This document shows positions 1 through 64,000 of a DNA stretch of 64,000 nucleotides, piece by piece. Positions within the stretch are counted from its first letter, which is position 1. Every line of letters starts with the position of its first letter. The translations under genes were made by a program, and so were the position numbers. The notes under the pieces were generated by a model. The model saw nothing but the letters and a program-made list of their open reading frames with translations, searched no databases and was not told the origin of the DNA. The stretch spans positions 2,108,001 through 2,172,000 of the forward strand of contig NZ_CP065957.1 of assembly GCF_017310505.1 (NCBI RefSeq), given 5' to 3'. This DNA comes from Methylacidiphilum caldifontis (lineage in GTDB: Bacteria; Verrucomicrobiota; Verrucomicrobiia; Methylacidiphilales; Methylacidiphilaceae).

Positions 1-1068
1 AGAGGTAGGTGTGCTCGGCAAGGAGATCCAGGAGTTTCGAAATTTTACATTTCTCTTGAAGATGACTTGATGAGAAATTTTGGGGATTCCCGTAAAATCA
101 GTTCTCTTTTAACCAAGATGGGAATGAAAGAAGATGAGGAGTTGGAACATCCATGGTTGACCAAAGCGGTAGCTACAGCCCAGAAACGGGTAGAACAAAG
201 AAACTACATGATTCGCAAGCATACCCTTCAATACGATGATGTGCTTAACTTGCAGAGAGAAGTCGTTTACGGCTACCGCAACGAGGTTTTGGAAACGGAT
301 AATCCCAGGGAAGAAATATTTTCTGCTGTCCAGGAAGTCATAGATAGAGAGGTTAAGAATAGACTGTCTAATGGAGAAAATGCAGATTACCTAGGGCTTG
401 TCCATTGGGTTAACCAACTTTTCCCGATAGCTCTGAGAGAAGATGAGATAGAAAAGATCGGTTCTGCTGAAGAGATAATCGATTATATTTTACAAAAGGT
501 AAAGAAAGCTTACGAGTTAAAGATTAAATTTGAAGATACCCAGGACCTGGTTTCTCTTGAAAGATACATTATTCTTTCGGCCATTGATAAGCTATGGCAA
601 GAGCATCTTTATTCGATGGACGGACTTCGGGCAAGCATTGGTTTAAGGGCTTATGGACAGAAAGATCCTTTGATTGAATATAAACAGGAAGCCTATAGCC
701 TTTTTGAGGATCTTATGAACCGGATCAAAAAAGAGATAGCCCATAATGTTTTTCGGTCCGCATCGAATGTTTTAGCCTTTGAACAGTTTCTTACTTCATT
801 GAATCGAAGTGAACAACAAGTCGATCCACTTGCTAGAGTTCAACCCCCTATGCATGAGGAAGACGGAGAAGATGGTCGTGAAAAAAAATCAACCAAAGTG
901 AGCCTTCCTGTAAGAAGATCCGGACCAAAAATGGGAAGAAACGATCCTTGTCCGTTAGATCCAACAAAAAAATTCAAGAATTGTTGCGGTGCTCAGGGAG
1001 CCAAATGTTGTTTAAAAATTGCCATGGATTTTCCCTATCCTGAAGAAAGACACAAAAAGGCTAAGTAA
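1..1068 (+). CDS. secA: SecA preprotein translocase ATPase, C-terminal part (5' end outside window)
   Basis: The reading frame is open from base 1. It begins in the helicase motif VI region (RGRCARQGDPG, compare the usual RGRSGRQGDPG) and continues through the helical scaffold and wing domains (LEDDLMRNFG; QYDDVLNLQRE; LWQEHLYSMDGLR). SecA is the ATPase motor that pushes unfolded preproteins through SecYEG. The tail carries the SEC-C motif GRNDPCPLDPTKKFKNCCG. The usual second cysteine of the CxC pair is leucine here, so one zinc ligand is missing. The stop is followed after 33 bases by cinA on the same strand. The family assignment is certain; the N-terminal two thirds lie outside the window. 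Confidence 0.97.
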   Translation, partial: RGRCARQGDPGVSKFYISLEDDLMRNFGDSRKISSLLTKMGMKEDEELEHPWLTKAVATAQKRVEQRNYMIRKHTLQYDDVLNLQREVVYGYRNEVLETDNPREEIFSAVQEVIDREVKNRLSNGENADYLGLVHWVNQLFPIALREDEIEKIGSAEEIIDYILQKVKKAYELKIKFEDTQDLVSLERYIILSAIDKLWQEHLYSMDGLRASIGLRAYGQKDPLIEYKQEAYSLFEDLMNRIKKEIAHNVFRSASNVLAFEQFLTSLNRSEQQVDPLARVQPPMHEEDGEDGREKKSTKVSLPVRRSGPKMGRNDPCPLDPTKKFKNCCGAQGAKCCLKIAMDFPYPEERHKKAK

Positions 1069-1101
1069 TAGCTTTTTTTGTTTTCAATAAGGATCCTGTT
1101 C

Positions 1102-2340
1102 ATGAGAATTGAATTGATCAATACGGGTACAGAGATCTTGCAGGGACAAAAAACTAATACCCATTTGGCGTTTTTGGCTCATGAACTTTTTCTGCTAGGA
1201 GAAAAGCTTACTTTACAGATTGCGGCCAGGGATAGCAAGGATCTGGTCGAGATCATTAGAGAAGCCTTTTACCGATCTCAACTTACAATCGTCACTGGAG
1301 GGTTGGGCCCAACCTCTGATGATATGACTAGGGAAGCGGTAGCTGAAGCACTACGTATGCCTTTAATTTTTCATCCTCAGCTGTTTCAAAAAGTTAAGTC
1401 TTTCTATGATGGCGCTGGAATAGCTGCACCCAGTTGGGCTATCCAAAAACAATCCCTTTTCTTAGAGGGCTCTCTCATTTTGGAAAATGATCATGGATCA
1501 GCCGCTGGATCGATTATCGAAAAGGAAGGCCGGCTCCTTATTATGCTTCCTGGACCACCTCGGGAGCTGGAACCGATGTGGAAAAACCATGTTGTTCCAT
1601 GGTGGAAATCTCGATTTGAGTTAAGAAAACCTTTTACGACGATCTGTAAAATTGTTGGGTTAGCTGAATCGGTCATCCAGCAAAGGGTTGAGTCCAAGCT
1701 TAAAAGCTTAGGAGTCGAAGAGATAGGTTATTGCGAAAGCCCAGGAGAGGTTGCCCTCCGTTTATTATTTAAAGACAAAGAGATATTGACGAAAGCCAGG
1801 GATCTTATGACTGAAACCTTTGGTAGCGATTTATATGCCTTGGAGGATAAATCCCTTGAAGAAGTAGTCATAGAAAAGGCAACGTCAAAAAAGGTGAAGA
1901 TTGCTACGGCTGAGTCTTGTACGGGAGGATTAATAAGCAGCAGGCTTACCGATGTTCCAGGGAGTTCAGCGACTTTTATCTACGGTTGGGTTACTTATTC
2001 TAATGAAGCAAAAATCACTCAACTTAAAGTCGATAAAAGTTTAATCAGTTCAGTCGGTGCCGTAAGTAAAGAGGTCGCCGAAGCGATGGCCTCGGGAGCC
2101 CTGGAAATCAGTGGGGCTGACCTTTCCTTGGCCGTGACGGGCATTGCAGGCCCCCAAGGTGGAAGTCCTGAAAAACCGGTAGGGCTGGTGTGGGTAGCTA
2201 TACAAAGAAAAGGATCAAAACCTATTGCTTATGAACGATTTTTCCCTTCCGATCGACTTACCTTTAAACGTTTGGTCTCTCAATTTGGTATAGACTTATT
2301 AAGGAGGATGATAACAGGCAAAGATTTGCCTAAATGTTAA
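1102..2340 (+). CDS. cinA: CinA family protein (MoCF-like domain plus NMN amidohydrolase domain)
   Basis: The 412-aa protein has the N-terminal molybdopterin-binding-like fold (IELINTGTEILQGQ; VTGGLGPTSDDMTREAV) and the C-terminal CinA/PncC domain (TAESCTGGLISSRLTDVPGS; LAVTGIAGPQGG). Family members hydrolyse ADP-ribose and deamidate nicotinamide mononucleotide in pyridine nucleotide salvage; the link to competence is historical. The ATG at 1102 is preferred over the TTG at 1078 because AAGGA lies at 1089-1093, 8 bases before it, and because family proteins begin with a M-x-x-E-x-I pattern. It follows secA closely and could be co-transcribed with it. Confidence 0.94.
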   Translation: MRIELINTGTEILQGQKTNTHLAFLAHELFLLGEKLTLQIAARDSKDLVEIIREAFYRSQLTIVTGGLGPTSDDMTREAVAEALRMPLIFHPQLFQKVKSFYDGAGIAAPSWAIQKQSLFLEGSLILENDHGSAAGSIIEKEGRLLIMLPGPPRELEPMWKNHVVPWWKSRFELRKPFTTICKIVGLAESVIQQRVESKLKSLGVEEIGYCESPGEVALRLLFKDKEILTKARDLMTETFGSDLYALEDKSLEEVVIEKATSKKVKIATAESCTGGLISSRLTDVPGSSATFIYGWVTYSNEAKITQLKVDKSLISSVGAVSKEVAEAMASGALEISGADLSLAVTGIAGPQGGSPEKPVGLVWVAIQRKGSKPIAYERFFPSDRLTFKRLVSQFGIDLLRRMITGKDLPKC

Positions 2341-2388
2341 GTAAATTAAAAGTTGCATTAAATTATTTTTTATTGATTTTATATAGAC

Positions 2389-3051
2389 GTGGCTGCTGTA
2401 ATTCTTAATTTATTTCGGATACAGTTTCCCGATGTTTCCAAGGCTGATCCTGATGGCTTGGTCGCGGTGGGAGGGGATTTATCCGTTTCAAGGCTTCTTG
2501 CGGGTTACCGATCGGGAATATTCCCCTGGACAGATAGACCCTTAACATGGTGGTCACCTGATCCACGAGCGATTTTCGAGATAGAGCTCTTTAAGGCTCC
2601 AAGGCGACTTGCCCAGAAAATCAGGCAGGGAAAGTTTCAGTTTACTATTAACCAATGTTTTACTGAAGTCATCAAAAATTGTGCTAAACCCGCTCCCGGT
2701 AGAGAACATACCTGGATTAGCCCCCGGTTTATCAAAGCCTATACTGATCTTCATCGTTTTGGTTATGCCCATAGTGTTGAAGTATGGTCAAAAGGGATGT
2801 TGGTAGGGGGATTGTATGGGGTTGCCATTGGTGGTTTCTTTGCGGGTGAGTCGATGTTTCATAAAATGACCGATGCTTCTAAGGCGGCTTTGGCTTTTAC
2901 AATAGCTCATTTAAAGGAAAGAGGTTTTGTTCTTTTTGATACCCAGGTAGCTACACCTGTAACCCGCTTAATGGGGGCTGTAGATATTCCGCGTTGTGAA
3001 TATCTCCAAAGATTAGCTCGGGCATTAAAAGTTTCAGCCAGTTTTATTTGA
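2389..3051 (+). CDS. aat: Leucyl/phenylalanyl-tRNA--protein transferase
   Basis: The enzyme transfers Leu or Phe from charged tRNA to the N-terminus of proteins with N-terminal Arg or Lys, which marks them for ClpAP degradation in the N-end rule pathway. Family hallmarks are the N-terminal FPDVSKADPDGLVAVGGDLS, GIFPW and WWSPDPRAIF segments, the central HSVEVW and GLYGVAIGGFFAGESMF segment, and a C-terminal LFDTQ. The 220-aa length is normal for the family. The start is taken as GTG at 2389; no strong ribosome binding site is visible, so the start is less sure than the product. Confidence 0.93.
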   Translation: MAAVILNLFRIQFPDVSKADPDGLVAVGGDLSVSRLLAGYRSGIFPWTDRPLTWWSPDPRAIFEIELFKAPRRLAQKIRQGKFQFTINQCFTEVIKNCAKPAPGREHTWISPRFIKAYTDLHRFGYAHSVEVWSKGMLVGGLYGVAIGGFFAGESMFHKMTDASKAALAFTIAHLKERGFVLFDTQVATPVTRLMGAVDIPRCEYLQRLARALKVSASFI

Positions 3052-3130
3052 ATCTTGTTTGAAACTTTTTCTTGTCATTGATTAAAAAAAAATTAAAAGT
3101 CGATTGTTCCGGTTCGTTTTGCGGGTTACA

Positions 3131-3832
3131 ATGAATCAGAAAGCACGAGACGGGTTTTTTTTCTTTTCCGGCTTTATTTGCAAAAGGATATTAAATCTTT
3201 CCTCAAAGATTCATATCGATGGGCTAGATCGAATACCCCTAAATGGAGGCTGTTTACTTGTTTCTAACCATATAAGCCATTTTGATCCCATTATCTTAGG
3301 AATGCACGCGCCACGACCCATCGATTATGTTGCTGATGGAAAGCTTTTTAACGATCTTGTTCTTTGCCAGATCTTAACCAATCTGAACGTTATTCCTGTG
3401 GATAGGGAACGGATGGATCCTAAGGCTGCAAAATCCATTGTCAGCAGGTTGAAAGCGGGAAGACTTGTAGGACTGTTCCCGGAAAGAGGAATTAGACATG
3501 GAAAGAATTCTATTTTACTTGGAGCTAGTTTATCTTTTAGCCCTGCAATCTTGTCTCAACTCTCCCAATGTCCAATTTTGCCAGTGGTCATCATAGGCTC
3601 AGATCTTCTCTATCAACCTAAGACATGGTTTTATAAACCAAGAATTTTTGTGAAATTTGGAGAACTTATTTTTCCAGAAAGAACAGAAAAAAGAGCCGAG
3701 TTAACAAAGCGAATCCATGATAGTCTGCTTTTGTATTTTTGGCAGCTTGTTAAACAACACAACATTGAACCTTTTGAATGGCCTTGTTCAGCTCAACAAA
3801 GATGGAAAGAAAATCCACGTCGTATCCGGTAA
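3131..3832 (+). CDS. plsC: 1-acyl-sn-glycerol-3-phosphate acyltransferase family protein
   Basis: This is a lysophosphatidate acyltransferase-type protein that would transfer a fatty acyl chain during membrane phospholipid synthesis. The catalytic H-x4-D motif is visible in NHISHFDPIIL, followed by the FPERGIRHG block that matches the substrate-binding FPEGxR block of the family. The N-terminal segment is hydrophobic, fitting membrane association. ATG at 3131 is chosen; an in-frame TTG at 3104 would add nine residues and neither has a good Shine-Dalgarno. The exact acyl acceptor cannot be told from sequence, because the PlsC fold also serves lyso-ornithine and other lipids. Confidence 0.85.
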   Translation: MNQKARDGFFFFSGFICKRILNLSSKIHIDGLDRIPLNGGCLLVSNHISHFDPIILGMHAPRPIDYVADGKLFNDLVLCQILTNLNVIPVDRERMDPKAAKSIVSRLKAGRLVGLFPERGIRHGKNSILLGASLSFSPAILSQLSQCPILPVVIIGSDLLYQPKTWFYKPRIFVKFGELIFPERTEKRAELTKRIHDSLLLYFWQLVKQHNIEPFEWPCSAQQRWKENPRRIR

Positions 3833-4290
3833 AGATTTAAAGATAATGAAAATGTCAAAGGATAACCGCCGTAGTTGTTTCTACCCCTATTTTGGGTAAC
3901 CATGGTTAATATCTTTTGTGACGACGAAGCTTATGGGCGGATTTGCAGCAGCTCAACAACAGGACCACAAAAGGAATAAGGATAGAGCGGCTAGCTCTGC
4001 ATCTGGGCGTCAAAATCAACTGATCAAGACTAGAGGAGTCTTACATGCCGTTATCTCTTGATTTTGAAGGTAAGATTATCACGGTCCGGTTAAGCAAATG
4101 GGACTGACCGAGTGGCTCAAAATGCTTGAAAAGAAAGCGATCACAAAGCAAAAAAAAACTGGGACCTGTCGGTTGAGAAGCTTTCACAAGACGGCTAGAC
4201 ATCTATCCATCCAAGAACGCGAAGTAGGTGTCAGCTGGACTTTGCCGGAGGTAATTTCAGAGTATAAATCATCGGTAAAACCGCCCAAGC
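3833..4290. other. Intergenic stretch with no convincing gene; possibly decayed sequence
   Basis: Only short open frames are found here, such as one of 70 codons at 4098-4310 and small ones starting at 3902, 3930 and 4044. None carries a domain I recognise and none has a good ribosome binding site. Several short Met-initiated frames end one after another in different registers, as expected of an eroded gene, but I cannot name the ancestor. Confidence 0.4.
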
Positions 4291-5115
4291 TCAATGAGGC
4301 TTTGGGCTAGAAAGAGCATGGTTGTCTTCCAAAGCGTGATCAGTGGTTTCTTCTGCGATCAGCGAAAGAGCTGTATCAATGACTTGAGTGTGGGCTTTAA
4401 TTCTCTTCTCGATGTCCCATTCTGAAGGGGTTTCTATTGTATATATTCTTTTGCATTTGAATTGAAAATAGAGATAAACTGCCTCAGGATATCCTATTTT
4501 TTCAAAACGACTTTTCTGTAAGGGACGAGAAAGAACCCCGCCGTCATGTTTCCTTCCTTCTATTTTAGGTCGACTATCTATCAAGAATGTTTTTGATACT
4601 TCATCCAGAATTTTTCTTCCTAGTTGAAGGTTGGATGGAATTTCGTAGAGGTAAATTCCATGGGCGTCATAGTCTTCATGAAGGAGTAGGCAGAGATCAA
4701 AAGGTTGTTGGGCTTCTAGAAATGACCGGATTTCCTTGATAGGAGAGAGATTCACATTCTGAAAGGATCTGTTAAGATCAACTCCGTGTTCGTTAAGTCG
4801 ACTGTTATGTTTCAACCCCCAAGGGTTAATCAAGGGAATAAGGGTAAAATGGTAAGAAAAAAGGAGGGAAGGCCGAAAATTTTCTAGCCATTGAATAAGA
4901 GCAAGGACTCCTGCAGGCTCATCTCCGTGTATTCCAGCGGAAATATAGACACGTTTAACGGCTGTAGAGCGGACGGAGCAGGGGGGAGAATAAAAAGCTT
5001 CGACTGGAAGCGATCTTGTGACAGTGCAGAGCAGTTTTCTTTTCCATCCCAATCCCTTGGCAATCTGCGCCATCTTTTTATGCACCCATAGAGGATCATG
5101 AAAGGCTACGGTCAT
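4291..5115 (-). CDS. M14-family zinc carboxypeptidase / succinylglutamate desuccinylase-like protein
   Basis: The 274-aa protein has the zinc-binding H-x-x-E pattern in SAGIHGDEPAG (about residues 59-65), the substrate-binding Asn-Arg pair in GVDLNRSF, and a third zinc-ligand histidine in LLLHEDYDAHG. These are hallmarks of M14-type metallopeptidases and the related desuccinylase/aspartoacylase group. The best-known bacterial relatives of this size include MpaA, which trims murein peptides. No signal peptide is apparent, so a cytoplasmic role is likely. The substrate is not determined: peptidase, murein-peptide amidase and deacylase roles are all possible. It is on the minus strand and separate from mazG by about 180 bp. 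Confidence 0.75.
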   Translation of the reverse strand: MTVAFHDPLWVHKKMAQIAKGLGWKRKLLCTVTRSLPVEAFYSPPCSVRSTAVKRVYISAGIHGDEPAGVLALIQWLENFRPSLLFSYHFTLIPLINPWGLKHNSRLNEHGVDLNRSFQNVNLSPIKEIRSFLEAQQPFDLCLLLHEDYDAHGIYLYEIPSNLQLGRKILDEVSKTFLIDSRPKIEGRKHDGGVLSRPLQKSRFEKIGYPEAVYLYFQFKCKRIYTIETPSEWDIEKRIKAHTQVIDTALSLIAEETTDHALEDNHALSSPKPH

Positions 5116-5293
5116 AGTCGTCGGATTAGCTTTTCTTAAAATATATTGTTGAGTTTGATAGAAAAAAAGTTGATTGGCAATAACGATAAGATGAAAGTAA
5201 GGCCAATAAATAATTTAGGGTCCTGTTCATGAGGATCAAAAAAGGTTAGATCAACTAAGTTACGTAGCGGTCAAGCTCATTGAAAAATGCCCT

Positions 5294-6079
5294 TTAAGGG
5301 TATTTCTCCTTGGCTTTTTGCCAAAGCTTGTCGAGATCCTTGGAAGCTTCTGGATAACTGTCATTTTTCAATTCTTGTTCAATAAACCGACATCTTTTTT
5401 CGAAGATCAGGGAAGATTCAGCGAGGGCCTCTTCGGGATCAATTCCAAGTAGCCTTGAAAAGTTTACCACCGAAAAGAGGAGATCACCGATTTCTTTTTT
5501 AATCTTTTCTTCGTTTTTTTCTTTGCAAGCTTCTTGGATTTCACTGAGTTCTTCTTGAATTTTTGAAAGAGGGCCTTGAGAATCTTTCCAGTCTAAGTTG
5601 ATTTTTGAAGCCTTGGACTGCAGTTTCATCGCTTTTATTAATGCGGGAAGATATATGGGTATACCATCAAAGAGACTTTCTCTATCGGGTTTTTCTTCTT
5701 TTTTAATTTTTTCCCAATTTTTGTAAACCTCATCAGTGGTAGAAGCGGATTGAGAACCAAAAACATGAGGATGCCGACGAATAAGTTTGGCAGAAAGATA
5801 GTCTAGGACATCCCAAAAAGAAAAGTTTCCTTCTTCTTGAGCTATTTGGGCATGAAAAAGAACATGAAGCAGAATGTCTGCAAGTTCTTCTTTCATGGAG
5901 AACTGATCTTCTTGATCGATGGCTTCAAGCAGTTCGTAACATTCTTCGATCAATTTCGTTTTTAAACTTCTATGGGTCTGTTCTCTGTCCCAAGGACATC
6001 CTTGGGGAGACCTCAGTATGGTCATTATTGTTAGTACTCTTAAAAGGGGATCAAGAGGAAGCGATTCAGGCTGATTCAT
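5294..6079 (-). CDS. mazG: Nucleoside triphosphate pyrophosphohydrolase MazG
   Basis: MazG hydrolyses NTPs and dNTPs to monophosphates and pyrophosphate, cleaning the nucleotide pool and modulating stress responses. The 261-aa protein has the tandem MazG domains typical of the full-length bacterial enzyme. The first contains CPWDREQTHRSL, the metal-binding EECYELLEAI and EELADILLHVLFHA segments. The second contains EELSEIQEA and KEIGDLLFSVVNFSRLLGIDPEEAL. The acidic E-x-x-E/E-x-x-D metal ligands are intact in both halves. The ATG at 6079 begins the common family N-terminus shortly before the LLRVLTIMTILRSP segment. Confidence 0.95.
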   Translation of the reverse strand: MNQPESLPLDPLLRVLTIMTILRSPQGCPWDREQTHRSLKTKLIEECYELLEAIDQEDQFSMKEELADILLHVLFHAQIAQEEGNFSFWDVLDYLSAKLIRRHPHVFGSQSASTTDEVYKNWEKIKKEEKPDRESLFDGIPIYLPALIKAMKLQSKASKINLDWKDSQGPLSKIQEELSEIQEACKEKNEEKIKKEIGDLLFSVVNFSRLLGIDPEEALAESSLIFEKRCRFIEQELKNDSYPEASKDLDKLWQKAKEKYP

Positions 6080-6156
6080 AAGAGCTCAAAAAAAAACGTG
6101 ATCATAAAATACAAATAAATGTTCTTTTAAACAACCTTACGTTCTTTTTTTTGAAG

Positions 6157-7272
6157 CTAAGGAGAAAAAGAACTTTTTATGACCTGGATGTTCTTGCGAT
6201 TAGCTGTCCCTAATCCATAATCTTCGGCCGTTTGAATATAATGAGCACACGGACTTAAAGGGGGAATTCTTGCATTTTGCCTCCACGAATCGAGTAAGGG
6301 AAGAACAAGAGAATCAATGGCTACCGGATCTGTACTCAGATAAATAGTTCCTAAAACGACCGAGTATTCAGGGTTAAATTGTGGTCCTCCTGCAAATCCA
6401 GCAATCAGAGCATCCATGACATGAAGAATGGTTTTTTTTCTTACCAAAGGTTGGTCGAGTATTTCAGCTACCGCTGGATCTCCCCAAACTCCCTCACCTT
6501 GAAACCTTCGGGTGTTATCCACCATGCCTAGGGCAAGTGAAGCCAGGCAGCCGTTCAGCCCTATGTTGGAACTATCTGAAAGGACAGGTACGTTGATAAT
6601 CTTAGAACAGATTTGTGTAACAAGTCTTGCATAGAAGGACTTATTACTCACGCGTCTTTCCAGGCTACTTACAGGAACTCCCTTTTCGTATAATCGAGCG
6701 ACGTTTTCTTCGGAGTCTGAAGGCTGTTTGATTTGTGTGGGAGAAGGTTTGAGCCCTTGGAAAAGCATGTCTCCCCATATAAGTTTGCCCAGAATTTCGT
6801 TAACATAAAAAACCTTAGGGTCAAAACCCGTTTGCGGGATAACCGATTTGACAAAAAAACGGCTGTTTTCATCCAGGGGAAGATAGCTTGCATTATAAAG
6901 GTCATCTTCATATTTATCCCAGACAATGATGTGCTGGGAAGGGACACCCGCTTCGATGAGGCTTTCAGCGATGGCGTTAACCAGTGCTTTTCTTGTGGAC
7001 ATCACTGTTCCTCCTGTCGCGTTTATCTTTATGCCAATCACATCTTTTGGGCTAATGTGGAAAAAGGTTGTCCAGGCTTCTTTCACCGAGGATTTCAAGG
7101 TATAGCTTTTGAGCGCGGATTGAAACATAGCCTTGACTAGAGAAGGATTGACTTCGTATCCGCTGATTGAAGCCGAATTTTCAACAACGATCACCCGGTG
7201 TTTTTCAGCAGCTTGGATTGAATAAAGGGGATAAGCCAAAAAACAAAACAATATGAGGTAAACAATGGTCAT
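6157..7272 (-). CDS. Exported DUF362-domain protein
   Basis: The N-terminus is a clear signal peptide (MTIVYLILFCFLAYPLYSIQAA, roughly the first 22 residues), so the protein is exported. The mature part matches DUF362: VVVENS near the start, then KDVIGIKINATGG, a segment on choosing a member of a set (ALVNAIAESLIEAGV), VWDKYEDDL, and a late DPVAIDS block. DUF362 proteins occur in many bacteria, often beside ferredoxin-type domains, but no biochemical function is established and no iron-sulfur motif is present here. ATG at 7272 is preferred to the TTG two codons upstream. It sits 77 bp upstream of mazG on the same strand. Confidence 0.8.
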   Translation of the reverse strand: MTIVYLILFCFLAYPLYSIQAAEKHRVIVVENSASISGYEVNPSLVKAMFQSALKSYTLKSSVKEAWTTFFHISPKDVIGIKINATGGTVMSTRKALVNAIAESLIEAGVPSQHIIVWDKYEDDLYNASYLPLDENSRFFVKSVIPQTGFDPKVFYVNEILGKLIWGDMLFQGLKPSPTQIKQPSDSEENVARLYEKGVPVSSLERRVSNKSFYARLVTQICSKIINVPVLSDSSNIGLNGCLASLALGMVDNTRRFQGEGVWGDPAVAEILDQPLVRKKTILHVMDALIAGFAGGPQFNPEYSVVLGTIYLSTDPVAIDSLVLPLLDSWRQNARIPPLSPCAHYIQTAEDYGLGTANRKNIQVIKSSFSP

Positions 7273-7371
7273 CAGCAAAAAAATATAATTTTTGTTCGGT
7301 TTTTATTCATAATAACTTAAATTGGTTAAAAACAAAAAGAAACAATAGAGCCGCTCATTTCTACTTTCTAG

Positions 7372-9162
7372 ATGGATAAAATCGATTTTAAGGAATTCAT
7401 CGAAAGAGTACGTCAAGCCAACGATATTGTTGAAGTGGTAAGCGAATATGTGGTGTTGAAAAAGGCGGGGTCCAAGTATAAGTCTCTCAGTCCCTTTAAG
7501 AGAGAAAAGACGCCTTCTTTTTTTGTCGATCCTCAAAAACAACTTTTTAAATGCTTTAGTAGCGGTTATGGGGGTACGGTCTTTGATTTCATCATGGCCT
7601 ATGAAAAGCTTGATTTCATGGGGGCATTAAAACATCTTGCCCGAAGGGCTGGATTGAGTTTTCCCTCCTCTTTTCGGTCTGAAGAAAAAAATGAGCCCTT
7701 GACAAAAAAGCTGAAATTATGGGAACTTCATGAAGCCGTTGCTGAATACTGGACAAGGATTTTATTTGAAGAGCCTTCTGGAGAGCCTGCAAGAGCCTAT
7801 CTGAGGGAAAGAAACATTGATTTGGAAATAGCCAAAGCCTTTGGTCTTGGATATGCCCCAAACAAGTGGGATGGATTGCTTAGATGGGCATCAGGGAAAA
7901 AGGATTACCTGGAGTTGCTTGAGCCAGCAGGTCTTGTTGTCCGGACAGAGAGTTCCAAAATATATGACCGTTTCAGGGGAAGACTTATTTTCAGGATATC
8001 GGATGAAACGGGAAAAATAGTAGGTTTTAGTGGGAGGCTTATCGAAGGAGACAAAGGACCTAAATATCTCAATTCTCCTGAAAGTCCTATTTTTACGAAA
8101 GGTAAAATTCTTTATGGATTTCATAAGGCAAAAACGGCGATTGCAGAGAGTGGGAAGGCGATTCTGTGTGAAGGACATATTGATCTGATCCGGTTGCATG
8201 CCGTCCAGTTTTCAATGGCTGTGGCGACCCAGGGTACCGCATTAACAGAGTATCAAGCAGCTTTGTTGAAAAGATTTTGTTCGGAGGTGATTGTAGCGTA
8301 CGATGGAGATAGAGCTGGGGAAGATGCAGCGATTAGGGCATTGGATATACTCTTGGCTGAAGGTCTTGAAGTTAAAATAGCCCAACTGCCTCCCGGAGAA
8401 GATCCCGATAGCCTCATTTCTAAAAATGGAAGAGAGGCCTTTGAGAAGGTGATTGAAAATGCTCTTCCTTATCCTTCGTTTGTGTTGAACAAGGCTTGCA
8501 TGGAATATTCTCCCCAGCAAGCCTTGGGCAAGAGTAAAATTGCTGAAAAGATGGTTGGGGTTCTGGTTAAAATCAATGATCCAATAAGGCGCCATACAGC
8601 TTGTTTAGAGGTAGCTGCTCGGTTAGGAATTAGCTTGGAAGTTTTCGAGAAAAAATTAGAACATTTAAGCACAACCACCAGCCAATTTTTGCAACACGAT
8701 AAGGAAGATCAAGAAGAACAGCAGGTTTGGGAAGAAAAGATATGTCCAGCCATATTAGAAAGCTTTTGGTTTTTAATGGAATATCCAGAGTATATTGCCC
8801 GTTTCAAAGAAATATTTGCTCCGGATGTTCTATCTGATATACCTGGAGGAGATTTGCTCCTAAGACTTTATGATAGCGGCAAGGAGTCGGTCAAAAGGAT
8901 GGATGTTAACCATTTTCTTGAAACTCTTCCCTTAGAGCAAAAAAGAAGCGTAGTTTCCTTTATGTTTGATCCTGCTCGGGAAAATCAAGAAGGCTATGCA
9001 CAAGAAGAACATTTTATGATTCTTAAAGATCAGCTGCTTCTTTTATGGACTCAAAAACGTCTTGAGAAAATAAAACTCCAAATCGAGTTGGGTAAAATAT
9101 CGGGAAAAGAAATTTCCACAAAATTGAAGGAGATTGTTGACTTAAGAAAAAAGCTTCTATAA
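7372..9162 (+). CDS. dnaG: DNA primase DnaG
   Basis: DnaG makes RNA primers for the replication fork. The order is an N-terminal zinc-finger-like domain (about residues 36-72), catalytic core with basic motif (KFRGR-like YDRFRGRLIFRI), Toprim domain (AILCEGHIDLI; VIVAYDGDRAGEDAA with the metal-binding acidic residues), and a C-terminal helical DnaB-interaction domain. The 596-aa length is normal. The zinc domain is odd: of the four ligands expected at about residues 40, 43, 61 and 64 (Cys, His, Cys, Cys), only C61 is kept; the others are S40, K43 and S64. rpoD follows after 51 bp, giving the common dnaG-rpoD arrangement. Confidence 0.96.
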   Translation: MDKIDFKEFIERVRQANDIVEVVSEYVVLKKAGSKYKSLSPFKREKTPSFFVDPQKQLFKCFSSGYGGTVFDFIMAYEKLDFMGALKHLARRAGLSFPSSFRSEEKNEPLTKKLKLWELHEAVAEYWTRILFEEPSGEPARAYLRERNIDLEIAKAFGLGYAPNKWDGLLRWASGKKDYLELLEPAGLVVRTESSKIYDRFRGRLIFRISDETGKIVGFSGRLIEGDKGPKYLNSPESPIFTKGKILYGFHKAKTAIAESGKAILCEGHIDLIRLHAVQFSMAVATQGTALTEYQAALLKRFCSEVIVAYDGDRAGEDAAIRALDILLAEGLEVKIAQLPPGEDPDSLISKNGREAFEKVIENALPYPSFVLNKACMEYSPQQALGKSKIAEKMVGVLVKINDPIRRHTACLEVAARLGISLEVFEKKLEHLSTTTSQFLQHDKEDQEEQQVWEEKICPAILESFWFLMEYPEYIARFKEIFAPDVLSDIPGGDLLLRLYDSGKESVKRMDVNHFLETLPLEQKRSVVSFMFDPARENQEGYAQEEHFMILKDQLLLLWTQKRLEKIKLQIELGKISGKEISTKLKEIVDLRKKLL

Positions 9163-9213
9163 TTTTACTACTCATTGTCAATGTCCAAAGACTGATTCCA
9201 AAAGCTCTTCTCT

Positions 9214-11088
9214 ATGAAAAAGAAAAGCAAAAAAAATAATGATGTTGTCTCTCTGTCTTCAAACCATTCAACTTCTCATCAAAACAACTCTCCCCTCGAG
9301 GCTGAAGATAAGTGTAGAAATGAGGAACAGAAAGAAAAAAGTTTAGAGGAACTACCCGTCCACTTTTCCTTGGATAAGAATTGTTCATCTAATTTACTTG
9401 TTCTGGAAGATCGGCAGATCGCTTCTAGGCTTGCCAAGATTTGGGAAGAATCCCCCGATAAACAGGAAAAGCTAAGGACATTGATTAAATTAGCCAAGGA
9501 ACAGGGATACTTAACCTATGATGATATTAATGAGTCGCTACCTGAAAGTGTAAATAATCCGGAGGAAATTGAAGCGGTTTATGATTTCCTAAGAACCCTT
9601 GAAATCGAAATTATTGACAGCTCAGATGTTGACAATGCTAAACCGGTAGCCGTTTCAGAGGCAGAGGAGATTGAAGGCAAGGAATCCAAACTCGATATCG
9701 TTGATGATCCTGTTCGAATGTACTTGAAGCAGATGGGCCAAGTCCCCCTTTTGACTCGCGAACAGGAGGTGGAAATTTCCAAGAGGATTGAGCAATCCGA
9801 AGCGATGGTCAAAAGCTGTTTGCATAGCTTTCATTTTATTGCAAAAGAATATTTAAACTTGGCTAAAAAATTGATGCAGGGTAAGGAGCGCTTTGACCGC
9901 GTTATCCAAGACAAACATGTGGAATGTCGCGAAGAATATTTGGCTACACTGCCTGATCTCATTGAAAGGTTGGAGTTGTTGATCGAGAAAAAAGAGCTTC
10001 TTTATTCACAGCTGATCGAATATCCGGAAAAGTCTAAAGAAAGAAAGAGCTTGGAAAAAGAGATCCAAAGACAAAAGGGATGCCTAGAAAAGCTATTTGA
10101 AAAGTTTTATTTTAAACAGAAGGTTATCGAGGATTTCGTTCAAACCAGTGAAATCTACTATCAAGAGATTATCCGAGTAGAAAAAGATTTGGAAAATTTC
10201 GAGAAGGATGATGGGGTGGATGAGGAGGGAAAACAGAAACAGCTTGAGTGCATTCAATCCAAACTCAAGGAACTAGAAAAGCAGATTCAACTTCCTCTTT
10301 GTGTTTATAAAGAAAAACATCAGGAATTAAAAAACTGGTTGAGTACAGCGATTAAGGCTAAAAGTGAAATGGTAGAGGCCAACCTAAGGCTTGTTATATC
10401 CATTGCAAAAAAATATAGCAATCGTGGACTTTCTTTTTTGGATCTGATTCAAGAAGGCAACATGGGGCTGATGAAAGCGGTCGAAAAGTTTGAGTATCGA
10501 AGAGGCTATAAATTTTCGACCTATGCCACATGGTGGATAAGGCAAGCGATCACAAGGAGCATTGCTGATCAAGCTCGGACGATTCGAATTCCGGTCCACA
10601 TGATTGAAACGATTAACAAGTTGATGCGTGTTCAGAAACAATTGATCCAGGAACTCGGTAGAGAGCCTACCCCTGAAGAGATAGCGGATGAAACCCAGAT
10701 GAGCGTGGACAGGATTCGAACGATCATTAAAATGGCTCAACATCCCATTTCTCTTCAAGCACAGGTGGGGGAGAGCGAAGATACGACGTTTGGAGATTTT
10801 ATTGAAGATAAAGCTGCTGAAAATCCCTCTGAAATGACCGGCTATTCCCTGTTAAGAGAGAAAATTAAGGATGTACTTTCGACATTGACGGAACGCGAAA
10901 GGACCGTTATTGAGCAACGGTTTGGATTGTTAGATGGCTATCCACGAACCCTTGAGGAAGTGGGCAAGCAGTTTCGGGTCACTCGTGAAAGAATTCGGCA
11001 GATCGAAGCTAAAGCTCTAAGGAAAATGCGACATCCTACAAGATTGCGTCATCTGAAAGGATTCCTTGAAATAGATAAGCTTTTTTAA
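9214..11088 (+). CDS. rpoD: Primary sigma factor RpoD (sigma-70)
   Basis: The 624-aa protein is the housekeeping sigma subunit of RNA polymerase. Region 1.1 ([21 protein letters not shown]) and region 1.2 ([29 protein letters not shown]) are followed by a long charged non-conserved insert (about residues 200-375). Region 2 ([34 protein letters not shown] with aromatic promoter-melting residues), region 3 ([13 protein letters not shown]) and region 4 with the -35 binding helix ([20 protein letters not shown]) follow. Region 1.1 and the insert mark it as the primary, not an alternative, sigma factor. Promoters of the neighbouring genes should mainly answer to this protein. Confidence 0.97.
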
Positions 11089-11097
11089 GCTTTTTTA
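11077..11097 (+). terminator. Possible rho-independent terminator at the end of rpoD
   Basis: Two AAGCTT hexamers (11077-11082 and 11087-11092) separated by TTTT can form a 6-bp hairpin followed by more T residues. It overlaps the rpoD stop codon. The stem is short and AT-rich, so the call is tentative. Confidence 0.35.
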
Positions 11098-11255
11098 TCA
11101 ACATATTTGTCTTTAAAAGGATGGCTTTTAGTATTAGTTCTTTTTTGTAGGGTGGGGACTGACTACCAGGAAAAAAAATAAAACAAATATCTCAAAAAAA
11201 CAGATTCGATTGGATAGTCAACTCTGCTAAAATTAGGGTAAAGGAGAACGGTTAT

Positions 11256-12296
11256 ATGGGTACGAAAATCGAGGATAAAACGCCTTTAAAGGATAAAAGC
11301 CTAGAGCTGGCTATACAATCCATTGCTAAAGAATTTGGTGAAGGTTCGATATTACGGTTAGGTGATGATCGATCCAGGCTTCAAATCGAGACCATTCCAA
11401 CGGGATGCCTGGTTATCGATAAGGCGTTAGGGGTAGGGGGATTCCCCCGAGGCAGAATAGTTGAGATTTATGGTCCTGAGTCATCGGGTAAAACAACTTT
11501 GGCTCTAACGGTCATTGCGCAGGCTCAAAAATTAGGAGGAGTAGGAGTAATCATTGATGTTGAACATGCCTTGGATCCTCAATATTGCAGGAAATTGGGA
11601 GTCAACATGAATGAACTGCTTATTTCTCAGCCCGACTCAGGTGAAGAGGCTTTGACGATCGCCGAGACTCTGATTCGTTCTAATGCGGTGGATGTGATTG
11701 TCATTGATTCCGTTGCTGCGCTGACTCCAAGAGCTGAAATAGAAGGACAAATGGGAGACGCTGTTGTTGGGGCTCAAGCTAGACTGATGAGCAGTGCATT
11801 AAGGAAACTCACTGCCCAGATAAGCAAGGCTAAAACCGTTTGTATATTTACTAACCAGCTCAGGGATAAGATTGGAGTTATGTTTGGTAATCCAGAGACA
11901 ACACCAGGGGGAAAAGCTTTGAAGTTTTATGCTTCGGTAAGGATAGATATTAGGAAATTGGCCCAGTTAAAGGGGACAGATGGTACAGTTTATGGAAACA
12001 GAACGAAGCTTAAAGTTGTAAAAAACAAAGTGGCTCCTCCTTTTACTGAATGTGAATTTGATATTCTTTATAACGAAGGGATATCCAGGGAAGGATCATT
12101 GATCGATGTGGCCATTGAAGAACAAATTGTCGAAAAGAGAGGTTCATGGATTTATTTTGAGGGGAATCAACTGGGGCAGGGAAGGGAAGCGGTTGTCAGC
12201 CTTCTGAAATCTGATGCTAATCTTTTTGCCAAACTTGAGACGGCAACAAAAGAAAAGATTTTCAAAAACAACTCTTCTTTTGCTGCGAGAAACTAG
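11256..12296 (+). CDS. recA: Recombinase RecA
   Basis: RecA polymerises on single-stranded DNA, drives homologous strand exchange and activates SOS repressor cleavage. The 346-aa protein shows Walker [11 protein letters not shown], Walker B-type [10 protein letters not shown], the [11 protein letters not shown] segment, and the loop region [22 protein letters not shown]. The length and C-terminal acidic end are normal, and no intein is present. A good ribosome binding site (AAAGGAGA) lies about 8 bases before ATG 11256. I saw no obvious inverted repeat of a classical SOS box in the 167-bp upstream gap, but SOS boxes differ between phyla. Confidence 0.98.
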
Positions 12297-12326
12297 GGGA
12301 AGCGTTGTGCTGGGTTTAGCCATGGC

Positions 12327-12344
12327 CAGCTTGTTTGCAAGCTG
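12327..12344. terminator. Possible terminator hairpin between convergent recA and valS
   Basis: CAGCTTG (12327-12333) and CAAGCTG (12338-12344) form a perfect 7-bp stem with a 4-base loop, followed by a moderately T-rich tail on the plus strand. It lies between the convergent ends of recA and valS, where a two-way terminator is expected. The short U-tract keeps confidence low. Confidence 0.4.
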
Positions 12345-12347
12345 TTA

Positions 12348-14993
12348 TTAGTTTTTATCGCTCAGATAACTCCATTGCTCTTCAAGTCTTTTTATTTTTG
12401 AATCAATAGCCATTTTTTCTTCCTTCCATTGGTCGATTTTTTCTTTAGGGGCCTTGGAAAGAGTTTGTTCATCGGATAGCCTTTTATCCAAAAGGGACTG
12501 GTCTTTTTTTAATCGTGTTAGTTCTTTATCGATCCGTTGTTTCTCAGATTCAAAATCGATTAGGCCTTCTAAAGGCAAAAATATTTCTCCTAGAGGAGTT
12601 AACACGGCTGGAGTTTTGATCGTTGGCCGGGTATCGATGGATAGAAGTGAAGAAGCTCCAATAAGACCACAAAAGACAGCCTTTTCAAGATCAGAAAGTT
12701 CTCTGTCTTTCTTGATAAAAAATTTAATTTTCTGATTAAGATTAGGACAGTAAAGAGACCTGAGGGTACGGGTGGCTGTGGCTGCTTCATAAATAGCCGT
12801 TGCGGTCGAGGCGGATTTGGGGTCATAGAGGGGTTTTTTTAAGATGTCCAGGAGATCTGCTTCAGGCCACTTTTCGGTTTGGATTGTCGATTGGCCAAAA
12901 CCCATTTTCTGCCATAACTCTTCGGTGACAAACGGAACGAAAGGATGAAGCCATCTCAGAATAATGGACATCGAATAGTCAAAAGCTTCAAAAGCCCCTA
13001 AATGAGTTTCTTTGGAATCAAAAGTAAGTTCCCATTTCATTGCTTCGATGAATTTCGAGCAAAACTCATTCCAAACAAACTCATAAAGGATAATTGCAGC
13101 CTGATTAAATTCGAAGGATTTAAAAGCTTCATTTAACAGAGAAGAGGCTTGGCCGAGTTTTCTTAGAATTTCATGAGAGAAAGAGGATTTCGGATGGATC
13201 CAGGGGTTGGCATGAGGATTGATTTTCCCAAAACGACTTCGGAATCGGCAGGCATTCCAAAGTTTGTTACAGAAATTTCTTCCTTCTTCAATTTGGGACT
13301 GGTCAAAGCGGATATCCTGACCTTGCGGAGCAATTCGTAAAAGGCCGAATCTTAAGCCATCGGCACCGTATTTATGAATCAGCTCGATTGGGTCAGGAGA
13401 GTTGCCTAGAGATTTAGACATTTTTCTTCCCTGCTTATCCCGAATAAGACCCGTAAAATAAACCTTTCGAAAAGGGATATTCTGACTTATTTCCTCGGAC
13501 TGGCTAGGCTTAAATTCTAATCCTGCAATGATCATTCGAGCAACCCACAGGAAAATAATATCTGGTCCAGTAACCAAAACATCGGTAGGATAAAATTTTT
13601 TCCTTGTCCCTTCATCCATGGTTTCGTAGGCCCACAGCCATGAAGAAAACCAAGTATCCAAGGTGTCAGGGTCGGGTTGCCATCCTTCTCCTGGAGATTC
13701 CAACTGGCACATAAAAGAACCGTTTTTCCACCATACCGGAATAGGATGCCCCCACCATACTTGGCGGGAAATGCACCAGTCCTGAATATTTTTTATCCAG
13801 TGTTCGTATACTTTGTCCCAGTACGAGGGGAAAAAAGAGACGATTTTATTTTTAACAACTTCTAAGGCTTCTTGAGTTTTTGGATACCTTAAAAACCACT
13901 GTTCACTAATTCTTGGCTCGATAGCTACATCGGCTCTTTCACTAAAACCGACGACATGACTATAGGGTTGTTCGGACTCTAAAAGCCCAAGTGAAGATAA
14001 AAGTTCAGCAGCTCTTTTACGGGCATCAAATCGGTCCAATCCATGGAGTTCGGCTACTTCTGGACAGTTGATTTTCCCTTCTGCTGTCAGAATATCCCGG
14101 ATCGGCAAGTTATGATCTGTTCCGATCTCGAAATCGAGTTTATCGTGAGCTGGAGTGATCTTGAGCACTCCCGTTCCGAATTGGGGATCTACTCGATGAT
14201 CAGCGATAATGGGTATGGGTTCTTTGGGAAAAGGCCTAAGACAAGCCTTTCCAATAAACCTTTGGTATCGGGTATCTTCAGGATGAACGGCTAAAGCTGA
14301 ATCAGCTGGTATCGTTTCAGGTCTAGTCGTGGCTACGGTTAAAAAAATAGAGGGATCGTCTAAAAGTCTATAACGAACGAAAAAAAGGATACCTTCAATT
14401 TTTTTGGGAATGACTTCTTCATCTGAAAGAGCTGTTTGTGAGGCAGGACACCAATTAATCATCCGTTTTCCTCTGTAGATCAATCCTTTATGATAAAGTT
14501 TGATGAAAGCATTCGAAACGGCTCGACTATAAGCGGGGTCCATAGTAAACCGGGTTCTTTGCCAATCAGCCGAACATCCCAATTTTTGAAGCTGTTCCAA
14601 TATCTTTTGGGAATGATTTTCTTTCCATTCCCACACAATTTTCAAAAATTCTTCTTTGGACAAAGTTCGGGGATCAATTTTTCTGGTTTTAAGCAGATAT
14701 CTTTGTACGGCCACTTGAGTGGCAAGTCCTGCATGATCCAGTCCGGGAAGCCAGAGAACTTCCTTGCCTTCCATTCTGGCTTTGCGAATTAAAATATCCT
14801 GGATGGTATTGTTTAAGACGTGGCCCAGAGTAAGCACACCGGTGATGTTGGGTGGAGGCATGACAATGGCAAAAGAAGGCTTAGATGAATGTTCGTTAGC
14901 ATGAAAGAGATTTTGCTCTAGCCATTGTTTGTAAAGTCGATCTTGAACGGTAGCTGGCTCGTATGCCTTGGGGAAAATATCATCAGTATGCAT
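12348..14993 (-). CDS. valS: Valyl-tRNA synthetase
   Basis: This class I aminoacyl-tRNA synthetase charges tRNA-Val. It has the HIGH signature as PPPNITGVLTLGHVLNN, the CP1 editing domain (VATTRPETIPADSALAVHPED), the KMSKS loop (GRKMSKSLGNSPDP), the anticodon-binding domain, and the C-terminal coiled coil specific to ValS (SEKQRIDKELTRLKKDQSLLDKRL). The 881-aa length is normal. The WCISRQVWWGHPIPVWW block is characteristic of ValS rather than IleS or LeuS. It is transcribed toward recA and stands alone on the minus strand. Confidence 0.97.
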   Translation of the reverse strand: MHTDDIFPKAYEPATVQDRLYKQWLEQNLFHANEHSSKPSFAIVMPPPNITGVLTLGHVLNNTIQDILIRKARMEGKEVLWLPGLDHAGLATQVAVQRYLLKTRKIDPRTLSKEEFLKIVWEWKENHSQKILEQLQKLGCSADWQRTRFTMDPAYSRAVSNAFIKLYHKGLIYRGKRMINWCPASQTALSDEEVIPKKIEGILFFVRYRLLDDPSIFLTVATTRPETIPADSALAVHPEDTRYQRFIGKACLRPFPKEPIPIIADHRVDPQFGTGVLKITPAHDKLDFEIGTDHNLPIRDILTAEGKINCPEVAELHGLDRFDARKRAAELLSSLGLLESEQPYSHVVGFSERADVAIEPRISEQWFLRYPKTQEALEVVKNKIVSFFPSYWDKVYEHWIKNIQDWCISRQVWWGHPIPVWWKNGSFMCQLESPGEGWQPDPDTLDTWFSSWLWAYETMDEGTRKKFYPTDVLVTGPDIIFLWVARMIIAGLEFKPSQSEEISQNIPFRKVYFTGLIRDKQGRKMSKSLGNSPDPIELIHKYGADGLRFGLLRIAPQGQDIRFDQSQIEEGRNFCNKLWNACRFRSRFGKINPHANPWIHPKSSFSHEILRKLGQASSLLNEAFKSFEFNQAAIILYEFVWNEFCSKFIEAMKWELTFDSKETHLGAFEAFDYSMSIILRWLHPFVPFVTEELWQKMGFGQSTIQTEKWPEADLLDILKKPLYDPKSASTATAIYEAATATRTLRSLYCPNLNQKIKFFIKKDRELSDLEKAVFCGLIGASSLLSIDTRPTIKTPAVLTPLGEIFLPLEGLIDFESEKQRIDKELTRLKKDQSLLDKRLSDEQTLSKAPKEKIDQWKEEKMAIDSKIKRLEEQWSYLSDKN

Positions 14994-15376
14994 CAGCTCT
15001 ATTTTATCATCGATAGAAACAAAAGGGAATGATTTCCCAACGTTTGTCTATAATGGGTTATTTTTAACCGTTCCACCAGGCTTGCACATTGCTGCTCATA
15101 CAGGAACGAGGCTTGTTTCCTGCTTCTTCAAGGCCTGTTTCACATAGCTCTTGCGACCTACCTCAGGGCCTTTCTTTCCACAGGCTTCACATCCCGGCGG
15201 AACTTGCTGGAGGGCTTTCTGGACATGCTCAAATTGTATAACAACGCTCAACGCTACGCAACTCCTTAACAAACAGTTAAAGCCCCTCAACAATTCTTTA
15301 GTAAAATAGACCAACTTAAAATGAAAACAACTAGAACGAAGAGAATAAGATTGTTTTTTTAAAATATTCTTCTAAA
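14994..15376. other. Intergenic region with a possible transposase remnant
   Basis: The stretch separates valS from the next plus-strand gene. The only open frame of note is the small minus-strand one at 15096-15314, described separately. The 3' 60 bases are very AT-rich and may hold the promoter of the downstream operon, but I cannot point to a clear -35/-10 pair. Confidence 0.35.
15096..15314 (-). pseudogene. Possible decayed C-terminus of an IS605-type TnpB
   Basis: The 72 codons end in a segment with PPGCEACGKKGPEVGRKSYVKQ and KKQETS. This resembles the tail often found after the last RuvC motif in TnpB proteins, where a CG-x-K-x-S-VKQE-type sequence is common. No RuvC residue, zinc finger or intact start is present, so at best it is a terminal fragment of a lost element. 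It could also be a chance frame. It does not match the C-termini of the two other TnpB copies in this window. Confidence 0.25.
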
Positions 15377-15907
15377 ATGGATCATTACTCTATGCCTACC
15401 TATTTGATTTGGGATTCTATATCCGATGATTTATCGCATCAAATTCTTTTATGTGCTCATCAATCTGATAAAAAGCTTTATCGTCTTTTGCTCGATATGG
15501 TTTCAAAAGGGATGGGCATCCGGATTAACAAGCTATTGGAAATGCCAAAAACCCAAAGACATCTTTTATGTAAAAGGGTACTTTCTCACCCCCGAAGTGA
15601 AACCATGAGTTTTTATCTTCTCTCTCATTGGTTAATAGAAACCCAAAGTCCAATGTTGTGTCGTTGGTTGGATCTTTTGGGAATAGTTCACGATGAAAAA
15701 GGTGTTGTTGAAGAGATCCCTGATGAACCGCCTAATGAAATTTTACAACAAGCTGTCGATATTCTTTTCGAAGAATTTCCTCACCTATACGTTTCTATAT
15801 ATTTACAAGGGTTTTATGAAATGGAAGGCATGAGATGGAAATCTCTTGGATCCTTAATATCTTCAGATAGCCGATTTAAAATAGAAAAATATCAATCTGT
15901 AGCTTAA
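15377..15907 (+). CDS. Conserved-looking protein of unknown function upstream of xseB-dxs
   Basis: The 176-aa product is not recognised. It is predicted cytoplasmic, without a signal peptide or membrane segment, and has an acidic patch (VVEEIPDEPPNEI) between two mainly helical halves. The gene ends 5 bp before xseB, so it very likely belongs to the xseB-dxs operon. Its position and compact length argue that it is a real gene. ATG at 15377 and a second ATG five codons later are both possible starts. Confidence 0.65.
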   Translation: MDHYSMPTYLIWDSISDDLSHQILLCAHQSDKKLYRLLLDMVSKGMGIRINKLLEMPKTQRHLLCKRVLSHPRSETMSFYLLSHWLIETQSPMLCRWLDLLGIVHDEKGVVEEIPDEPPNEILQQAVDILFEEFPHLYVSIYLQGFYEMEGMRWKSLGSLISSDSRFKIEKYQSVA

Positions 15908-15912
15908 GATTT

Positions 15913-16158
15913 ATGAGCCCTAACGAACTAAACGGTTCAGAAGAAAAGGAGATGCGTTTTGAAGAAGCCTTTAAAAAGCTTCAAGAGATCGTTAATAGTC
16001 TTGAGTCAGGCCAACTACCCCTGGAAGATCTTCTGCAAAAATATGAAGAGGGAAAAAGATTATTGAAGATCTGCGATGAGAAACTTAATCAAGCTGAACA
16101 AAGGATAATCGTGCTATCCCAAAGGGAAAATAACGGGGTTCAGAACAAGGATGATTAA
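15913..16158 (+). CDS. xseB: Exodeoxyribonuclease VII small subunit
   Basis: XseB joins XseA to make exonuclease VII, which degrades single-stranded DNA to acid-soluble oligonucleotides. The 81-aa product has the family pattern FEEAFKKLQEIVNSLESGQLPLEDLLQKYEEGKRLLKICDE spread over almost its whole length, followed by a coiled-coil LNQAEQRI. An internal Met (MRFEEAF) thirteen residues in could be the true start, as family members usually begin just before this block. XseB next to isoprenoid genes and dxs is a common bacterial arrangement. No xseA is seen in the window. Confidence 0.92.
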   Translation: MSPNELNGSEEKEMRFEEAFKKLQEIVNSLESGQLPLEDLLQKYEEGKRLLKICDEKLNQAEQRIIVLSQRENNGVQNKDD

Positions 16159-16190
16159 GCTAAGGAGTTTTTTTAATCGAGGAGGAAATT

Positions 16191-18083
16191 ATGGAAAGGC
16201 TACTTGATAGTATTGATAGTCCGGCAGATCTCAAGAAACTTCAAATTCCAGAATTGACGAAGCTGGCTGAAGAGATTCGGCAGGAAATGATCACGGTCCT
16301 TTCAAAATGCGGTGGTCATTTAGGACCAAACCTAGGCGTGGTGGAACTCACTCTTGCTTTACACTATGTTTTTGATGTTCCTAGAGATAATTTTGTTTTT
16401 GATGTAAGTCATCAAGCCTATATTCATAAACTCCTTACGGGAAGAAAGAATAGATTTCATACGATCAGGCAGCATGGGGGGATTTCAGGCTTCATGAGTC
16501 GCGAAGAAAGTGAATATGACTGTTATGGAGCTGGGCATGCGGGAACCGCTTTATCTGCTGCCCTGGGTATGGCGGCAGCAAGGGACAGAAGAGGAGGCAA
16601 GGAGCATGTGATCGCCCTTTGTGGAGATGCCGCTTTTACCTGTGGAATAACTTTCGAAGCTTTAAATAATGTGGCTTCAACAACCCAAAGACTCATTGTC
16701 ATTCTTAACGATAATGAATGGTCTATCGACAAAAACGTAGGAGCTATAGCCAGTTATTTCAACAAGATCGTTACTAATCCTGCCTACTCTTACTTGCGCG
16801 ATAGGGTAGAAAAGGTCCTGGAAAAATGGCCAGGGAAAAATGTGCTTAAAGTGGCTAGAAAAGCCGAAGAAGCTTTTAAAAGTCTCCTGTGGCCGAGTGT
16901 GATTTTTGAAGAACTGGGGCTGACCTATCATGGTCCCATCGACGGTCATGATATCAGCCGGTTAATATCCACCTTTGAGTTTCTGAAGAACCAGGAATAT
17001 CCGGTTTTACTTCATGTTATCACTCAGAAGGGAAGAGGTTTTCCTCCCGCAATGGAAAAACAAAAGAAATTCCATGGGCTTGGTCCTTATAATCCAATTA
17101 CTGGTGAAACACCTGCTAATCCAAGAAAGACGTTTTCAGAAGTCTTTGCAGAGACTTTGATTAAGCTTGCTGATATGAACAGGAATGTAGTTGCCATTAC
17201 CGCAGCAATGCCTAATGGGACAGCTCTGGATAAGTTTCAACCAAAATTTCCTGACAGGTATTTTGATGTCGGCATAGCTGAGGAACATGCGGTAATTTTT
17301 GCAGCGGGGCTTGCCACAAAAGGATTTAAACCTTATTGTGCGATTTATTCAACTTTTCTTCAGAGAGCTTACGATCCCATTATTCATGACGTTTGTCTAC
17401 AGAAACTTCCTGTCGTGTTCTGCCTTGACCGAGGAGGCTTATCAGGGGATGATGGACCAACTCATCACGGGCTATTTGATGTAGCCTATCTAAGAACGGT
17501 TCCCAATATTACGATTATGCATCCCAAAGATGAAGATGAATTGGCCGATATGCTATTTACAGCGATGCATCATCCAGGACCTGTAGCCATTCGTTATCCC
17601 CGGGGAACGGGAAGTGGGGTCGCTGTTAAAGAACGGCCCGAGATGATTCCCATAGGAAGGGCAGAGGTGATTAAACATGGTCGCGATGTAGCCATATTCA
17701 GCTTAGGGGTCATGGTTGAAATGGGCAAAGAGCTTGCCCAGAAGCTGGAAGAACAAGGTTATTCAGCTGCGTTGATTAATCCTAGAACGGTTAAACCTTT
17801 CGATCGGGGTACACTTGAGTTTTTTGCAAGGAGCGTGGATCTGATCGTTTCTATTGAAGATCATGTACTTGCGGGGGGATTTGGTTCCCTTATTCTTGAG
17901 GAACTTCAAGAACTCGGACTTAGAACAGCTGTCGTTAGAATTGGTTGGCCGGATAAATTCATAGAACATGGTAAAGTCGACATTTTGAGAAAGAAATATG
18001 GAATTACTGTTGAAAATGCTTTGGAACAGTCCTTGAAGATTTTGCGTCGTTCTAAGTCCGACACGACTCTTGAAATTGCTTGA
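16191..18083 (+). CDS. dxs: 1-deoxy-D-xylulose-5-phosphate synthase
   Basis: DXS condenses pyruvate and glyceraldehyde 3-phosphate in a thiamine diphosphate-dependent step, the entry to the MEP isoprenoid pathway. The 630-aa protein has the TPP-binding GDAAFTCGITFEALN and NDNEWSIDKNVGA blocks, the catalytic-region FDVSHQAYIHKLLTGR and GGISGFMSREESEYDCYGAGHAGT near the N-terminus, and a transketolase-like pyrimidine domain (FDVGIAEEHAVIFAAGLA; DRGGLSGDDGPTHHG). A strong AGGAGG ribosome binding site lies just before ATG 16191. It is followed by argG after 18 bp. Confidence 0.96.
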   Translation: MERLLDSIDSPADLKKLQIPELTKLAEEIRQEMITVLSKCGGHLGPNLGVVELTLALHYVFDVPRDNFVFDVSHQAYIHKLLTGRKNRFHTIRQHGGISGFMSREESEYDCYGAGHAGTALSAALGMAAARDRRGGKEHVIALCGDAAFTCGITFEALNNVASTTQRLIVILNDNEWSIDKNVGAIASYFNKIVTNPAYSYLRDRVEKVLEKWPGKNVLKVARKAEEAFKSLLWPSVIFEELGLTYHGPIDGHDISRLISTFEFLKNQEYPVLLHVITQKGRGFPPAMEKQKKFHGLGPYNPITGETPANPRKTFSEVFAETLIKLADMNRNVVAITAAMPNGTALDKFQPKFPDRYFDVGIAEEHAVIFAAGLATKGFKPYCAIYSTFLQRAYDPIIHDVCLQKLPVVFCLDRGGLSGDDGPTHHGLFDVAYLRTVPNITIMHPKDEDELADMLFTAMHHPGPVAIRYPRGTGSGVAVKERPEMIPIGRAEVIKHGRDVAIFSLGVMVEMGKELAQKLEEQGYSAALINPRTVKPFDRGTLEFFARSVDLIVSIEDHVLAGGFGSLILEELQELGLRTAVVRIGWPDKFIEHGKVDILRKKYGITVENALEQSLKILRRSKSDTTLEIA

Positions 18084-18101
18084 GAACCTAACAGGGACAA
18101 T

Positions 18102-19298
18102 ATGAAAATCGTTTTGGCCTATTCGGGCGGATTGGACACTTCTGTTATTTTGCGATGGCTCAAACAAACTTATGAAGCTGAAGTTATCGCTTTTTGTGCC
18201 GACTTGGGACAAGAGGAAGAACTCCAAGGTCTGGAAGCAAAAGCTCAAAAACTGGGAGCTTCGAAATGCATTATTGAAGATTTGACCCGGGAATTTGTGA
18301 GCGATTATGTGTATCCAATGATTAGAGCCGGAGCCATCTATGAGAATCAGTATCTTTTAGGAACGAGCATTGCCCGACCGCTCATTGCTAAAAAACAAGT
18401 AGAAATAGCCAGGAGGGAGGGAGCGGATTATTTGGCTCATGGAGCAACAGCAAAAGGCAATGATCAGGTTCGGTTCGAGTTGGCTTATGCTGCATTAGCC
18501 CCGGACTTAAAAGTCATATCACCATGGAGAGAGTGGAATTTTAAGGGAAGAGAAGATTTAATAGCCTTCGCGCAGAAACAGGGTATAGAAATACCCGTAA
18601 GTCGTGAAAAACCTTATTCTATGGATAGGAATATACTCCATATCAGCTATGAAAGTGGGGTGCTTGAAGATCCATGGCAAGAGCCTCCGCAGGATCTCTT
18701 CAGGTTAACGAAAAACCCCGAAGAGGCACCGGACTGTCCTGAGATTATCGAATTGGATTTTGAAAAGGGTAATTGTGTAGGAATCAATGGAGAAAAAAAA
18801 GAGCCTGTCGAAATATTAAGATCGCTTAATGCACTGGGATCTAGACATGGAATTGGAAGGGTGGATATTGTAGAAAATCGGTTTGTAGGCATAAAATCGA
18901 GAGGAGTATATGAGTGTCCTGGAGGAACAATTCTTCATTTTGCTCATAGGCAGATTGAAACGCTGACTCTAGATAGGGAAGTTATGCATTTGCGCGATAG
19001 CTTAATTCCTAAATATTCTGAGTTAATCTATAATGGGTTTTGGTTTTCCCCGGAACGATATTTTCTCCAGTCGGCTTTTGATCAAAGTCAACATTTTGTA
19101 AGCGGGGTTGTTCGCCTTAAGCTATATAAAGGGCATCTCACAACTTTGGGTAGGAAAAGTCCTTATTCACTCTATAACCCTAAACTTGCGACGATGGAAT
19201 CTGATCAAGGAGCATATGATCCCAAGGATGCAACAGGTTTTATTCGTCTGAATTCTCTACGACTCAGGACAATTGCTTCTTCTCAACAAGGAAAATAG
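18102..19298 (+). CDS. argG: Argininosuccinate synthase
   Basis: ArgG joins citrulline and aspartate with ATP to make argininosuccinate, the penultimate step of arginine synthesis. The 398-aa protein begins with the ATP-binding P-loop [15 protein letters not shown], and has [18 protein letters not shown], the citrulline/aspartate-binding [15 protein letters not shown], and the FSPERYFLQ segment near the end. The length is standard for the bacterial enzyme. No other arginine gene is adjacent. It is probably co-transcribed with dxs given the 18-bp gap. Confidence 0.97.
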
Positions 19299-19636
19299 CT
19301 AAATAGTTTTCTCTTTTACTATTTAACCCTGTAGCCAGTGAAGAGTACTTTCTGAATGAGTTCGAAGCATTCACAGTATCAATAGGCTTGAGGGTCTTTT
19401 TTTTTTAGGAAGATGTTTTTTCAGCAAAGCGTAGTCTAGTGAGCTTGTAATATTACAGATGTGAGGTTGACCTGCAGAGCAAAAGGCCAGAAGGTTTTGA
19501 GGAAAGACTGGATATAATGAAAGATCCCTTTTTAAGGGAAGTATAGCATGATCGATTTTTAATTAAAATGCCCACTTGAAATAAAAAGATATCTTGGTTA
19601 TGGTTGTTTTTAAATTCAAGTGTGAAGTGGCATGAA
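19299..19636. other. Intergenic region at the left border of a foreign patch
   Basis: No gene is supported here. A weak AT-rich inverted repeat follows argG (around 19302-19326) and could end transcription. The base composition is host-like (AT-rich) until about 19630 and then becomes GC-richer, marking the edge of acquired DNA. Confidence 0.35.
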
Positions 19637-19930
19637 ATGAAGGCATGGGAATATTTCTTAGCTCGTCTTGCGGCGACAGCAGTGACGCAGAACATTAAAC
19701 GAGCAGAAGACCACAATGATCACCACACTCGCGCTATTGTCGAGCTGATTTGTAAAACCGTGCTCGATTCAACAAGACATGACCCTATTGCAGCCGAGCG
19801 TGATGAACAAATATTCAACGCGGGGGCGCTGCGGGCTGCTTCTCTCTTTGCCGAAAAGCTCGGACTTGAGATCTCCCACCAGCTGAAGGCAGAATCTGAC
19901 AATCTGCTATCGCAAGCTGGCTGCAAATGA
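19637..19930 (+). CDS. Unknown protein, apparently truncated by an IS end
   Basis: The 97-codon product (KAWEYFLARLAATAVTQNI at its start) is a mainly helical protein that I cannot assign. Its composition is GC-richer than the host genes. The stop codon TGA at 19928-19930 coincides with the outer end of the adjacent IS200/IS605-type element, whose right end reads GGAGTAGTTCA on the minus strand. The original gene may therefore have been longer and cut by the insertion. ATG at 19637 is the most natural start; an upstream TTG at 19604 would add eleven residues. Confidence 0.45.
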   Translation: MKAWEYFLARLAATAVTQNIKRAEDHNDHHTRAIVELICKTVLDSTRHDPIAAERDEQIFNAGALRAASLFAEKLGLEISHQLKAESDNLLSQAGCK

Positions 19931-19973
19931 ACTACTCCCGCCAACCTGATGGTATGGCGTGAGTTTCGCGCTT

Positions 19974-21221
19974 CTACGGGAGTTCCGGGTTGCCTGGAAG
20001 GCTTGCCGGTCTTACCTCCCTCCATGCCTTGGCCGGTTCCCGGCCACCAATCTGTTTCATGACCCAGCTCAAAAGCAGCTTGGCGGCATTCTCATCACCT
20101 GAACAAGATGCGCCACAAGGACAATCATGCCAGCGCTGCGACAAGGGCTTTTTCTCCAGCCTGCCGCACAGCTGGCAGCGCTGGCTGGGCTTAAGCTTGC
20201 GGCTATCCGCCTCCATCGCCCAGCCACCAGCCTCTTGCGCTTTGTACCTGAGCATCTGATGGAACATGCCGGCTGCGGCATCGAAAATGCCGCGGTTTAA
20301 GCCTCTCTTGTACGCGCCGCCCAAGGCCGTCATCCCACGAATGTTCAACTGCTCCAGCCCCAAAACCGCAAAGGTGGCCACAAGCCAAGCGCTGGCCTGG
20401 TGGAGAAAATCCTGGCGCTGGTTGGTCACCTTCTCATGCAACCTGCCCAAAAGGGCGTATTCTTTCCTCAGACGGTTGGAGAGGGGAAAGCCTTTCATCT
20501 TGCCGCTGGCCTTTTTCACCGCTTCCTCCTTGCGGCAGATGCGTTTTTGTCCGGCGCCGATTCGTTCCAGAGAGCGCTGCAAATGCCGGGGATTTTCGAT
20601 CCGCTCCACCCCTTCCGGCGTGGCCAGGGTGGCGAACGTTTCCACACCCCAATCCAGGCCACCGATCCGTTCCCCATGTAATCTCTCGGGCTCGCACTCC
20701 ACCGTAACCGAGGCGTACTATGTGCCGCGGCGGTGCAGAATCTCGCAGGTTTTGGGCGCGTCAACCCTCCGGGCCTTGCCTCGGATGCGCAGCTCGCCAA
20801 CGCCAGAGAGGCGCAACTTGCCGTGTTTCATCCCAGGACCAGAAAGCAAGCGCTAGCCATCTCCGTGGGTCTTGTAACCCCATCCTTTGAAACGATGCAG
20901 CGGCTTGAAGCGGGGAAACCCCGGCTTCTCACCGTTCTTCACCCGGCCGAAGAAGTGCCGGAAGGCTAGATCCAGGCGCTTTAACGTCAGCTGTTCGGAT
21001 TGGGCGTTGACCGACCGAAGCAAGGGCGATTGGGCCAGCCAGTCGGTCAATGCTTTGCACTGATCGAAGAAAGACAGGGATTTTTGCTGCTGAATCCAGG
21101 CCCTGCGGCGTTCATCCATCGCCCTGTTCCACAGCAGGCAATGCACCCAGCGCAACCACTCCAGCGCCTCGATCTGGCGCAGGGTGGGATACAATCGATA
21201 GGTAACTTTACGATGCACCAT
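19974..21221 (-). pseudogene. tnpB: TnpB (IS605 OrfB, RNA-guided nuclease family), interrupted by two amber codons
   Basis: One continuous reading frame runs from ATG 21221 to the stop at 19974, broken only by TAG at 20853-20855 and TAG at 20718-20720. The residues around them (THGDG*RLL and RRGT*YASVTVE) are those where related proteins usually have tryptophan, so each TAG probably arose from TGG. The helix-turn-helix-like N-terminus (HRKVTYRLYPTLRQIEALEW), the RuvC residues (GGLDWGVETFA; LGLEQLNIRG; SGDENAAK) and the zinc finger (CQLCGR...CPCGASC) are otherwise intact. There is no frameshift. Unless amber is suppressed, only fragments can be made. Confidence 0.85.
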
Positions 21222-21275
21222 GGCTTGAATGATATTAGGTTGCTATGGAAAAACAACCATTGAAGCAACTATACC

Positions 21276-21518
21276 ACTGTGTTTTATCATGTCCATATCC
21301 TGTTGGAGCTGACACCAAAAACCGCGCCCTCCGCTCTGGTCAACAACCTCAAGACCGTCACTTCCAGGCTGATCCGCAAGGAGTTCTCCAAGCATCTGCG
21401 GAAGTTCTATTGCCAAAAGCCCCTCTTCTGGAGCCGCAGCTACTGCATCATCACCGTGGGTGGCGCCCCGCTTGCAGTCCTGAAACAATACATCGAGGGA
21501 CAAAACATGCCGGACTGA
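21276..21518 (+). pseudogene. tnpA: TnpA (IS200-type Y1 transposase), 5'-truncated
   Basis: The frame holds the second half of an IS200-type transposase: HUH motif as YHVHILLEL, then SALVNNLKTVTSRLIRKEF, WSRSYCIITVGGAPLAVLKQY with the catalytic tyrosine, and a family-like end. About 60 N-terminal residues that should precede the HUH motif are missing. The 5' region was lost by deletion, leaving the fragment close to the divergent tnpB start. It cannot be a working transposase by itself. Confidence 0.8.
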
Positions 21519-21739
21519 TCGCCCTGACGGACGATAGCGCCGCTTCATCACCACCTCAATCGCCGCCCGATTATGGGTGGAGCACTGCGGCGTGGGCTCG
21601 GGTAGAAACGCCTATGACGTCCCAAAGGATAAACTCATGCATACCTAAGGCTGTATCATCATGTTTTTTTCTAACAGAACTCATAGGGCTGTTCAGTCGT
21701 TTCTTGATTTCTCTCCATTTAGAGTTCATAGTTAGTCTT

Positions 21740-22402
21740 GTGATCAACGAAGCTTTCAAAGAGGAAGTCAATGTCATAATTGGTGATATTTCTCTACCTG
21801 GAACATTAGAAATTCCTCCTGGAGCAAGGGGTATTGTGCTTTTTGCTCATGGAAGTGGAAGTAGTCGTTTTAGTCCTAGGAACCAGTTTGTAGCCAAGAC
21901 ATTGAGAGAAAAAGGATCAGCTACCCTTCTTTTTGATCTTCTTACCTCTGATGAAGAAGCCGAAGATGAATTTAGCGGTATTTATCGATTTGATATCGGG
22001 TTGCTTGCTCGAAGGCTTGTAGGTGCAGCGCATTGGCTGAGGTCACAGAAAGTGACCAAAGGTTATGCAATAGGATTTTTCGGTTCGAGTACCGGGGGAG
22101 GAGCAGCCTTGGTTGCTGCTGCTGAGCTTGGAGAAAAGGTAAAAGCGGTTGTTTCTCGTGGAGGCCGACCTGATTTAGCGGGAGAATTTCTTCCAAAGGT
22201 TAAGGCTCCAACTCTTCTCATCGTGGGTAGTCTTGATGAATTTGTTTTAAGACTCAATGAACAAGCAATGGATTCCCTTCGATGCGAAAAAGAACTGATA
22301 GTTATTCCTGGGGCTTCTCATCTTTTTGAAGAACCGGGTACTCTAGATCGAGTTGCAACTTTTGCAGCAGATTGGTTTTCAGCCCATTGGTCCAAAACCT
22401 AA
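21740..22402 (+). CDS. Dienelactone hydrolase-type alpha/beta hydrolase
   Basis: The 220-aa product is an alpha/beta hydrolase with the oxyanion segment LFAHGSGSSRFSPRN, the nucleophile elbow GFFGSSTGGGAAL (catalytic serine), an acid-residue loop (LLIVGSLDEFV) and a catalytic histidine in PGASHLFEEPG. The same domain often follows a phosphoribosyltransferase domain in fusion proteins; that domain is absent here. GTG at 21740 is the likely start, since an open frame continuing upstream runs through IS remnants in a register unrelated to any transposase. The IS lies within 200 bp upstream, so the native 5' end and promoter may have been altered. The substrate is unknown. Confidence 0.75.
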   Translation: MINEAFKEEVNVIIGDISLPGTLEIPPGARGIVLFAHGSGSSRFSPRNQFVAKTLREKGSATLLFDLLTSDEEAEDEFSGIYRFDIGLLARRLVGAAHWLRSQKVTKGYAIGFFGSSTGGGAALVAAAELGEKVKAVVSRGGRPDLAGEFLPKVKAPTLLIVGSLDEFVLRLNEQAMDSLRCEKELIVIPGASHLFEEPGTLDRVATFAADWFSAHWSKT

Positions 22403-22671
22403 CTTTATTTCAATTAGAGCCTACTCGTTCTGTCAGGCAAATCTATTTTTTTTATCAAGTATCAATAAACCGAGCTTTCTTGCCTTGTTGAAGTCTGTTT
22501 GATTTGAATGTCTGCATATAGACCAGAACTTTTTTTCGTTCAAGCCGTTCCTCAAACCCTAGCCAACCATTCCTTTACTTGCCAAAAGCGTCATTGACGT
22601 TGGGCAGGGCAGTTTTACCCCTTTGTTAGGTTCTGGAATTGAGCAAGCAAATCCTACCTTTTTGTTTTCAT

Positions 22672-24021
22672 CTAAGTCATAGCTAAAGCTTGTTTGAGAC
22701 GATCAAGGCTTTCTTTCAATACATCTACGATGTTTATGATCTCTGCCTCTGTAACAGTGAAAGGAGGACAAACAAGTAAAGCTTCTCCTGAAACGCCATC
22801 GACCATTCCTTGACAAGGATAGAAAAAGACCCCTAGCTCCAGAGCGCTTGTTATGATCTTGCCTAGACAACCTTCCTTTGGATCAAAGGGTTCTTTTGTT
22901 TGCTTATTGCGAACAATTTCTACACCCCAAAAGAGTCCCTTTCCTCTAATATCTCCCACTAGAGGATGATCCGAGAGTGCCTTTTTTAAAGACTCTCCTA
23001 AAAAGGCCCCTATACGGTTGGAGTGTTCAATGAGTCTTTCAGACTCTATAATCTCAAGAACTTTGTTTGCAACTGTACAACCTAGGGGATTGGAAGTATA
23101 GGTATAAAACATAAAACTTTTTGCTTTTTGTTCGCATTTTTGAACCAGTTCTTCTTTAACGGCGATCATTCCCATGGGGCTATATCCACTGGAAAGTCCT
23201 TTTGCACAGACGATGATGTCGGGTTCTAGTTTCCAATGTTCAAAGGCAAAACGTTTGCCTGTTCTTCCAAAACCCGTCATGACTTCATCGATGATCAAAA
23301 GCAGTTCATGTTTTTTGCAAATTTCAGCAACTTTTGGCCAATACTCATCGACAGGCACAATGGCTCCACCACTAGCACCAATTATGGGTTCGGCAATGAA
23401 GCCAGCAATACTCTTTGCGGTTTCTTCATTGAGCAGTTCTTCTAAAACTTCTGCACAAGCAATGCCACAGGATGGATAAGTCTTTGACCATGGGCAGCGA
23501 TAACAATAAGGAGGTGGGATTTTAGGCCAATCGAATAGACAATGTTCGAGATTTTTCCTTCTTAAAAAATTTCCACTTGCGGACAATGCTCCAAGAGTAG
23601 TTCCATGGTAAGAAGTATATCGAGAAAGTATTTTGTTCTTCCAAGGCTTGTTTTCCATTGCCTGATATAAAAAAGTAAAACGCAAAGCCGATTCTACAGA
23701 TTCCGCTCCACCAGTTGTAAAATAAAACCTGTAAGTTTGGGAAAACCAACTGGATAATCTTTTAACCAGATCTTCCAAAGGTTTTGATGTCCAGAGAGGA
23801 AAGATGTAATTGAGATTTCTTATCTGCTCCAGGGCTATTTCTGCAAGTTCTTCTCTCCCTTGACCGATGTTGACAACTACGGCTCCTGAAGCTGCATCAA
23901 TGATCTTCTTCCCTTCTTTGGTGTAAAGATAAATGCCATGGGCTTTCTCTATTGATAAGGAGGGGATATCGGTTAGGGGTTTAAAGAAATGTAAAGAGGA
24001 AGGGATCATTGCCTTGTCCAT
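22672..24021 (-). CDS. Class III PLP-dependent aminotransferase
   Basis: The 449-aa protein belongs to the class III aminotransferases, which move amino groups from omega-amino acids, diamines or similar donors to keto acids. Signatures are the PLP-phosphate segment FYFTTGGAESVESALR, the SYHGTT aromatic motif, the aspartate motif LLIIDEVMTGFGRTG, and the PLP lysine in VCAKGLSSGYSPMG. A cysteine pair region (PPYCYRCPWSKTYPSCGIAC) is inserted before the central domain and recalls the CxxC segments of some pyruvate-dependent members. The donor cannot be told from sequence. It diverges from the APC permease gene, which begins about 90 bp away, suggesting a shared amino-compound role. Confidence 0.88.
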   Translation of the reverse strand: MDKAMIPSSLHFFKPLTDIPSLSIEKAHGIYLYTKEGKKIIDAASGAVVVNIGQGREELAEIALEQIRNLNYIFPLWTSKPLEDLVKRLSSWFSQTYRFYFTTGGAESVESALRFTFLYQAMENKPWKNKILSRYTSYHGTTLGALSASGNFLRRKNLEHCLFDWPKIPPPYCYRCPWSKTYPSCGIACAEVLEELLNEETAKSIAGFIAEPIIGASGGAIVPVDEYWPKVAEICKKHELLLIIDEVMTGFGRTGKRFAFEHWKLEPDIIVCAKGLSSGYSPMGMIAVKEELVQKCEQKAKSFMFYTYTSNPLGCTVANKVLEIIESERLIEHSNRIGAFLGESLKKALSDHPLVGDIRGKGLFWGVEIVRNKQTKEPFDPKEGCLGKIITSALELGVFFYPCQGMVDGVSGEALLVCPPFTVTEAEIINIVDVLKESLDRLKQALAMT

Positions 24022-24113
24022 TTTTATAAGCTGTAAACTTACTGTAAGGGTAACCCAAAAGAAAGGGAGAATAGATTGGAATTTTGCGTTTAAAAAAGAG
24101 AAAATTTCAAACT

Positions 24114-25412
24114 ATGATCGGATTTAAAAAGATATCCCCACTTACCGCTTTTTCAATCGTTGTTGCAAACATGATTGGAACAGGGGTCTTTACGACGGTG
24201 GGGTTTCAGATTAAAGAGATCTCTTCTCCTTTTGTCATTCTCTCTATATGGGTAATGGGTGGAATCATTGCTTTGAGTGGTGCTCTTTGTTATGCTGAAC
24301 TAGGAGCTATTTTTCAACGATCGGGAGGAGAATATCTTTTTTTAAGTAAGATTTATCATCCGATCATAGGTTTTTTGGCGGGATGGCTTTCAGTGACCGT
24401 TGGTTTTGCTGCTCCTTCTGCTGCAACGGCGATGGCTATGGGAAAATATTTTAGTTATGTTTTCCCTGGCATCCCGCCACTTTGGATTTCCCTTTTTCTA
24501 TCGATTTTCGTTTATGTTTTTCATCTTTTGAGTGTGAGATGGGAGTCAATTTTTCAAAATATTTTCATCGTCATAGAAATGGGGCTAATCCTATTTTTTA
24601 TTTTTTATGGTTTTGGACATATTGATGTAGAAAAGGTTAATCTTTTACCTCAAGCTGGAGATTTTTCGGTTTTTTTTAGCCCTCCTTTCGCCTTATGTTT
24701 TATATATACCCTCTATTCGTATTCGGGTTGGAATGCTGCAGCCTATATTGCTGGAGAAATAAAAAATCCTAAAAAAAATATCCCCTTATCCCTCATCTTA
24801 GGGACAACCGTGGTTATGATTATATACAGCTTACTTAATGCTCTATTTGTTTTTTCTGTTCCCAAGGAACAGATTTCAGGTCAAATCGAGGTCGGAGCGA
24901 TTGTGGCAAGACAAATTTTTGGGAATTGGGGAAGCCGGTTCGCCGGTTTCCTGATTGGTATTAGCCTTCTTTCTTCTTTGAGTGCCATGGCCTGGACAGG
25001 CCCAAGAGTGGCTGCAGCCATCGGTGAAGACTATCCTATTTTCAAAATATTAAGTAAACGTTCGAGTAAAGGCGTTCCTTATATGGGCTTAATATTACAA
25101 GCATTGATCATGTTTTCTCTGCTATTGAGCTCATCCTTTGCGCGTATAATCACTTACGTAGAATTTTCTTTGGGGCTTTCCACGGTTCTCACCGTAGCAG
25201 GAGTTATCGTTTTGCGTTTCAAGGAACCTACCCTTAAACGGTTTTACTCTACTTGGGGATATCCCTTTACTCCACTTCTTTATGTTATCGTTGAGTCCGT
25301 AATCCTTCTGCAGGTTTTTAGACAACGTCCTATCGAATCACTGCTTGGATTATCTACTTTTGCTTTGGGTATCATTGTTTATTTTTTTTCTGTAAAAAGA
25401 ACTGCTCCTTAA
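24114..25412 (+). CDS. APC-family amino acid permease
   Basis: The 432-aa protein has about twelve hydrophobic segments and starts with the APC signature in TM1 (LTAFSIVVANMIGTGVFTTVG), where the unwound GTG carries substrate contacts. A second hallmark, YSYSGWNAAAYIAGEIKNPKKNIP, lies in the TM6 region. It would import or exchange amino acids or amines across the inner membrane. ATG at 24114 is chosen because it fits the TM1 spacing; an upstream in-frame start would add ten charged residues. It is divergent from the class III aminotransferase, with which it may share a substrate. Confidence 0.87.
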   Translation: MIGFKKISPLTAFSIVVANMIGTGVFTTVGFQIKEISSPFVILSIWVMGGIIALSGALCYAELGAIFQRSGGEYLFLSKIYHPIIGFLAGWLSVTVGFAAPSAATAMAMGKYFSYVFPGIPPLWISLFLSIFVYVFHLLSVRWESIFQNIFIVIEMGLILFFIFYGFGHIDVEKVNLLPQAGDFSVFFSPPFALCFIYTLYSYSGWNAAAYIAGEIKNPKKNIPLSLILGTTVVMIIYSLLNALFVFSVPKEQISGQIEVGAIVARQIFGNWGSRFAGFLIGISLLSSLSAMAWTGPRVAAAIGEDYPIFKILSKRSSKGVPYMGLILQALIMFSLLLSSSFARIITYVEFSLGLSTVLTVAGVIVLRFKEPTLKRFYSTWGYPFTPLLYVIVESVILLQVFRQRPIESLLGLSTFALGIIVYFFSVKRTAP

Positions 25413-25528
25413 CAATGAATCTTTTATGGGAGGTTAACTTTTTTCATAGTCGGATTTTTTGTCTTGAATAGCAAGGAGATAAGGATTATCACCGAGTTTC
25501 CAATAACCTATCTTGCCTGGTAGTCATT

Positions 25529-26641
25529 GTGTTGAAAAAACTTATGAGGAATAGAAAAAAAAATCTTCAAAATTATTTGAAAATTATCGGATCGGTCTTG
25601 TTTCTTTTTGTTATTTTTTCTTATCAAGCTCTTTTTGCTCAAAATGAAGAGGAAGATTTATCCCCGCTCAGCAATTCAAATATAGAAAGTATAAATACAA
25701 TCAGCTTATTTTTGGGTGGGCTTCCGGTTGAAAAAAAGGAATCGGAACTCCTTTTTGATTATGAAAAGACCCAGTCATGGCAGTTGTATGCGCAATCCTT
25801 AGAAAAACTATGGCAAAAAAGAGATTTATGGTCATGGAAACCTATTCGAGAATTTTCCAAAGCCAAACTCAGTCGATTAACTGATCTTTCGCTGCCAGTT
25901 TTTTACCCTTTTAGTGGCCCAGATTTGATGTTTCCTCTGAGTCTTTTTCCTGAGGCTACTACCTATGTCTTGGCTAGCCGAGAATTTTCGGGAAGGTGCC
26001 TAACGACGGAGTCGGTAAAAACTTTTGAACGAACTTTTCCGCTGATTTTAACTTCCTTGCACAGTTACTTTAAAGCAGGTTATTTCGTGACCAAGGAGTT
26101 GCGACAAGATCTTTCAATGCTCGGGGGTAATGTTCCTCTTTTTCTTATCATGATTGTTCGATCGGGAGGCAAAATTATTGAATGTAAAACAACTGTTTCC
26201 AATGCAACTATCCGGTTTTATATCAATGGAGAACTCAAAACCCTTTATTATTTTCAATCAGACCTGTCTAATGTGGGTTTCGAGGGTAGCCTGAAACATT
26301 TCCTTTCTTCACTAGGTCCTTTCAATACCGTAATTAAATCTGCTTCTTACCTTCTACATGGAGGGAGTTTTTCTTCTTTAAGAGGATTTCTTCTTTCGCG
26401 TAGCCAGGCGATAGTTCAGGATGATAGTGGGATACCTTACCGTTATCTTTTTGAAGAAGGCAGAAAGGTCGCTCTTTTTGGAGTTTATACACCGCCTTTA
26501 AACATCTTCAAGGAGTTTTATCAAAAAGACTTGGAAGAGGCTTTTTCAAAGCAAGATCAATCGCCTCTTCCCTTTGGCTTTGGTTATAAATGGAATCCAA
26601 AGGAAGCCGGGTTGATCGTTTCTGTTAAAGTTGAAAATTAA
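25529..26641 (+). CDS. Exported protein of unknown function
   Basis: The 370-aa product starts with a basic stretch and a hydrophobic signal segment ending around LFAQNEEE (residues 35-42), so it is probably secreted or periplasmic. The mature part has alternating hydrophobic blocks and an extended FLGGLPVEKKESELLFDYEKTQSW segment that I do not recognise. There are no transmembrane helices after the signal. GTG at 25529 and an ATG at 25544 are both possible starts; the later one gives a shorter, still functional-looking signal. It lies alone between the permease and convergent beta-lactamase-like gene. Confidence 0.65.
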   Translation: MLKKLMRNRKKNLQNYLKIIGSVLFLFVIFSYQALFAQNEEEDLSPLSNSNIESINTISLFLGGLPVEKKESELLFDYEKTQSWQLYAQSLEKLWQKRDLWSWKPIREFSKAKLSRLTDLSLPVFYPFSGPDLMFPLSLFPEATTYVLASREFSGRCLTTESVKTFERTFPLILTSLHSYFKAGYFVTKELRQDLSMLGGNVPLFLIMIVRSGGKIIECKTTVSNATIRFYINGELKTLYYFQSDLSNVGFEGSLKHFLSSLGPFNTVIKSASYLLHGGSFSSLRGFLLSRSQAIVQDDSGIPYRYLFEEGRKVALFGVYTPPLNIFKEFYQKDLEEAFSKQDQSPLPFGFGYKWNPKEAGLIVSVKVEN

Positions 26642-26673
26642 ATTTTTTTCCAAAAACTTAAAAAACCTTCGGT

Positions 26674-27729
26674 TTATTCTTCGGAAGTTGCTGTTAGCCC
26701 TTTTCTCCCTAAAAGAAGCTTAAGAAATACTCTATCCGAAAAACCTCCGCCATGAGATTGCCTAACCACAATCAAATCCATTGAGGGAATGATGAACATT
26801 CTTTGGTTGGCTGATCCAATAGATTCAATAAGATCGGCAGGGGCATCATTGCATAGGGAACCATTTTTCCAGTTTTCGTTATACCAGGGTTTACTCAGTT
26901 CCTGTTCAACATCAATTTCTCTTCCGTAGGGAGCTAAAGAGTTGACCCAAAATCCTATTCCATAAAGAGGATTAATAGGGCTTCCTTGGAAACATTCTTT
27001 TAAATATTCCCAAGAGATAATTTTTTTTCCTTTGAACCAACCCTTATGAAGAATGAGTTCTCCGAGTTTTGACCATTCTCTGGGAGTGAGCCGAAAACCC
27101 GCAGCTAGAAGGGGGTTGCCATGACCGTCTCTTTTAAATTCCACATTATGAATTTCCAAGGGCAACAGCAGTTTTTTCTCCATGTATTCACAAGCGGTTA
27201 AACCGGCTGCGTTCAGCTTTCGGTTAAGAAGTTCGCAAAATATTTGCAAGTGGCTAGGACCATAGGTAAAGATGGAACCAGGGGCCCTGATCGGCTTTAA
27301 AAAAAGGGCATGAAAGTTCCGATCCACGAAACCATCATTGTGAAGGTAAAAGGCAGGTTCTATGCCATCGATGAAATGGAGCAGGTCATAAACTGTAATT
27401 TTTTTCCTTGGATCGGTTGTTTCTTTCCATTCTTTGATCGTTAAGAAAACAGGTTCATGCAATGAAAGGAACTTTTCTTCTATGGCTTTCATTGCGATTA
27501 TACCCCAAAAACCTTTTGTGCCGCTAAATATCCGGTGACGGATAAAGGGACCATTTCCGGCAGAATATTCTTCGTGAATAACTTGTCCATTTTTGATGAT
27601 GAGAAGAGATAGATGGTTGTGTTGTCTTGAATAAGTAGCGGCTTTATCAACCTGAAGCCCAAAAACTAAGGAGCTTTTTAAAAGGAAAAGAAATAGCACT
27701 AAAAAATAAAAATAAAAACCTAACCCCAT
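26674..27729 (-). CDS. Serine beta-lactamase-like hydrolase (class C / esterase type), exported
   Basis: An N-terminal hydrophobic segment (FYFYFLVLFLFLLKSSLVFG) directs export. The mature part shows the penicillin-binding-protein fold used by class C beta-lactamases, D-Ala peptidases and esterases: catalytic S-x-x-K as FSGTKGFWG, a likely second motif around FTYGPSHLQIF, and a C-terminal HGGG in place of KTG. The N-terminal LIIKNGQVIHEEY is typical of the family's beta-lactamase-related group. The substrate may be a cell-wall peptide, ester or other molecule; resistance activity is not implied. The gene directly upstream on this strand is a murein amidase. Confidence 0.78.
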   Translation of the reverse strand: MGLGFYFYFLVLFLFLLKSSLVFGLQVDKAATYSRQHNHLSLLIIKNGQVIHEEYSAGNGPFIRHRIFSGTKGFWGIIAMKAIEEKFLSLHEPVFLTIKEWKETTDPRKKITVYDLLHFIDGIEPAFYLHNDGFVDRNFHALFLKPIRAPGSIFTYGPSHLQIFCELLNRKLNAAGLTACEYMEKKLLLPLEIHNVEFKRDGHGNPLLAAGFRLTPREWSKLGELILHKGWFKGKKIISWEYLKECFQGSPINPLYGIGFWVNSLAPYGREIDVEQELSKPWYNENWKNGSLCNDAPADLIESIGSANQRMFIIPSMDLIVVRQSHGGGFSDRVFLKLLLGRKGLTATSEE

Positions 27730-27781
27730 ATACCCTCGTAAAAACAGGTGCGCTTTGATTTTTTAATAATAATTGAAGGAT

Positions 27782-28573
27782 CTAGCTTAAAAAATATTTT
27801 TTTTGTCTCTCAGCAGTTCCCTTTTTTTCAAGAGAAGCCTCGAGTTTTTTGACATGCTTTTTTCTTTTGTGTTTTTTATGAAATACGTGCCTGGGGGAGT
27901 CGGAAGCTTTGGAAAGCGGTGCCCAGATTTCAGCAACCGGTGTAATTCCATAGTCTCCGAGACGGTTTTCTTCTAGTATTCCCTTGGCGATGGCGACCGC
28001 TAATGTCTTTCGATAGGAAGGAGAAGCTAAGAGTTTGTTTTCATGAGGATTAGTCATAAAACCACATTCGCAAAGAACAGCGGGGATCACAGAATTGCGT
28101 GTAAGTCGTAGCCTACGACGGATTACACCGAGGTCTTTTTGTCCTGTTATTCTGACCAGGCTTCGTTGGATTCTTGTAGCCAACCCAAAACTGTTCGCGT
28201 GCCAGAAGTAAGTTTTAATTCCTCTTTGGTGGCGGTCAGAAAGCGCATCGAAATGGATACTTACCAGTATTGTGTCTTTACCTAAAGAGTTGGCGAGTTT
28301 GACCCTATCATCCAGATCGACAAATCGATCATCTGTTCTCGTCATTATGACTTTTAGTCCAGATTTACGAAGTTCATAAGCAAGCCTTGTTGCAACATCC
28401 AGGGTCAAGTCTTTTTCTACCAGGTAATGGGCTACTCTTTTCCCGCTTGTGCCTCCTGAATCAATACCACCGTGTCCAGGGTCGATCAGAGCTTTAGAAA
28501 AAGGCTTTATAGCCAAAACTAAAGATGGAGAAAAAAGAAAAAAGAAAACAACAAACCAAGCAATATTTTTCAC
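27782..28573 (-). CDS. N-acetylmuramoyl-L-alanine amidase (Amidase_3)
   Basis: The 263-aa protein has a signal peptide (first about 21 residues) and an Amidase_3 domain that removes the stem peptide from muramic acid of peptidoglycan. Zinc ligands and catalytic residues are visible in IDPGHGGIDSG (His), YLVEKDLTLDVA (Glu), VSIHFDALSD (His) and the C-terminal AVLCECGFMTN (catalytic Glu). A basic tail rich in Lys (HKKHKRKKHVKK) follows, which could bind anionic envelope polymers. It lacks an AMIN domain, so it is nearer the minimal AmiA/AmiC catalytic form. It is next to an exported serine hydrolase on the same strand. Confidence 0.9.
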   Translation of the reverse strand: MKNIAWFVVFFFLFSPSLVLAIKPFSKALIDPGHGGIDSGGTSGKRVAHYLVEKDLTLDVATRLAYELRKSGLKVIMTRTDDRFVDLDDRVKLANSLGKDTILVSIHFDALSDRHQRGIKTYFWHANSFGLATRIQRSLVRITGQKDLGVIRRRLRLTRNSVIPAVLCECGFMTNPHENKLLASPSYRKTLAVAIAKGILEENRLGDYGITPVAEIWAPLSKASDSPRHVFHKKHKRKKHVKKLEASLEKKGTAERQKKYFLS

Positions 28574-28812
28574 AACTCAATAGCGATTTTTTTGTTTAAA
28601 TAGCCATTATAAATTCAAAAAAAACTTAGACAAGATCGAGATCTATCTTGAGTGGATACTAAATTTCACAACTCACTTTTTCTAATGCTTGCTTTTTAAG
28701 GTCCATAGGTAGTTATGGCTGCGCAAAATGGATGTTTTTTCCCCTTCTTTTTAAACCAATAAAAACTTGGTCAAATAAGATTATCTTTTTTTAGTTTCCC
28801 TGCTGCTTTCAT

Positions 28813-29673
28813 TTAGCCTGATTGCCAGGGTTCATCGGCGTGATAGGAGCTGCGAACTAAAGGTCCAGATTCCACATGGCTAAAACCTAGCCTTAAGCCA
28901 AATTCTTTCCAGCTCTTGAATTCCTCCGGACTGACCCACCTGTCGACGGGTAGATGGTTTGGGGAGGGACGTAGATATTGACCTAGGGTGAGAATTTTGA
29001 CGCCGATATGGTAGAGATCTAAAAGAGTACTTTCAATTTCCTCTTTTGTTTCCCCAATGCCCAGCATAAGACCAGTTTTTGTAGGAAATCCTTGTTCTGC
29101 GGATTGCTTGAGAACCTCAAGCGATCTTTCGTAGCGAGCTTGTGGACGTACCCGTTTTTGGAGTCTGGGCACGGTTTCAATGTTGTGGTTCAATACATCG
29201 GGTTTTGCATCCAACACTTTCATGAGACTTTCTCTATTTCCCCGAAAATCAGGAATGAGAACTTCGATTTTCGTTTGAGGATTCAATGCCCTGACTTCTT
29301 TGATTGTTTGAGCCCAGGCTTCTGCTCCTCCATCTTTCAAATCATCTCTGGCAACCGAAGTGATAACCGCATATTTTAGTCCCATGGCTTTTATAGCTAA
29401 GGCTACATTTTTAGGTTCTTCTTGATTTATGGGAAGAGGTTTAGCAGTCGTTACGGCACAAAATCGGCAACTTCGGGTACAACGATCCCCAAGAATCATG
29501 AAAGTAGCCGTTTTCCTACTCCAACACTCTCCTATATTGGGACAAAGGGCGCTTTCACAGACTGTGTGAAGATTATAGGAATGGACGAGATGCCGGATTT
29601 CATTATATGCAGCTCCTCCGGGAATTTTTGCTCTTAGCCAGGGAGGCTTTCTATTCATAAGCGATTGTTCCAT
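28813..29673 (-). CDS. lipA: Lipoyl synthase
   Basis: LipA inserts two sulfur atoms into octanoyl chains on lipoyl domains. The auxiliary cluster motif C-x4-C-x5-C is present (CESALCPNIGEC), followed by the radical SAM motif C-x3-C-x2-C (CTRSCRFC). AVTTAKPLP and a C-terminal VESGPLVRSSYHAD are further family marks, the latter with the conserved RSSY serine ligand. The 286-aa length is normal. No lipB is seen in this window. A gap of about 240 bp with no gene separates it from the amidase gene. Confidence 0.96.
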   Translation of the reverse strand: MEQSLMNRKPPWLRAKIPGGAAYNEIRHLVHSYNLHTVCESALCPNIGECWSRKTATFMILGDRCTRSCRFCAVTTAKPLPINQEEPKNVALAIKAMGLKYAVITSVARDDLKDGGAEAWAQTIKEVRALNPQTKIEVLIPDFRGNRESLMKVLDAKPDVLNHNIETVPRLQKRVRPQARYERSLEVLKQSAEQGFPTKTGLMLGIGETKEEIESTLLDLYHIGVKILTLGQYLRPSPNHLPVDRWVSPEEFKSWKEFGLRLGFSHVESGPLVRSSYHADEPWQSG

Positions 29674-29770
29674 AGGTAGTCAATTAATGAGGAACTTTCA
29701 TAACAATCAACTGATTTATTAAAAAAAATAACGGTTGTATAAAAAGAGAGCTTTTGAATAATAACTCTTG

Positions 29771-30454
29771 ATGAAGGTATTGATAACCTGTGGCCCTAGT
29801 TTTGAACCTATTGATCAGGTAAGAAGGATAACGAATTTCTCTACGGGCAAGCTAGGCATTGAGTTGTCTTCTTACTTCAGTAAATGGGGAATGGAAGTAG
29901 TGTGTTTGCTGGGTAGCCATTCTTCTTTACGCCCAATTAGTCCCCAATTCACTCTTTACCTTTTCGATACGAATGAAGGATTATGGAAAGAGATAAAAAA
30001 GCTTTCAGAGAGTCATTCTTTTGATGCAATTTTTCACGCGGCAGCTCTCTGCGATTTCAGAGTCCAACAGATTGTAGATCAATATGGAGAAGAAGCGATT
30101 AAAACAAAGATTACAAGTGATAGGGAATATTGGATTAAAGTTGTGCCTGCAGAAAAACTCATCGACAAGTTGCGCACCATCTTTCCAGACGCCTTGATTG
30201 CGGGTTGGAAATATGAAGTAGAGGCTGACTACGATACAGTTCTTTTAAAGGGGAAAAGGCAGATAGAGCGAAGTGGTTCAGACTACTGTGTGATCAATGG
30301 ACCAGCTTACGGACTGGGTTATGGCATTTTAAATCGGGAAGGGGAGCTCTTCCATGTACCCTCGGTAGAAAAAATGGGGGATTTTTTCCTCCCTAAGATA
30401 AGCTTAAGGAACAAACGGCTTGACGAGTTACCCCCTTTTCATCTTGGCGATTGA
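29771..30454 (+). CDS. Stand-alone phosphopantothenoylcysteine synthetase-like protein (CoaB/DFP domain)
   Basis: The 227-aa product has the DNA/pantothenate metabolism flavoprotein C-terminal fold: VLITCGPSFEPIDQVRRITNFSTGKLG, a family N-terminus with the nucleotide-binding region, then the FDAIFHAAALCDFRV segment and a final GYGILNREGE. In coenzyme A synthesis the CoaB domain joins 4'-phosphopantothenate and cysteine, and in most bacteria it is fused to a CoaC decarboxylase. Here CoaC is absent, so the protein is either a split CoaB or a paralogue of other function. The TTG immediately upstream of ATG 29771 is a possible alternative start. The 3' end overlaps the convergent GT2 gene by 27 bp. 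Confidence 0.75.
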   Translation: MKVLITCGPSFEPIDQVRRITNFSTGKLGIELSSYFSKWGMEVVCLLGSHSSLRPISPQFTLYLFDTNEGLWKEIKKLSESHSFDAIFHAAALCDFRVQQIVDQYGEEAIKTKITSDREYWIKVVPAEKLIDKLRTIFPDALIAGWKYEVEADYDTVLLKGKRQIERSGSDYCVINGPAYGLGYGILNREGELFHVPSVEKMGDFFLPKISLRNKRLDELPPFHLGD

Positions 30455-31873
30455 ATAGAGAGTAGCAATACCCACATAACCGAAGCCCAGAGTATGCATG
30501 AAAAGGGTCGGCAAGGAAAACCAGAAATGTTTCTGTATAGCTTGATAGAGGGCGATACAAAAAATGGCTGAAAAAGTGGTTTCTATAAGAGGAAGGGTTA
30601 GACTGTGATCGATCTTATAAATGGGCTTTTGCGAATTACAGGAGCCATTTTTAGGTGTTCTGACAAAAACGTTATTTTTGCCAAATAAGCCATCGATTAC
30701 CGACTTTGTATTAGCGAAAGCCATACCTAGAGACATGGCCATGGAAAAAGGAAGGATAACGAGTGTGCTGAGCTGGAGCTTTTTGCTTAAGAAAATAATG
30801 ACGGCCAGGTAAAAAAGATAAAATAAAGATATAATGGAAAAAAGGAAACCTAAAAATTCCTGGGCGCCAGATTTGGGTAAAGGGAAGCAAAAAAAGGTAA
30901 TCGCATTGAGTATAACCAATATTGCAACAATAGGGTGAATGGAGTGAGCTAAAAGATGAAAGAATCCTTCTATTTTAGAAGCTGTAGAAAATGATCCTTT
31001 GAGTAAGGAAAAAAGATGCTTTTTTGCTGTTTGAATAGCTCCTTTTGCCCAGCGGTGCTGTTGCGTTCTAAAGGCAACGATTGGAGAAGGCAGTTCACTC
31101 GGAACAACCATTCTGGGTGCATAAACAAATTTCCATCCTTTGAATTGAGCACGATAACTGAGATCTAAATCTTCAGTCAATGTATCTCCTTCCCATCCTC
31201 CAGAGTCGATAATGCATTTTTTCCTCCAGACACCGGCCGTTCCATTAAAATTGAAGAACAGGTTGTATTTATACCTGATTGGCTGTTCAAGCAGAAAATG
31301 CCCATCTAAAAATAAGGCTTGGCAGCGAGTAAGGAGATTTGTATCCCGATTTAAATATCCCCACCGGGCTTGGACCATGCCTACATTCGGAGAATGAAAA
31401 TAAGGGAGTGTTTCTTTAAGAAAAGAGGGTGGGGGAAGGAAATCAGCATCGAAAATGGCGATGAATTCTCCCTTTGCCCTTTCCAAGCCATACTGCAATC
31501 CACCAGCTTTGAATCCTTCCCTGCTACCCCTGCGCAAATGAGATATGTCAAATCCTTTCTTTTTATATTCATAAACCCATTTCGCTATGATCGCTGTGGT
31601 TTCATCAGTAGAATCATCAATGACCTGTATTTGCATTTTGTTTTTTGGATAGTCGATTTCACAAACTGCATGTAGTAGTCGTTCTACAACTGATTTTTCA
31701 TTGTATACGGGTAGTTGTATCGTTACCTCAGGATAAGGATAGGAAAGAAGGTTGGCTTGTAATTGCTGGTCCCATTGAGATGATCCTCCCCATAACCTTA
31801 GTATTAGACTCATCCGATAGATTCCATGAATTAAAAGAACTAGCGCAAGAGTGAAAAAGCCGATGGATATCAT
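30428..31873 (-). CDS. Family 2 glycosyltransferase, cellulose-synthase-like membrane protein
   Basis: An N-terminal membrane helix is followed by a processive GT2 domain: TIQLPVYNEKSVVERLL, IFDADFLPPPSF (metal-binding D-x-D), GDTLTEDLDLSYRAQFKGW, and the QQHRWAKG motif that binds the acceptor strand in processive enzymes. Several C-terminal membrane helices follow. Such enzymes build and export beta-linked polymers such as mannans or glucans. No PilZ, BcsB or other synthase partner is next to it, so the product is unknown. ATG at 31873 is taken; a TTG two codons earlier is possible. The upstream 420 bp hold no gene. Confidence 0.87.
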   Translation of the reverse strand: MISIGFFTLALVLLIHGIYRMSLILRLWGGSSQWDQQLQANLLSYPYPEVTIQLPVYNEKSVVERLLHAVCEIDYPKNKMQIQVIDDSTDETTAIIAKWVYEYKKKGFDISHLRRGSREGFKAGGLQYGLERAKGEFIAIFDADFLPPPSFLKETLPYFHSPNVGMVQARWGYLNRDTNLLTRCQALFLDGHFLLEQPIRYKYNLFFNFNGTAGVWRKKCIIDSGGWEGDTLTEDLDLSYRAQFKGWKFVYAPRMVVPSELPSPIVAFRTQQHRWAKGAIQTAKKHLFSLLKGSFSTASKIEGFFHLLAHSIHPIVAILVILNAITFFCFPLPKSGAQEFLGFLFSIISLFYLFYLAVIIFLSKKLQLSTLVILPFSMAMSLGMAFANTKSVIDGLFGKNNVFVRTPKNGSCNSQKPIYKIDHSLTLPLIETTFSAIFCIALYQAIQKHFWFSLPTLFMHTLGFGYVGIATLYSIAKMKRG

Positions 31874-31879
31874 AGTCAA

Positions 31880-32296
31880 TGTCCTCGGTTGGGTGTTGTT
31901 TTTTTATGAATAGAAAGGTTAGCTGTTGTGCAACTGAAGAAAGGATTAGATCGGTATTGAGCCAAATTGTATGAAGAATAAAAAGAGCCTACTATCCTCT
32001 TTATAATTATGTTCATAGGCAGAATTTTTAAATATGCATCCTTAATTTGCGCTCGAATATATTTGGCAATTAAGATGAATATCAAGACAAACCATTTATC
32101 TGCTTCTTTTTGATAAAATCAAAGAAAAAAACAAGACAAGATTTTCTCATCTCATGGTCTGTCTTTTGGAGTTGTACTTAAAATAAGTGTTTTGGACCAG
32201 TGTCTTTGGTTTTATGGGACAAAAAATGATTGAAAGCAAGATAGTGTTATTGACGGATGGAAAGAGCTAAAGCTATTGCCTTAGATGGAAGAAAGA
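31880..32296. other. Intergenic region, no gene seen
   Basis: AT-rich sequence between the GT2 gene start and the downstream exported gene. Only short frames occur and none has a ribosome binding site or recognisable domain. It could carry the promoter for the GT2 gene. Confidence 0.4.
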
Positions 32297-32857
32297 TTAA
32301 GGTGAGGTAATAGCCAGTTCTTCTATAACCCACTTTCCCTGTTTTTTTTCCCACCGGATATAATCACATACTTGTGGACTTTTTAAAAGAAAACTCTTCC
32401 CCCTTTTTTTCCATTTGCCTTTAGATTCTTTTTTGAGAAGGTCATGGTAGGTTAATCCAGCTGCATGCTTGGTGTCGAACAACTCATGATATGTAGGCCC
32501 TTCCATCTTGGAATGGTAAAAAGAATGGTCAGTGGTTTTTGTCTTATCAAAAAAAAGATGATATAGGGGACCTTTGGACTTGAAATCTTTTTCTAGCTGG
32601 GTCTGGTTAACAGTCCATTGAAAATGCGGTTTTGAAAGATCTCCCTGTGTGTAAATAAGCAATGGGACAGCTTTTTTCTTTGGAAAGAAATGGATGAGTT
32701 TTTTCTCTTTTGTTTCTCTGACGGCTTCAATGTATTCCTTCATTGTATCTTTGAGGCTTTTTGCATGAACTTCGAAAAGATTAATCGAAGGTAGCGAAAA
32801 AATGAGAAGAAAAATAAGAAGGGTAGCTAAAGGTTTTTTAAAAAACTGAGTAGGCAT
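32297..32857 (-). CDS. Small exported protein of unknown function
   Basis: The 186-aa product has a signal peptide (PLATLLIFLLIFSLPSINLFEVHA) and a basic, lysine-rich mature part with repeated YH-x-L motifs (YHLFFDK, YHELFDT, YHDLLKK). I do not recognise the family. The three spaced Y-H-x-L units in the middle may be degenerate repeats. The start is set at the Met before PTQFFKK because it gives a normal signal peptide; a Met eleven codons upstream is possible and neither has a clear Shine-Dalgarno. It is next to, and upstream of, IS copy B. Confidence 0.6.
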   Translation of the reverse strand: MPTQFFKKPLATLLIFLLIFSLPSINLFEVHAKSLKDTMKEYIEAVRETKEKKLIHFFPKKKAVPLLIYTQGDLSKPHFQWTVNQTQLEKDFKSKGPLYHLFFDKTKTTDHSFYHSKMEGPTYHELFDTKHAAGLTYHDLLKKESKGKWKKRGKSFLLKSPQVCDYIRWEKKQGKWVIEELAITSP

Positions 32858-33035
32858 AACATTAAAATTTAAAAGGGGAGCATTGCCCATGAAGAGACAA
32901 ATAGGCTATGCTGCTAAAAAGAATAATATAGCCTAAAATATTAAAAAGGGTGTTCCAATCGGGTTTTTTGATATCTATATTTTATCTTTTCTTAAAAGGG
33001 AAAAGAAAGAAAAAAATAATGCTTAGCCGACAGAC

Positions 33036-33587
33036 CTATCTTGCTTTCATGGGATATGGGAAATTGACCAAGTGCGCGGGCTTGCCCCGCCGCTTGGGGC
33101 GGGGAAGGATAGCGCGGAGGGCGTAGCCGTCCTTGGGTTTGGCTTCGCCGAAACTTCGCCTTTGGCCCGTTTTCAGTGTGGCGTCTGCAGCTGCCCTGGT
33201 GTACTGGCGCACGATGGAAATCGGCGCACCGCCACAGCTTGAAGCAAAGTACGACGGCGACCACAGCACGCCTTTCCAGTAACGCTTCTGAATGTCGGGC
33301 CGCTCTTTGCGCAGCAGCCGGCTGGATACGCCCTTGAGACTGTTTATGAGGTTGGAGACGGCGACCTTGGGTGGATATTCCACGAGTAGATGGACGTGAT
33401 CGTCCTCGCCGTCCATCTCGATCAGTTGCGCCTCAAAGTCGGCACAGACCTTGGCGAAGATCGTGCGCAGCCGGTTGATGGCGTCGTCGTCGAACACTTT
33501 GCGGCGGTATTTCGTCACGAAGACCAAATGGACGTGCATCTTGAAGACATAGTGCCGTCCATGTCTTATATCTTGATTTTGCGCCAT
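33036..33587 (-). CDS. tnpA: TnpA, IS200-type Y1 HUH transposase
   Basis: Y1 transposases cut and rejoin single-stranded DNA of IS200/IS605 elements. The product starts HGRHYVFKMHVHLVFVTKYRR, carries the HUH motif as DDHVHLLVEYPP, and has the catalytic tyrosine in APISIVRQYTRAA. The frame is 183 codons, about 40 more than usual: after the normal end it reads on through the left-end palindrome and slightly beyond into what may be flanking DNA. Key residues are all present, so it looks functional. The start ATG at 33587 faces the tnpB start only 20 bp away. Confidence 0.92.
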   Translation of the reverse strand: MAQNQDIRHGRHYVFKMHVHLVFVTKYRRKVFDDDAINRLRTIFAKVCADFEAQLIEMDGEDDHVHLLVEYPPKVAVSNLINSLKGVSSRLLRKERPDIQKRYWKGVLWSPSYFASSCGGAPISIVRQYTRAAADATLKTGQRRSFGEAKPKDGYALRAILPRPKRRGKPAHLVNFPYPMKAR

Positions 33588-33607
33588 AGGCTAAGTATAA
33601 TGTTTCC

Positions 33608-34888
33608 ATGCTTATCCGCCAAGCCTTCAAGTACGAATTGATGCCAAACGGCCAGCAAGAGCGGCAAATGTGCCGCTTTGCTGGCTCATGCCGGTTCGTC
33701 TACAACAGGGCGCTGGCGTTGCAGAAGGAGCGCCACGAGCGAGGCGAGAAAAAACTTGGCTACGCTGGGTTGTGCAAGCTGCTCACCGAGTGGCGCAACA
33801 GCGCGGAGACGGCATGGCTCAAGGACGCTCCGGTGCATCCCTTGCAACAATCCCTCAAAGACCTGGAGCGAGCCTACGCCAACTTCTTTGCCAAGTGGGC
33901 TGGTTTCCCACGCTTCAGGAAGAAAGGCATGTCGGATAGCTTCCGCTATCCCGACCCGAAGCAGATCAAGCTGGAGCAGCACAACAACCGCATCTTTCTG
34001 CCCAAGCTCGGCTGGCTGCGCTACCGCAACAGCCGGGAGGTGCTCGGTGTAGTCAAGAACGTCACCGTAAGCCAGTCATGCGGTAAGTGGTACGTGAGCA
34101 TCCAGACCGAGCGGGAGGTCGAGCAGATCGTTCCGCAAGGGGGTACGGTTGGCATCGACATGGGGATCGCCCACTTCGCTACGCTCTCGGATGGCACGTT
34201 CTACGCCCCGCTCCACAGCTTCAGGCGGCATGAGATGGCGTTGCGCAAGGCGCAGCAGTCATTGAGCCGCAGGGTCAGATTCAGCAACAACTGGAGGAAG
34301 GCAAAAGCAAGAGTTGGGCGCATCCACGCACGCATCGCTAATGTCCGCCGCGACTTCCTGCATAAGACCTCGACCGCGATCAGCAAAAACCACGCTGTAG
34401 TCTTCGTCGAGGACTTGCAGGTACGGAACATGTCCGGGTCGGCGGCGGGCACTGTCGAGGCTCCAGGCCGAAAGGTTCGGGCCATGTCCGGCCTGAACAA
34501 GTCGATCCTGGATCAAGGTTGGTTCGAGTTCCGTCGCCAACTGGATTACAAGCTGGCATGGCGGGGCGGCCGGCTGATCGCCGTGCCGCCGCAGAATACG
34601 AGCCGCGCCTGCCCGTGCTGCGGACACGTTTCGGCGGACAACCGCCAGACGCAGGCCTGGTTTGCGTGTGTGGAATGTGGTTTTGAGGTCAACGCCGATG
34701 TGGTCGGTGCAATCAACATCTTCTCTTGTGGGATGCAAATGTTGCGGGACGAAGGGCAGGACACGCTGCACGCTTGCAGCGGGATGGCGCAAGCCGTCAG
34801 CCCGGATGGCCTGTGGATCGAACCGCGCTGGCGGTCGGAAGCAGGAACCCACCGAAGCGACCCAGGAGAGGCGCCATGCCACCCCTGA
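33608..34888 (+). CDS. tnpB: TnpB, RNA-guided RuvC nuclease of IS605 (intact)
   Basis: TnpB is the ancestor-like relative of Cas12; it is guided by an RNA from the element's right end to cut DNA next to a transposon-associated motif. The 426-aa protein has the N-terminal binding domain, then RuvC residues D184 (VGIDMGIAHFA), E268 (VVFVEDLQVRN) and D364 (VNADVVGAIN), and a zinc finger from C335/C338 to C354/C357. Nothing is missing or truncated. It has an unusually long C-terminal tail of about 60 residues after the last RuvC motif. It shares the GC-rich composition of its element. Confidence 0.93.
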   Translation: MLIRQAFKYELMPNGQQERQMCRFAGSCRFVYNRALALQKERHERGEKKLGYAGLCKLLTEWRNSAETAWLKDAPVHPLQQSLKDLERAYANFFAKWAGFPRFRKKGMSDSFRYPDPKQIKLEQHNNRIFLPKLGWLRYRNSREVLGVVKNVTVSQSCGKWYVSIQTEREVEQIVPQGGTVGIDMGIAHFATLSDGTFYAPLHSFRRHEMALRKAQQSLSRRVRFSNNWRKAKARVGRIHARIANVRRDFLHKTSTAISKNHAVVFVEDLQVRNMSGSAAGTVEAPGRKVRAMSGLNKSILDQGWFEFRRQLDYKLAWRGGRLIAVPPQNTSRACPCCGHVSADNRQTQAWFACVECGFEVNADVVGAINIFSCGMQMLRDEGQDTLHACSGMAQAVSPDGLWIEPRWRSEAGTHRSDPGEAPCHP

Positions 34889-34931
34889 GCGCCGTAGGAA
34901 TCTCCGGCCTTCAGGCCGGGGAGGATGTCAA
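34800..34931 (+). ncRNA. Predicted omega RNA (reRNA) of IS copy B, 5' limit approximate
   Basis: In studied TnpB systems the guide RNA scaffold covers the 3' end of tnpB and the right end of the element, and the following bases outside the element are the guide. Here the right-end stem-loop (34904-34919) and the GGATGTCAA terminus at about 34931 fit this layout. The guide would be the next bases, TTTTGTGTCTTTATTACC, which is the start of the DUF123 gene. The 5' limit is a guess and no transcript data are available. Confidence 0.4.
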
Positions 34932-34935
34932 TTTT

Positions 34936-35400
34936 GTGTCTTTATTACCCACTTTTAGCCCTGAAGTTATTCCAGCAACCCCAGGATCCTATAGCCTTTT
35001 TTTCTTTTTAAATCAGTTAACTTTGAATTTTAAAAACACCCAACTTATCGTTAATGAAGGCTATTATTGTTATTGCGGTTCTGCATTGGGCAAAGGAGGA
35101 TTGCAAAGACGCATTCTTAGGCACCTGGACCAGATAAAGAAAGTTTATTGGCATATAGACTATTTAACTCCTCATGCCCGTTTTTTATATTTATGTTTTT
35201 GCGAGACGATCATTTCTTTAGAATGCGTTTTTGCAAAAGCCATTAACAAATTGCCTAATGTAAAAGCTCCATTTCCAGGATTTGGCTCGACGGATTGTAC
35301 CAACAAATGTATAAGCCATTTATTATATACTCCAAAGATGTGGAATGGAGAAGAAATTGTAAAAAAGCTTATCCGATCGATTAATGACCATGAAAAATAA
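34936..35400 (+). CDS. DUF123 / GIY-YIG-like domain protein, directly behind an IS end
   Basis: The 154-aa product carries the DUF123 domain, which belongs to the GIY-YIG nuclease group: TPGSYSLFFFLN, GYYCYCGSALGKGGLQRRILRHL, KVYWHIDYLTPHARF, LECVFAKAI and a final PGFGSTDC with Cys and Gly conserved. Function is not established for this family. GTG at 34936 is the first in-frame start after the IS end at about 34931; the IS right end itself supplies GGGGAGGA (34918-34925) as a Shine-Dalgarno. The native promoter must have been displaced. The frame ends 17 bp inside the next gene. Confidence 0.75.
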   Translation: MSLLPTFSPEVIPATPGSYSLFFFLNQLTLNFKNTQLIVNEGYYCYCGSALGKGGLQRRILRHLDQIKKVYWHIDYLTPHARFLYLCFCETIISLECVFAKAINKLPNVKAPFPGFGSTDCTNKCISHLLYTPKMWNGEEIVKKLIRSINDHEK

Positions 35401-36235
35401 ATGCGTTTTTAAATTAAATTTTTTTCTTTTTATTTTTCCTTTTCCTTTGATTCTATTACTTCTTATCTCCGCTCAGGGAGAAGATATTTCTATTATTAAC
35501 AAAAACTTACAAGCCAGATCGGCTTTAGTATGGGATAGCGATCAGAAAAAAGATCTCTTTAGCCGTGATGCTGACTCTCAATATTATCCAGCGAGCACAA
35601 CAAAGCTGATGACCGCTCTTATAACCTATGAAAAAACTAAACTCGAAGGAACGGTAACGATCCAACCTGCTGATCTTGGTTTAACTGAATATCCCGTTAT
35701 TCGGTTTTTCCCCGGTGAAAAATATGCGGTAAGGAGCCTAGTTTATGCTCTTCTGCTGTCTTCAAGTAATGAAGCGGCAATGGCTCTAGCACGGCAATCT
35801 TGTGGTACGGTGATGAGTTTTGTTGATGAAATGAACAAAAAAGCCAAAAGCCTTGGCTGCACTCATACCCATTTTCAAAATCCTCACGGTATTTCTTATC
35901 CAGGGCATGTGACGACTGCCAATGATTTGAGAAAAATTTTTGAAGCCTTTTTGGATATTCCCCAATTAGTGAAAGTAGCAAGCTCGAGCAGTTATGAATT
36001 AGCCACTTTGGATGGTAAACCGGTCCAATACCTCATGAATACAAATAAGTTGCTTGACCTTTACCAGGGAATGGTTGCTGGAAAAACAGGCTGGACTCCG
36101 GAATCAAGAAATACTTTTGTAGGCTTCTGTCAGAGGCAGAATAAAAAACTCATTATTGTTATCCTTGATAGTCCAAACAAATGGCAAGATGCACTTGTCC
36201 TTTTGCAGCCCTTCATGGGAGGGCCGATTCAATGA
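35384..36235 (+). CDS. dacF: D-alanyl-D-alanine carboxypeptidase (PBP5/DacF type)
   Basis: The enzyme trims the terminal D-Ala from peptidoglycan pentapeptides. The signal peptide occupies the first about 26 residues (FKLNFFLFIFPFPLILLLLI). The active-site serine motif S-x-x-K is STTK (YPASTTKLMT), followed by SSN (LLSSSNEAAM) and KTG (VAGKTGWTP), all in the right spacing. It is 283 aa, so it lacks the C-terminal beta domain and amphipathic membrane anchor of long PBP5 forms. The ATG at 35384 overlaps the DUF123 stop, implying translational coupling. Confidence 0.9.
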   Translation: MTMKNKCVFKLNFFLFIFPFPLILLLLISAQGEDISIINKNLQARSALVWDSDQKKDLFSRDADSQYYPASTTKLMTALITYEKTKLEGTVTIQPADLGLTEYPVIRFFPGEKYAVRSLVYALLLSSSNEAAMALARQSCGTVMSFVDEMNKKAKSLGCTHTHFQNPHGISYPGHVTTANDLRKIFEAFLDIPQLVKVASSSSYELATLDGKPVQYLMNTNKLLDLYQGMVAGKTGWTPESRNTFVGFCQRQNKKLIIVILDSPNKWQDALVLLQPFMGGPIQ

Positions 36236-36315
36236 ACTCTTCTTGATTTTCTCATAATATGTTGTCTGAGCGATGCTTATACAGTAAAATTTTTTGGTGA
36301 ATATGTCGCTGCTGT

Positions 36316-36403
36316 GGACAGATGCCGGAGTGGTTGATCGGGGCGGTCTTGAAAACCGCTAGGGAGTTAAGCTCCCTCGTGGGTTCGAATCCCACTCTGT
36401 CCG
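36316..36403 (+). tRNA. tRNA-Ser (UGA anticodon)
   Basis: The 88-nt gene folds as a class II tRNA: acceptor stem GGACAGA/TCTGTCC, anticodon stem GCGGT/ACCGC with loop CTTGAAA (TGA anticodon at 36350-36352), a long variable arm (GGGAGTTAAGCTCCC), and the TpsiC loop GGGTTCGAATCCC. The discriminator base is G at 36403 and no CCA is encoded. It reads UCA codons. Nothing inserted at its 3' end, so it shows no sign of being an integration site. Confidence 0.96.
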
Positions 36404-36482
36404 CATACCCATCACCATTTGTTTATGCCTTCTATGGAAAAATAAAGTTGTTTTTGTTATGATTTAATGTAAAGCGTTTTGT

Positions 36483-37814
36483 ATGCTACTTCGACATTTC
36501 CAGAAATCTTGTTTATTTTTTGGTTTTTTCTGGTTTTGTTTGAATTTTTTCCTTTCCTGTTCCTTATTTGGTGCAAAGAATATTGTTCAAGTTTTTCAAG
36601 AGGCCTTGGAATCTGATCCCCTTCTTTCCAGGGAAAGTTATCTTTTTAATGGTTCTCAGGCTGGGGTTTCGCTTGCTCGAGCCGCTTTGGGCCCTTCCCT
36701 TTCAGTGAATGCAGCAGCTGGGGAAGGAAGCCTTATCGATGTCAATATCAATTCCTTTTCTCTCTCAACGGGGACCTCTTTTGAGTTCTATACGGTGCTT
36801 TTGACTCAACCCGTTTTCGATGGACAAAAGCTTTCGGCTTTGAAAGCGGCAAAATATCAACAACAGGCACAGGGTTCCGCTGTCCAATACCATAAACAAC
36901 AGCTCATTTTACGAGTTGTACAAGCTTATTTTGGGGTATTGCAAGCGGAAGCGAACGAAAGGGTAGCGGAAAGTGAGCTAGAACTTTATGAAGAAATTCT
37001 AAAGCAAACGGAAGCTTTTTTAAAAACAGGGAAAGGGGATGTGGTTGCTGTGAAGGAAGCCAAAGCCCGCTACGATATATCCCAATCTAATCTCATTACA
37101 GCAAAAAATGCAGTGAATATTGCAAAGGCGATATTAGAAAGAATAACTCATAAACCGGCCACTGAACTGGTTGACGTGGTAGAAATTTCACCGATGAACC
37201 CTACTCCCAACGAAATAGAATCCTGGGTAAATATGGCTATGGCTAATCAACCTTTGATTAAACAGGCAAAGGCACTCTTAGATGCTTCTTATGCGCAGGT
37301 TGAGAAAAATAAAAGAGAACATTGGCCTGTCTTGTCGTTTGTGGGTGCATCAAGCCAGTTAGCGGTGAATGCTGTTCCGGTCAATTTGCAAGTTGCTGCA
37401 GGTTTTTTGACCCTTTCTTTGCCTCTATATGATGGACAGATTGATCAGAGGATCAAACAGTCTCAAGCCCAGGCAAAGGCGACTTCTGAAACTTTACGCG
37501 ATACATCTGATCAAGCAAAACTTGACACCGAAGAAGCTTTTCTCAATTTGCAAAGTAGTGTGCTTCAGCTGAAAAGTGCAAAAACCGCCTTGGACTCCTC
37601 ACAAACTTCTTATGAAGCAACAAAAAAAGGCTATGAAATAGGAACGCGATCGATCGTCGATCTTTTGACTGTGATTTCAGATCTGTCCAACGCAAAAAGA
37701 AATTATTACAATGCGCTGTATAATCATATTGTTTCTCGAGCACAACTGAAAGCTGCGGTGGGCATTCTGAGCCAAGAAGATATTATCGCTTTCAATAGTA
37801 TCCTTAAAAAATAA
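36483..37814 (+). CDS. TolC-family outer membrane efflux protein
   Basis: The 443-aa protein has a signal peptide (first 29 residues) and the tandem outer-membrane efflux repeats of TolC, each with long helical coiled coils and beta segments. Examples are NIVQVFQEALESDPLLSRESYLFNG at the start and the matching second-half segment SLPLYDGQIDQRIKQSQAQAKAT. It would form the trimeric tunnel in the outer membrane. The gene heads a run of five genes with short or overlapping spacing that encode adaptor, dual ATPase and two permeases, so this is the exit duct of an ABC exporter. Confidence 0.9.
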   Translation: MLLRHFQKSCLFFGFFWFCLNFFLSCSLFGAKNIVQVFQEALESDPLLSRESYLFNGSQAGVSLARAALGPSLSVNAAAGEGSLIDVNINSFSLSTGTSFEFYTVLLTQPVFDGQKLSALKAAKYQQQAQGSAVQYHKQQLILRVVQAYFGVLQAEANERVAESELELYEEILKQTEAFLKTGKGDVVAVKEAKARYDISQSNLITAKNAVNIAKAILERITHKPATELVDVVEISPMNPTPNEIESWVNMAMANQPLIKQAKALLDASYAQVEKNKREHWPVLSFVGASSQLAVNAVPVNLQVAAGFLTLSLPLYDGQIDQRIKQSQAQAKATSETLRDTSDQAKLDTEEAFLNLQSSVLQLKSAKTALDSSQTSYEATKKGYEIGTRSIVDLLTVISDLSNAKRNYYNALYNHIVSRAQLKAAVGILSQEDIIAFNSILKK

Positions 37815-37826
37815 GGAAATGGAGCC

Positions 37827-38702
37827 GTGAAAAAGAAAAATCTAAAGCTAGTTTTAGCGATTAGCTTTCTATTATTGTTAGGATTTGGGTTGTTTGTATA
37901 TGTTCGCCACCATTTGTATTCTCAAGGAGTGTTGACTATCTATGGGAATGTGGATATTCGGGAAGTTCAGCTGGCTTTTTATGATACAGGCAGAATCCTA
38001 AAAATGTATGTCCAGGAAGGACAAAGGGTTAAAAAAGGACAATTACTCGCTGAACTTGATCCTGTACGTTTCGAAGATGCTGTGAGAGAAGCCGAACATA
38101 CGGTAGAGCTTGATAAGGCTGCTTTGGAAAATGCTGAAATAACATACCGAAGGGACGAGGCATTAGCAAAAGAACAGTTTGTTTCTTTGCAGGAAAGGGA
38201 TAATGCTTTTGCGGCTTTGAAAGAAGCCCGTAACAAACTCAAAGCCGATGAAGCTCGCCTTTCCCTTGCAAAGAGAGAACTTCAGGATGCCAAACTTTAT
38301 GCCCCACAAGACGGGGTGATTGAAGATAGGATTCTTGAACCTGGAGACATGGTGACACCCCAAACCGCTGTATTTACAATGGCCCTTGACCAACCCGTTT
38401 GGGTAAGAGCCTATGTTCCCGAATCCTATCTTGGGAAAATTTTTCTTGGGATGAAAGCTGAAATCCTTACAGACAGCTATCCTGGAAAAGTATTTCATGG
38501 CTGGATCGGTTTTATCTCTCCGGTTTCTGAATTTACTCCCAAAAACGTCGAAACACCTGATTTGAGGACAAAACTTGTATATCAAGTCAGGGTATATAGT
38601 GAGAACTCCGATTATAGGCTTAGACTGGGAATGCCCGCCACGGTACGCATCCCCTTAAAACAATCTTATCCTCCAGAAAAACCTCCGTTGACCATGGAAT
38701 AA
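37827..38702 (+). CDS. ybhG: HlyD-family periplasmic adaptor (YbhG type)
   Basis: A single N-terminal membrane helix (LVLAISFLLLLGFGLFVYV) is followed by the lipoyl-like half domains and coiled coil of membrane-fusion proteins: VDIREVQLAFYDTGRI, then a 60-residue helical hairpin (AEHTVELDKAALENAEITY; LAKRELQDA), then the second half (LYAPQDGVIEDRILEPGDMVTP) and a beta-barrel segment. It would connect the inner-membrane permeases to TolC. GTG at 37827 is the start, 12 bp after tolC-like. The dual-ATPase gene begins 6 bp downstream. Confidence 0.88.
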   Translation: MKKKNLKLVLAISFLLLLGFGLFVYVRHHLYSQGVLTIYGNVDIREVQLAFYDTGRILKMYVQEGQRVKKGQLLAELDPVRFEDAVREAEHTVELDKAALENAEITYRRDEALAKEQFVSLQERDNAFAALKEARNKLKADEARLSLAKRELQDAKLYAPQDGVIEDRILEPGDMVTPQTAVFTMALDQPVWVRAYVPESYLGKIFLGMKAEILTDSYPGKVFHGWIGFISPVSEFTPKNVETPDLRTKLVYQVRVYSENSDYRLRLGMPATVRIPLKQSYPPEKPPLTME

Positions 38703-38708
38703 TGCCCT

Positions 38709-40454
38709 ATGGATGAAGGCAGCTATTGTATTCGACTCCAAGAAGTAAGCAAATCCTTTGTGATTGCAAAAAAGCGGGTTTTTGCCATAAAGGAATTTTC
38801 TACTCTTATACGTTCTGGAATAATAACAGGGATAGTTGGACCGGATGGGGCGGGAAAAACTACTCTTCTGCGCCTTCTATCGGGTATGTTAATTGCCGAC
38901 CATGGTAAAATAGAAGTTCTAGGTTTAAATCCCGCGCAAGACAAAGAAGCCCTTTCTACGCAAATAGGTTATATGCCCCAGAATTTTGGGCTCTATGAGG
39001 ATCTGACGGTTGAAGAAAATCTCGAATTGTATGCCGAGCTTTATCGCATAGCTAAAAAAGAAAGAGAAAAGAAATATGAAGAGCTTTTAAACATGTCTGG
39101 ACTTAGACCATTTATGAAAAGGCTTTCTGGAAGCCTTTCGGGTGGAATGAAACAGAAACTTGCTCTTAGTGCGGTACTACTTTCTTCTCCAAAGTTGCTT
39201 CTGCTTGATGAGCCAACGGTTGGTGTGGATCCTTTATCTAGAAGAGAGCTTTGGAAAATATTGCATTCTCTTGTTCAAATTCAAGGTCTATCGGTACTGG
39301 TTAGTTCCTCTTATTTAGCCGAAGCCAAATATTGTCAGGATATCATTGTTCTCGATAGAGGCAGCAAGCTCATTCAAGGAAGTCCTTCTTTTTTAGAACA
39401 AAATGCAAAGAGTATTGTATTGTTGATTTCTTCTGAGAAATTATCTTCAAGAGATCTCTTATTAGAAATCGCATCCAGTCCTTTTGTGATCGATTATTCT
39501 TTCGAAGGAAATTATATCCGAGTGGTCATCCAAAAAGATAAAAAAGAAGAGTTTTTAAGGCAATATCAGGATGTCCAGATTTCTTCTCTACCCGCGGAAA
39601 GAATGCTCTCGGATTGTGTTCTTTCCTATTATCACTTAGGGAGGGCGACCGGTTTTTTACCGGAAATAAAAGAGGTTGAAATTAGCTTTAAAAAATTGCC
39701 AAAAGAAAAAGTCATCGTTGTTGAAAAGCTCTCTCGGTTTTTTGGCAAATTTCAAGCTGTAAAAAAGATCAGTTTCTCCGTTTATACCGGGGAAATTTTT
39801 GGGATACTCGGTCCTAATGGAGCGGGTAAATCAACGACATTCAGGATGCTTTGCGGCCTTTTGCCTCCCACTGAAGGGAAGATTAGGGTAGGAGGGGTTG
39901 ATTTAAGAACCTCTGCAGCTCAGGCTAGAGCACAAATTGGCTATGTTTCCCAAAAGTTCTCTCTTTATTCAAACTTAAGTGTCAAGCAAAATCTCCTCTT
40001 TTTCTCAAGAGCCTATGGCCTGGATAGGAAAACCACAGAAAAAAGAATCGCAGTGGCGGTCAATGAATATGAACTGGACAAGTATCTGGACTGGGATGCA
40101 GGAGGTCTTCCTTTGGGTTTTCAAAAACGATTAGCCATAGCTTGCGCAACCCTGCACGAACCGCCTATTCTTTTTCTTGATGAACCTACTTCAGGAATGG
40201 ATCCCCTGAGTAGAAGGGAATTTTGGTCAAGAATGTTACGCTTTGCCCAGAAAAACACCACCTTGCTTATTACCACCCACTATCTTGAAGAAGCCGAATA
40301 TTGTGATCGGCTAATCATTATTTCCAGCGGTAAAATATTGATGGAAGGTTCTCCCCATTCGATCAAAGCGGAGTTTCGTTCAACCGAAAAGCCAAATCCA
40401 ACCATTGAGGATGCCTTCATAGGGCTGATCGAGCGAAGCGCGGAGGAAAATTGA
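38709..40454 (+). CDS. ybhF: Dual ATP-binding ABC exporter subunit (YbhF type)
   Basis: Two ABC ATPase domains are fused in 581 aa. Domain 1 has Walker A GPDGAGKTTLLR, signature LSGSLSGGMKQKLAL and Walker B LLLLDEPTVG. Domain 2 has Walker A GPNGAGKSTTFR, a degenerate signature (GLPLGFQKRLAI instead of LSGGQ) and Walker B LFLDEPTSG. Such a degenerate second signature is common in the YbhF group. This energises the two permeases encoded downstream. The E. coli counterpart (YbhF-YbhS-YbhR with YbhG) exports drugs and cations; the substrate here is not shown by sequence. Confidence 0.92.
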   Translation: MDEGSYCIRLQEVSKSFVIAKKRVFAIKEFSTLIRSGIITGIVGPDGAGKTTLLRLLSGMLIADHGKIEVLGLNPAQDKEALSTQIGYMPQNFGLYEDLTVEENLELYAELYRIAKKEREKKYEELLNMSGLRPFMKRLSGSLSGGMKQKLALSAVLLSSPKLLLLDEPTVGVDPLSRRELWKILHSLVQIQGLSVLVSSSYLAEAKYCQDIIVLDRGSKLIQGSPSFLEQNAKSIVLLISSEKLSSRDLLLEIASSPFVIDYSFEGNYIRVVIQKDKKEEFLRQYQDVQISSLPAERMLSDCVLSYYHLGRATGFLPEIKEVEISFKKLPKEKVIVVEKLSRFFGKFQAVKKISFSVYTGEIFGILGPNGAGKSTTFRMLCGLLPPTEGKIRVGGVDLRTSAAQARAQIGYVSQKFSLYSNLSVKQNLLFFSRAYGLDRKTTEKRIAVAVNEYELDKYLDWDAGGLPLGFQKRLAIACATLHEPPILFLDEPTSGMDPLSRREFWSRMLRFAQKNTTLLITTHYLEEAEYCDRLIIISSGKILMEGSPHSIKAEFRSTEKPNPTIEDAFIGLIERSAEEN

Positions 40455-41581
40455 AAAAAGAATTTTTTTTTACTAAACGGCTTTTGGGATTCATTCGCAA
40501 GGAATGGATCGAAATTCTTAGAGATCCTTCTAGTTTTGGAATCGCATTTGTGCTTCCTTCAATACTACTTTTTTTATTTGGCTACGGTATTTCTCTCGAT
40601 GCCGTGCACCTGCCGATTGGCGTGGTTGTTGAAAACCCTACAGGACTGACTTCGAGTTTTGAATCAAGTCTAAAAAATTCGATCTATTTTTCACCCCAAT
40701 CCTATTCAACGATTCAGAAAGCAGAAGCTGATTTTGAAAAAGGCCAGCTTTTAGGCATCGTTTGGCTGAGAGGAAACTGGAATAGGGAAACCCTAGCTTT
40801 CGGTCATGGCAATATTGAAACGATTGTGAATGGAACCGATGCCAATACTGCAAGGCTCATCGAAGGCTATCTGTTGGGAGTTTGGTCAACTTGGCTTAAA
40901 AGAGAAAATAGTGATCAAAACCTAAACGGAACTCTACCTGTCTCTCCGGAAATCAGGGTTTGGTTTAATCCTGCCTTATTAACAAGAGATTACTTGGTCC
41001 CCGGTATAATCGTCGTCAACATGACAGTTGTTGGAGCTTTGTTAACGGCACTCGTTGTTGCCCGGGAATGGGAAAGGGGAACTATGGAAGCTATGCTTGC
41101 AACCCCTTTAACTAAGCGGGAACATTTTATAGGCAAGCTGTTGCCTTACTTTGCATTGGGTATGGGAGGGATGTTTTTCTCTTTTTTGTTTGCTGTTTTT
41201 ATTTTTAAAGTTCCTTTTAGAGGATCGTTTTGGATTCTTTTAACCGCTTCTTTTTTTTTCCTTTTGGCCGTTTTAGGTATTGGCATGTTAATATCGAATA
41301 TTTCCCGGAATTCTTTTGTCGCCTGTATGATCGTGATCGTGACAAGTTTTCTACCCGCTTTTATGCTTTCTGGTTTTATTTTCGATATCCATTCTATGCC
41401 TGAACCTATTCAGTTTTTTACCCTCCTTTTCCCCGCCAGATATTTTATTGCTATTCTTCAAACCCTTTTCCTTGCAGGAAACGTGTGGAGCGTGATCGGC
41501 GGCAACCTGATGATTCTTGTTCTTTTTGCAGGGATTATTAATGGGATTTCCTATTCATTGTGGAAAAAAAGGATCGAGTGA
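40451..41581 (+). CDS. ybhS: ABC-2 type permease (YbhS type)
   Basis: The 376-aa protein has an N-terminal membrane helix, a large periplasmic-facing loop, and a C-terminal group of five or six helices in the ABC-2 pattern (RDYLVPGIIVVNMTVVGALLTALVVAREWERGTME; FFSFLFAVFIF; MLSGFIFDIHSMPEPIQF). The start is TTG at 40451, overlapping the upstream stop in TTGA, with a good GGAGGA ribosome binding site, so translation is coupled. It pairs with the next gene to form the membrane channel of the exporter. Confidence 0.9.
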   Translation: MKKEFFFTKRLLGFIRKEWIEILRDPSSFGIAFVLPSILLFLFGYGISLDAVHLPIGVVVENPTGLTSSFESSLKNSIYFSPQSYSTIQKAEADFEKGQLLGIVWLRGNWNRETLAFGHGNIETIVNGTDANTARLIEGYLLGVWSTWLKRENSDQNLNGTLPVSPEIRVWFNPALLTRDYLVPGIIVVNMTVVGALLTALVVAREWERGTMEAMLATPLTKREHFIGKLLPYFALGMGGMFFSFLFAVFIFKVPFRGSFWILLTASFFFLLAVLGIGMLISNISRNSFVACMIVIVTSFLPAFMLSGFIFDIHSMPEPIQFFTLLFPARYFIAILQTLFLAGNVWSVIGGNLMILVLFAGIINGISYSLWKKRIE

Positions 41582-41626
41582 TGCTTTAAGCAACCTTTTA
41601 ATTGAAAGGGGAGTAAAAGAAAAAAG

Positions 41627-42736
41627 ATGTGGAATCGTGTTATAGGGCTGATTATAAAAGAAATTCTTGTTTTTATAAGAGATCCAAGAACCCGATTTGT
41701 TTTAATCGTTCCACCGGTTGTCCAGATGTTTGTTTTTGGCTACGCGGCTACCTTTGACCTTTTTAGAGTTTCATTTTGCCTGTACGATGAAAACAGGACG
41801 TTGAGTTCAAGAGAGTTTATTTCAAAATTTCAGGGATCTCCTATATTCATTTTAAAGAAGGAAATTTTTAAGGACTCTTTGGTTAGAGAAGAAATTGAGA
41901 GGAAAAAAGCCCTTTTCGTTCTTCATGTAGATCGCCGGTTTGATCGTGATCTGTTAGCGGGCAGAAGTGCAAAAGTCCAACTGATCATAGACGGAAGAAA
42001 TTCGAATACTGCAGCCATTCTTTCTGGATATGCCAATCAGATTATTGCTGATTTCAATGCGGATTGGATAAAAAAAAGGGCAGTCGGTTCTTTACCATCA
42101 CAGATTTCTTTTCGAGCTCTTTACAATCCTAATCTCCTTTCTCGTTGGTTTATTGTTCCTGGACTTATCGCTATCTTAACCTTTGTTGTCTCGGCTATGA
42201 CCATTGGCCTTTCCATCGCAAGGGAAAAAGAGATGGGAACATTCGATCAGCTTCTGGTTACACCCCTACGTCCTATAGAAATTCTTGTAGGCAAAACCGT
42301 ACCGGGATTGATTTTTGCCATGGGAGAGGCGACCCTTATCTTATTTGCTGCTCTTTTCTGGTTCAAGGTTCCTTTTAGGGGCAACGTGGCTATCCTTTAC
42401 TTGGGGCTTCTTTTTTTTCTTTTTGCCATCATTGGCATTGAACTGGCTATATCTTCGCTTTCCGCAACTCAGCAGCAGGCTTTGTTTGGAGTCTTTTTCT
42501 TTTTAGTCCCCTCGATTATCCTCTCTGGTTTTTCCACGCCCATTCGAAATATGCCCGAGCTTATCCAGTACCTGACTTTTCTTAATCCGATGCGCTATTT
42601 TCTGGTCATCATTCGAGGTGTTTTTCTGGAGGGTAGAGGGCTAGAGAGCCTGTGGGATCAATTTGTTCCGTTATTTTTCATTGGATTGATCAGCATGAGT
42701 TTTAGCTGGTATCTGTTTAAAAGAAGACTCTACTAG
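41627..42736 (+). CDS. ybhR: ABC-2 type permease (YbhR type)
   Basis: This second permease of 369 aa is homologous in layout to the first: N-terminal helix (VLIVPPVVQMFVFGYAATFD), extracytoplasmic domain, then SRWFIVPGLIAILTFVVSAMTIGLSIAREKEMGT and LSGFSTPIRNMPELIQYL. The two together would form a heterodimeric channel for the dual-ATPase subunit. A gap of 45 bp separates it from the first permease. It is the last gene of the exporter group. Confidence 0.9.
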   Translation: MWNRVIGLIIKEILVFIRDPRTRFVLIVPPVVQMFVFGYAATFDLFRVSFCLYDENRTLSSREFISKFQGSPIFILKKEIFKDSLVREEIERKKALFVLHVDRRFDRDLLAGRSAKVQLIIDGRNSNTAAILSGYANQIIADFNADWIKKRAVGSLPSQISFRALYNPNLLSRWFIVPGLIAILTFVVSAMTIGLSIAREKEMGTFDQLLVTPLRPIEILVGKTVPGLIFAMGEATLILFAALFWFKVPFRGNVAILYLGLLFFLFAIIGIELAISSLSATQQQALFGVFFFLVPSIILSGFSTPIRNMPELIQYLTFLNPMRYFLVIIRGVFLEGRGLESLWDQFVPLFFIGLISMSFSWYLFKRRLY

Positions 42737-42836
42737 TTATATATTTTTTTTGGAAAAAAACTCTATTATGCCATGAAAAGCTTTGATTCTTATATTAATT
42801 ATAACGTATAATAGGATAAAGAGGGATGGATTTTCT

Positions 42837-43532
42837 ATGAATAGTGAACCAAAAGTATATAAAGTTTTAATTGTAGATGATCACACTATTTTAAGGGAGG
42901 GTTTAATTCAGCTTATAAATTCTACTGCTGGGTTGAGCGTGTGCGGGGCTGCTCAAAACGCTCACGAGGGCTTTGAACTCGTTGCTAAAACAAAGCCTGA
43001 TATTGTCTTGGTCGATATTTCTCTTCCTGGAAAAAGTGGACTGGAACTGATAAAAGATATTCATGCAGCTTATCCCGAAGTCGCCATATTTGTCCTTTCC
43101 ATGCACGAAGAGTCTTTATATGCAGAAAGGGTTTTGCGCGCTGGAGCACGTGGATATCTTATGAAAAGTGAGGGAGGTCAAAAACTCATCACTTCTATTC
43201 AGAAGGTTCTTGCCGGAGGCATATCGGTTAGTGATCAAGTCGCAAACCGTATCCTTCAAGGTGTATCGGGAAAGAGAAAAGCCTTGTCCATAAGTCCTAT
43301 CGAAGCCCTGAGTGATAGGGAGTTTGAAGTGTTCCAATTGATCGGGAAGGGCTATGGGAGCCGGCAAATTGCTGAGCAATTGAACTTAAGTGTTAAAACA
43401 GTGGAAGCTTATCGAGCAAGTATTAAGCAAAAATTATATCTTAAAAGTGGACCGCAACTTGTTCATTATGCCATTTCTTGGCAACAATCTCAAACAAGTG
43501 GTGTTGATTCTGAATCAACTCCTATAAAATAA
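42837..43532 (+). CDS. NarL/FixJ-family response regulator (LuxR-type HTH)
   Basis: The 231-aa protein has an N-terminal receiver with acidic pocket VDDH, phospho-acceptor Asp in DIVLVDISLPG, and conserved Lys in GARGYLMKSEG. A C-terminal LuxR-type helix-turn-helix follows: LSDREFEVFQLIGKGYGSRQIAEQLNLSVKTVEAYRASIKQKL. ATG at 42837 with GAGGGA about 10 bp before it is preferred over a longer frame from 42783. No sensor kinase is in the window. It is 470 bp upstream of pmoC1 but ends in a strong terminator, so it is not part of the pmo operon, although it might regulate it. Confidence 0.9.
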   Translation: MNSEPKVYKVLIVDDHTILREGLIQLINSTAGLSVCGAAQNAHEGFELVAKTKPDIVLVDISLPGKSGLELIKDIHAAYPEVAIFVLSMHEESLYAERVLRAGARGYLMKSEGGQKLITSIQKVLAGGISVSDQVANRILQGVSGKRKALSISPIEALSDREFEVFQLIGKGYGSRQIAEQLNLSVKTVEAYRASIKQKLYLKSGPQLVHYAISWQQSQTSGVDSESTPIK

Positions 43533-43560
43533 AAGGCTAGAATTTTTAGGAAGAATATAT

Positions 43561-43606
43561 TAAGGGATATGCCTATAGATGGTTTAGGCATATCCCCTTT
43601 TTTTTG
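43561..43606 (+). terminator. Strong rho-independent terminator after the response regulator
   Basis: GGGATATGCCTA (43564-43575) and TAGGCATATCCC (43585-43596) form a perfect 12-bp stem, followed by a run of eight T (43598-43605). This isolates the response regulator from pmoCAB1. Confidence 0.92.
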
Positions 43607-44005
43607 TATCATTTGTCCTTAATGAACGGAATCAAGATTATGCTTAAAAAAAATACATATTATTTAATATAAAAGTATAAGTATTTATTTCTTGTAGTAT
43701 CATAGGATAAATAGAGTAAAAACAGCTAGTTTATATAGTAACAAATTGATCTAAAGATTTAATATAATATGTTCTGGAAATATCCCTTTTCGTTTGGTCG
43801 TAATAACATGGTTATTTTGTCTCTCTTTTATAGGAGAGGTCTCCCTAGGTTGTTATCCTTTTTTTCCCTCCATATTACTGATTGCATCTATTTTTCAAGA
43901 ATATTACGGTTGCCATAGAAGTTCGGTTGGCTTACCGGCTTCAAATTATCCACATTCTTATATGGATATAAATAAATACATAAACTGTTAATTAGGAGGA
44001 ATTCT
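43607..44005 (+). promoter_or_regulatory. Upstream region of pmoCAB1, with a 13-bp element shared with pmoCAB2
   Basis: This AT-rich 400 bp precedes pmoC1 and has no convincing gene, although a 65-codon frame at 43794-43991 exists. TTACGGTTGCCAT lies at 43904-43916, ending 89 bp before the start codon. The identical 13-mer is found upstream of pmoC2. A -10-like TATAAT occurs at 43763-43768 without a good -35 partner. The ribosome binding site AGGAGGA (43994-44000) sits 5 bp before the pmoC1 ATG. Confidence 0.55.
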
Positions 44006-44833
44006 ATGGCACAAACGACAACTGCTACGACTATTGCTATTCCCGAGAGGTCTCTTTTCTCGTGGAATAGGATGTGGTTGGGCGTGGGTCTACTGAGTGG
44101 TTGGTATATACTGGTCAATTTATATGAAAGAGCTTTTGCTTTTACAAAAGGACTGGATTATACCTCCGCTGAGTATCAGACCTATTGGATGAACTTGCTT
44201 TTGGCAGAGTTGGCATTGGAAGCTTTGGCTTTCATTGCTGTTTGTACTTGGCTCTGGATAACTCGGGATAAGAATCTGGAAAATATTTCCCCTGTTGAAG
44301 AACTCAGAAGATATTGGAACCTGGGATTGTTCATAGTGGTTTATACTGTGGCAATCTATTGGGGAGCCAGTTACTTTACTGAGCAAGACGGGACGTGGCA
44401 TCAAACTGTTATTCGAGATACTGACTTTACTCCAAGTCATATTATCGAGTTTTATCAGAGCTATCCCATATATATAATCCTTGGGGTAGGTTCTTTCATG
44501 TATGCCATTACCCGCCTTCCCATGTTTGCTAGAGCCTTTTCTATCCCCTATGCGGTACTTGTCGGATCTCCCTTGATGATCTTTCCCAATGTAGGGCTCA
44601 ACGAGTTCGGCCATACCCGGTGGTTCATGGAAGAGCTCTTTGTGGCTCCTTTGCACTGGGGATTTGTAGCCTTTGGGTGGGGAGCCTTGGCCATTATGGG
44701 AGTTTGGCTCCAGGCCTGTCCAAGGGTGTATGAGCTCATGAAGCAAGTCTATTATGGAAAGACTGCGGCATCACCGACAAAAGTTATGGATGAGCCTGAA
44801 AAAGCGGCTGATCCAATCTATTGTGAAGTGTAA
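44006..44833 (+). CDS. pmoC: Particulate methane monooxygenase subunit C (copy 1)
   Basis: PmoC is the membrane subunit of particulate methane monooxygenase, which oxidises methane to methanol. The 275-aa protein has about six membrane helices. Ligands of the CuC site are kept (D-x3-H-x12-H as EQDGTWHQTVIRDTDFTPSH), as are those of the CuD site (N-x3-H-x13-H as LNEFGHTRWF followed by APLHWG). It starts the first pmoCAB operon. It is more divergent in sequence from the two other PmoC copies than those are from each other, especially in the first 80 residues and in transmembrane segments. Confidence 0.96.
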   Translation: MAQTTTATTIAIPERSLFSWNRMWLGVGLLSGWYILVNLYERAFAFTKGLDYTSAEYQTYWMNLLLAELALEALAFIAVCTWLWITRDKNLENISPVEELRRYWNLGLFIVVYTVAIYWGASYFTEQDGTWHQTVIRDTDFTPSHIIEFYQSYPIYIILGVGSFMYAITRLPMFARAFSIPYAVLVGSPLMIFPNVGLNEFGHTRWFMEELFVAPLHWGFVAFGWGALAIMGVWLQACPRVYELMKQVYYGKTAASPTKVMDEPEKAADPIYCEV

Positions 44834-44867
44834 GGGAATCGGGAAAGAAAAAAATCAACTATTATAA

Positions 44868-44892
44868 GGGGCGGGAAATTAAGGCCCGCCCC
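44868..44892 (+). promoter_or_regulatory. Intercistronic stem-loop between pmoC1 and pmoA1
   Basis: GGGGCGGG (44868-44875) and CCCGCCCC (44885-44892) form a perfect GC-rich 8-bp stem in the 76-bp gap. No T-run follows, so it is more likely an mRNA processing or stability element than a terminator. The same kind of hairpin follows the other two pmoC genes. Confidence 0.7.
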
Positions 44893-44909
44893 AATACAAT
44901 GGAGGAAAA

Positions 44910-45647
44910 ATGCAACTTTCACAAGCGGATGTGGAAATAAAAAACCTTGAGAGAAAGTTTGATATTGTGGTCATCGTTTCGATGTTTTTTGCTTTTATTG
45001 GTGGATATCATATTCATCAGATGCTTCTGGCTGGGGATTGGTCATTTTGGATCGACTGGAAAGATAGGATGTGGTGGCCTGTGGTTGCGCCAATCGCCGA
45101 TATCGCTTTTCCAGCGGCCATTCAATCGATCTTATGGACGAAATTTAAAATGCCAATCGGAGCGACCTTTTCAACGGTGGGGCTCTTCTTTGGCCAGTGG
45201 ATGAACCGGTATTGGAATTTCTGGGGTTGGGGAACCTATCCTTTAAACTTCGTTTTTCCAGAAACCTTAATCCCCCAGGCTGTCGTACTGGATGGAGTTT
45301 TAATGATTTCAAATAATTTTGTCATCACTGCCCTTGTGGGGGGAGAACTTTGGGGCTGGCTCTTTTATCCAGCGAATTGGCCTATGATCGCTCCTTACCA
45401 TGTGCCTGTTGAGTATTATGGCCAATTGATGAGTATGGCTGATCTTATTCAATACGAGTATATCCGGACCTCCACCCCTGAATACATCCGTATGGTGGAG
45501 ACGGGAACGATGAGGAGCTTTGCAGGTGGCGTGTTGGGTGTATCGGCATTCTTCTCGGGATTTGTTTCAGCCTGTATGTACTTTTTATGGTGGTTTTTTG
45601 GGAAGTTTTTTGGGTCAACAAAGTTTGTCAAACACTCGTCGGTTTAG
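44910..45647 (+). CDS. pmoA: Particulate methane monooxygenase subunit A (copy 1)
   Basis: PmoA is the second integral membrane subunit. The 245-aa protein has seven or so helices and family-typical segments: GDWSFWIDWKDRMWWP near the N-terminus, FGQWMNRYWNFWGW, NWPMIAPYHVPVEYYGQLMSMADLIQYEYIRTSTPEYIRMVE, and GTMRSFAGGVLGVSAFFSGF. It is the standard marker gene for methanotrophs. The sequence is of the verrucomicrobial type. It lies 76 bp after pmoC1, with a stem-loop in the gap, and pmoB1 begins 29 bp downstream. Confidence 0.96.
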   Translation: MQLSQADVEIKNLERKFDIVVIVSMFFAFIGGYHIHQMLLAGDWSFWIDWKDRMWWPVVAPIADIAFPAAIQSILWTKFKMPIGATFSTVGLFFGQWMNRYWNFWGWGTYPLNFVFPETLIPQAVVLDGVLMISNNFVITALVGGELWGWLFYPANWPMIAPYHVPVEYYGQLMSMADLIQYEYIRTSTPEYIRMVETGTMRSFAGGVLGVSAFFSGFVSACMYFLWWFFGKFFGSTKFVKHSSV

Positions 45648-45676
45648 GGGAATAAAAATCAAATGGAGGATAAAAG

Positions 45677-46963
45677 ATGAATAATGTGACAAGTCATTGG
45701 GAAAAAAAGATAAAAAAAATACTTTATGGTTTAGCGGCAGTTATAATAGGTAGTAGCTTTTCTTCAGTCAGCTTTGCTGTACAGGGGATGGGTGCTAAAT
45801 CACAGGAGGCCTTTTTAAGGATGCGGACGGTTGTTTTCTATGATACCCAATTTTCCTTTGCCCCAGCAAATAGGGTAAAAGTGGGTGATGAGTTTAGCTG
45901 TACAGGAAAAGTGATGCTTATGCCGACATGGCCGCAAGAAATTCCTTTTTCAGGGATTTCTTTTTTTAATTTTTTCGTTCCTGGACCTCAGGTCTTAAGG
46001 AAAGCCATTTGGGTAAACGAAAAATATTTTCAGTTTAACTCAGTGGTTTTGGAGAAGGGGGGAACTTACGCTTACAAGATGGTGTTGCAAGCCAGAAACC
46101 CTGGAACCTATCCGATGGGGCCAATGTTGAGTATGGAGGAAGCTGGGCCGTTTATTGGGCCAGAGGAGTTCCTCACCATTGAGGGGACAAGGGGGGGCTT
46201 TACAAACCCTGTGAAGACCTTGTTGGGAAATACGGTGGATCTGGAAAATTATGGTACGGCACGGATGATTACCTGGACACTATTAACGACTGTTGTCGGA
46301 ATAGTCTGGTTAGTCTATTGGCTGTCTAAGCCTTTTACCCGGAGATTAGGTCTTGTAGCAGCAGGCAGGAAAGATGAACTGTTTAATCCTATGGATAGAC
46401 AAGTTTGTTTCCTTTTTACTGTGGGGACGATTGTCCTTGTGGCTGCTGCAGCAATGATTACCAAAGCACAATACCCGGTGACTATCCCTATTCAGGAGAC
46501 CAAGTATTATATTAAACCTCTTCCTCCGGAACCCACATTGATCCAGGCGGAAGTTACGGATGCGACGTATGATGTTCCAGGAAGGACGTTATCTTTTCAT
46601 ATCCAAATTAAAAATGTCGGGGATAAACCGGTCGTGTTGAAAGAATTTCTTACAGCGAACGTGCGGTTTTTAAATCCTGATATTCCTGGAAACAACTGGA
46701 ATCCTTCGTTCCCTGAAGTCAATGGTGGGCCTATGAAAGTGAGTCCTTCGGAACCGATTAATCCTGGGGAAACAAAAACGGTTGAAGTTTCGATGCAAAG
46801 TGCCGAATGGGAAAACCAGAGGCTGACCATGTATCATGAAACAACCAATCGGTTTGGTGGGCTGCTCTTTTTTACTGACCCGAGTGGAACAAGACAGATT
46901 TATGCAATTGCTGACCAGATTGTAATTCCGAAATTTGGAGGTACTGTAGGGGGTGGAATGTAA
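45677..46963 (+). CDS. pmoB: Particulate methane monooxygenase subunit B (copy 1)
   Basis: PmoB has two soluble cupredoxin-like domains linked by two helices (TLLTTVVGIVWLVYWLSKPF and VCFLFTVGTIVLVAAAAMITK). The 428-aa protein has a signal peptide ending about SSVSFA|VQGMGAKSQ. In proteobacterial PmoB the mature N-terminal His and an H-x-H pair (GTWHVHTM) bind copper; here the equivalent residues are Val/Gln at 35-36 and Pro146/Gly148 (GTYPMGPM). This lack of CuB ligands is known for verrucomicrobial enzymes. Four of five short family blocks (e.g. MPTWPQEIPFSGISFFNFF) are conserved. It closes operon 1, followed by a terminator. Confidence 0.96.
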   Translation: MNNVTSHWEKKIKKILYGLAAVIIGSSFSSVSFAVQGMGAKSQEAFLRMRTVVFYDTQFSFAPANRVKVGDEFSCTGKVMLMPTWPQEIPFSGISFFNFFVPGPQVLRKAIWVNEKYFQFNSVVLEKGGTYAYKMVLQARNPGTYPMGPMLSMEEAGPFIGPEEFLTIEGTRGGFTNPVKTLLGNTVDLENYGTARMITWTLLTTVVGIVWLVYWLSKPFTRRLGLVAAGRKDELFNPMDRQVCFLFTVGTIVLVAAAAMITKAQYPVTIPIQETKYYIKPLPPEPTLIQAEVTDATYDVPGRTLSFHIQIKNVGDKPVVLKEFLTANVRFLNPDIPGNNWNPSFPEVNGGPMKVSPSEPINPGETKTVEVSMQSAEWENQRLTMYHETTNRFGGLLFFTDPSGTRQIYAIADQIVIPKFGGTVGGGM

Positions 46964-46990
46964 TCCTCTTATATTAAAACAACTCCTTAA

Positions 46991-47030
46991 AAACCCTTCC
47001 TTGGAATTTTTCATGGAAGGGTTTTTTCTT
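46991..47030 (+). terminator. Rho-independent terminator after pmoB1
   Basis: AAACCCTTCC (46991-47000) and GGAAGGGTTT (47015-47024) form a 10-bp stem followed by T residues. It ends the first pmoCAB operon about 28 bp after the pmoB1 stop. Confidence 0.9.
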
Positions 47031-47486
47031 TAGTCTAAAAATCAGCAATCTTCTTAATCATGAAGAGGTTATCAATGAAAATACCCGTGGGAAGAGAGAT
47101 TTTTTTCAAACAAAAATAAGAATTTTTGTCAGCTTTGATAAAATTAAAAAATATAATGATCTAAAGAATATAAGATGAAAATCTAGATTATAAGGATATT
47201 AATGAATTTCATAGTTTATTTTTATTTAGTACGAATAATACTAGGATTTATTACTAGTTGAATTAAGGCATAAGCACTAGATACAATACCGTTTATGGTC
47301 TAATTGTCAGCAAAGAGAATGATGAGTTACGGTTGCCATGAACATTCGAGTTAGCAAACGTTAACTTGGAATGTTAGAGGGGTGGGGGCAATGGATAAGA
47401 AACGGTAGTCAAATAAACTACTAGAACCTAAAAGAAACCTCATCCTTGATACAACAAAACAACAATCGGTAAAAGGAGGTTGATAA
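47031..47486 (+). promoter_or_regulatory. Upstream region of pmoCAB2
   Basis: The AT-rich stretch between the pmoB1 terminator and pmoC2 holds no gene. TTACGGTTGCCAT at 47327-47339 is identical to the element before pmoCAB1 (43904-43916), here ending 147 bp before the start codon. The alignment continues loosely (TTCG-x-GTT). A good AAGGAGG ribosome binding site lies at about 47473-47479. Confidence 0.55.
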
Positions 47487-48317
47487 ATGGCACAAGCGAC
47501 AACGCAAACGGTATCGATATCGATTCCGGATAGGTCAGCCTTCTCTTGGAAAAACCTCTGGATCGCTCTGGCGATTATAACGGTCTTTGAGTTAGCCGTT
47601 AATGTCTATGAGCGGACCTTTGCTATAGCCAAGGGATTGGACTACTTTACTCCGGAATATCAGACCTATTGGATGAGCATCCTTTATACCGAGCTGATTC
47701 TCGAGCCGACTACGCTCATCGCGCTTTGCTCCTGGTTATGGGTGACCAGGGATCGTGCGATGGAAAATCTTGCTCCTGCTGAGGAGTTAAGGCGGTATTG
47801 GAACCTGGGGTTATTTGTGGTGGTTTATACCGTACTGCTTTACTGGGGAGCAAGCTACTATACGGAGCAGGACGGCACGTGGCATCAGACGGTGATAAGG
47901 GATACAGACTTCACACCGAGCCACATCATTGAGTTCTATCAAAGCTATCCGATCTATATTATAGCTGGGGTTGGATCAATGGTGTATGCCATGACCAGGT
48001 TGCCTCAATATGCGAAGGCTTTCTCAGTGCCCTATGCGGTGCTGGTAGGCTCTCCGTTGATGATCTTCCCCAACGTGGGATTGAACGAATTTGGACATAC
48101 CCGTTGGTTCATGGAAGAGCTGTTTGTGGCACCCTTGCACTGGGGATTCGTCATGTTTGGCTGGGGAGCTTTGGCAATCTTGGGAACTTGGTTGCAGATT
48201 TGCCCAAGAGTAGTAGAACTGATCAAACAGGTCTACTATGGCAAGCCAGCTACCTCTCCTGCGGTTGTGTTGAACGACCCTGAGAAAGCTGCGGATCCAG
48301 CTCTTTGTGAAATCTGA
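47487..48317 (+). CDS. pmoC: Particulate methane monooxygenase subunit C (copy 2)
   Basis: This 276-aa PmoC starts the second operon. Copper ligands by position are D129, H133 and H146 (CuC), and N200, H204 and H218 (CuD), with the same spacing as in the Methylococcus enzyme. It is nearly identical to copy 3 (about 12 differing residues, half of them in the last 15 residues), including the DNA from 14 bp before the start codon. It is clearly more distant from copy 1. A GC-rich stem-loop follows before pmoA2. Confidence 0.96.
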   Translation: MAQATTQTVSISIPDRSAFSWKNLWIALAIITVFELAVNVYERTFAIAKGLDYFTPEYQTYWMSILYTELILEPTTLIALCSWLWVTRDRAMENLAPAEELRRYWNLGLFVVVYTVLLYWGASYYTEQDGTWHQTVIRDTDFTPSHIIEFYQSYPIYIIAGVGSMVYAMTRLPQYAKAFSVPYAVLVGSPLMIFPNVGLNEFGHTRWFMEELFVAPLHWGFVMFGWGALAILGTWLQICPRVVELIKQVYYGKPATSPAVVLNDPEKAADPALCEI

Positions 48318-48337
48318 TATTAATTAAAAGGATTCGA

Positions 48338-48370
48338 ATGAAGTGGCGGGTAAAACGCCCGCCGCTTCAT
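48338..48370 (+). promoter_or_regulatory. Intercistronic stem-loop between pmoC2 and pmoA2
   Basis: ATGAAGTGGCGGG (48338-48350) and CCCGCCGCTTCAT (48358-48370) pair over 13 bp with one G-T wobble and a 7-base loop. No T-run follows. Position and GC-rich core match the hairpin after pmoC1. Confidence 0.75.
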
Positions 48371-48386
48371 AGAAAAGGAGGAAAAA

Positions 48387-49124
48387 ATGCAACAAGTAGC
48401 TGCAGAAGCCGAAGCAAGATCACTCGAAAGGAAGTTCGACATTGTCGTACTCGTTTCGATGTTTTTGGCAATCCTCTCCGGCTTTCATATTCACCAGATG
48501 CTGACAGCGGGTGACTGGTCTTTCTGGATAGACTGGAAAGACAGGATGTGGTGGCCAGTGGTAGCACCCATTATGGATATAACTTTTCCGGCAGCATGTC
48601 AGGCAATCCTATGGACAAAATTTAAAGCACCCATAGGAGCTACATTTAGCTGTGCGGGATTGTTTTTTGGTCAGTGGATGAATCGGTATTGGAATTTCTG
48701 GGGGTGGACTCACTATCCTCTGAATTTCGTATTTCCTGAAACTCTTCTTCCGCAGGCGATTGTTCTAGATGGTGTGTTAATGATCACCAATAACTTCGTT
48801 GTAACCGCCCTGATTGGAGGAGAGCTTTGGGGATGGCTTTTCTATCCTTCAAATTGGCCCATGATTGCTCCATACCACGTTCCCGTGGAGTACTATGGAC
48901 AGCTCATGAGCGTAGCAGACCTTATCCAATATGAGTATATCCGAACTTCCACTCCTGAGTATATCCGCATGGTTGAGACAGGAACAATGAGAAGCTTTGC
49001 TGGGGGTGTTCTTGGAGTATCAGCATTCTTCTCGGGATTCTGTTCTGTAATCATGTACTTCATCTGGTGGTACTTCGGATACTTCTTCGGATGGACGAAG
49101 TTTGTAAAACATTCGAAGGTGTAA
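48387..49124 (+). CDS. pmoA: Particulate methane monooxygenase subunit A (copy 2)
   Basis: The 245-aa second PmoA copy shares almost all blocks with copy 1 (MLTAGDWSFWIDWKDRMWW, NWPMIAPYHVPVEYYGQLMS, EYIRTSTPEYIRMVETGTMR) and differs mainly in the N-terminus and in transmembrane segments (for example AAEAEARSLERKFDIVVLVSMFL). Two copies in tandem allow dose or condition-specific expression. It is 69 bp after pmoC2 and 60 bp before pmoB2. Confidence 0.96.
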   Translation: MQQVAAEAEARSLERKFDIVVLVSMFLAILSGFHIHQMLTAGDWSFWIDWKDRMWWPVVAPIMDITFPAACQAILWTKFKAPIGATFSCAGLFFGQWMNRYWNFWGWTHYPLNFVFPETLLPQAIVLDGVLMITNNFVVTALIGGELWGWLFYPSNWPMIAPYHVPVEYYGQLMSVADLIQYEYIRTSTPEYIRMVETGTMRSFAGGVLGVSAFFSGFCSVIMYFIWWYFGYFFGWTKFVKHSKV

Positions 49125-49136
49125 AAATTAAAGGTG

Positions 49137-49164
49137 GAGGGGAAGATTTGATACTCTTCCCCTC
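49137..49164 (+). promoter_or_regulatory. Intercistronic stem-loop between pmoA2 and pmoB2
   Basis: GAGGGGAAGA (49137-49146) and TCTTCCCCTC (49155-49164) form a perfect 10-bp stem with an 8-base loop. There is no T-run. Copy 1 has no counterpart here: the pmoA1-pmoB1 gap is just 29 bp. Confidence 0.7.
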
Positions 49165-49184
49165 AAACAAAAGGAGATATTGAA

Positions 49185-50474
49185 GTGAAAAAGTTAAACT
49201 TCGAAACTGGGATGAAAAAGCTAGTCAGAGTAGGAGCTGCCTTTTTACTCACTGGGCTGATGATCACTCCTTTATCCTCACTTTTTGCTGTGCAAGGAAT
49301 GGGGGCTAAATCTCAAGAAGCCTTCTTGAGAATGCGTACCGTAACCTTTTTCGATACCCGTTTTTCATTTACTCCGTCTAATAGAGTGAAAGTCGGGGAT
49401 GAATTCACATGCACAGGAAAAGTGATGCTGATGCCAACATGGCCGCAGGAAATTCCTTTTTCAGGAATATCCTTCTTTAACTTCTTCGTTCCCGGGCCTC
49501 AAGTACTTCGAAAGGCGATATTTGTGAACGAGAAGTACTTCCAGTTCAACTCGGTGGTCCTGGAAAAAGGAGGGGTGTACGAATATAAAATGATTAATCA
49601 AGCTCGTACACCGGGAATATGGCCAGTTGGTCCCATGGTGAGCATGGAGGAAGCGGGGCCTTTCATCGGACCTGAAGAATACTTAACGATCGAAGGATCC
49701 AATGCAGGATTTACCAATCCTGTAAAGACCTTGTTAGGCAATACGATCGATCTTGAAAATTACGGTGAAGCCCGCATGATCATGTGGACGCTCCTAACAT
49801 CGGCTATTGCTGTAGCATGGCTCATATATTGGTGCTCCAAGCCCTTTACAAGAAGACTAGGGCTTGTGGCAGCGGGTAGAAAAGAAGATCTGTTTAGCCC
49901 AATGGATAGACAGGTATGTTTTCTTTTTACCATTGGTACGATAGTCCTTGTAGCTGCTGCGGCAATGATAACTAAGGCTCAGTATCCTATAACCATTCCG
50001 ATTCAGGAAACTAAGTATTATATCAAACCTTTGCCTCCTGAACCGGCCCTTATTCAAGCCGAAGTTACCGATGCTACCTATGACGTTCCCGGAAGAACCC
50101 TGTCATTCCATATCCAAGTCAAGAATGTTGGGGATAAACCTGTCGTTTTGAAAGAGTTTTTGACTGCAAACGTCAGGTTCTTAAACCCTGATGTTCCTGG
50201 AAATACATGGAATGAAAACTACCCTGAAGTCAACGGGGGTCCTATGAAAGTTACGCCCTCTGAACCCATTAATCCAGGTGAGACTAAAACACTTGAAGTT
50301 TCCATGCAGAGTGCAGAATGGGAAAATCAAAGACTCACGATGTATCATGAGTCGACGAACCGGTTTGGAGGACTTCTCTTCTTTTCGGATACTTCCGGAA
50401 CTCGTCAGGTCTTTGCAATTGCTGACCAGATTGTCATTCCGAAATTCGGTGGGGCAATTGGTGGAGGAATGTAA
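49185..50474 (+). CDS. pmoB: Particulate methane monooxygenase subunit B (copy 2)
   Basis: The 429-aa second PmoB has a signal peptide ending near SLFA|VQGMGAKSQ, two cupredoxin domains and two helices. Like copy 1 it lacks the copper-binding His residues (VQ at the mature N-terminus, GIWPVGPM in place of GTWHVHTM). The C-terminal cupredoxin part is close to copy 1 (EVTDATYDVPGRTLSFHIQ; EPINPGETKT; MQSAEWENQRLTMYHE). The GTG at 49185 is the start, with AAGGAGATATTGAA before it. A terminator follows. Confidence 0.96.
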   Translation: MKKLNFETGMKKLVRVGAAFLLTGLMITPLSSLFAVQGMGAKSQEAFLRMRTVTFFDTRFSFTPSNRVKVGDEFTCTGKVMLMPTWPQEIPFSGISFFNFFVPGPQVLRKAIFVNEKYFQFNSVVLEKGGVYEYKMINQARTPGIWPVGPMVSMEEAGPFIGPEEYLTIEGSNAGFTNPVKTLLGNTIDLENYGEARMIMWTLLTSAIAVAWLIYWCSKPFTRRLGLVAAGRKEDLFSPMDRQVCFLFTIGTIVLVAAAAMITKAQYPITIPIQETKYYIKPLPPEPALIQAEVTDATYDVPGRTLSFHIQVKNVGDKPVVLKEFLTANVRFLNPDVPGNTWNENYPEVNGGPMKVTPSEPINPGETKTLEVSMQSAEWENQRLTMYHESTNRFGGLLFFSDTSGTRQVFAIADQIVIPKFGGAIGGGM

Positions 50475-50501
50475 AGCCTAAAAATATATATATTCTAATA
50501 A

Positions 50502-50537
50502 AAAAAGCCCATCTTTTAAAAGAAGGTGGGCTTTTTT
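50502..50537 (+). terminator. Rho-independent terminator after pmoB2
   Basis: AAAAAGCCCATCTT and AAGGTGGGCTTTTT pair over about 14 bp with one G-T wobble around a short loop, followed by T residues. It ends the second pmoCAB operon. Confidence 0.88.
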
Positions 50538-51383
50538 ATTGCCTTATGTAAAAAGAGTTGAGTAAGGGCTGCTTTTGAACAGGCTTTTATTTAGCTTTCA
50601 ACTTTTCAGTTTCTTTTTTTTCTATTTTTGAACTTCTAAATCTAAAAGAAAGAGAGAATATTTTTAGCCTAAGCGTTTAAACATAGCCAGAACAGTTTAA
50701 AGTGTTTGGCTTTTTGTATTGAAATTCATTAATGTAAATGCCCTTAAGTTAGGTTTTCTTTAAGACAATTTCATATAACAAAAGATGAGATAGTTAGGTT
50801 ATCCATGGGACAAAGCTTTTTTTAACAAACAATAAACAATTTCAGCATGGTCCTTGTTGGAGTCTTAGTTAGTTGTTTTTAACTTATAGGCCAATCAGTC
50901 CCAATAGAGCTACATTTTTCTCTACGTAGTCTTATTTCTTTTTGTTTTTAAATCTCGATAGGTTCAATGTCTTATATCCGCAAATGAGTTGATCGCCAGT
51001 TTGTGACATGAAAAGAAGATTAAATAGAATGTATTTTATGGGATAATTGGAAACCAATGTGTTGGTAAGGGAAAAGACATAACCTGTTATGTATTAAATG
51101 GAAAGAAAAAATATTTTATAAATTAATCGTTAAAATGATAACGAATAATAAGATATGCTTATATATATAATAATTAATATATTTTATAGATTATAAATTG
51201 TTAATTTTCCAGATTGAATATCATTATTTATAAAAAGTTTATCATTATCTTTAATATCCCTACTATTGCACAGATATATGCCTAATTTTAAATACTCCAA
51301 AAGATTATTTGAAACCTTAAAAAGGATTAATTGATTTATTGTAGTCTCCAAAAGAACAAGGAGACAGAAAAGGAGGTTGATAA
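50538..51383 (+). promoter_or_regulatory. Long upstream region of solo pmoC3
   Basis: About 850 bp separate the terminator after pmoB2 from pmoC3. No gene is supported; the only longer frames are minus-strand and lack a ribosome binding site. The last 300 bp are extremely AT-rich (runs such as TATATATATAATAATTAATATA). The 13-mer shared by the two other pmo operons is not present. From about 14 bp before the start codon, sequence becomes identical to the region before pmoC2 (AAAAGGAGGTTGATAA). Regulation therefore probably differs from pmoCAB1 and pmoCAB2. Confidence 0.5.
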
Positions 51384-52214
51384 ATGGCACAAGCGACAAC
51401 GCAAACGGTATCGATATCGATTCCGGATAAGTCGGCCTTCTCTTGGAAAAACCTCTGGATCGCTCTGGCGATTATAACGGTCTTTGAGATAGCCGTTAAC
51501 GTCTATGAGCGGACCTTTGCTATAGCCAAGGGATTGGACTACTTTACTCCGGAATATCAGACCTATTGGATGAGCATCCTTTATACCGAGCTGATTCTCG
51601 AGCCGACTACGCTCATCGCGCTTTGCTCCTGGTTATGGGTGACCAGGGATCGTGCGATGGAAAATCTTGCTCCTGCTGAGGAGTTAAGGCGGTATTGGAA
51701 CCTGGGGTTATTTGTGGTGGTTTATACCGTACTGCTTTACTGGGGAGCAAGCTACTATACGGAGCAGGACGGCACGTGGCACCAGACGGTGATAAGGGAT
51801 ACAGACTTCACACCGAGCCACATCATTGAGTTCTATCAAAGCTATCCGATCTATATTATAGCTGGTGTAGGATCAATGGTGTATGCTATGACCAGGCTTC
51901 CAGCCTATGCAAGAGCTTTCTCAGTGCCCTATGCGGTGCTGGTAGGCTCTCCGTTGATGATCTTCCCCAACGTGGGATTGAACGAATTTGGACATACCCG
52001 TTGGTTCATGGAAGAGCTGTTTGTGGCACCCTTGCACTGGGGATTCGTCATGTTTGGCTGGGGAGCTTTGGCAATCCTGGGAACGTGGCTGCAAGCTTGC
52101 CCAAGAGTATTAGAACTGATCAAGCAGGTCTACTATGGCAAGCCGGCTACCTCTCCTGCGGTTGTGTTGAATGAGCCAGAAAAAGTAACAAAAATGGAAT
52201 TGTGCGAAATATAA
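51384..52214 (+). CDS. pmoC: Solo particulate methane monooxygenase subunit C (copy 3)
   Basis: This 276-aa PmoC has no pmoA or pmoB next to it. All CuC and CuD ligands (D129, H133, H146; N200, H204, H218) are retained. It differs from copy 2 by about 12 residues: six scattered substitutions, D to E, and a replaced C-terminal tail (EKVTKMELCEI instead of EKAADPALCEI). The DNA is nearly identical over long blocks, which suggests gene conversion rather than old duplication. Orphan pmoC genes also occur in other methanotrophs and may adjust complex assembly. The next gene is a candidate copper protein. Confidence 0.95.
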   Translation: MAQATTQTVSISIPDKSAFSWKNLWIALAIITVFEIAVNVYERTFAIAKGLDYFTPEYQTYWMSILYTELILEPTTLIALCSWLWVTRDRAMENLAPAEELRRYWNLGLFVVVYTVLLYWGASYYTEQDGTWHQTVIRDTDFTPSHIIEFYQSYPIYIIAGVGSMVYAMTRLPAYARAFSVPYAVLVGSPLMIFPNVGLNEFGHTRWFMEELFVAPLHWGFVMFGWGALAILGTWLQACPRVLELIKQVYYGKPATSPAVVLNEPEKVTKMELCEI

Positions 52215-52228
52215 GTTGAAAAAAAAGG

Positions 52229-52263
52229 GCGGGAAGCTTATTATTTTTGCCAGGGCTTCCCGC
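52229..52263 (+). promoter_or_regulatory. Intercistronic stem-loop after pmoC3
   Basis: GCGGGAAGC (52229-52237) and GCTTCCCGC (52255-52263) form a perfect 9-bp stem with a 17-base loop. No T-run follows. It parallels the hairpins after pmoC1 and pmoC2, although here the following gene is not pmoA. Confidence 0.65.
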
Positions 52264-52297
52264 TCCACCTAAAAAAAGAAATTTTAGGAGTATTAAA

Positions 52298-52987
52298 ATG
52301 AAAAGCTCTCCAAAAAGCAATCATAAAAAGAGATCCACTTTAATCGTTTTATTTCTTACGCTATTTTCTTTCTTTTTAATCATTCCTTCAGGATTTGCTC
52401 ATGGTAGGCTTGTTCCTCCAAAGCCTTTATGCCCTATTCAGAAGAAAGGGGATTTTGCTATTCATATGGATGTTTTTCCCCATTCAAAACTTTCCGATCT
52501 TGAAAAATGTGGGACGGTTTACTGCCATGAAGTGCCTGTTGTTGGGGATATGACTCTGGTTTTTGACTTATTTAGTGTTCAAAATGTTCTCAATCATACT
52601 CCAGTCCGTATCGAGATCTATGAGGAGCCTTTGCATCGTATTACCACCTCTATCCCTCCAACAGTCTATGCAAATGGGATTGCTAAAATTCCTGTAACCT
52701 TTAGCCATCCTGGTCGTTATAAAATTATCGTTCATGTTCCGAAATCCGCCTCCGAAGAGCTTCTTAATAAGGTCGAGTCTATTACACAGGAACAGTTAGC
52801 ACAGGATATAGATTTTGTTTTTCCTCTTGCAATTGGAATGCAAAAATATACCCTGGGTTGGGTAGCATCATGGGGAATGGGTTTGTTGCTTCTTACCTTT
52901 ATTGTTGGCTTCCTTCTTTATGACGAACGTTCATTCTTAGTCAAATGGAGAATGAAAAAGATGGCAGAAGATGAAGAAGCCGAATAA
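52298..52987 (+). CDS. Exported C-terminally anchored protein with possible N-terminal His copper site
   Basis: The 229-aa product has a signal segment (about residues 14-34) ending PSGFA, so cleavage after A34 would leave H35 at the mature N-terminus (HGRLVPP). A C45, H56, M57, H62, C71, C76, H77 and M85 follow, then a beta-rich domain (FDLFSVQNVLNHTPVRIEIYE; FSHPGRYKIIVHVPKS) and one C-terminal helix (about 187-207). The layout recalls small copper chaperones with N-terminal His (CopC-like), FixH/YtkA-type domains, or PmoD. None of these matches well. ATG at 52298 is preferred because an AGGAG ribosome binding site lies 8 bp upstream. It probably forms a unit with pmoC3. Confidence 0.6.
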   Translation: MKSSPKSNHKKRSTLIVLFLTLFSFFLIIPSGFAHGRLVPPKPLCPIQKKGDFAIHMDVFPHSKLSDLEKCGTVYCHEVPVVGDMTLVFDLFSVQNVLNHTPVRIEIYEEPLHRITTSIPPTVYANGIAKIPVTFSHPGRYKIIVHVPKSASEELLNKVESITQEQLAQDIDFVFPLAIGMQKYTLGWVASWGMGLLLLTFIVGFLLYDERSFLVKWRMKKMAEDEEAE

Positions 52988-53095
52988 AAGCTAAGGACTG
53001 TTCGTTTCGTTCCCTTTAAAGGATTGTCATTTGATAAATCGTTACTTTTATAATCTTTTTTGTTTTTTTTAGACAAAAATGAATCAAAAGTTTTT

Positions 53096-54664
53096 ATGGC
53101 AAGCCCAAAAACCAGCCGATCAGTAGTGCCCGTTTCTGTTCCAAAAATCAATCCTACGGCTGTTGTCATTTTTGGAGCGACAGGTGATTTAACACAAAGA
53201 AAAATCATACCTGCTTTATATCATCTTCGGTTACATAATCGACTTCCCGAGCACTTTGTCATTATCGGTTTTGCTAGGAGGCCTTATGGTGAAAAAGAGT
53301 TTCGAATGCTTTTAAAGCAGGCCTTAGAGGATTTCTCCCATACCCATCCGATTGATCAGGAAGTTTGGCATTGGTTAGAAAAGAACATATATTACTTGCA
53401 AGGGGATCTAGCAAATCCTGAAGATTATATTAAACTGGCTCGCCTTCTAGAGACTTTGCCTGAAGCTAAATATTACAGAGCAAATCATCTTTTTTATCTG
53501 GCGACGGCTCCTAAGTATTTTCCTGTTGTAGCTGAGAATCTAGCCAAAGCGGGGCTCAACCCTCAAGCGGGTGAGTTGGAACAAAGACGGCTCATTGTAG
53601 AAAAACCTTTTGGAACAGATTTAAATTCGGCTAGAGAACTCAATGCTATTCTTCAAAAATATTTTCCAGAAAAAAGTATTTATCGTATCGATCATTACCT
53701 AGGTAAAGAAACGGTACAAAATCTTCTCTACTTTAGGTTTGGCAACTCTATATTTGAGCCCTTGTGGGATCGTAAGTATATCGATCATATTCAAATCACG
53801 GTTGCTGAAACTCAGACCATTGGGAGTCGCGGGGAGTACTATGATGCCGCTGGAGCTTCTCGGGATATGTTACAGAACCATTTGATGCAGCTTTTTAGCC
53901 TCATTGCCATGGAGCCGCCTGCTTCTCTTGAAGCGGAGTCGATCCGGGATGAAAAAGTTAAAGTTTTAAAATCCGTTCCTATTCCTTCTGCTGAGGAATG
54001 GATTCATAATAGCGTTCGTGCTCAATACGGACCAGGAATATTAGGAGGAAAAACAGTTAAAGCTTATAGGGAGGAAGACAAAGTATCCCGAAAATCATTA
54101 ACAGAAACCTATGTGTGCGTAAAACTGGAGGTGGATAATTGGAGATGGAGTGGCGTCCCTTTTTATTTAAGAACAGGAAAGGCATTAGCAAAGCAATTTA
54201 GTGAAATTTGTATTGTTTTTAATCGCCCGCCTTGCGTCTTATTTGCAAATAGTACTAAAAAAGTAGCGAGAAATTGGTTGAAGATTCGCATTCAACCCAA
54301 TGAAGGCATACATCTTCTTTTTAATACTAAGGTACCTAATCAACCTGCTCTGGAAGAAGCAAAAATGGATTTTTACTACCGAAAATATGGTGGTCATTAT
54401 TTCCCAGAAGCCTACGAAAGATTGCTTTTAGATGCTCTAGCGGGAGAATCTACCCTTTTTACCCGTTCTGATGAAGTGGAGTATGCATGGAAAATTATCG
54501 ATGCCTTAAGAAATGCTTGGAATGAGGAGGATTGTGATGCAATTCCTCTGTATGCCCCTGGATCGATGGGCCCTGTTGAAGCTGACGAATTGTTGCGTAG
54601 GGATGGAAGATACTGGGGACCCCCACCCAAAGAAGAAGAAGATATAGGAAATGGAGAAAGTTAA
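53096..54664 (+). CDS. zwf: Glucose-6-phosphate 1-dehydrogenase
   Basis: The enzyme oxidises glucose 6-phosphate to 6-phosphogluconolactone, making NADPH in the oxidative pentose phosphate pathway. The 522-aa protein has the Rossmann nucleotide site VVIFGATGDLTQRKIIPALY, catalytic-site RIDHYLGKETVQNLLYFRF with the active His and Lys, and the substrate segment EKPFGTDLNSARELN. ATG at 53096 is chosen; a TTG 36 bp upstream would add a short leader. It overlaps or abuts pgl, so the first two pathway steps form an operon. Confidence 0.96.
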   Translation: MASPKTSRSVVPVSVPKINPTAVVIFGATGDLTQRKIIPALYHLRLHNRLPEHFVIIGFARRPYGEKEFRMLLKQALEDFSHTHPIDQEVWHWLEKNIYYLQGDLANPEDYIKLARLLETLPEAKYYRANHLFYLATAPKYFPVVAENLAKAGLNPQAGELEQRRLIVEKPFGTDLNSARELNAILQKYFPEKSIYRIDHYLGKETVQNLLYFRFGNSIFEPLWDRKYIDHIQITVAETQTIGSRGEYYDAAGASRDMLQNHLMQLFSLIAMEPPASLEAESIRDEKVKVLKSVPIPSAEEWIHNSVRAQYGPGILGGKTVKAYREEDKVSRKSLTETYVCVKLEVDNWRWSGVPFYLRTGKALAKQFSEICIVFNRPPCVLFANSTKKVARNWLKIRIQPNEGIHLLFNTKVPNQPALEEAKMDFYYRKYGGHYFPEAYERLLLDALAGESTLFTRSDEVEYAWKIIDALRNAWNEEDCDAIPLYAPGSMGPVEADELLRRDGRYWGPPPKEEEDIGNGES

Positions 54665-54680
54665 GCGTTTGACTTGCTTT

Positions 54681-55367
54681 ATGAAGCGGATAGAAACGGT
54701 CATTTTTGAAAAGCAAGAAGCATGGTTGGATTATCTCTGTATTTCTTTTAAGAAAGTTATAGATACTGCGTTGACCAACAAGAGCGTATGCCACATTGCC
54801 TTATCCGGTGGGAGTACGCCTACTCCTTTCTATGAACGGTTATCCAAGGAACATTTGCCCTGGGAAAAAATAGTTTTTTGGCTGGGTGATGAACGTTGGG
54901 TAGATCTTTATGACCCTCAAAGCAACGAAGGAATGATTTTAAGGGCTTTTGGAGAAACTTCTAAAAAAATTCGTTTCTATGGCTGGCACCTGTCTCATGA
55001 CCCTCAACAAGCAGCTTCTCTCTATGAGAAATTAATGATTGAAAAAATGGGTGATCCTCCCCTTTTTGACTTAATTCTTTTGGGTATTGGAGAGGATGGT
55101 CACATAGCTTCCCTTTTCCCAGGCAGTCAAGTCTTAGAAGAGAATAAGAAATATACCTCCATTTCTTTACATCCTTCTGATGGCCAGATCAGAGTAACTT
55201 TTACTTTCCCTTTACTGAATCAGGCCCTTCAGGTATGGTTTTTAGTTTCAGGCAACAGAAAGCAAAAGATTATTGAGGATATCCTTTCATTTCAAACTGA
55301 CGTTCCTGCAGCAAAACTCACTACTCAAAAACAACTGTTGATCTGGCTTAAAGATCATTCCTCTTGA
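54681..55367 (+). CDS. pgl: 6-phosphogluconolactonase
   Basis: Pgl hydrolyses 6-phosphogluconolactone to 6-phosphogluconate. The 228-aa protein shows the SugarP isomerase-like fold with HIALSGGSTPTPFYERL, the VFWLGDERWV active-site segment, and LLGIGEDGHIASLFPGS. ATG at 54681 is preferred because it directly precedes the family N-terminus KRIETVIF; an upstream in-frame ATG (54651) would overlap zwf by 14 bp. It follows zwf in the same operon. Confidence 0.94.
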   Translation: MKRIETVIFEKQEAWLDYLCISFKKVIDTALTNKSVCHIALSGGSTPTPFYERLSKEHLPWEKIVFWLGDERWVDLYDPQSNEGMILRAFGETSKKIRFYGWHLSHDPQQAASLYEKLMIEKMGDPPLFDLILLGIGEDGHIASLFPGSQVLEENKKYTSISLHPSDGQIRVTFTFPLLNQALQVWFLVSGNRKQKIIEDILSFQTDVPAAKLTTQKQLLIWLKDHSS

Positions 55368-55378
55368 TTTAAGTTGTA

Positions 55379-56107
55379 GTGAACAAAAGAAGACAAAACC
55401 CTAAAGGAATAGAAAAAATAGAAAATCTGGGAGCTAAAACATCTAGAGTTTTGTGGCTATATTTTGGAGTTTTAATTTGTTTTTTAAAAGTAGGAGGATG
55501 GAGTGCTGATTTAGAAGACCAACAAGAGGGTCTTTTTGCCAAAGCTTATCAAGATGCCTTGGTAGCCTTCAAAAGACTGGATTTGGATGAAGCACAAAGA
55601 TCAATTTTAAAAGCCCAAGAGCTCAAACCAAAAGATCCAAAAGCTATCGTATTGGCTGCACGGATTTTTTTACAAAAAAAAGAGTACGATAAAGCCGAAA
55701 AAGAGCTTTATAGGGTTTTCAAGTTACAACCCGATTATGGAGCTGCCTACCAATATTTAGGAGAAGTTTTTTATGCTAAGAAGGATTATAAAGAGGCCCT
55801 ATACCGGTTTGAGCAGGCTGCGATGCACGATTCGTCTAGCAAAGAAATCCTTCTTAAAAGAATCTATTGTACGATAGGATTGGGAAGAATGGATGCTGCA
55901 GAAAATTTACTATCCGGTCTAAGTGCTTTTGATGAATCTTCTCCAGGATATTATTTTGCCAAAGCAGCCCTTTGTCGCATGCGTAAAAAGTATAATGAAG
56001 AAAAAAAACTTCTTGATACGGCCCGAATAGTCTATGGCAACGATGCTTTTAGTCAGTATCTTCGTGATTATGAATCCTTGTTTGCCAAAAAAGAAACTTT
56101 AGATTAA
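55379..56107 (+). CDS. TPR-repeat protein of unknown function
   Basis: The 242-aa product contains at least three tetratricopeptide repeats (KAYQDALVAFKRLDLDEAQR; KAIVLAARIFLQKKEYDKAEKEL; AAYQYLGEVFYAKKDYKEALYRFEQA), a scaffold for protein-protein binding. The N-terminus has a basic segment and a weakly hydrophobic stretch (VLWLYFGVLICFLKVGGWSA), which may be a signal or anchor, so it may act outside the cytoplasm. The start is GTG at 55379, 11 bp after pgl. No specific partner can be named. Confidence 0.75.
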   Translation: MNKRRQNPKGIEKIENLGAKTSRVLWLYFGVLICFLKVGGWSADLEDQQEGLFAKAYQDALVAFKRLDLDEAQRSILKAQELKPKDPKAIVLAARIFLQKKEYDKAEKELYRVFKLQPDYGAAYQYLGEVFYAKKDYKEALYRFEQAAMHDSSSKEILLKRIYCTIGLGRMDAAENLLSGLSAFDESSPGYYFAKAALCRMRKKYNEEKKLLDTARIVYGNDAFSQYLRDYESLFAKKETLD

Positions 56108-56136
56108 ATTGTTGGCTTTAAAGAGAAAAGGGAAAA

Positions 56137-56208
56137 GGCGGGGTAGCCAAGTGGTAAGGCCGGGCTCTGCAAAAGCCCTATGCGTGGGTTCGATTCCCAC
56201 CCCCGCCT
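56137..56208 (+). tRNA. tRNA-Cys (GCA anticodon)
   Basis: The 72-nt gene has acceptor GGCGGGG/CCCCGCC, anticodon stem GGGCT/AGCCC with loop CTGCAAA (GCA at 56169-56171), and TpsiC loop GGGTTCGATTCCC. The discriminator is T at 56208, as expected of tRNA-Cys (U73); no CCA is encoded. Confidence 0.96.
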
Positions 56209-56790
56209 CGATTGAATTTTTGACGGACAAGTTACATCTGAAATCAAAAGGGATGTTTAGCTGCTTAACTCTAGAGTTCTTTAATAATTTTGGAGAATGC
56301 CTTAAATAAACTGCTTAAGGATCTTTGAGGTTCTTGAGGAAACATATTGATCTCTTAGTTTTTTAAAGCTTTTCGTGTTGGATTTAAAGACTGATCCAAT
56401 ATGTTTTTTTTCGATGAAAACCAAAAAGTTTTTTTTCAAGAGACTGTGAGAAGCCTAGTTAAAGAAAAAAAATGACAAGTAGAATTTTACGAATACGTTG
56501 GTTTAAAAAGAGGCTATTACTGCAGGCACATCTGTAAGAGATCCCTCTTTGGTTGTGCCTGGAAACTGCCTGGATTTCCTTTGGCCTCTTGTTTTAATTT
56601 GGATGTGCACAGCGCGATACAACAAAGAGCTTCAAATAAGACAGCAGAAGAAAAAAAGGGTCGATACTTAGAAACTTTCTCCTAGAAGAAGATAAAGAAT
56701 TAGAACTTATTATTGAGCTTACTTTGCCATTTGTTTTTTTCGTGACTTTTTTTAATAAAAATTTAACAATGAGTAAAACTTAAATAAAGA
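56209..56790. other. Intergenic region, nothing recognised
   Basis: About 580 bp of AT-rich sequence between tRNA-Cys and the following gene. No frame with a ribosome binding site and domain was found, and no clear terminator follows the tRNA. Some long T and A runs may carry transcription signals. Confidence 0.4.
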
Positions 56791-58323
56791 ATGAGAATAA
56801 GGTTTAATAATCTTCTAAAAAAATCTTCGGTAGAGGGACAAAATAAAAACAGGCTCTCTGACGAAGATGTATTTGATGAAAAAAGGAAGGCTACATCAAA
56901 TAAAAGCGCTTCTTCTATCCGGAAAGGAAAGTGTGTTAATTTTGAGCAATGCGAAGAAGCGGGCAAGGTTATAGAAGTTCCATCAAATGAAGAATTTGTT
57001 TGTCCATCCTGTAATCATCCTCTAGTAGAGATACCCCAAAGAGCTGTTAAGCGTCCTTTATCACCACTCCTATGGAGTGCAGGCGTGGTTCTAAGTCTTC
57101 TTTTAATCATATTTTTTTTAACCCCTTCAATCAATGGTTTATTCAATGGGGGAAATGGATTATTCAGGGCTTTTGAAAGAAAACCATCCTTACTTCAGGC
57201 CGAACAAGCAATAAAAGCCCAACTCCTTAAAGGTTTTGATTTTGTAGACATTAAAGAAAAGAGTGCCATCAAAAACCAAGATGGTAGCTGGACTTTAGCC
57301 TATGATGTGACGGTCCGTCCTTCGACTCCTTTTTATTGGGTGCCTGTAGGACCTGTCCTTTCTGGAAGGGAGCGTCTAGGAGGAGTACCTAAAGATCTCT
57401 ATGATTGGGCAAAATCTCATCTAAAGGAGCTTCTTTTTACTCTGGATCAAGAACCGGGCATGACTTATTACATGGATCAAAAGAGAACGGGCTTCGATCC
57501 GAACCAAGATGTCACTTTTTTGTGGAAAGCTAAAGCCGTTCAACAGCCAGATAAAAGCTGGAAGTTTTTAAATGACCAGAACATCTTTCCTTGGAACCAG
57601 CAACAAGACCTTGTAGTACCCGGTAGCGAAAAAACTGTTTTGCGTAATGGGTATGATCTATCCCTGGCTTTAAGACAAGAAGAAAGCCAATGGACTGACT
57701 ATGTGAATCGTTTAAAGGAAATCGATCAACAGGCAACACAAACCTATAAAGAGGAACTTTCTGGAATATCCGGACCGGGGAGAAAGCCTAAGTTTTTACA
57801 ACCAGGTACGGGCGGGCCCACAACAGCGGGCGAAGGAGCAGGGATAGGCGCAGCTGGCGGTGCACTTATTGGAGGACTAGCTGGAGGAGGTGCGGGGGCT
57901 GGATGGGGTGCTCTTGGTGGAGCTATCCTTGGAGGACTCGGAGGAGGTTATTATTCTTATGAGAAAGAAAAAAGTGCTTACCGTAATAGGGTGGCTGCTT
58001 ATCATGCGGCGATAAGAAGGGCTAAGGCAAGGGCAAGGGAGGAAAAGGAAAAACTTCTTGAACAATATGCCCAAGAACTAAGACAGAATGCTCAAAATCG
58101 AATGCTAGTGCTCTCAGGTTTTAATCCTTCTCCCTATACACTTCAGAGCAATGGTTCAGTTTTCAGTACCACTCCCGCTTATCCTTCTCCTTCTAATGCC
58201 TATCCAACCCCTCCCTTTGTTTCAACCCCTTCTTACCCTGCGAATCCTCAACCATCTGTTCCACAACCAGGAGGATATGTACCGGCTCCAAACCCTGCTG
58301 GATATCCTTCTTCTCATCCATAA
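56791..58323 (+). CDS. Membrane protein with zinc-ribbon-like N-terminus and glycine zipper
   Basis: The 510-aa protein has a cysteine motif C-x5-C...C-x2-C in KCVNFEQC and VCPSCNHPL (residues about 48-80), then one helix (LLWSAGVVLSLLLIIFFLTP). A soluble domain follows (TLAYDVTVRPSTPFYWVPVGPVL; WKAKAVQQPDKSWKF), then a glycine-rich double zipper (GIGAAGGALIGGLAGGGAGA and GWGALGGAILGGLGGGY), a basic coiled coil and a Pro/Ser/Tyr-rich tail. The function is unknown. Glycine zippers often insert in or oligomerise at membranes. ATG at 56791 starts the frame; the upstream 580 bp hold no gene. Confidence 0.7.
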   Translation: MRIRFNNLLKKSSVEGQNKNRLSDEDVFDEKRKATSNKSASSIRKGKCVNFEQCEEAGKVIEVPSNEEFVCPSCNHPLVEIPQRAVKRPLSPLLWSAGVVLSLLLIIFFLTPSINGLFNGGNGLFRAFERKPSLLQAEQAIKAQLLKGFDFVDIKEKSAIKNQDGSWTLAYDVTVRPSTPFYWVPVGPVLSGRERLGGVPKDLYDWAKSHLKELLFTLDQEPGMTYYMDQKRTGFDPNQDVTFLWKAKAVQQPDKSWKFLNDQNIFPWNQQQDLVVPGSEKTVLRNGYDLSLALRQEESQWTDYVNRLKEIDQQATQTYKEELSGISGPGRKPKFLQPGTGGPTTAGEGAGIGAAGGALIGGLAGGGAGAGWGALGGAILGGLGGGYYSYEKEKSAYRNRVAAYHAAIRRAKARAREEKEKLLEQYAQELRQNAQNRMLVLSGFNPSPYTLQSNGSVFSTTPAYPSPSNAYPTPPFVSTPSYPANPQPSVPQPGGYVPAPNPAGYPSSHP

Positions 58324-58336
58324 AGTTTTGCCTTTT

Positions 58337-58353
58337 TGCCCTGTGACAGGGCA
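58337..58353 (+). terminator. Possible terminator hairpin
   Basis: TGCCCTG (58337-58343) and CAGGGCA (58347-58353) form a perfect 7-bp stem with a 3-base loop, 14 bp after the preceding stop. The following tail is only modestly T-rich. Confidence 0.4.
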
Positions 58354-58673
58354 TATCCATTTCTTCCCTTTATTTAGCCTAAACCAAAAAGGATAGAAAA
58401 TTAGAAGTGCATTTATATAAAAAGCAAACGATTTCCTAACTCAGTAAATACTATTTTTGGTCTCTATCTCCTAGGTATATGATCGGATGAAGGGCTTATA
58501 GGGCGAGTATACTTTTAAAGAAAGAAATAGCTGTTTTTATCCGTACCGACTTTGTGAAGAAGCCTCTTTGTTGTTCTTTACAAAAGGTTCTCTTTTTGGT
58601 TTTGACGTAGAAATCCCTGGAGAGAAAGGCCAAGTGATTGGGATAGTACCAAGGAACAACTTAAAAAAAACAG
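58354..58673. other. Intergenic region between convergent genes, nothing clear
   Basis: A plus-strand open frame (58568-58801) begins here but its second half lies antisense to the protoglobin gene and it has no recognisable content. The rest shows no gene or strong signal. Confidence 0.4.
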
Positions 58674-59255
58674 TTATTCTAACTTTTTTGGATCGATATC
58701 TGCAACTTCAATGGCTACAAGTCTATCCAGAAGAGCAAGCTCAGTTCCAGTGGATTGGGCTAAAGCAACGATATAATTATGTAGGAAGCTTTCAGCAATG
58801 AGGGATTCAACCGTGATGGCTAGCCTATGCCAACTGTCCATGAATTCAAAGACTTCATGGGGAGAAAAGTTTGTTGCAAATTCTTTTTGCAGGGTCATTA
58901 AAATCCAACCCCAAATGGAGAGCATCATTGGGTTTTTGACTTTTCTTTTAATATGGATAACTCCAACTGCTGATTGCCAAGACCAATAGCCAAGGTCGAA
59001 TGGGCCCGTTATAGTTTTCTGCCACCAATGTTGTAAATCGGGTTCACGTAAGGGTCTTTCTCCAGCTTTGAAAATAGTCTGAGTGGTTGGGTATTCAAAA
59101 AGAACATCATAGAATCCTTTTACGACTTTTTCTGCAATTCTTTCATGAAAAGGTTTTAATCTTTGAAAAACCGATTCATCATGGGAGTTAAACCTTAATT
59201 GGGTTGGAATCATCTCAAGAATGGACTGGGTCAGTTCTTTAAGATTAGTATTCAT
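58674..59255 (-). CDS. Protoglobin-type haem protein
   Basis: The 193-aa product resembles single-domain protoglobins and the globin part of globin-coupled sensors. It begins with helices (FNSHDESVFQRLKPFHERIAEKVVKGFYDVL), has DLQHWWQKTITGPFDLGYWSW, and a likely proximal haem His in AVGVIHIKRKV. No sensor output domain is attached. Such proteins bind O2, CO or NO and may sense or scavenge gases. Related globins are known from Methylacidiphilum. It is on the minus strand, 96 bp downstream of the transhydrogenase operon end. Confidence 0.8.
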   Translation of the reverse strand: MNTNLKELTQSILEMIPTQLRFNSHDESVFQRLKPFHERIAEKVVKGFYDVLFEYPTTQTIFKAGERPLREPDLQHWWQKTITGPFDLGYWSWQSAVGVIHIKRKVKNPMMLSIWGWILMTLQKEFATNFSPHEVFEFMDSWHRLAITVESLIAESFLHNYIVALAQSTGTELALLDRLVAIEVADIDPKKLE

Positions 59256-59350
59256 GGGTGGAGGAGAATAGTGAAAGAAAAATAGGAAAAGAGATGAAAT
59301 TAATCAAGGAAAAAGATTAAGAATATATCAGAAAAACTTAAGAACTCTAT

Positions 59351-60727
59351 TCATTGGGAATTGATCGAAACAACAAGATCATTGAGAACCTTTTTTGCAT
59401 CTCCGAAAAGCATAATCGTTTTGGGTGAATAAAAGAGGTCATTGTCAATTCCTGCAAATCCCGTTGACATACTCCTTTTAATAAAAAGAATCTGTTTAGC
59501 CTTATCAACATCAAGTATGGGCATGCCGTATAAAGGGGATCCAGGATTCTTTCTTGCAGCAGGGTTAGTAATATCATTAGCACCAACAACTAAAACAACA
59601 TCTGTTTCTGGAAAAAGCGGATTAATCTCTTCCATTTCGACAAGCTTATCATAAGGCACGTCAGCTTCAGCCAATAGAACATTCATGTGACCAGGCATTC
59701 TGCCAGCCACTGGATGAATCGCAAATTTGACATCGATACTTTTATTTTCTAAGACATCGGTCAATTCCTTGACCACATGCTGTGCTTGAGCAGCGGCCAT
59801 ACCATATCCAGGGACAATGACGACTTTTTTAGCCGCTTCAAATAAAATAGAAGCTTCTTTAGGAGAAAGGCTTTTGACCACTTTACCATCTCTTGAAGGG
59901 TCAACAACGTCAATGACCTGCCCCATTCCTCCAAAAAGAACATTCGTAAAGGAGCGATTCATCGCCTTACACATCTGAATTGAAAGGATAAGACCGGAAC
60001 TGCCGTCCAAGGCACCAGCAATGATAAGCAACTTGTTGTTAAGTAAGAAGCCCATGAACGAAGAAGAAAGCCCAGCGTAGGCGTTAAGAATCGAGATGAC
60101 TGTTGGCATATCCGCTCCTCCAATAGGCAATACTAAAAGGATTCCAAAGAGGAGCGAAAAAATGATTAAAGAAATGAAAAGCAGGGGATGATAGCCAGCT
60201 TGAAAAATCATATAGGCGCTGAGGAGCAAACAGAAAGCAAAAACTGAAAAACTCACATAATTTCTTCCCGGGTATAGAATAGGTCGAGTAGGGATAATTT
60301 CTTGAAGCTTTCCGAAGGCCAGTAGACTACCCGTAAAAGTCAAAAACCCAAGGAACACCTCTATGGACAAAACAACCAGTTGGGGTAGAGAAAGCTGACT
60401 GGCCTTGAGAAAATATTCAGTTGTTCCTACAAGACCTGCTGCCAAGGCTCCAAATGCATGGGATAGAGCTGTTCTTTGGGGAACAGCCGTCATGGGCATA
60501 AGTACAGCCATGGGGGTACCGATAGAAGCGCCTATGACTATTCCTATGGCTATCCAGAGATAGCCGTGGATATCGGGCTTAAGAAGAGTAGCCACAATTG
60601 CCAATGCCATGCCTGCACTTCCTGCCCAGTTTCCCCAGCGCGATGTTTTGACTTCGCTCATCCATTTAAGGGAAAGAATGAAGAGTGCAGCAGAGCAGAT
60701 GTAAACGAATTGAATGATGTTCTCCAT
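59351..60727 (-). CDS. pntB: NAD(P) transhydrogenase subunit beta
   Basis: PntB is the NADP-binding and membrane part of proton-translocating transhydrogenase, which makes NADPH from NADH at the expense of the proton gradient. The 458-aa protein has about nine membrane helices (VFICSAALFILSLK and following) and a C-terminal dIII domain with VIVPGYGMAAAQAQHVVKEL, HPVAGRMPGHMNVLLAEADVPY, DVVLVVGANDITNPAA. It is preceded by the two alpha genes, 21 bp apart from pntA2. Confidence 0.95.
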   Translation of the reverse strand: MENIIQFVYICSAALFILSLKWMSEVKTSRWGNWAGSAGMALAIVATLLKPDIHGYLWIAIGIVIGASIGTPMAVLMPMTAVPQRTALSHAFGALAAGLVGTTEYFLKASQLSLPQLVVLSIEVFLGFLTFTGSLLAFGKLQEIIPTRPILYPGRNYVSFSVFAFCLLLSAYMIFQAGYHPLLFISLIIFSLLFGILLVLPIGGADMPTVISILNAYAGLSSSFMGFLLNNKLLIIAGALDGSSGLILSIQMCKAMNRSFTNVLFGGMGQVIDVVDPSRDGKVVKSLSPKEASILFEAAKKVVIVPGYGMAAAQAQHVVKELTDVLENKSIDVKFAIHPVAGRMPGHMNVLLAEADVPYDKLVEMEEINPLFPETDVVLVVGANDITNPAARKNPGSPLYGMPILDVDKAKQILFIKRSMSTGFAGIDNDLFYSPKTIMLFGDAKKVLNDLVVSINSQ

Positions 60728-60748
60728 GACCCCTTTCCTCCACCAAGC

Positions 60749-61036
60749 TTATTTGCTTTTCTTGAACATCTTAAGAATTCTATCGGTAATTAAAAAACCC
60801 CCTACAGCATTAATCGAAGAAGATATGATAGCTATAGTGCCTAAAACAATTACCCATGTTTTTTCTCCTTCTCCAGTAAGAGCAAGGGAACCGACTAAAG
60901 AAATCGAAGAGATAGCATTGGTCAAAGACATCAGAGGGGTATGGAGCAGACGTGAAACATTGCGTATTAATTCTAATCCCAAAAATGAGGCTAAAACAAA
61001 GACGTAAAAATCGGTAAGCCAATCACCCAATGTCAT
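60749..61036 (-). CDS. pntA2: NAD(P) transhydrogenase alpha-2 subunit (membrane part)
   Basis: The 95-aa product has about three helices (FYVFVLASFLGLELI; AISSISLVGSLALTGEG; VIVLGTIAIISSSINAVGGFLI) and corresponds to the dII N-terminal helices that are part of PntA in E. coli. Split alpha subunits are common. The gene is 30 bp after pntA1. Confidence 0.92.
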   Translation of the reverse strand: MTLGDWLTDFYVFVLASFLGLELIRNVSRLLHTPLMSLTNAISSISLVGSLALTGEGEKTWVIVLGTIAIISSSINAVGGFLITDRILKMFKKSK

Positions 61037-61065
61037 GGATTAATCCTCCTTTGTGATATAAAAAC

Positions 61066-62214
61066 TTATTCATGTAGTTTTTGGTTCAAGGCACCGAGAA
61101 CTTTCTCATGGACAATTTTCCCTTCTCGAACAACCAATGTATTTTTTATGATTTCATCTTCCCAGTGAATAAATAATTTATTTTCTTTAAAAAAAAGTGA
61201 AAGAAAGGATTGGATATTCTTTGCATAAAATAGACTTGCTTGAGGAGCCATAGAAGAGGGAAGATTTAAGGGGCCATGAATGACAACATGATTGTGAACA
61301 ACCGTTTTCCCAGGGACAGTCAGTTCACAATTTCCTCCCTGTTCTGCGGCAAGGTCAACAATAACAGTGCCCGGTTTCATGTTTTCAACGGCTTCCTTGG
61401 ATATGAGCTTTGGAGCTTTTATTCCTGGAACAAGAGCGGTGGTAATAACGATATCCGCCTTTTTGCATTGATCAATAATAAGCTGGCGTTGCTTAGAATA
61501 GAATGTTTCGGATTGAGCCTTGGCATAACCTGATCGATCTTCAACATCCTGAGCAGTAATGGGTAAATTAACGAATTTAGCACCCAAGCTTTCAACTTGC
61601 TCCTTAGCTATGGGTCTAATGTCATAAGCTTCCACCAAAGCGCCCAGCCTCCTGGCTGTGGCAATGGCCTGTAAGCCAGCAACTCCAGCGCCAATAATAA
61701 AGACCTTACAGGGAGGGATCGTTCCTGCTGGGGTGGTGAGCATCGGCAGGAATTTAGGAAGAGTATGGGCTGCTAGAATAACTGATTTGTAACCAGAAAC
61801 GGTGCTTTGAGAACTTAAGGGATCCATAGACTGTGCCCTACTAATCCTGGGGATGAGATCAAGAGAGAAAGCGGTAAGGTTGCGGGCAGCGATCTGCTTG
61901 ACTAGATCAAGATTTAACAGTGGGTATAATAAGGCTATCAGAATGGAATTTTCAGCGAAATAAGCGATATCTTCTAAGCGAGGAGGATGAATAAGGCAGA
62001 TAATGTTTGCCTTTTTAAGGACATCATAGCCATGAGCTAAAATTTTAGCTCCTTTATCGACATAGGACTCGTCGAAATAGCCTGCACCAGCTCCAGCCCC
62101 AGATTCAATAAAAACCTCTAATCCTAATTTTAAAAAAGAGGGAAGAACTTCAGGGACTATGGCAACCCGATTTTCACCGGGGACTTTTTCTTTAAGAATG
62201 CCAAGGGATGCCAT
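61066..62214 (-). CDS. pntA1: NAD(P) transhydrogenase alpha-1 subunit (NAD-binding domain)
   Basis: The 382-aa protein is the peripheral dI domain that binds NAD(H). It has the RVAIVPEVLPSFLKLGLEVFIESGAGAG start, the Rossmann motif VFIIGAGVAGLQAIATARRLGA, ADIVITTALVPGIKAPKLIS, and VIVDLAAEQGGNCELT. It heads a three-gene operon with pntA2 and pntB. ATG at 62214 has the family N-terminus ASLGILKEKVPGENRVAIVP. The operon gives the cell a second NADPH source besides zwf. Confidence 0.95.
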   Translation of the reverse strand: MASLGILKEKVPGENRVAIVPEVLPSFLKLGLEVFIESGAGAGAGYFDESYVDKGAKILAHGYDVLKKANIICLIHPPRLEDIAYFAENSILIALLYPLLNLDLVKQIAARNLTAFSLDLIPRISRAQSMDPLSSQSTVSGYKSVILAAHTLPKFLPMLTTPAGTIPPCKVFIIGAGVAGLQAIATARRLGALVEAYDIRPIAKEQVESLGAKFVNLPITAQDVEDRSGYAKAQSETFYSKQRQLIIDQCKKADIVITTALVPGIKAPKLISKEAVENMKPGTVIVDLAAEQGGNCELTVPGKTVVHNHVVIHGPLNLPSSMAPQASLFYAKNIQSFLSLFFKENKLFIHWEDEIIKNTLVVREGKIVHEKVLGALNQKLHE

Positions 62215-62474
62215 AATTTTTACTTCTCATTTAATGAAGGAATAGGACACTATTATTTTATCATAAAGAAATCAAGTCTAGATTGCTCTGTTTTTTTCTA
62301 ATCAATTTACTGTTTTTTTTGATCCCTCTTAACGAGTAGTATAAACAAAACTCCATAATAGCTTAAAATTCTATTGTTTCAAAATAAAAGAAATCTTTTA
62401 ATCCTTTGCCCATGTGTTATCTGAGGGAAGGAAAAAAAGATTTAGCTGAAGCGTTTTGAAGTTTTTCTTGATTT

Positions 62475-62999
62475 TTATTTAATGGAAAGATTGTGGAGTT
62501 CTTCAAGGGCATGATTTAAGTCGCTTTCTGTATTGCTTCCATAATTATGCCGACAAAAATACATGCACCGAAGCGTAACAACTTGTCTCATCAGATCCCT
62601 TACTTTGAGAAGTTTTTGATGCCAATTTTTTAGGCTTTCTTTTGTTATGGGAGCGTTGAAATCAAGGGTAGAGTTATCTTTTAATTGGAATCGTCCAGCT
62701 CCATTGATTTCTTCAGTGTCTAATGTCGATGGAGGATGAAAAAGGGGCTTATAATGAAGCCCATCATCTACAAGATGTGCACGCCATGAAACGAATACTT
62801 CGGCTGAGTTTTTCTTTCTTTTCGTTTCTATGTTTAAAATAGTTAATTTTTCGCCCGCTTCCGGGAATAGATCTTTATAAAGAAAATCTGACACTTTTTG
62901 TTTAATCGCTTCCATATTATAAGCAGTACTCTGGGGATTTGTGACATTTCCACAAATGAACAAAAAAGGGAAAATCAAAAAGATTAAACTTTTATTCAC
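62475..62999 (-). CDS. Exported protein of unknown function
   Basis: The 174-aa product has a signal segment (KSLIFLIFPFLFICGN, possible lipobox-like CGN) and a mature part with charged helices and four Cys, including CMYFC. The family is not recognised. It may be a lipoprotein, since the Cys at residue 16 lies after a short hydrophobic stretch, but the -3/-1 positions are not an ideal lipobox. It is upstream of the TonB receptor gene only in the sense of strand position: both are on the minus strand. Confidence 0.55.
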   Translation of the reverse strand: MNKSLIFLIFPFLFICGNVTNPQSTAYNMEAIKQKVSDFLYKDLFPEAGEKLTILNIETKRKKNSAEVFVSWRAHLVDDGLHYKPLFHPPSTLDTEEINGAGRFQLKDNSTLDFNAPITKESLKNWHQKLLKVRDLMRQVVTLRCMYFCRHNYGSNTESDLNHALEELHNLSIK

Positions 63000-63066
63000 T
63001 CAATAATATAGCCAGAAAAATCGATTAAATCTAGTATTCGAATAAACTATCCACTGGTGGCTTATA

Positions 63067-64000
63067 TCAGAACTTATAAACCAAAGTGGCTTGAATCCAA
63101 AAAGGCATTCCGGCTACAATATCTTCATAATTAAATGTTCTTGTTCCGTTTGCTCCCATGCCAAAAGCAAGCCAATAGGGTTCGTTAGTAAAGTTATAAA
63201 AATAAAGCCTAGCTTCCCATCTCTGAGCGGTATAAAAAAGGGTGGAATTGAGGATGAACTGCGTAGGGATGTGGGTTGTATAGTTGTATCCTAAATACTG
63301 TTCGCTCATGAGAAGCGCTCCCATGGTTATTCCAATACCGCTATCGTGTCTATAGGTGATAAGGCCGCTGAAAATTTGATCTGGAAAGCCTAAAAAATTG
63401 TAAATACCTGCTGGATACATCTGGTTGTTATTCAAGGGGAGATTAGACTGCAGGGCCAAAGCTGTCGAATAAGTTTGATACATGGGAGGTCCATGCCCCA
63501 CAGAGGTCCAGTCTTCTGTACCATGCATATAGGCATAACCGAGCTTTGCCCAGAAATGGCGGTTAGGTTGGTAATTTATACTGGCCTCAAAACCGTTGAC
63601 GGTGGATGGGGTGGCTGGTCCAGTCCTATTGTTAAGATAGGTGAACTGGGAAAAGCTATCCACGGCAGCAAACAGGGAATGATTGAGGAGATCAAATTTA
63701 AAACCACCTTCATAAAGCTCGTTGAGCAAGTGGAACTGTGAGGGACCGAAAAAAGGGGAAAACCCTCCCATGTCTGCGGCATTTACGACATATCCCCAGT
63801 TAAAATCGAAATAAGCACTTAACCATGGAAAAATTTTGTATACTGTTCCCACATCCACAAGAGGAGTAAGTTGAGTAGTTGAAAGCTGTTGAAAGAGGAT
63901 AGGGGGGGTTCCAGGGGGAGTTTGTGCAGAAATAAAATAACCTGTTGCCCGGGCTCCTAGAATGAGAGAAAGCTTATCGGTTATATTTATATTATCCAGC
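63067..64000 (-). CDS. TonB-dependent outer membrane receptor, C-terminal part (5' end outside window)
   Basis: The open frame enters from beyond base 64000 and ends at 63067. It holds the C-terminal beta-barrel with typical alternating aromatic strands: LSLILGARATGYFIS, YFDFNWGYVV, FEASINYQPNRHFWAKLGYAYMHG, GIGITMGALL, WEARLYFYNFTNEPYW, and a terminal aromatic F after VYK. Such barrels take up iron chelates, cobalamin or other large ligands with energy from TonB. The N-terminal plug is outside the window, so the substrate cannot be suggested. Confidence 0.88.
   Translation of the reverse strand, partial: LDNINITDKLSLILGARATGYFISAQTPPGTPPILFQQLSTTQLTPLVDVGTVYKIFPWLSAYFDFNWGYVVNAADMGGFSPFFGPSQFHLLNELYEGGFKFDLLNHSLFAAVDSFSQFTYLNNRTGPATPSTVNGFEASINYQPNRHFWAKLGYAYMHGTEDWTSVGHGPPMYQTYSTALALQSNLPLNNNQMYPAGIYNFLGFPDQIFSGLITYRHDSGIGITMGALLMSEQYLGYNYTTHIPTQFILNSTLFYTAQRWEARLYFYNFTNEPYWLAFGMGANGTRTFNYEDIVAGMPFWIQATLVYKF

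Follow-up and report, generated by a model that had tools for sequence, protein, structure and literature searches.

The orphan pmoC5–pmoD5 pair of a Methylacidiphilum-type genome and a histidine at the predicted mature N-terminus of PmoD proteins

The locus and its hairpins

The window, by which is meant the whole 64,000-nt stretch of DNA analysed, comes from a Methylacidiphilum-type genome of 2,254,698 bp, and the features of it considered here are on the forward strand. Two pmoCAB operons are present (44006–46963 and 47487–50474). What follows the second is, in order, a terminator-like hairpin, a 909-bp gap, a solo pmoC, an 85-bp spacer with its own hairpin, a gene for a 229-aa protein and zwf. 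The terminator-like hairpin, at 50507–50538, is 3′ of pmoB2 and upstream of the solo pmoC; it was recognised from its sequence, which includes a T-run, and its folding, having been missed by a pattern scan whose rules it does not fit.

The solo pmoC (51384–52214) encodes 276 aa, matches the Pfam AmoC family with an E value of 1.8e-98 and, as the original prediction had it, retains all the copper ligands, the CuC motif DxxxH(x12)H being formed by D129, H133 and H146. Its orthologues in relatives with a complete copy are 96–99% identical (in one draft relative the gene is cut by a contig end). It is nearly a copy of pmoC2. A promoter shared by these two genes was sought and none was found, the upstream similarity being confined to the tail of pmoB and the start of pmoC. 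Though the gene was at first called pmoC3 and the pair put forward as an undescribed system, neither description holds because Kruse et al. 2019 (PMC6688271) reported the same pair as pmoC5–pmoD5; the pmoC3 of the literature is a divergent copy in the pmoCAB3 operon, elsewhere in the genome. In that paper the orphan pmoC5 of Kam1 is followed immediately by a pmoD homologue, pmoD5, which has homologues in SolV and V4. Four homologues of pmoD are counted in each genome, of which two belong to pmo clusters, one lies by a multicopper oxidase and one near a CRISPR region. The present genome has four. The pmoC5–pmoD5 order is conserved in relatives, and neither gene is disrupted in the Methylacidiphilum relatives examined.

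The stem-loop that had been noticed between the two genes is real. It is a G+C-rich hairpin of 13 pairs at 52227–52265, and it folds in 5 of 5 Methylacidiphilum genomes. In their alignment 100% of cells are paired and one pair shows a compensatory change (G-C to A-U); as the five sequences are related, this is weak statistical evidence for conservation. It is not a terminator, since no U-tract follows it and the same type of hairpin separates pmoC from pmoA in the other two operons. G+C-rich hairpins without a U-tract are found after all three pmoC genes of the window (44834–44909, 48318–48386 and 52227–52265), before either pmoA or pmoD, and they are possibly an mRNA-stabilising or processing element. 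Beyond the hairpin of the spacer there is a ribosome-binding site, AGGAG (52286–52290), 7 nt upstream of the ATG of pmoD5 at 52298.

Identity and architecture of PmoD5

The 229-aa protein (52298–52987) could not originally be placed in a known family. It is a member of the PmoD family, and this assignment, which sequence profile, predicted fold and the published locus of sister strains all support, is secure. PmoD had in fact been named as the type of small accessory protein encoded near pmo genes; what was not seen is that this protein is itself one. Scans of PmoD5 and members of its family against Pfam and NCBIfam named no usable family, PmoD being absent from both libraries. An hmmscan of PmoD5 at E values up to 10 gave one spurious family, with CopC, PCuAC, DUF1775, DUF4198 and DUF6702 not matched. 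A single-sequence phmmer search of PDB had the solved PmoD structure, 6cpd, as its top match, a weak one (E 0.18, with YCHEVPVVGDM aligned on YCDEIPATGRT). With a profile built from ten verrucomicrobial homologues and no proteobacterial sequence, 6cpd was matched at 5.3e-13 and the next entry at 0.23, and the same type of profile matches in-operon PmoDs of Methylocystis with E values to 1.9e-18. The structure prediction that the original prediction had proposed gave the same answer. The AlphaFold2 (AF2) model has a mean pLDDT of 78.9 and its best Foldseek match is 6cpd, at 8.6e-9; in VIA-align 2 the two superpose with a Z score of 14.2 and 2.4 Å rmsd over 113 residues, the next best structure scoring 9.8.

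A Sec signal peptide is predicted for aa 1–34 (52298–52399), ending ...SGFA|H. It was assigned by inspection of its n-, h- and c-regions and by conservation: 24% of positions 1–33 are invariant in five PmoD5 orthologues, as against 82% of positions 35–85, and the jump at A34|H35 supports the cleavage boundary first proposed. His35 (52400–52402) is thereby the predicted mature N-terminal residue and a candidate copper ligand. From it to aa 180 (52400–52837) alignment, the AF2 model and the fold match delimit a cupredoxin-like domain, predicted to be periplasmic, and from about aa 186 to 210 (52853–52927) there is a predicted C-terminal transmembrane helix, which begins at residue 186 in the AF2 model, is hydrophobic in sequence and agrees with the single helix noted before. 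The residues listed at the outset (H35, C45, H56, M57, H62, C71, C76, H77 and M85) are all where they were said to be. The outline given then, of an exported, membrane-anchored relative of copper proteins, paired with a solo pmoC and with His predicted at its mature N-terminus, is supported. In the AF2 model of the mature protein, which is without metal, residues 35–40 have pLDDT values below 50 and the N-terminal segment is not placed.

PmoD5 is 75–86% identical to its orthologues in the relatives searched, and in the published work the proteins of M. kamchatkense Kam1, M. infernorum V4 and M. fumariolicum SolV are products of the same gene at the same locus, with the same signal peptide and C-terminal helix. 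With the PmoD of Methylocystis sp. Rockwell (6cpd, PMC6189053) it shares a signal peptide, a cupredoxin-like domain with its fold, two conserved cysteines and a C-terminal helix. The two differ in their motifs. Rockwell PmoD uses C41, M49 and H51 of Cx7MxHxnC for its CuA centre, whereas PmoD5 has Cx10HM and an alanine in place of that methionine (Ala at this position in verrucomicrobial PmoDs was reported by Chau et al. 2022, PMC8764830). This substitution, and a spacing one residue longer, rule out a dimeric CuA centre of the described type in PmoD5. CuA is formed only by PmoDs with Cx7MxHxnC, other classes binding copper otherwise (Fisher et al. 2018, PMC6189053). The in-operon PmoDs close to that of Rockwell also lack a His after the signal peptide, in contrast to PmoD5. 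In 10 aligned verrucomicrobial homologues C45, H56 and C76 are invariant, but the N-terminal His is not. An extra Cys precedes the second conserved one in CGTVYC of PmoD5 (aa 71–76, 52508–52525 of the window) and in SCFINDYC of another sequence (L023:2843–3499).

The residue after the predicted signal peptide in the PmoD family

While the identity of PmoD5 is ordinary, having been published, the family-wide occurrence of an N-terminal His is worth following. The survey covered Verrucomicrobiota, methanotrophs of the alpha- and gammaproteobacteria, and NC10, and gave 159 PmoD homologues, in all of which both cysteines are invariant. At the aligned position that follows predicted removal of the signal peptide, 110 of the 159 have His, as do 43 of 72 and 19 of 35 after redundancy reduction at 60% and 40% identity respectively. 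The residue before it is A, G or S in 110 of 110, the residue at +2 is G or R in 107, and in 91 PmoDs it is exactly 10 residues before the first Cys. By a simple rule, a few of whose matches are doubtful but with which the alignment agrees in 156 of 159, it is present in 31/41 sequences with Cx10H, 44/53 with Cx9H, 24/29 with Cx8M, 6/8 with Cx8MH and 1/8 with Cx7MxH, so that 7 of the 8 PmoDs with the CuA motif are without it. For comparison, a crude cleavage rule applied to 142 other ORFs of the same loci puts His at +1 in 19, of which 17 begin like PmoB (HGE(K/R)SQ) or PCuAC (HEY...EHPW), both already known as copper proteins with an N-terminal His, leaving 2 of 125. Judged from these sequences, which are related to each other and were gathered with a search profile that took in the N-terminal region, the frequency of the N-terminal His in PmoD is well above chance. 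On a tree of PmoDs most of the deep branches carry this His, and about 13 changes are implied.

Two stricter formulations were rejected. That the N-terminal His and the CuA motif are mutually exclusive has no statistical support on the tree, the CuA proteins being essentially one clade plus one outlier and offering two independent contrasts; that the His goes with a second His is not supported, as the tree shows no co-variation between the two. Since many PmoDs, as in the Cx8M class, have an N-terminal His but no second one, a brace of two histidines cannot hold for the family at large. Neither is the N-terminal His needed by every pMMO-linked PmoD, for the pmoCAB3-linked paralogue of the same genome is without it.

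Of 388 Verrucomicrobiota genomes 6 have PmoD, all of them Methylacidiphilaceae, and pmoC is in 13 of 13 Methylacidiphilaceae genomes searched. Homologues apart from any pmo context, which the original prediction had regarded as telling against it, do exist by gene position, as one paralogue of this genome beside a multicopper oxidase and another away from pmo genes, but not by genome, the only Verrucomicrobiota with PmoD among the 388 being Methylacidiphilaceae. A paralogue with the N-terminus GHGGSDNGGMEC (L277:4458–6835) is directly before a gene that is a multicopper oxidase by position and published annotation. The expected pmoC–pmoD order is kept in Methylacidiphilum relatives, though homologues of PmoD5 are not limited to verrucomicrobial methanotrophs. 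Among the methanotrophs searched (including the L186 and L228/L232 region genomes, gamma- and alphaproteobacterial), a genome has between 1 and 11 copies of PmoD. In the nearest sister genus, Methylacidithermus (comparison with PMC8170126), pmoC, A, B and D are in one run, and in the present genome the divergent pmoCAB3 is followed by pmoD; the solo pmoC–pmoD is thus a variation on pmoCABD. In one genome of NC10 (Methylomirabilota) a PmoD with an N-terminal His (AHSGSG) is directly downstream of pmoC, the same pairing as in the window (L104:308–2080).

It had been proposed that PmoD5 compensates for the copper ligands lost from PmoB. PmoB1, PmoB2 and PmoB3 of this genome and PmoB of Methylacidimicrobium do lack the CuB ligands, and verrucomicrobial PmoBs in general are described as lacking copper ligands in PMC6688271. 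The compensation proposal was nevertheless rejected because PmoDs with an N-terminal His coexist with intact PmoB, in proteobacterial methanotrophs (several with an HGE(K/R)SQ PmoB) and in Methylacidithermus, where the CuB ligands are kept. A Methylacidithermus-like PmoB (G005, L275:4076–5365, reverse strand) retains A|HGERSQ at its N-terminus together with the motif HIH, in alignment with the proteobacterial CuB ligands. From its sequence, the general statement seems not to hold for Methylacidithermus.

A candidate copper site and its alternatives

Most likely PmoD5 is an accessory of pMMO that handles copper in the periplasm and has a mononuclear, brace-like site at its N-terminus. Made from a unit of its own together with an extra pmoC, it would be exported and its signal peptide removed before His35, with the cupredoxin-like domain then in the periplasm and the one C-terminal helix in the inner membrane. 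In this reading His35 would bind one copper through its amino group and its imidazole; His56 is a probable further ligand, with Met57, Cys45/Cys76 or an acidic residue as possible ones, and the copper may be passed on to PmoC or exchanged with it. We put the probability of the whole of this explanation at about 0.55. That PmoD matters for copper-dependent growth is known from M. trichosporium OB3b, in which such growth stops on knock-out of pmoD (PMC6189053).

By analogy, YcnI is a plausible working analogue. This DUF1775 protein with a monohistidine brace (PMC8424229) has an exported, cupredoxin-fold, copper-binding domain with an N-terminal His ligand, but PmoD5 has no Pfam match to any such family. 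The N-terminus of PmoD5 also resembles those of CopC, PCuAC/PmoF, LPMO and the CuB site of PmoB, where a His becomes N-terminal on cleavage and usually acts with a second His. By sequence, however, these are different families, and the second His of PmoD is within a Cys-His-Cys cluster.

It is less probable, yet enough so to be taken seriously, that the cluster of C45, H56, M57, C71 and C76 would be the metal site by itself, for instance for Cu(I) or as a redox disulfide, with the N-terminal His a conserved cleavage context or a structural residue. The invariance of C45, H56 and C76 in the aligned verrucomicrobial homologues, in which the N-terminal His varies, favours this, as does the restriction of the extra Cys of the C71 type to two pMMO-linked Methylacidiphilum PmoD paralogues (10 of the 159 sequences), and non-CuA PmoDs bind copper even with a blocked N-terminus (PMC6189053). 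Against it, few proteins other than the known N-terminal-His copper proteins have a His immediately following a cleavage site, and cleavage context would not readily account for a spacing from His to the first Cys that is fixed across phyla.

An improbable alternative would have PmoD5 as a substrate carrier or gate, or a structural clamp, of PmoC, as has been proposed for the PmoD of IT6 in acetone delivery: the pmoCAB3-linked PmoD of that strain raised acetol formation from acetone in Methylomonas sp. DH-1, and substrate transport was suggested (PMC8764830). However, the IT6 protein is another paralogue, about 21% identical to PmoD5 (its C31, H42, C63 and 205 aa fit the pmoCAB3-linked copy), and conservation of the candidate ligands, like copper binding by other PmoDs, also speaks against this role. 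Least probable is that a third pmoCABD operon has decayed and left the pair as a remnant of little function today. A D5-like gene directly after a complete pmoCAB in Methylacidithermus and the near-identity of pmoC5 with pmoC2 could be so read; against this stand two intact genes in the relatives examined, at identities of 96–99% for pmoC5 and 75–83% for pmoD5, and a spacer hairpin preserved through a compensatory change.

The PmoD constructs of the 2018 study all had a vector-derived Ser-Met at their N-terminus (PMC6189053). With such an extension the native amino group could not chelate copper, so that a site of the kind considered for PmoD5 would be hidden, and the crystallised protein, 6cpd, belongs to the class without an N-terminal His. 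No mention of PmoD in connection with the histidine brace was found in the openly accessible literature. The N-terminal His is not discussed in the accessible part of Kruse et al. 2019 (PMC6688271), nor is PmoD mentioned in the main text of a 2025 survey of N-terminal-His proteins. The presence of this residue in most PmoDs except the CuA-forming kind thus seems to be undescribed. At slightly worse than even odds, we tentatively suggest for the family that most non-CuA PmoDs may have an undescribed mononuclear copper site on the native N-terminal His, one that would be blocked in tag-derived constructs and replaced in CuA-type PmoDs, and with which PmoD would join PmoB and PCuAC/PmoF as a third copper protein of the pMMO system with an N-terminal His.

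So far a copper centre has been defined in one minority class only, Cx7MxHxnC, 23.6% of PmoDs (PMC6189053). If the N-terminal His does not bind copper, its conservation still needs another explanation. If it does, a role for PmoD as a Cu(II) chaperone of pMMO would become plausible, either in place of electron transfer or in addition to it.
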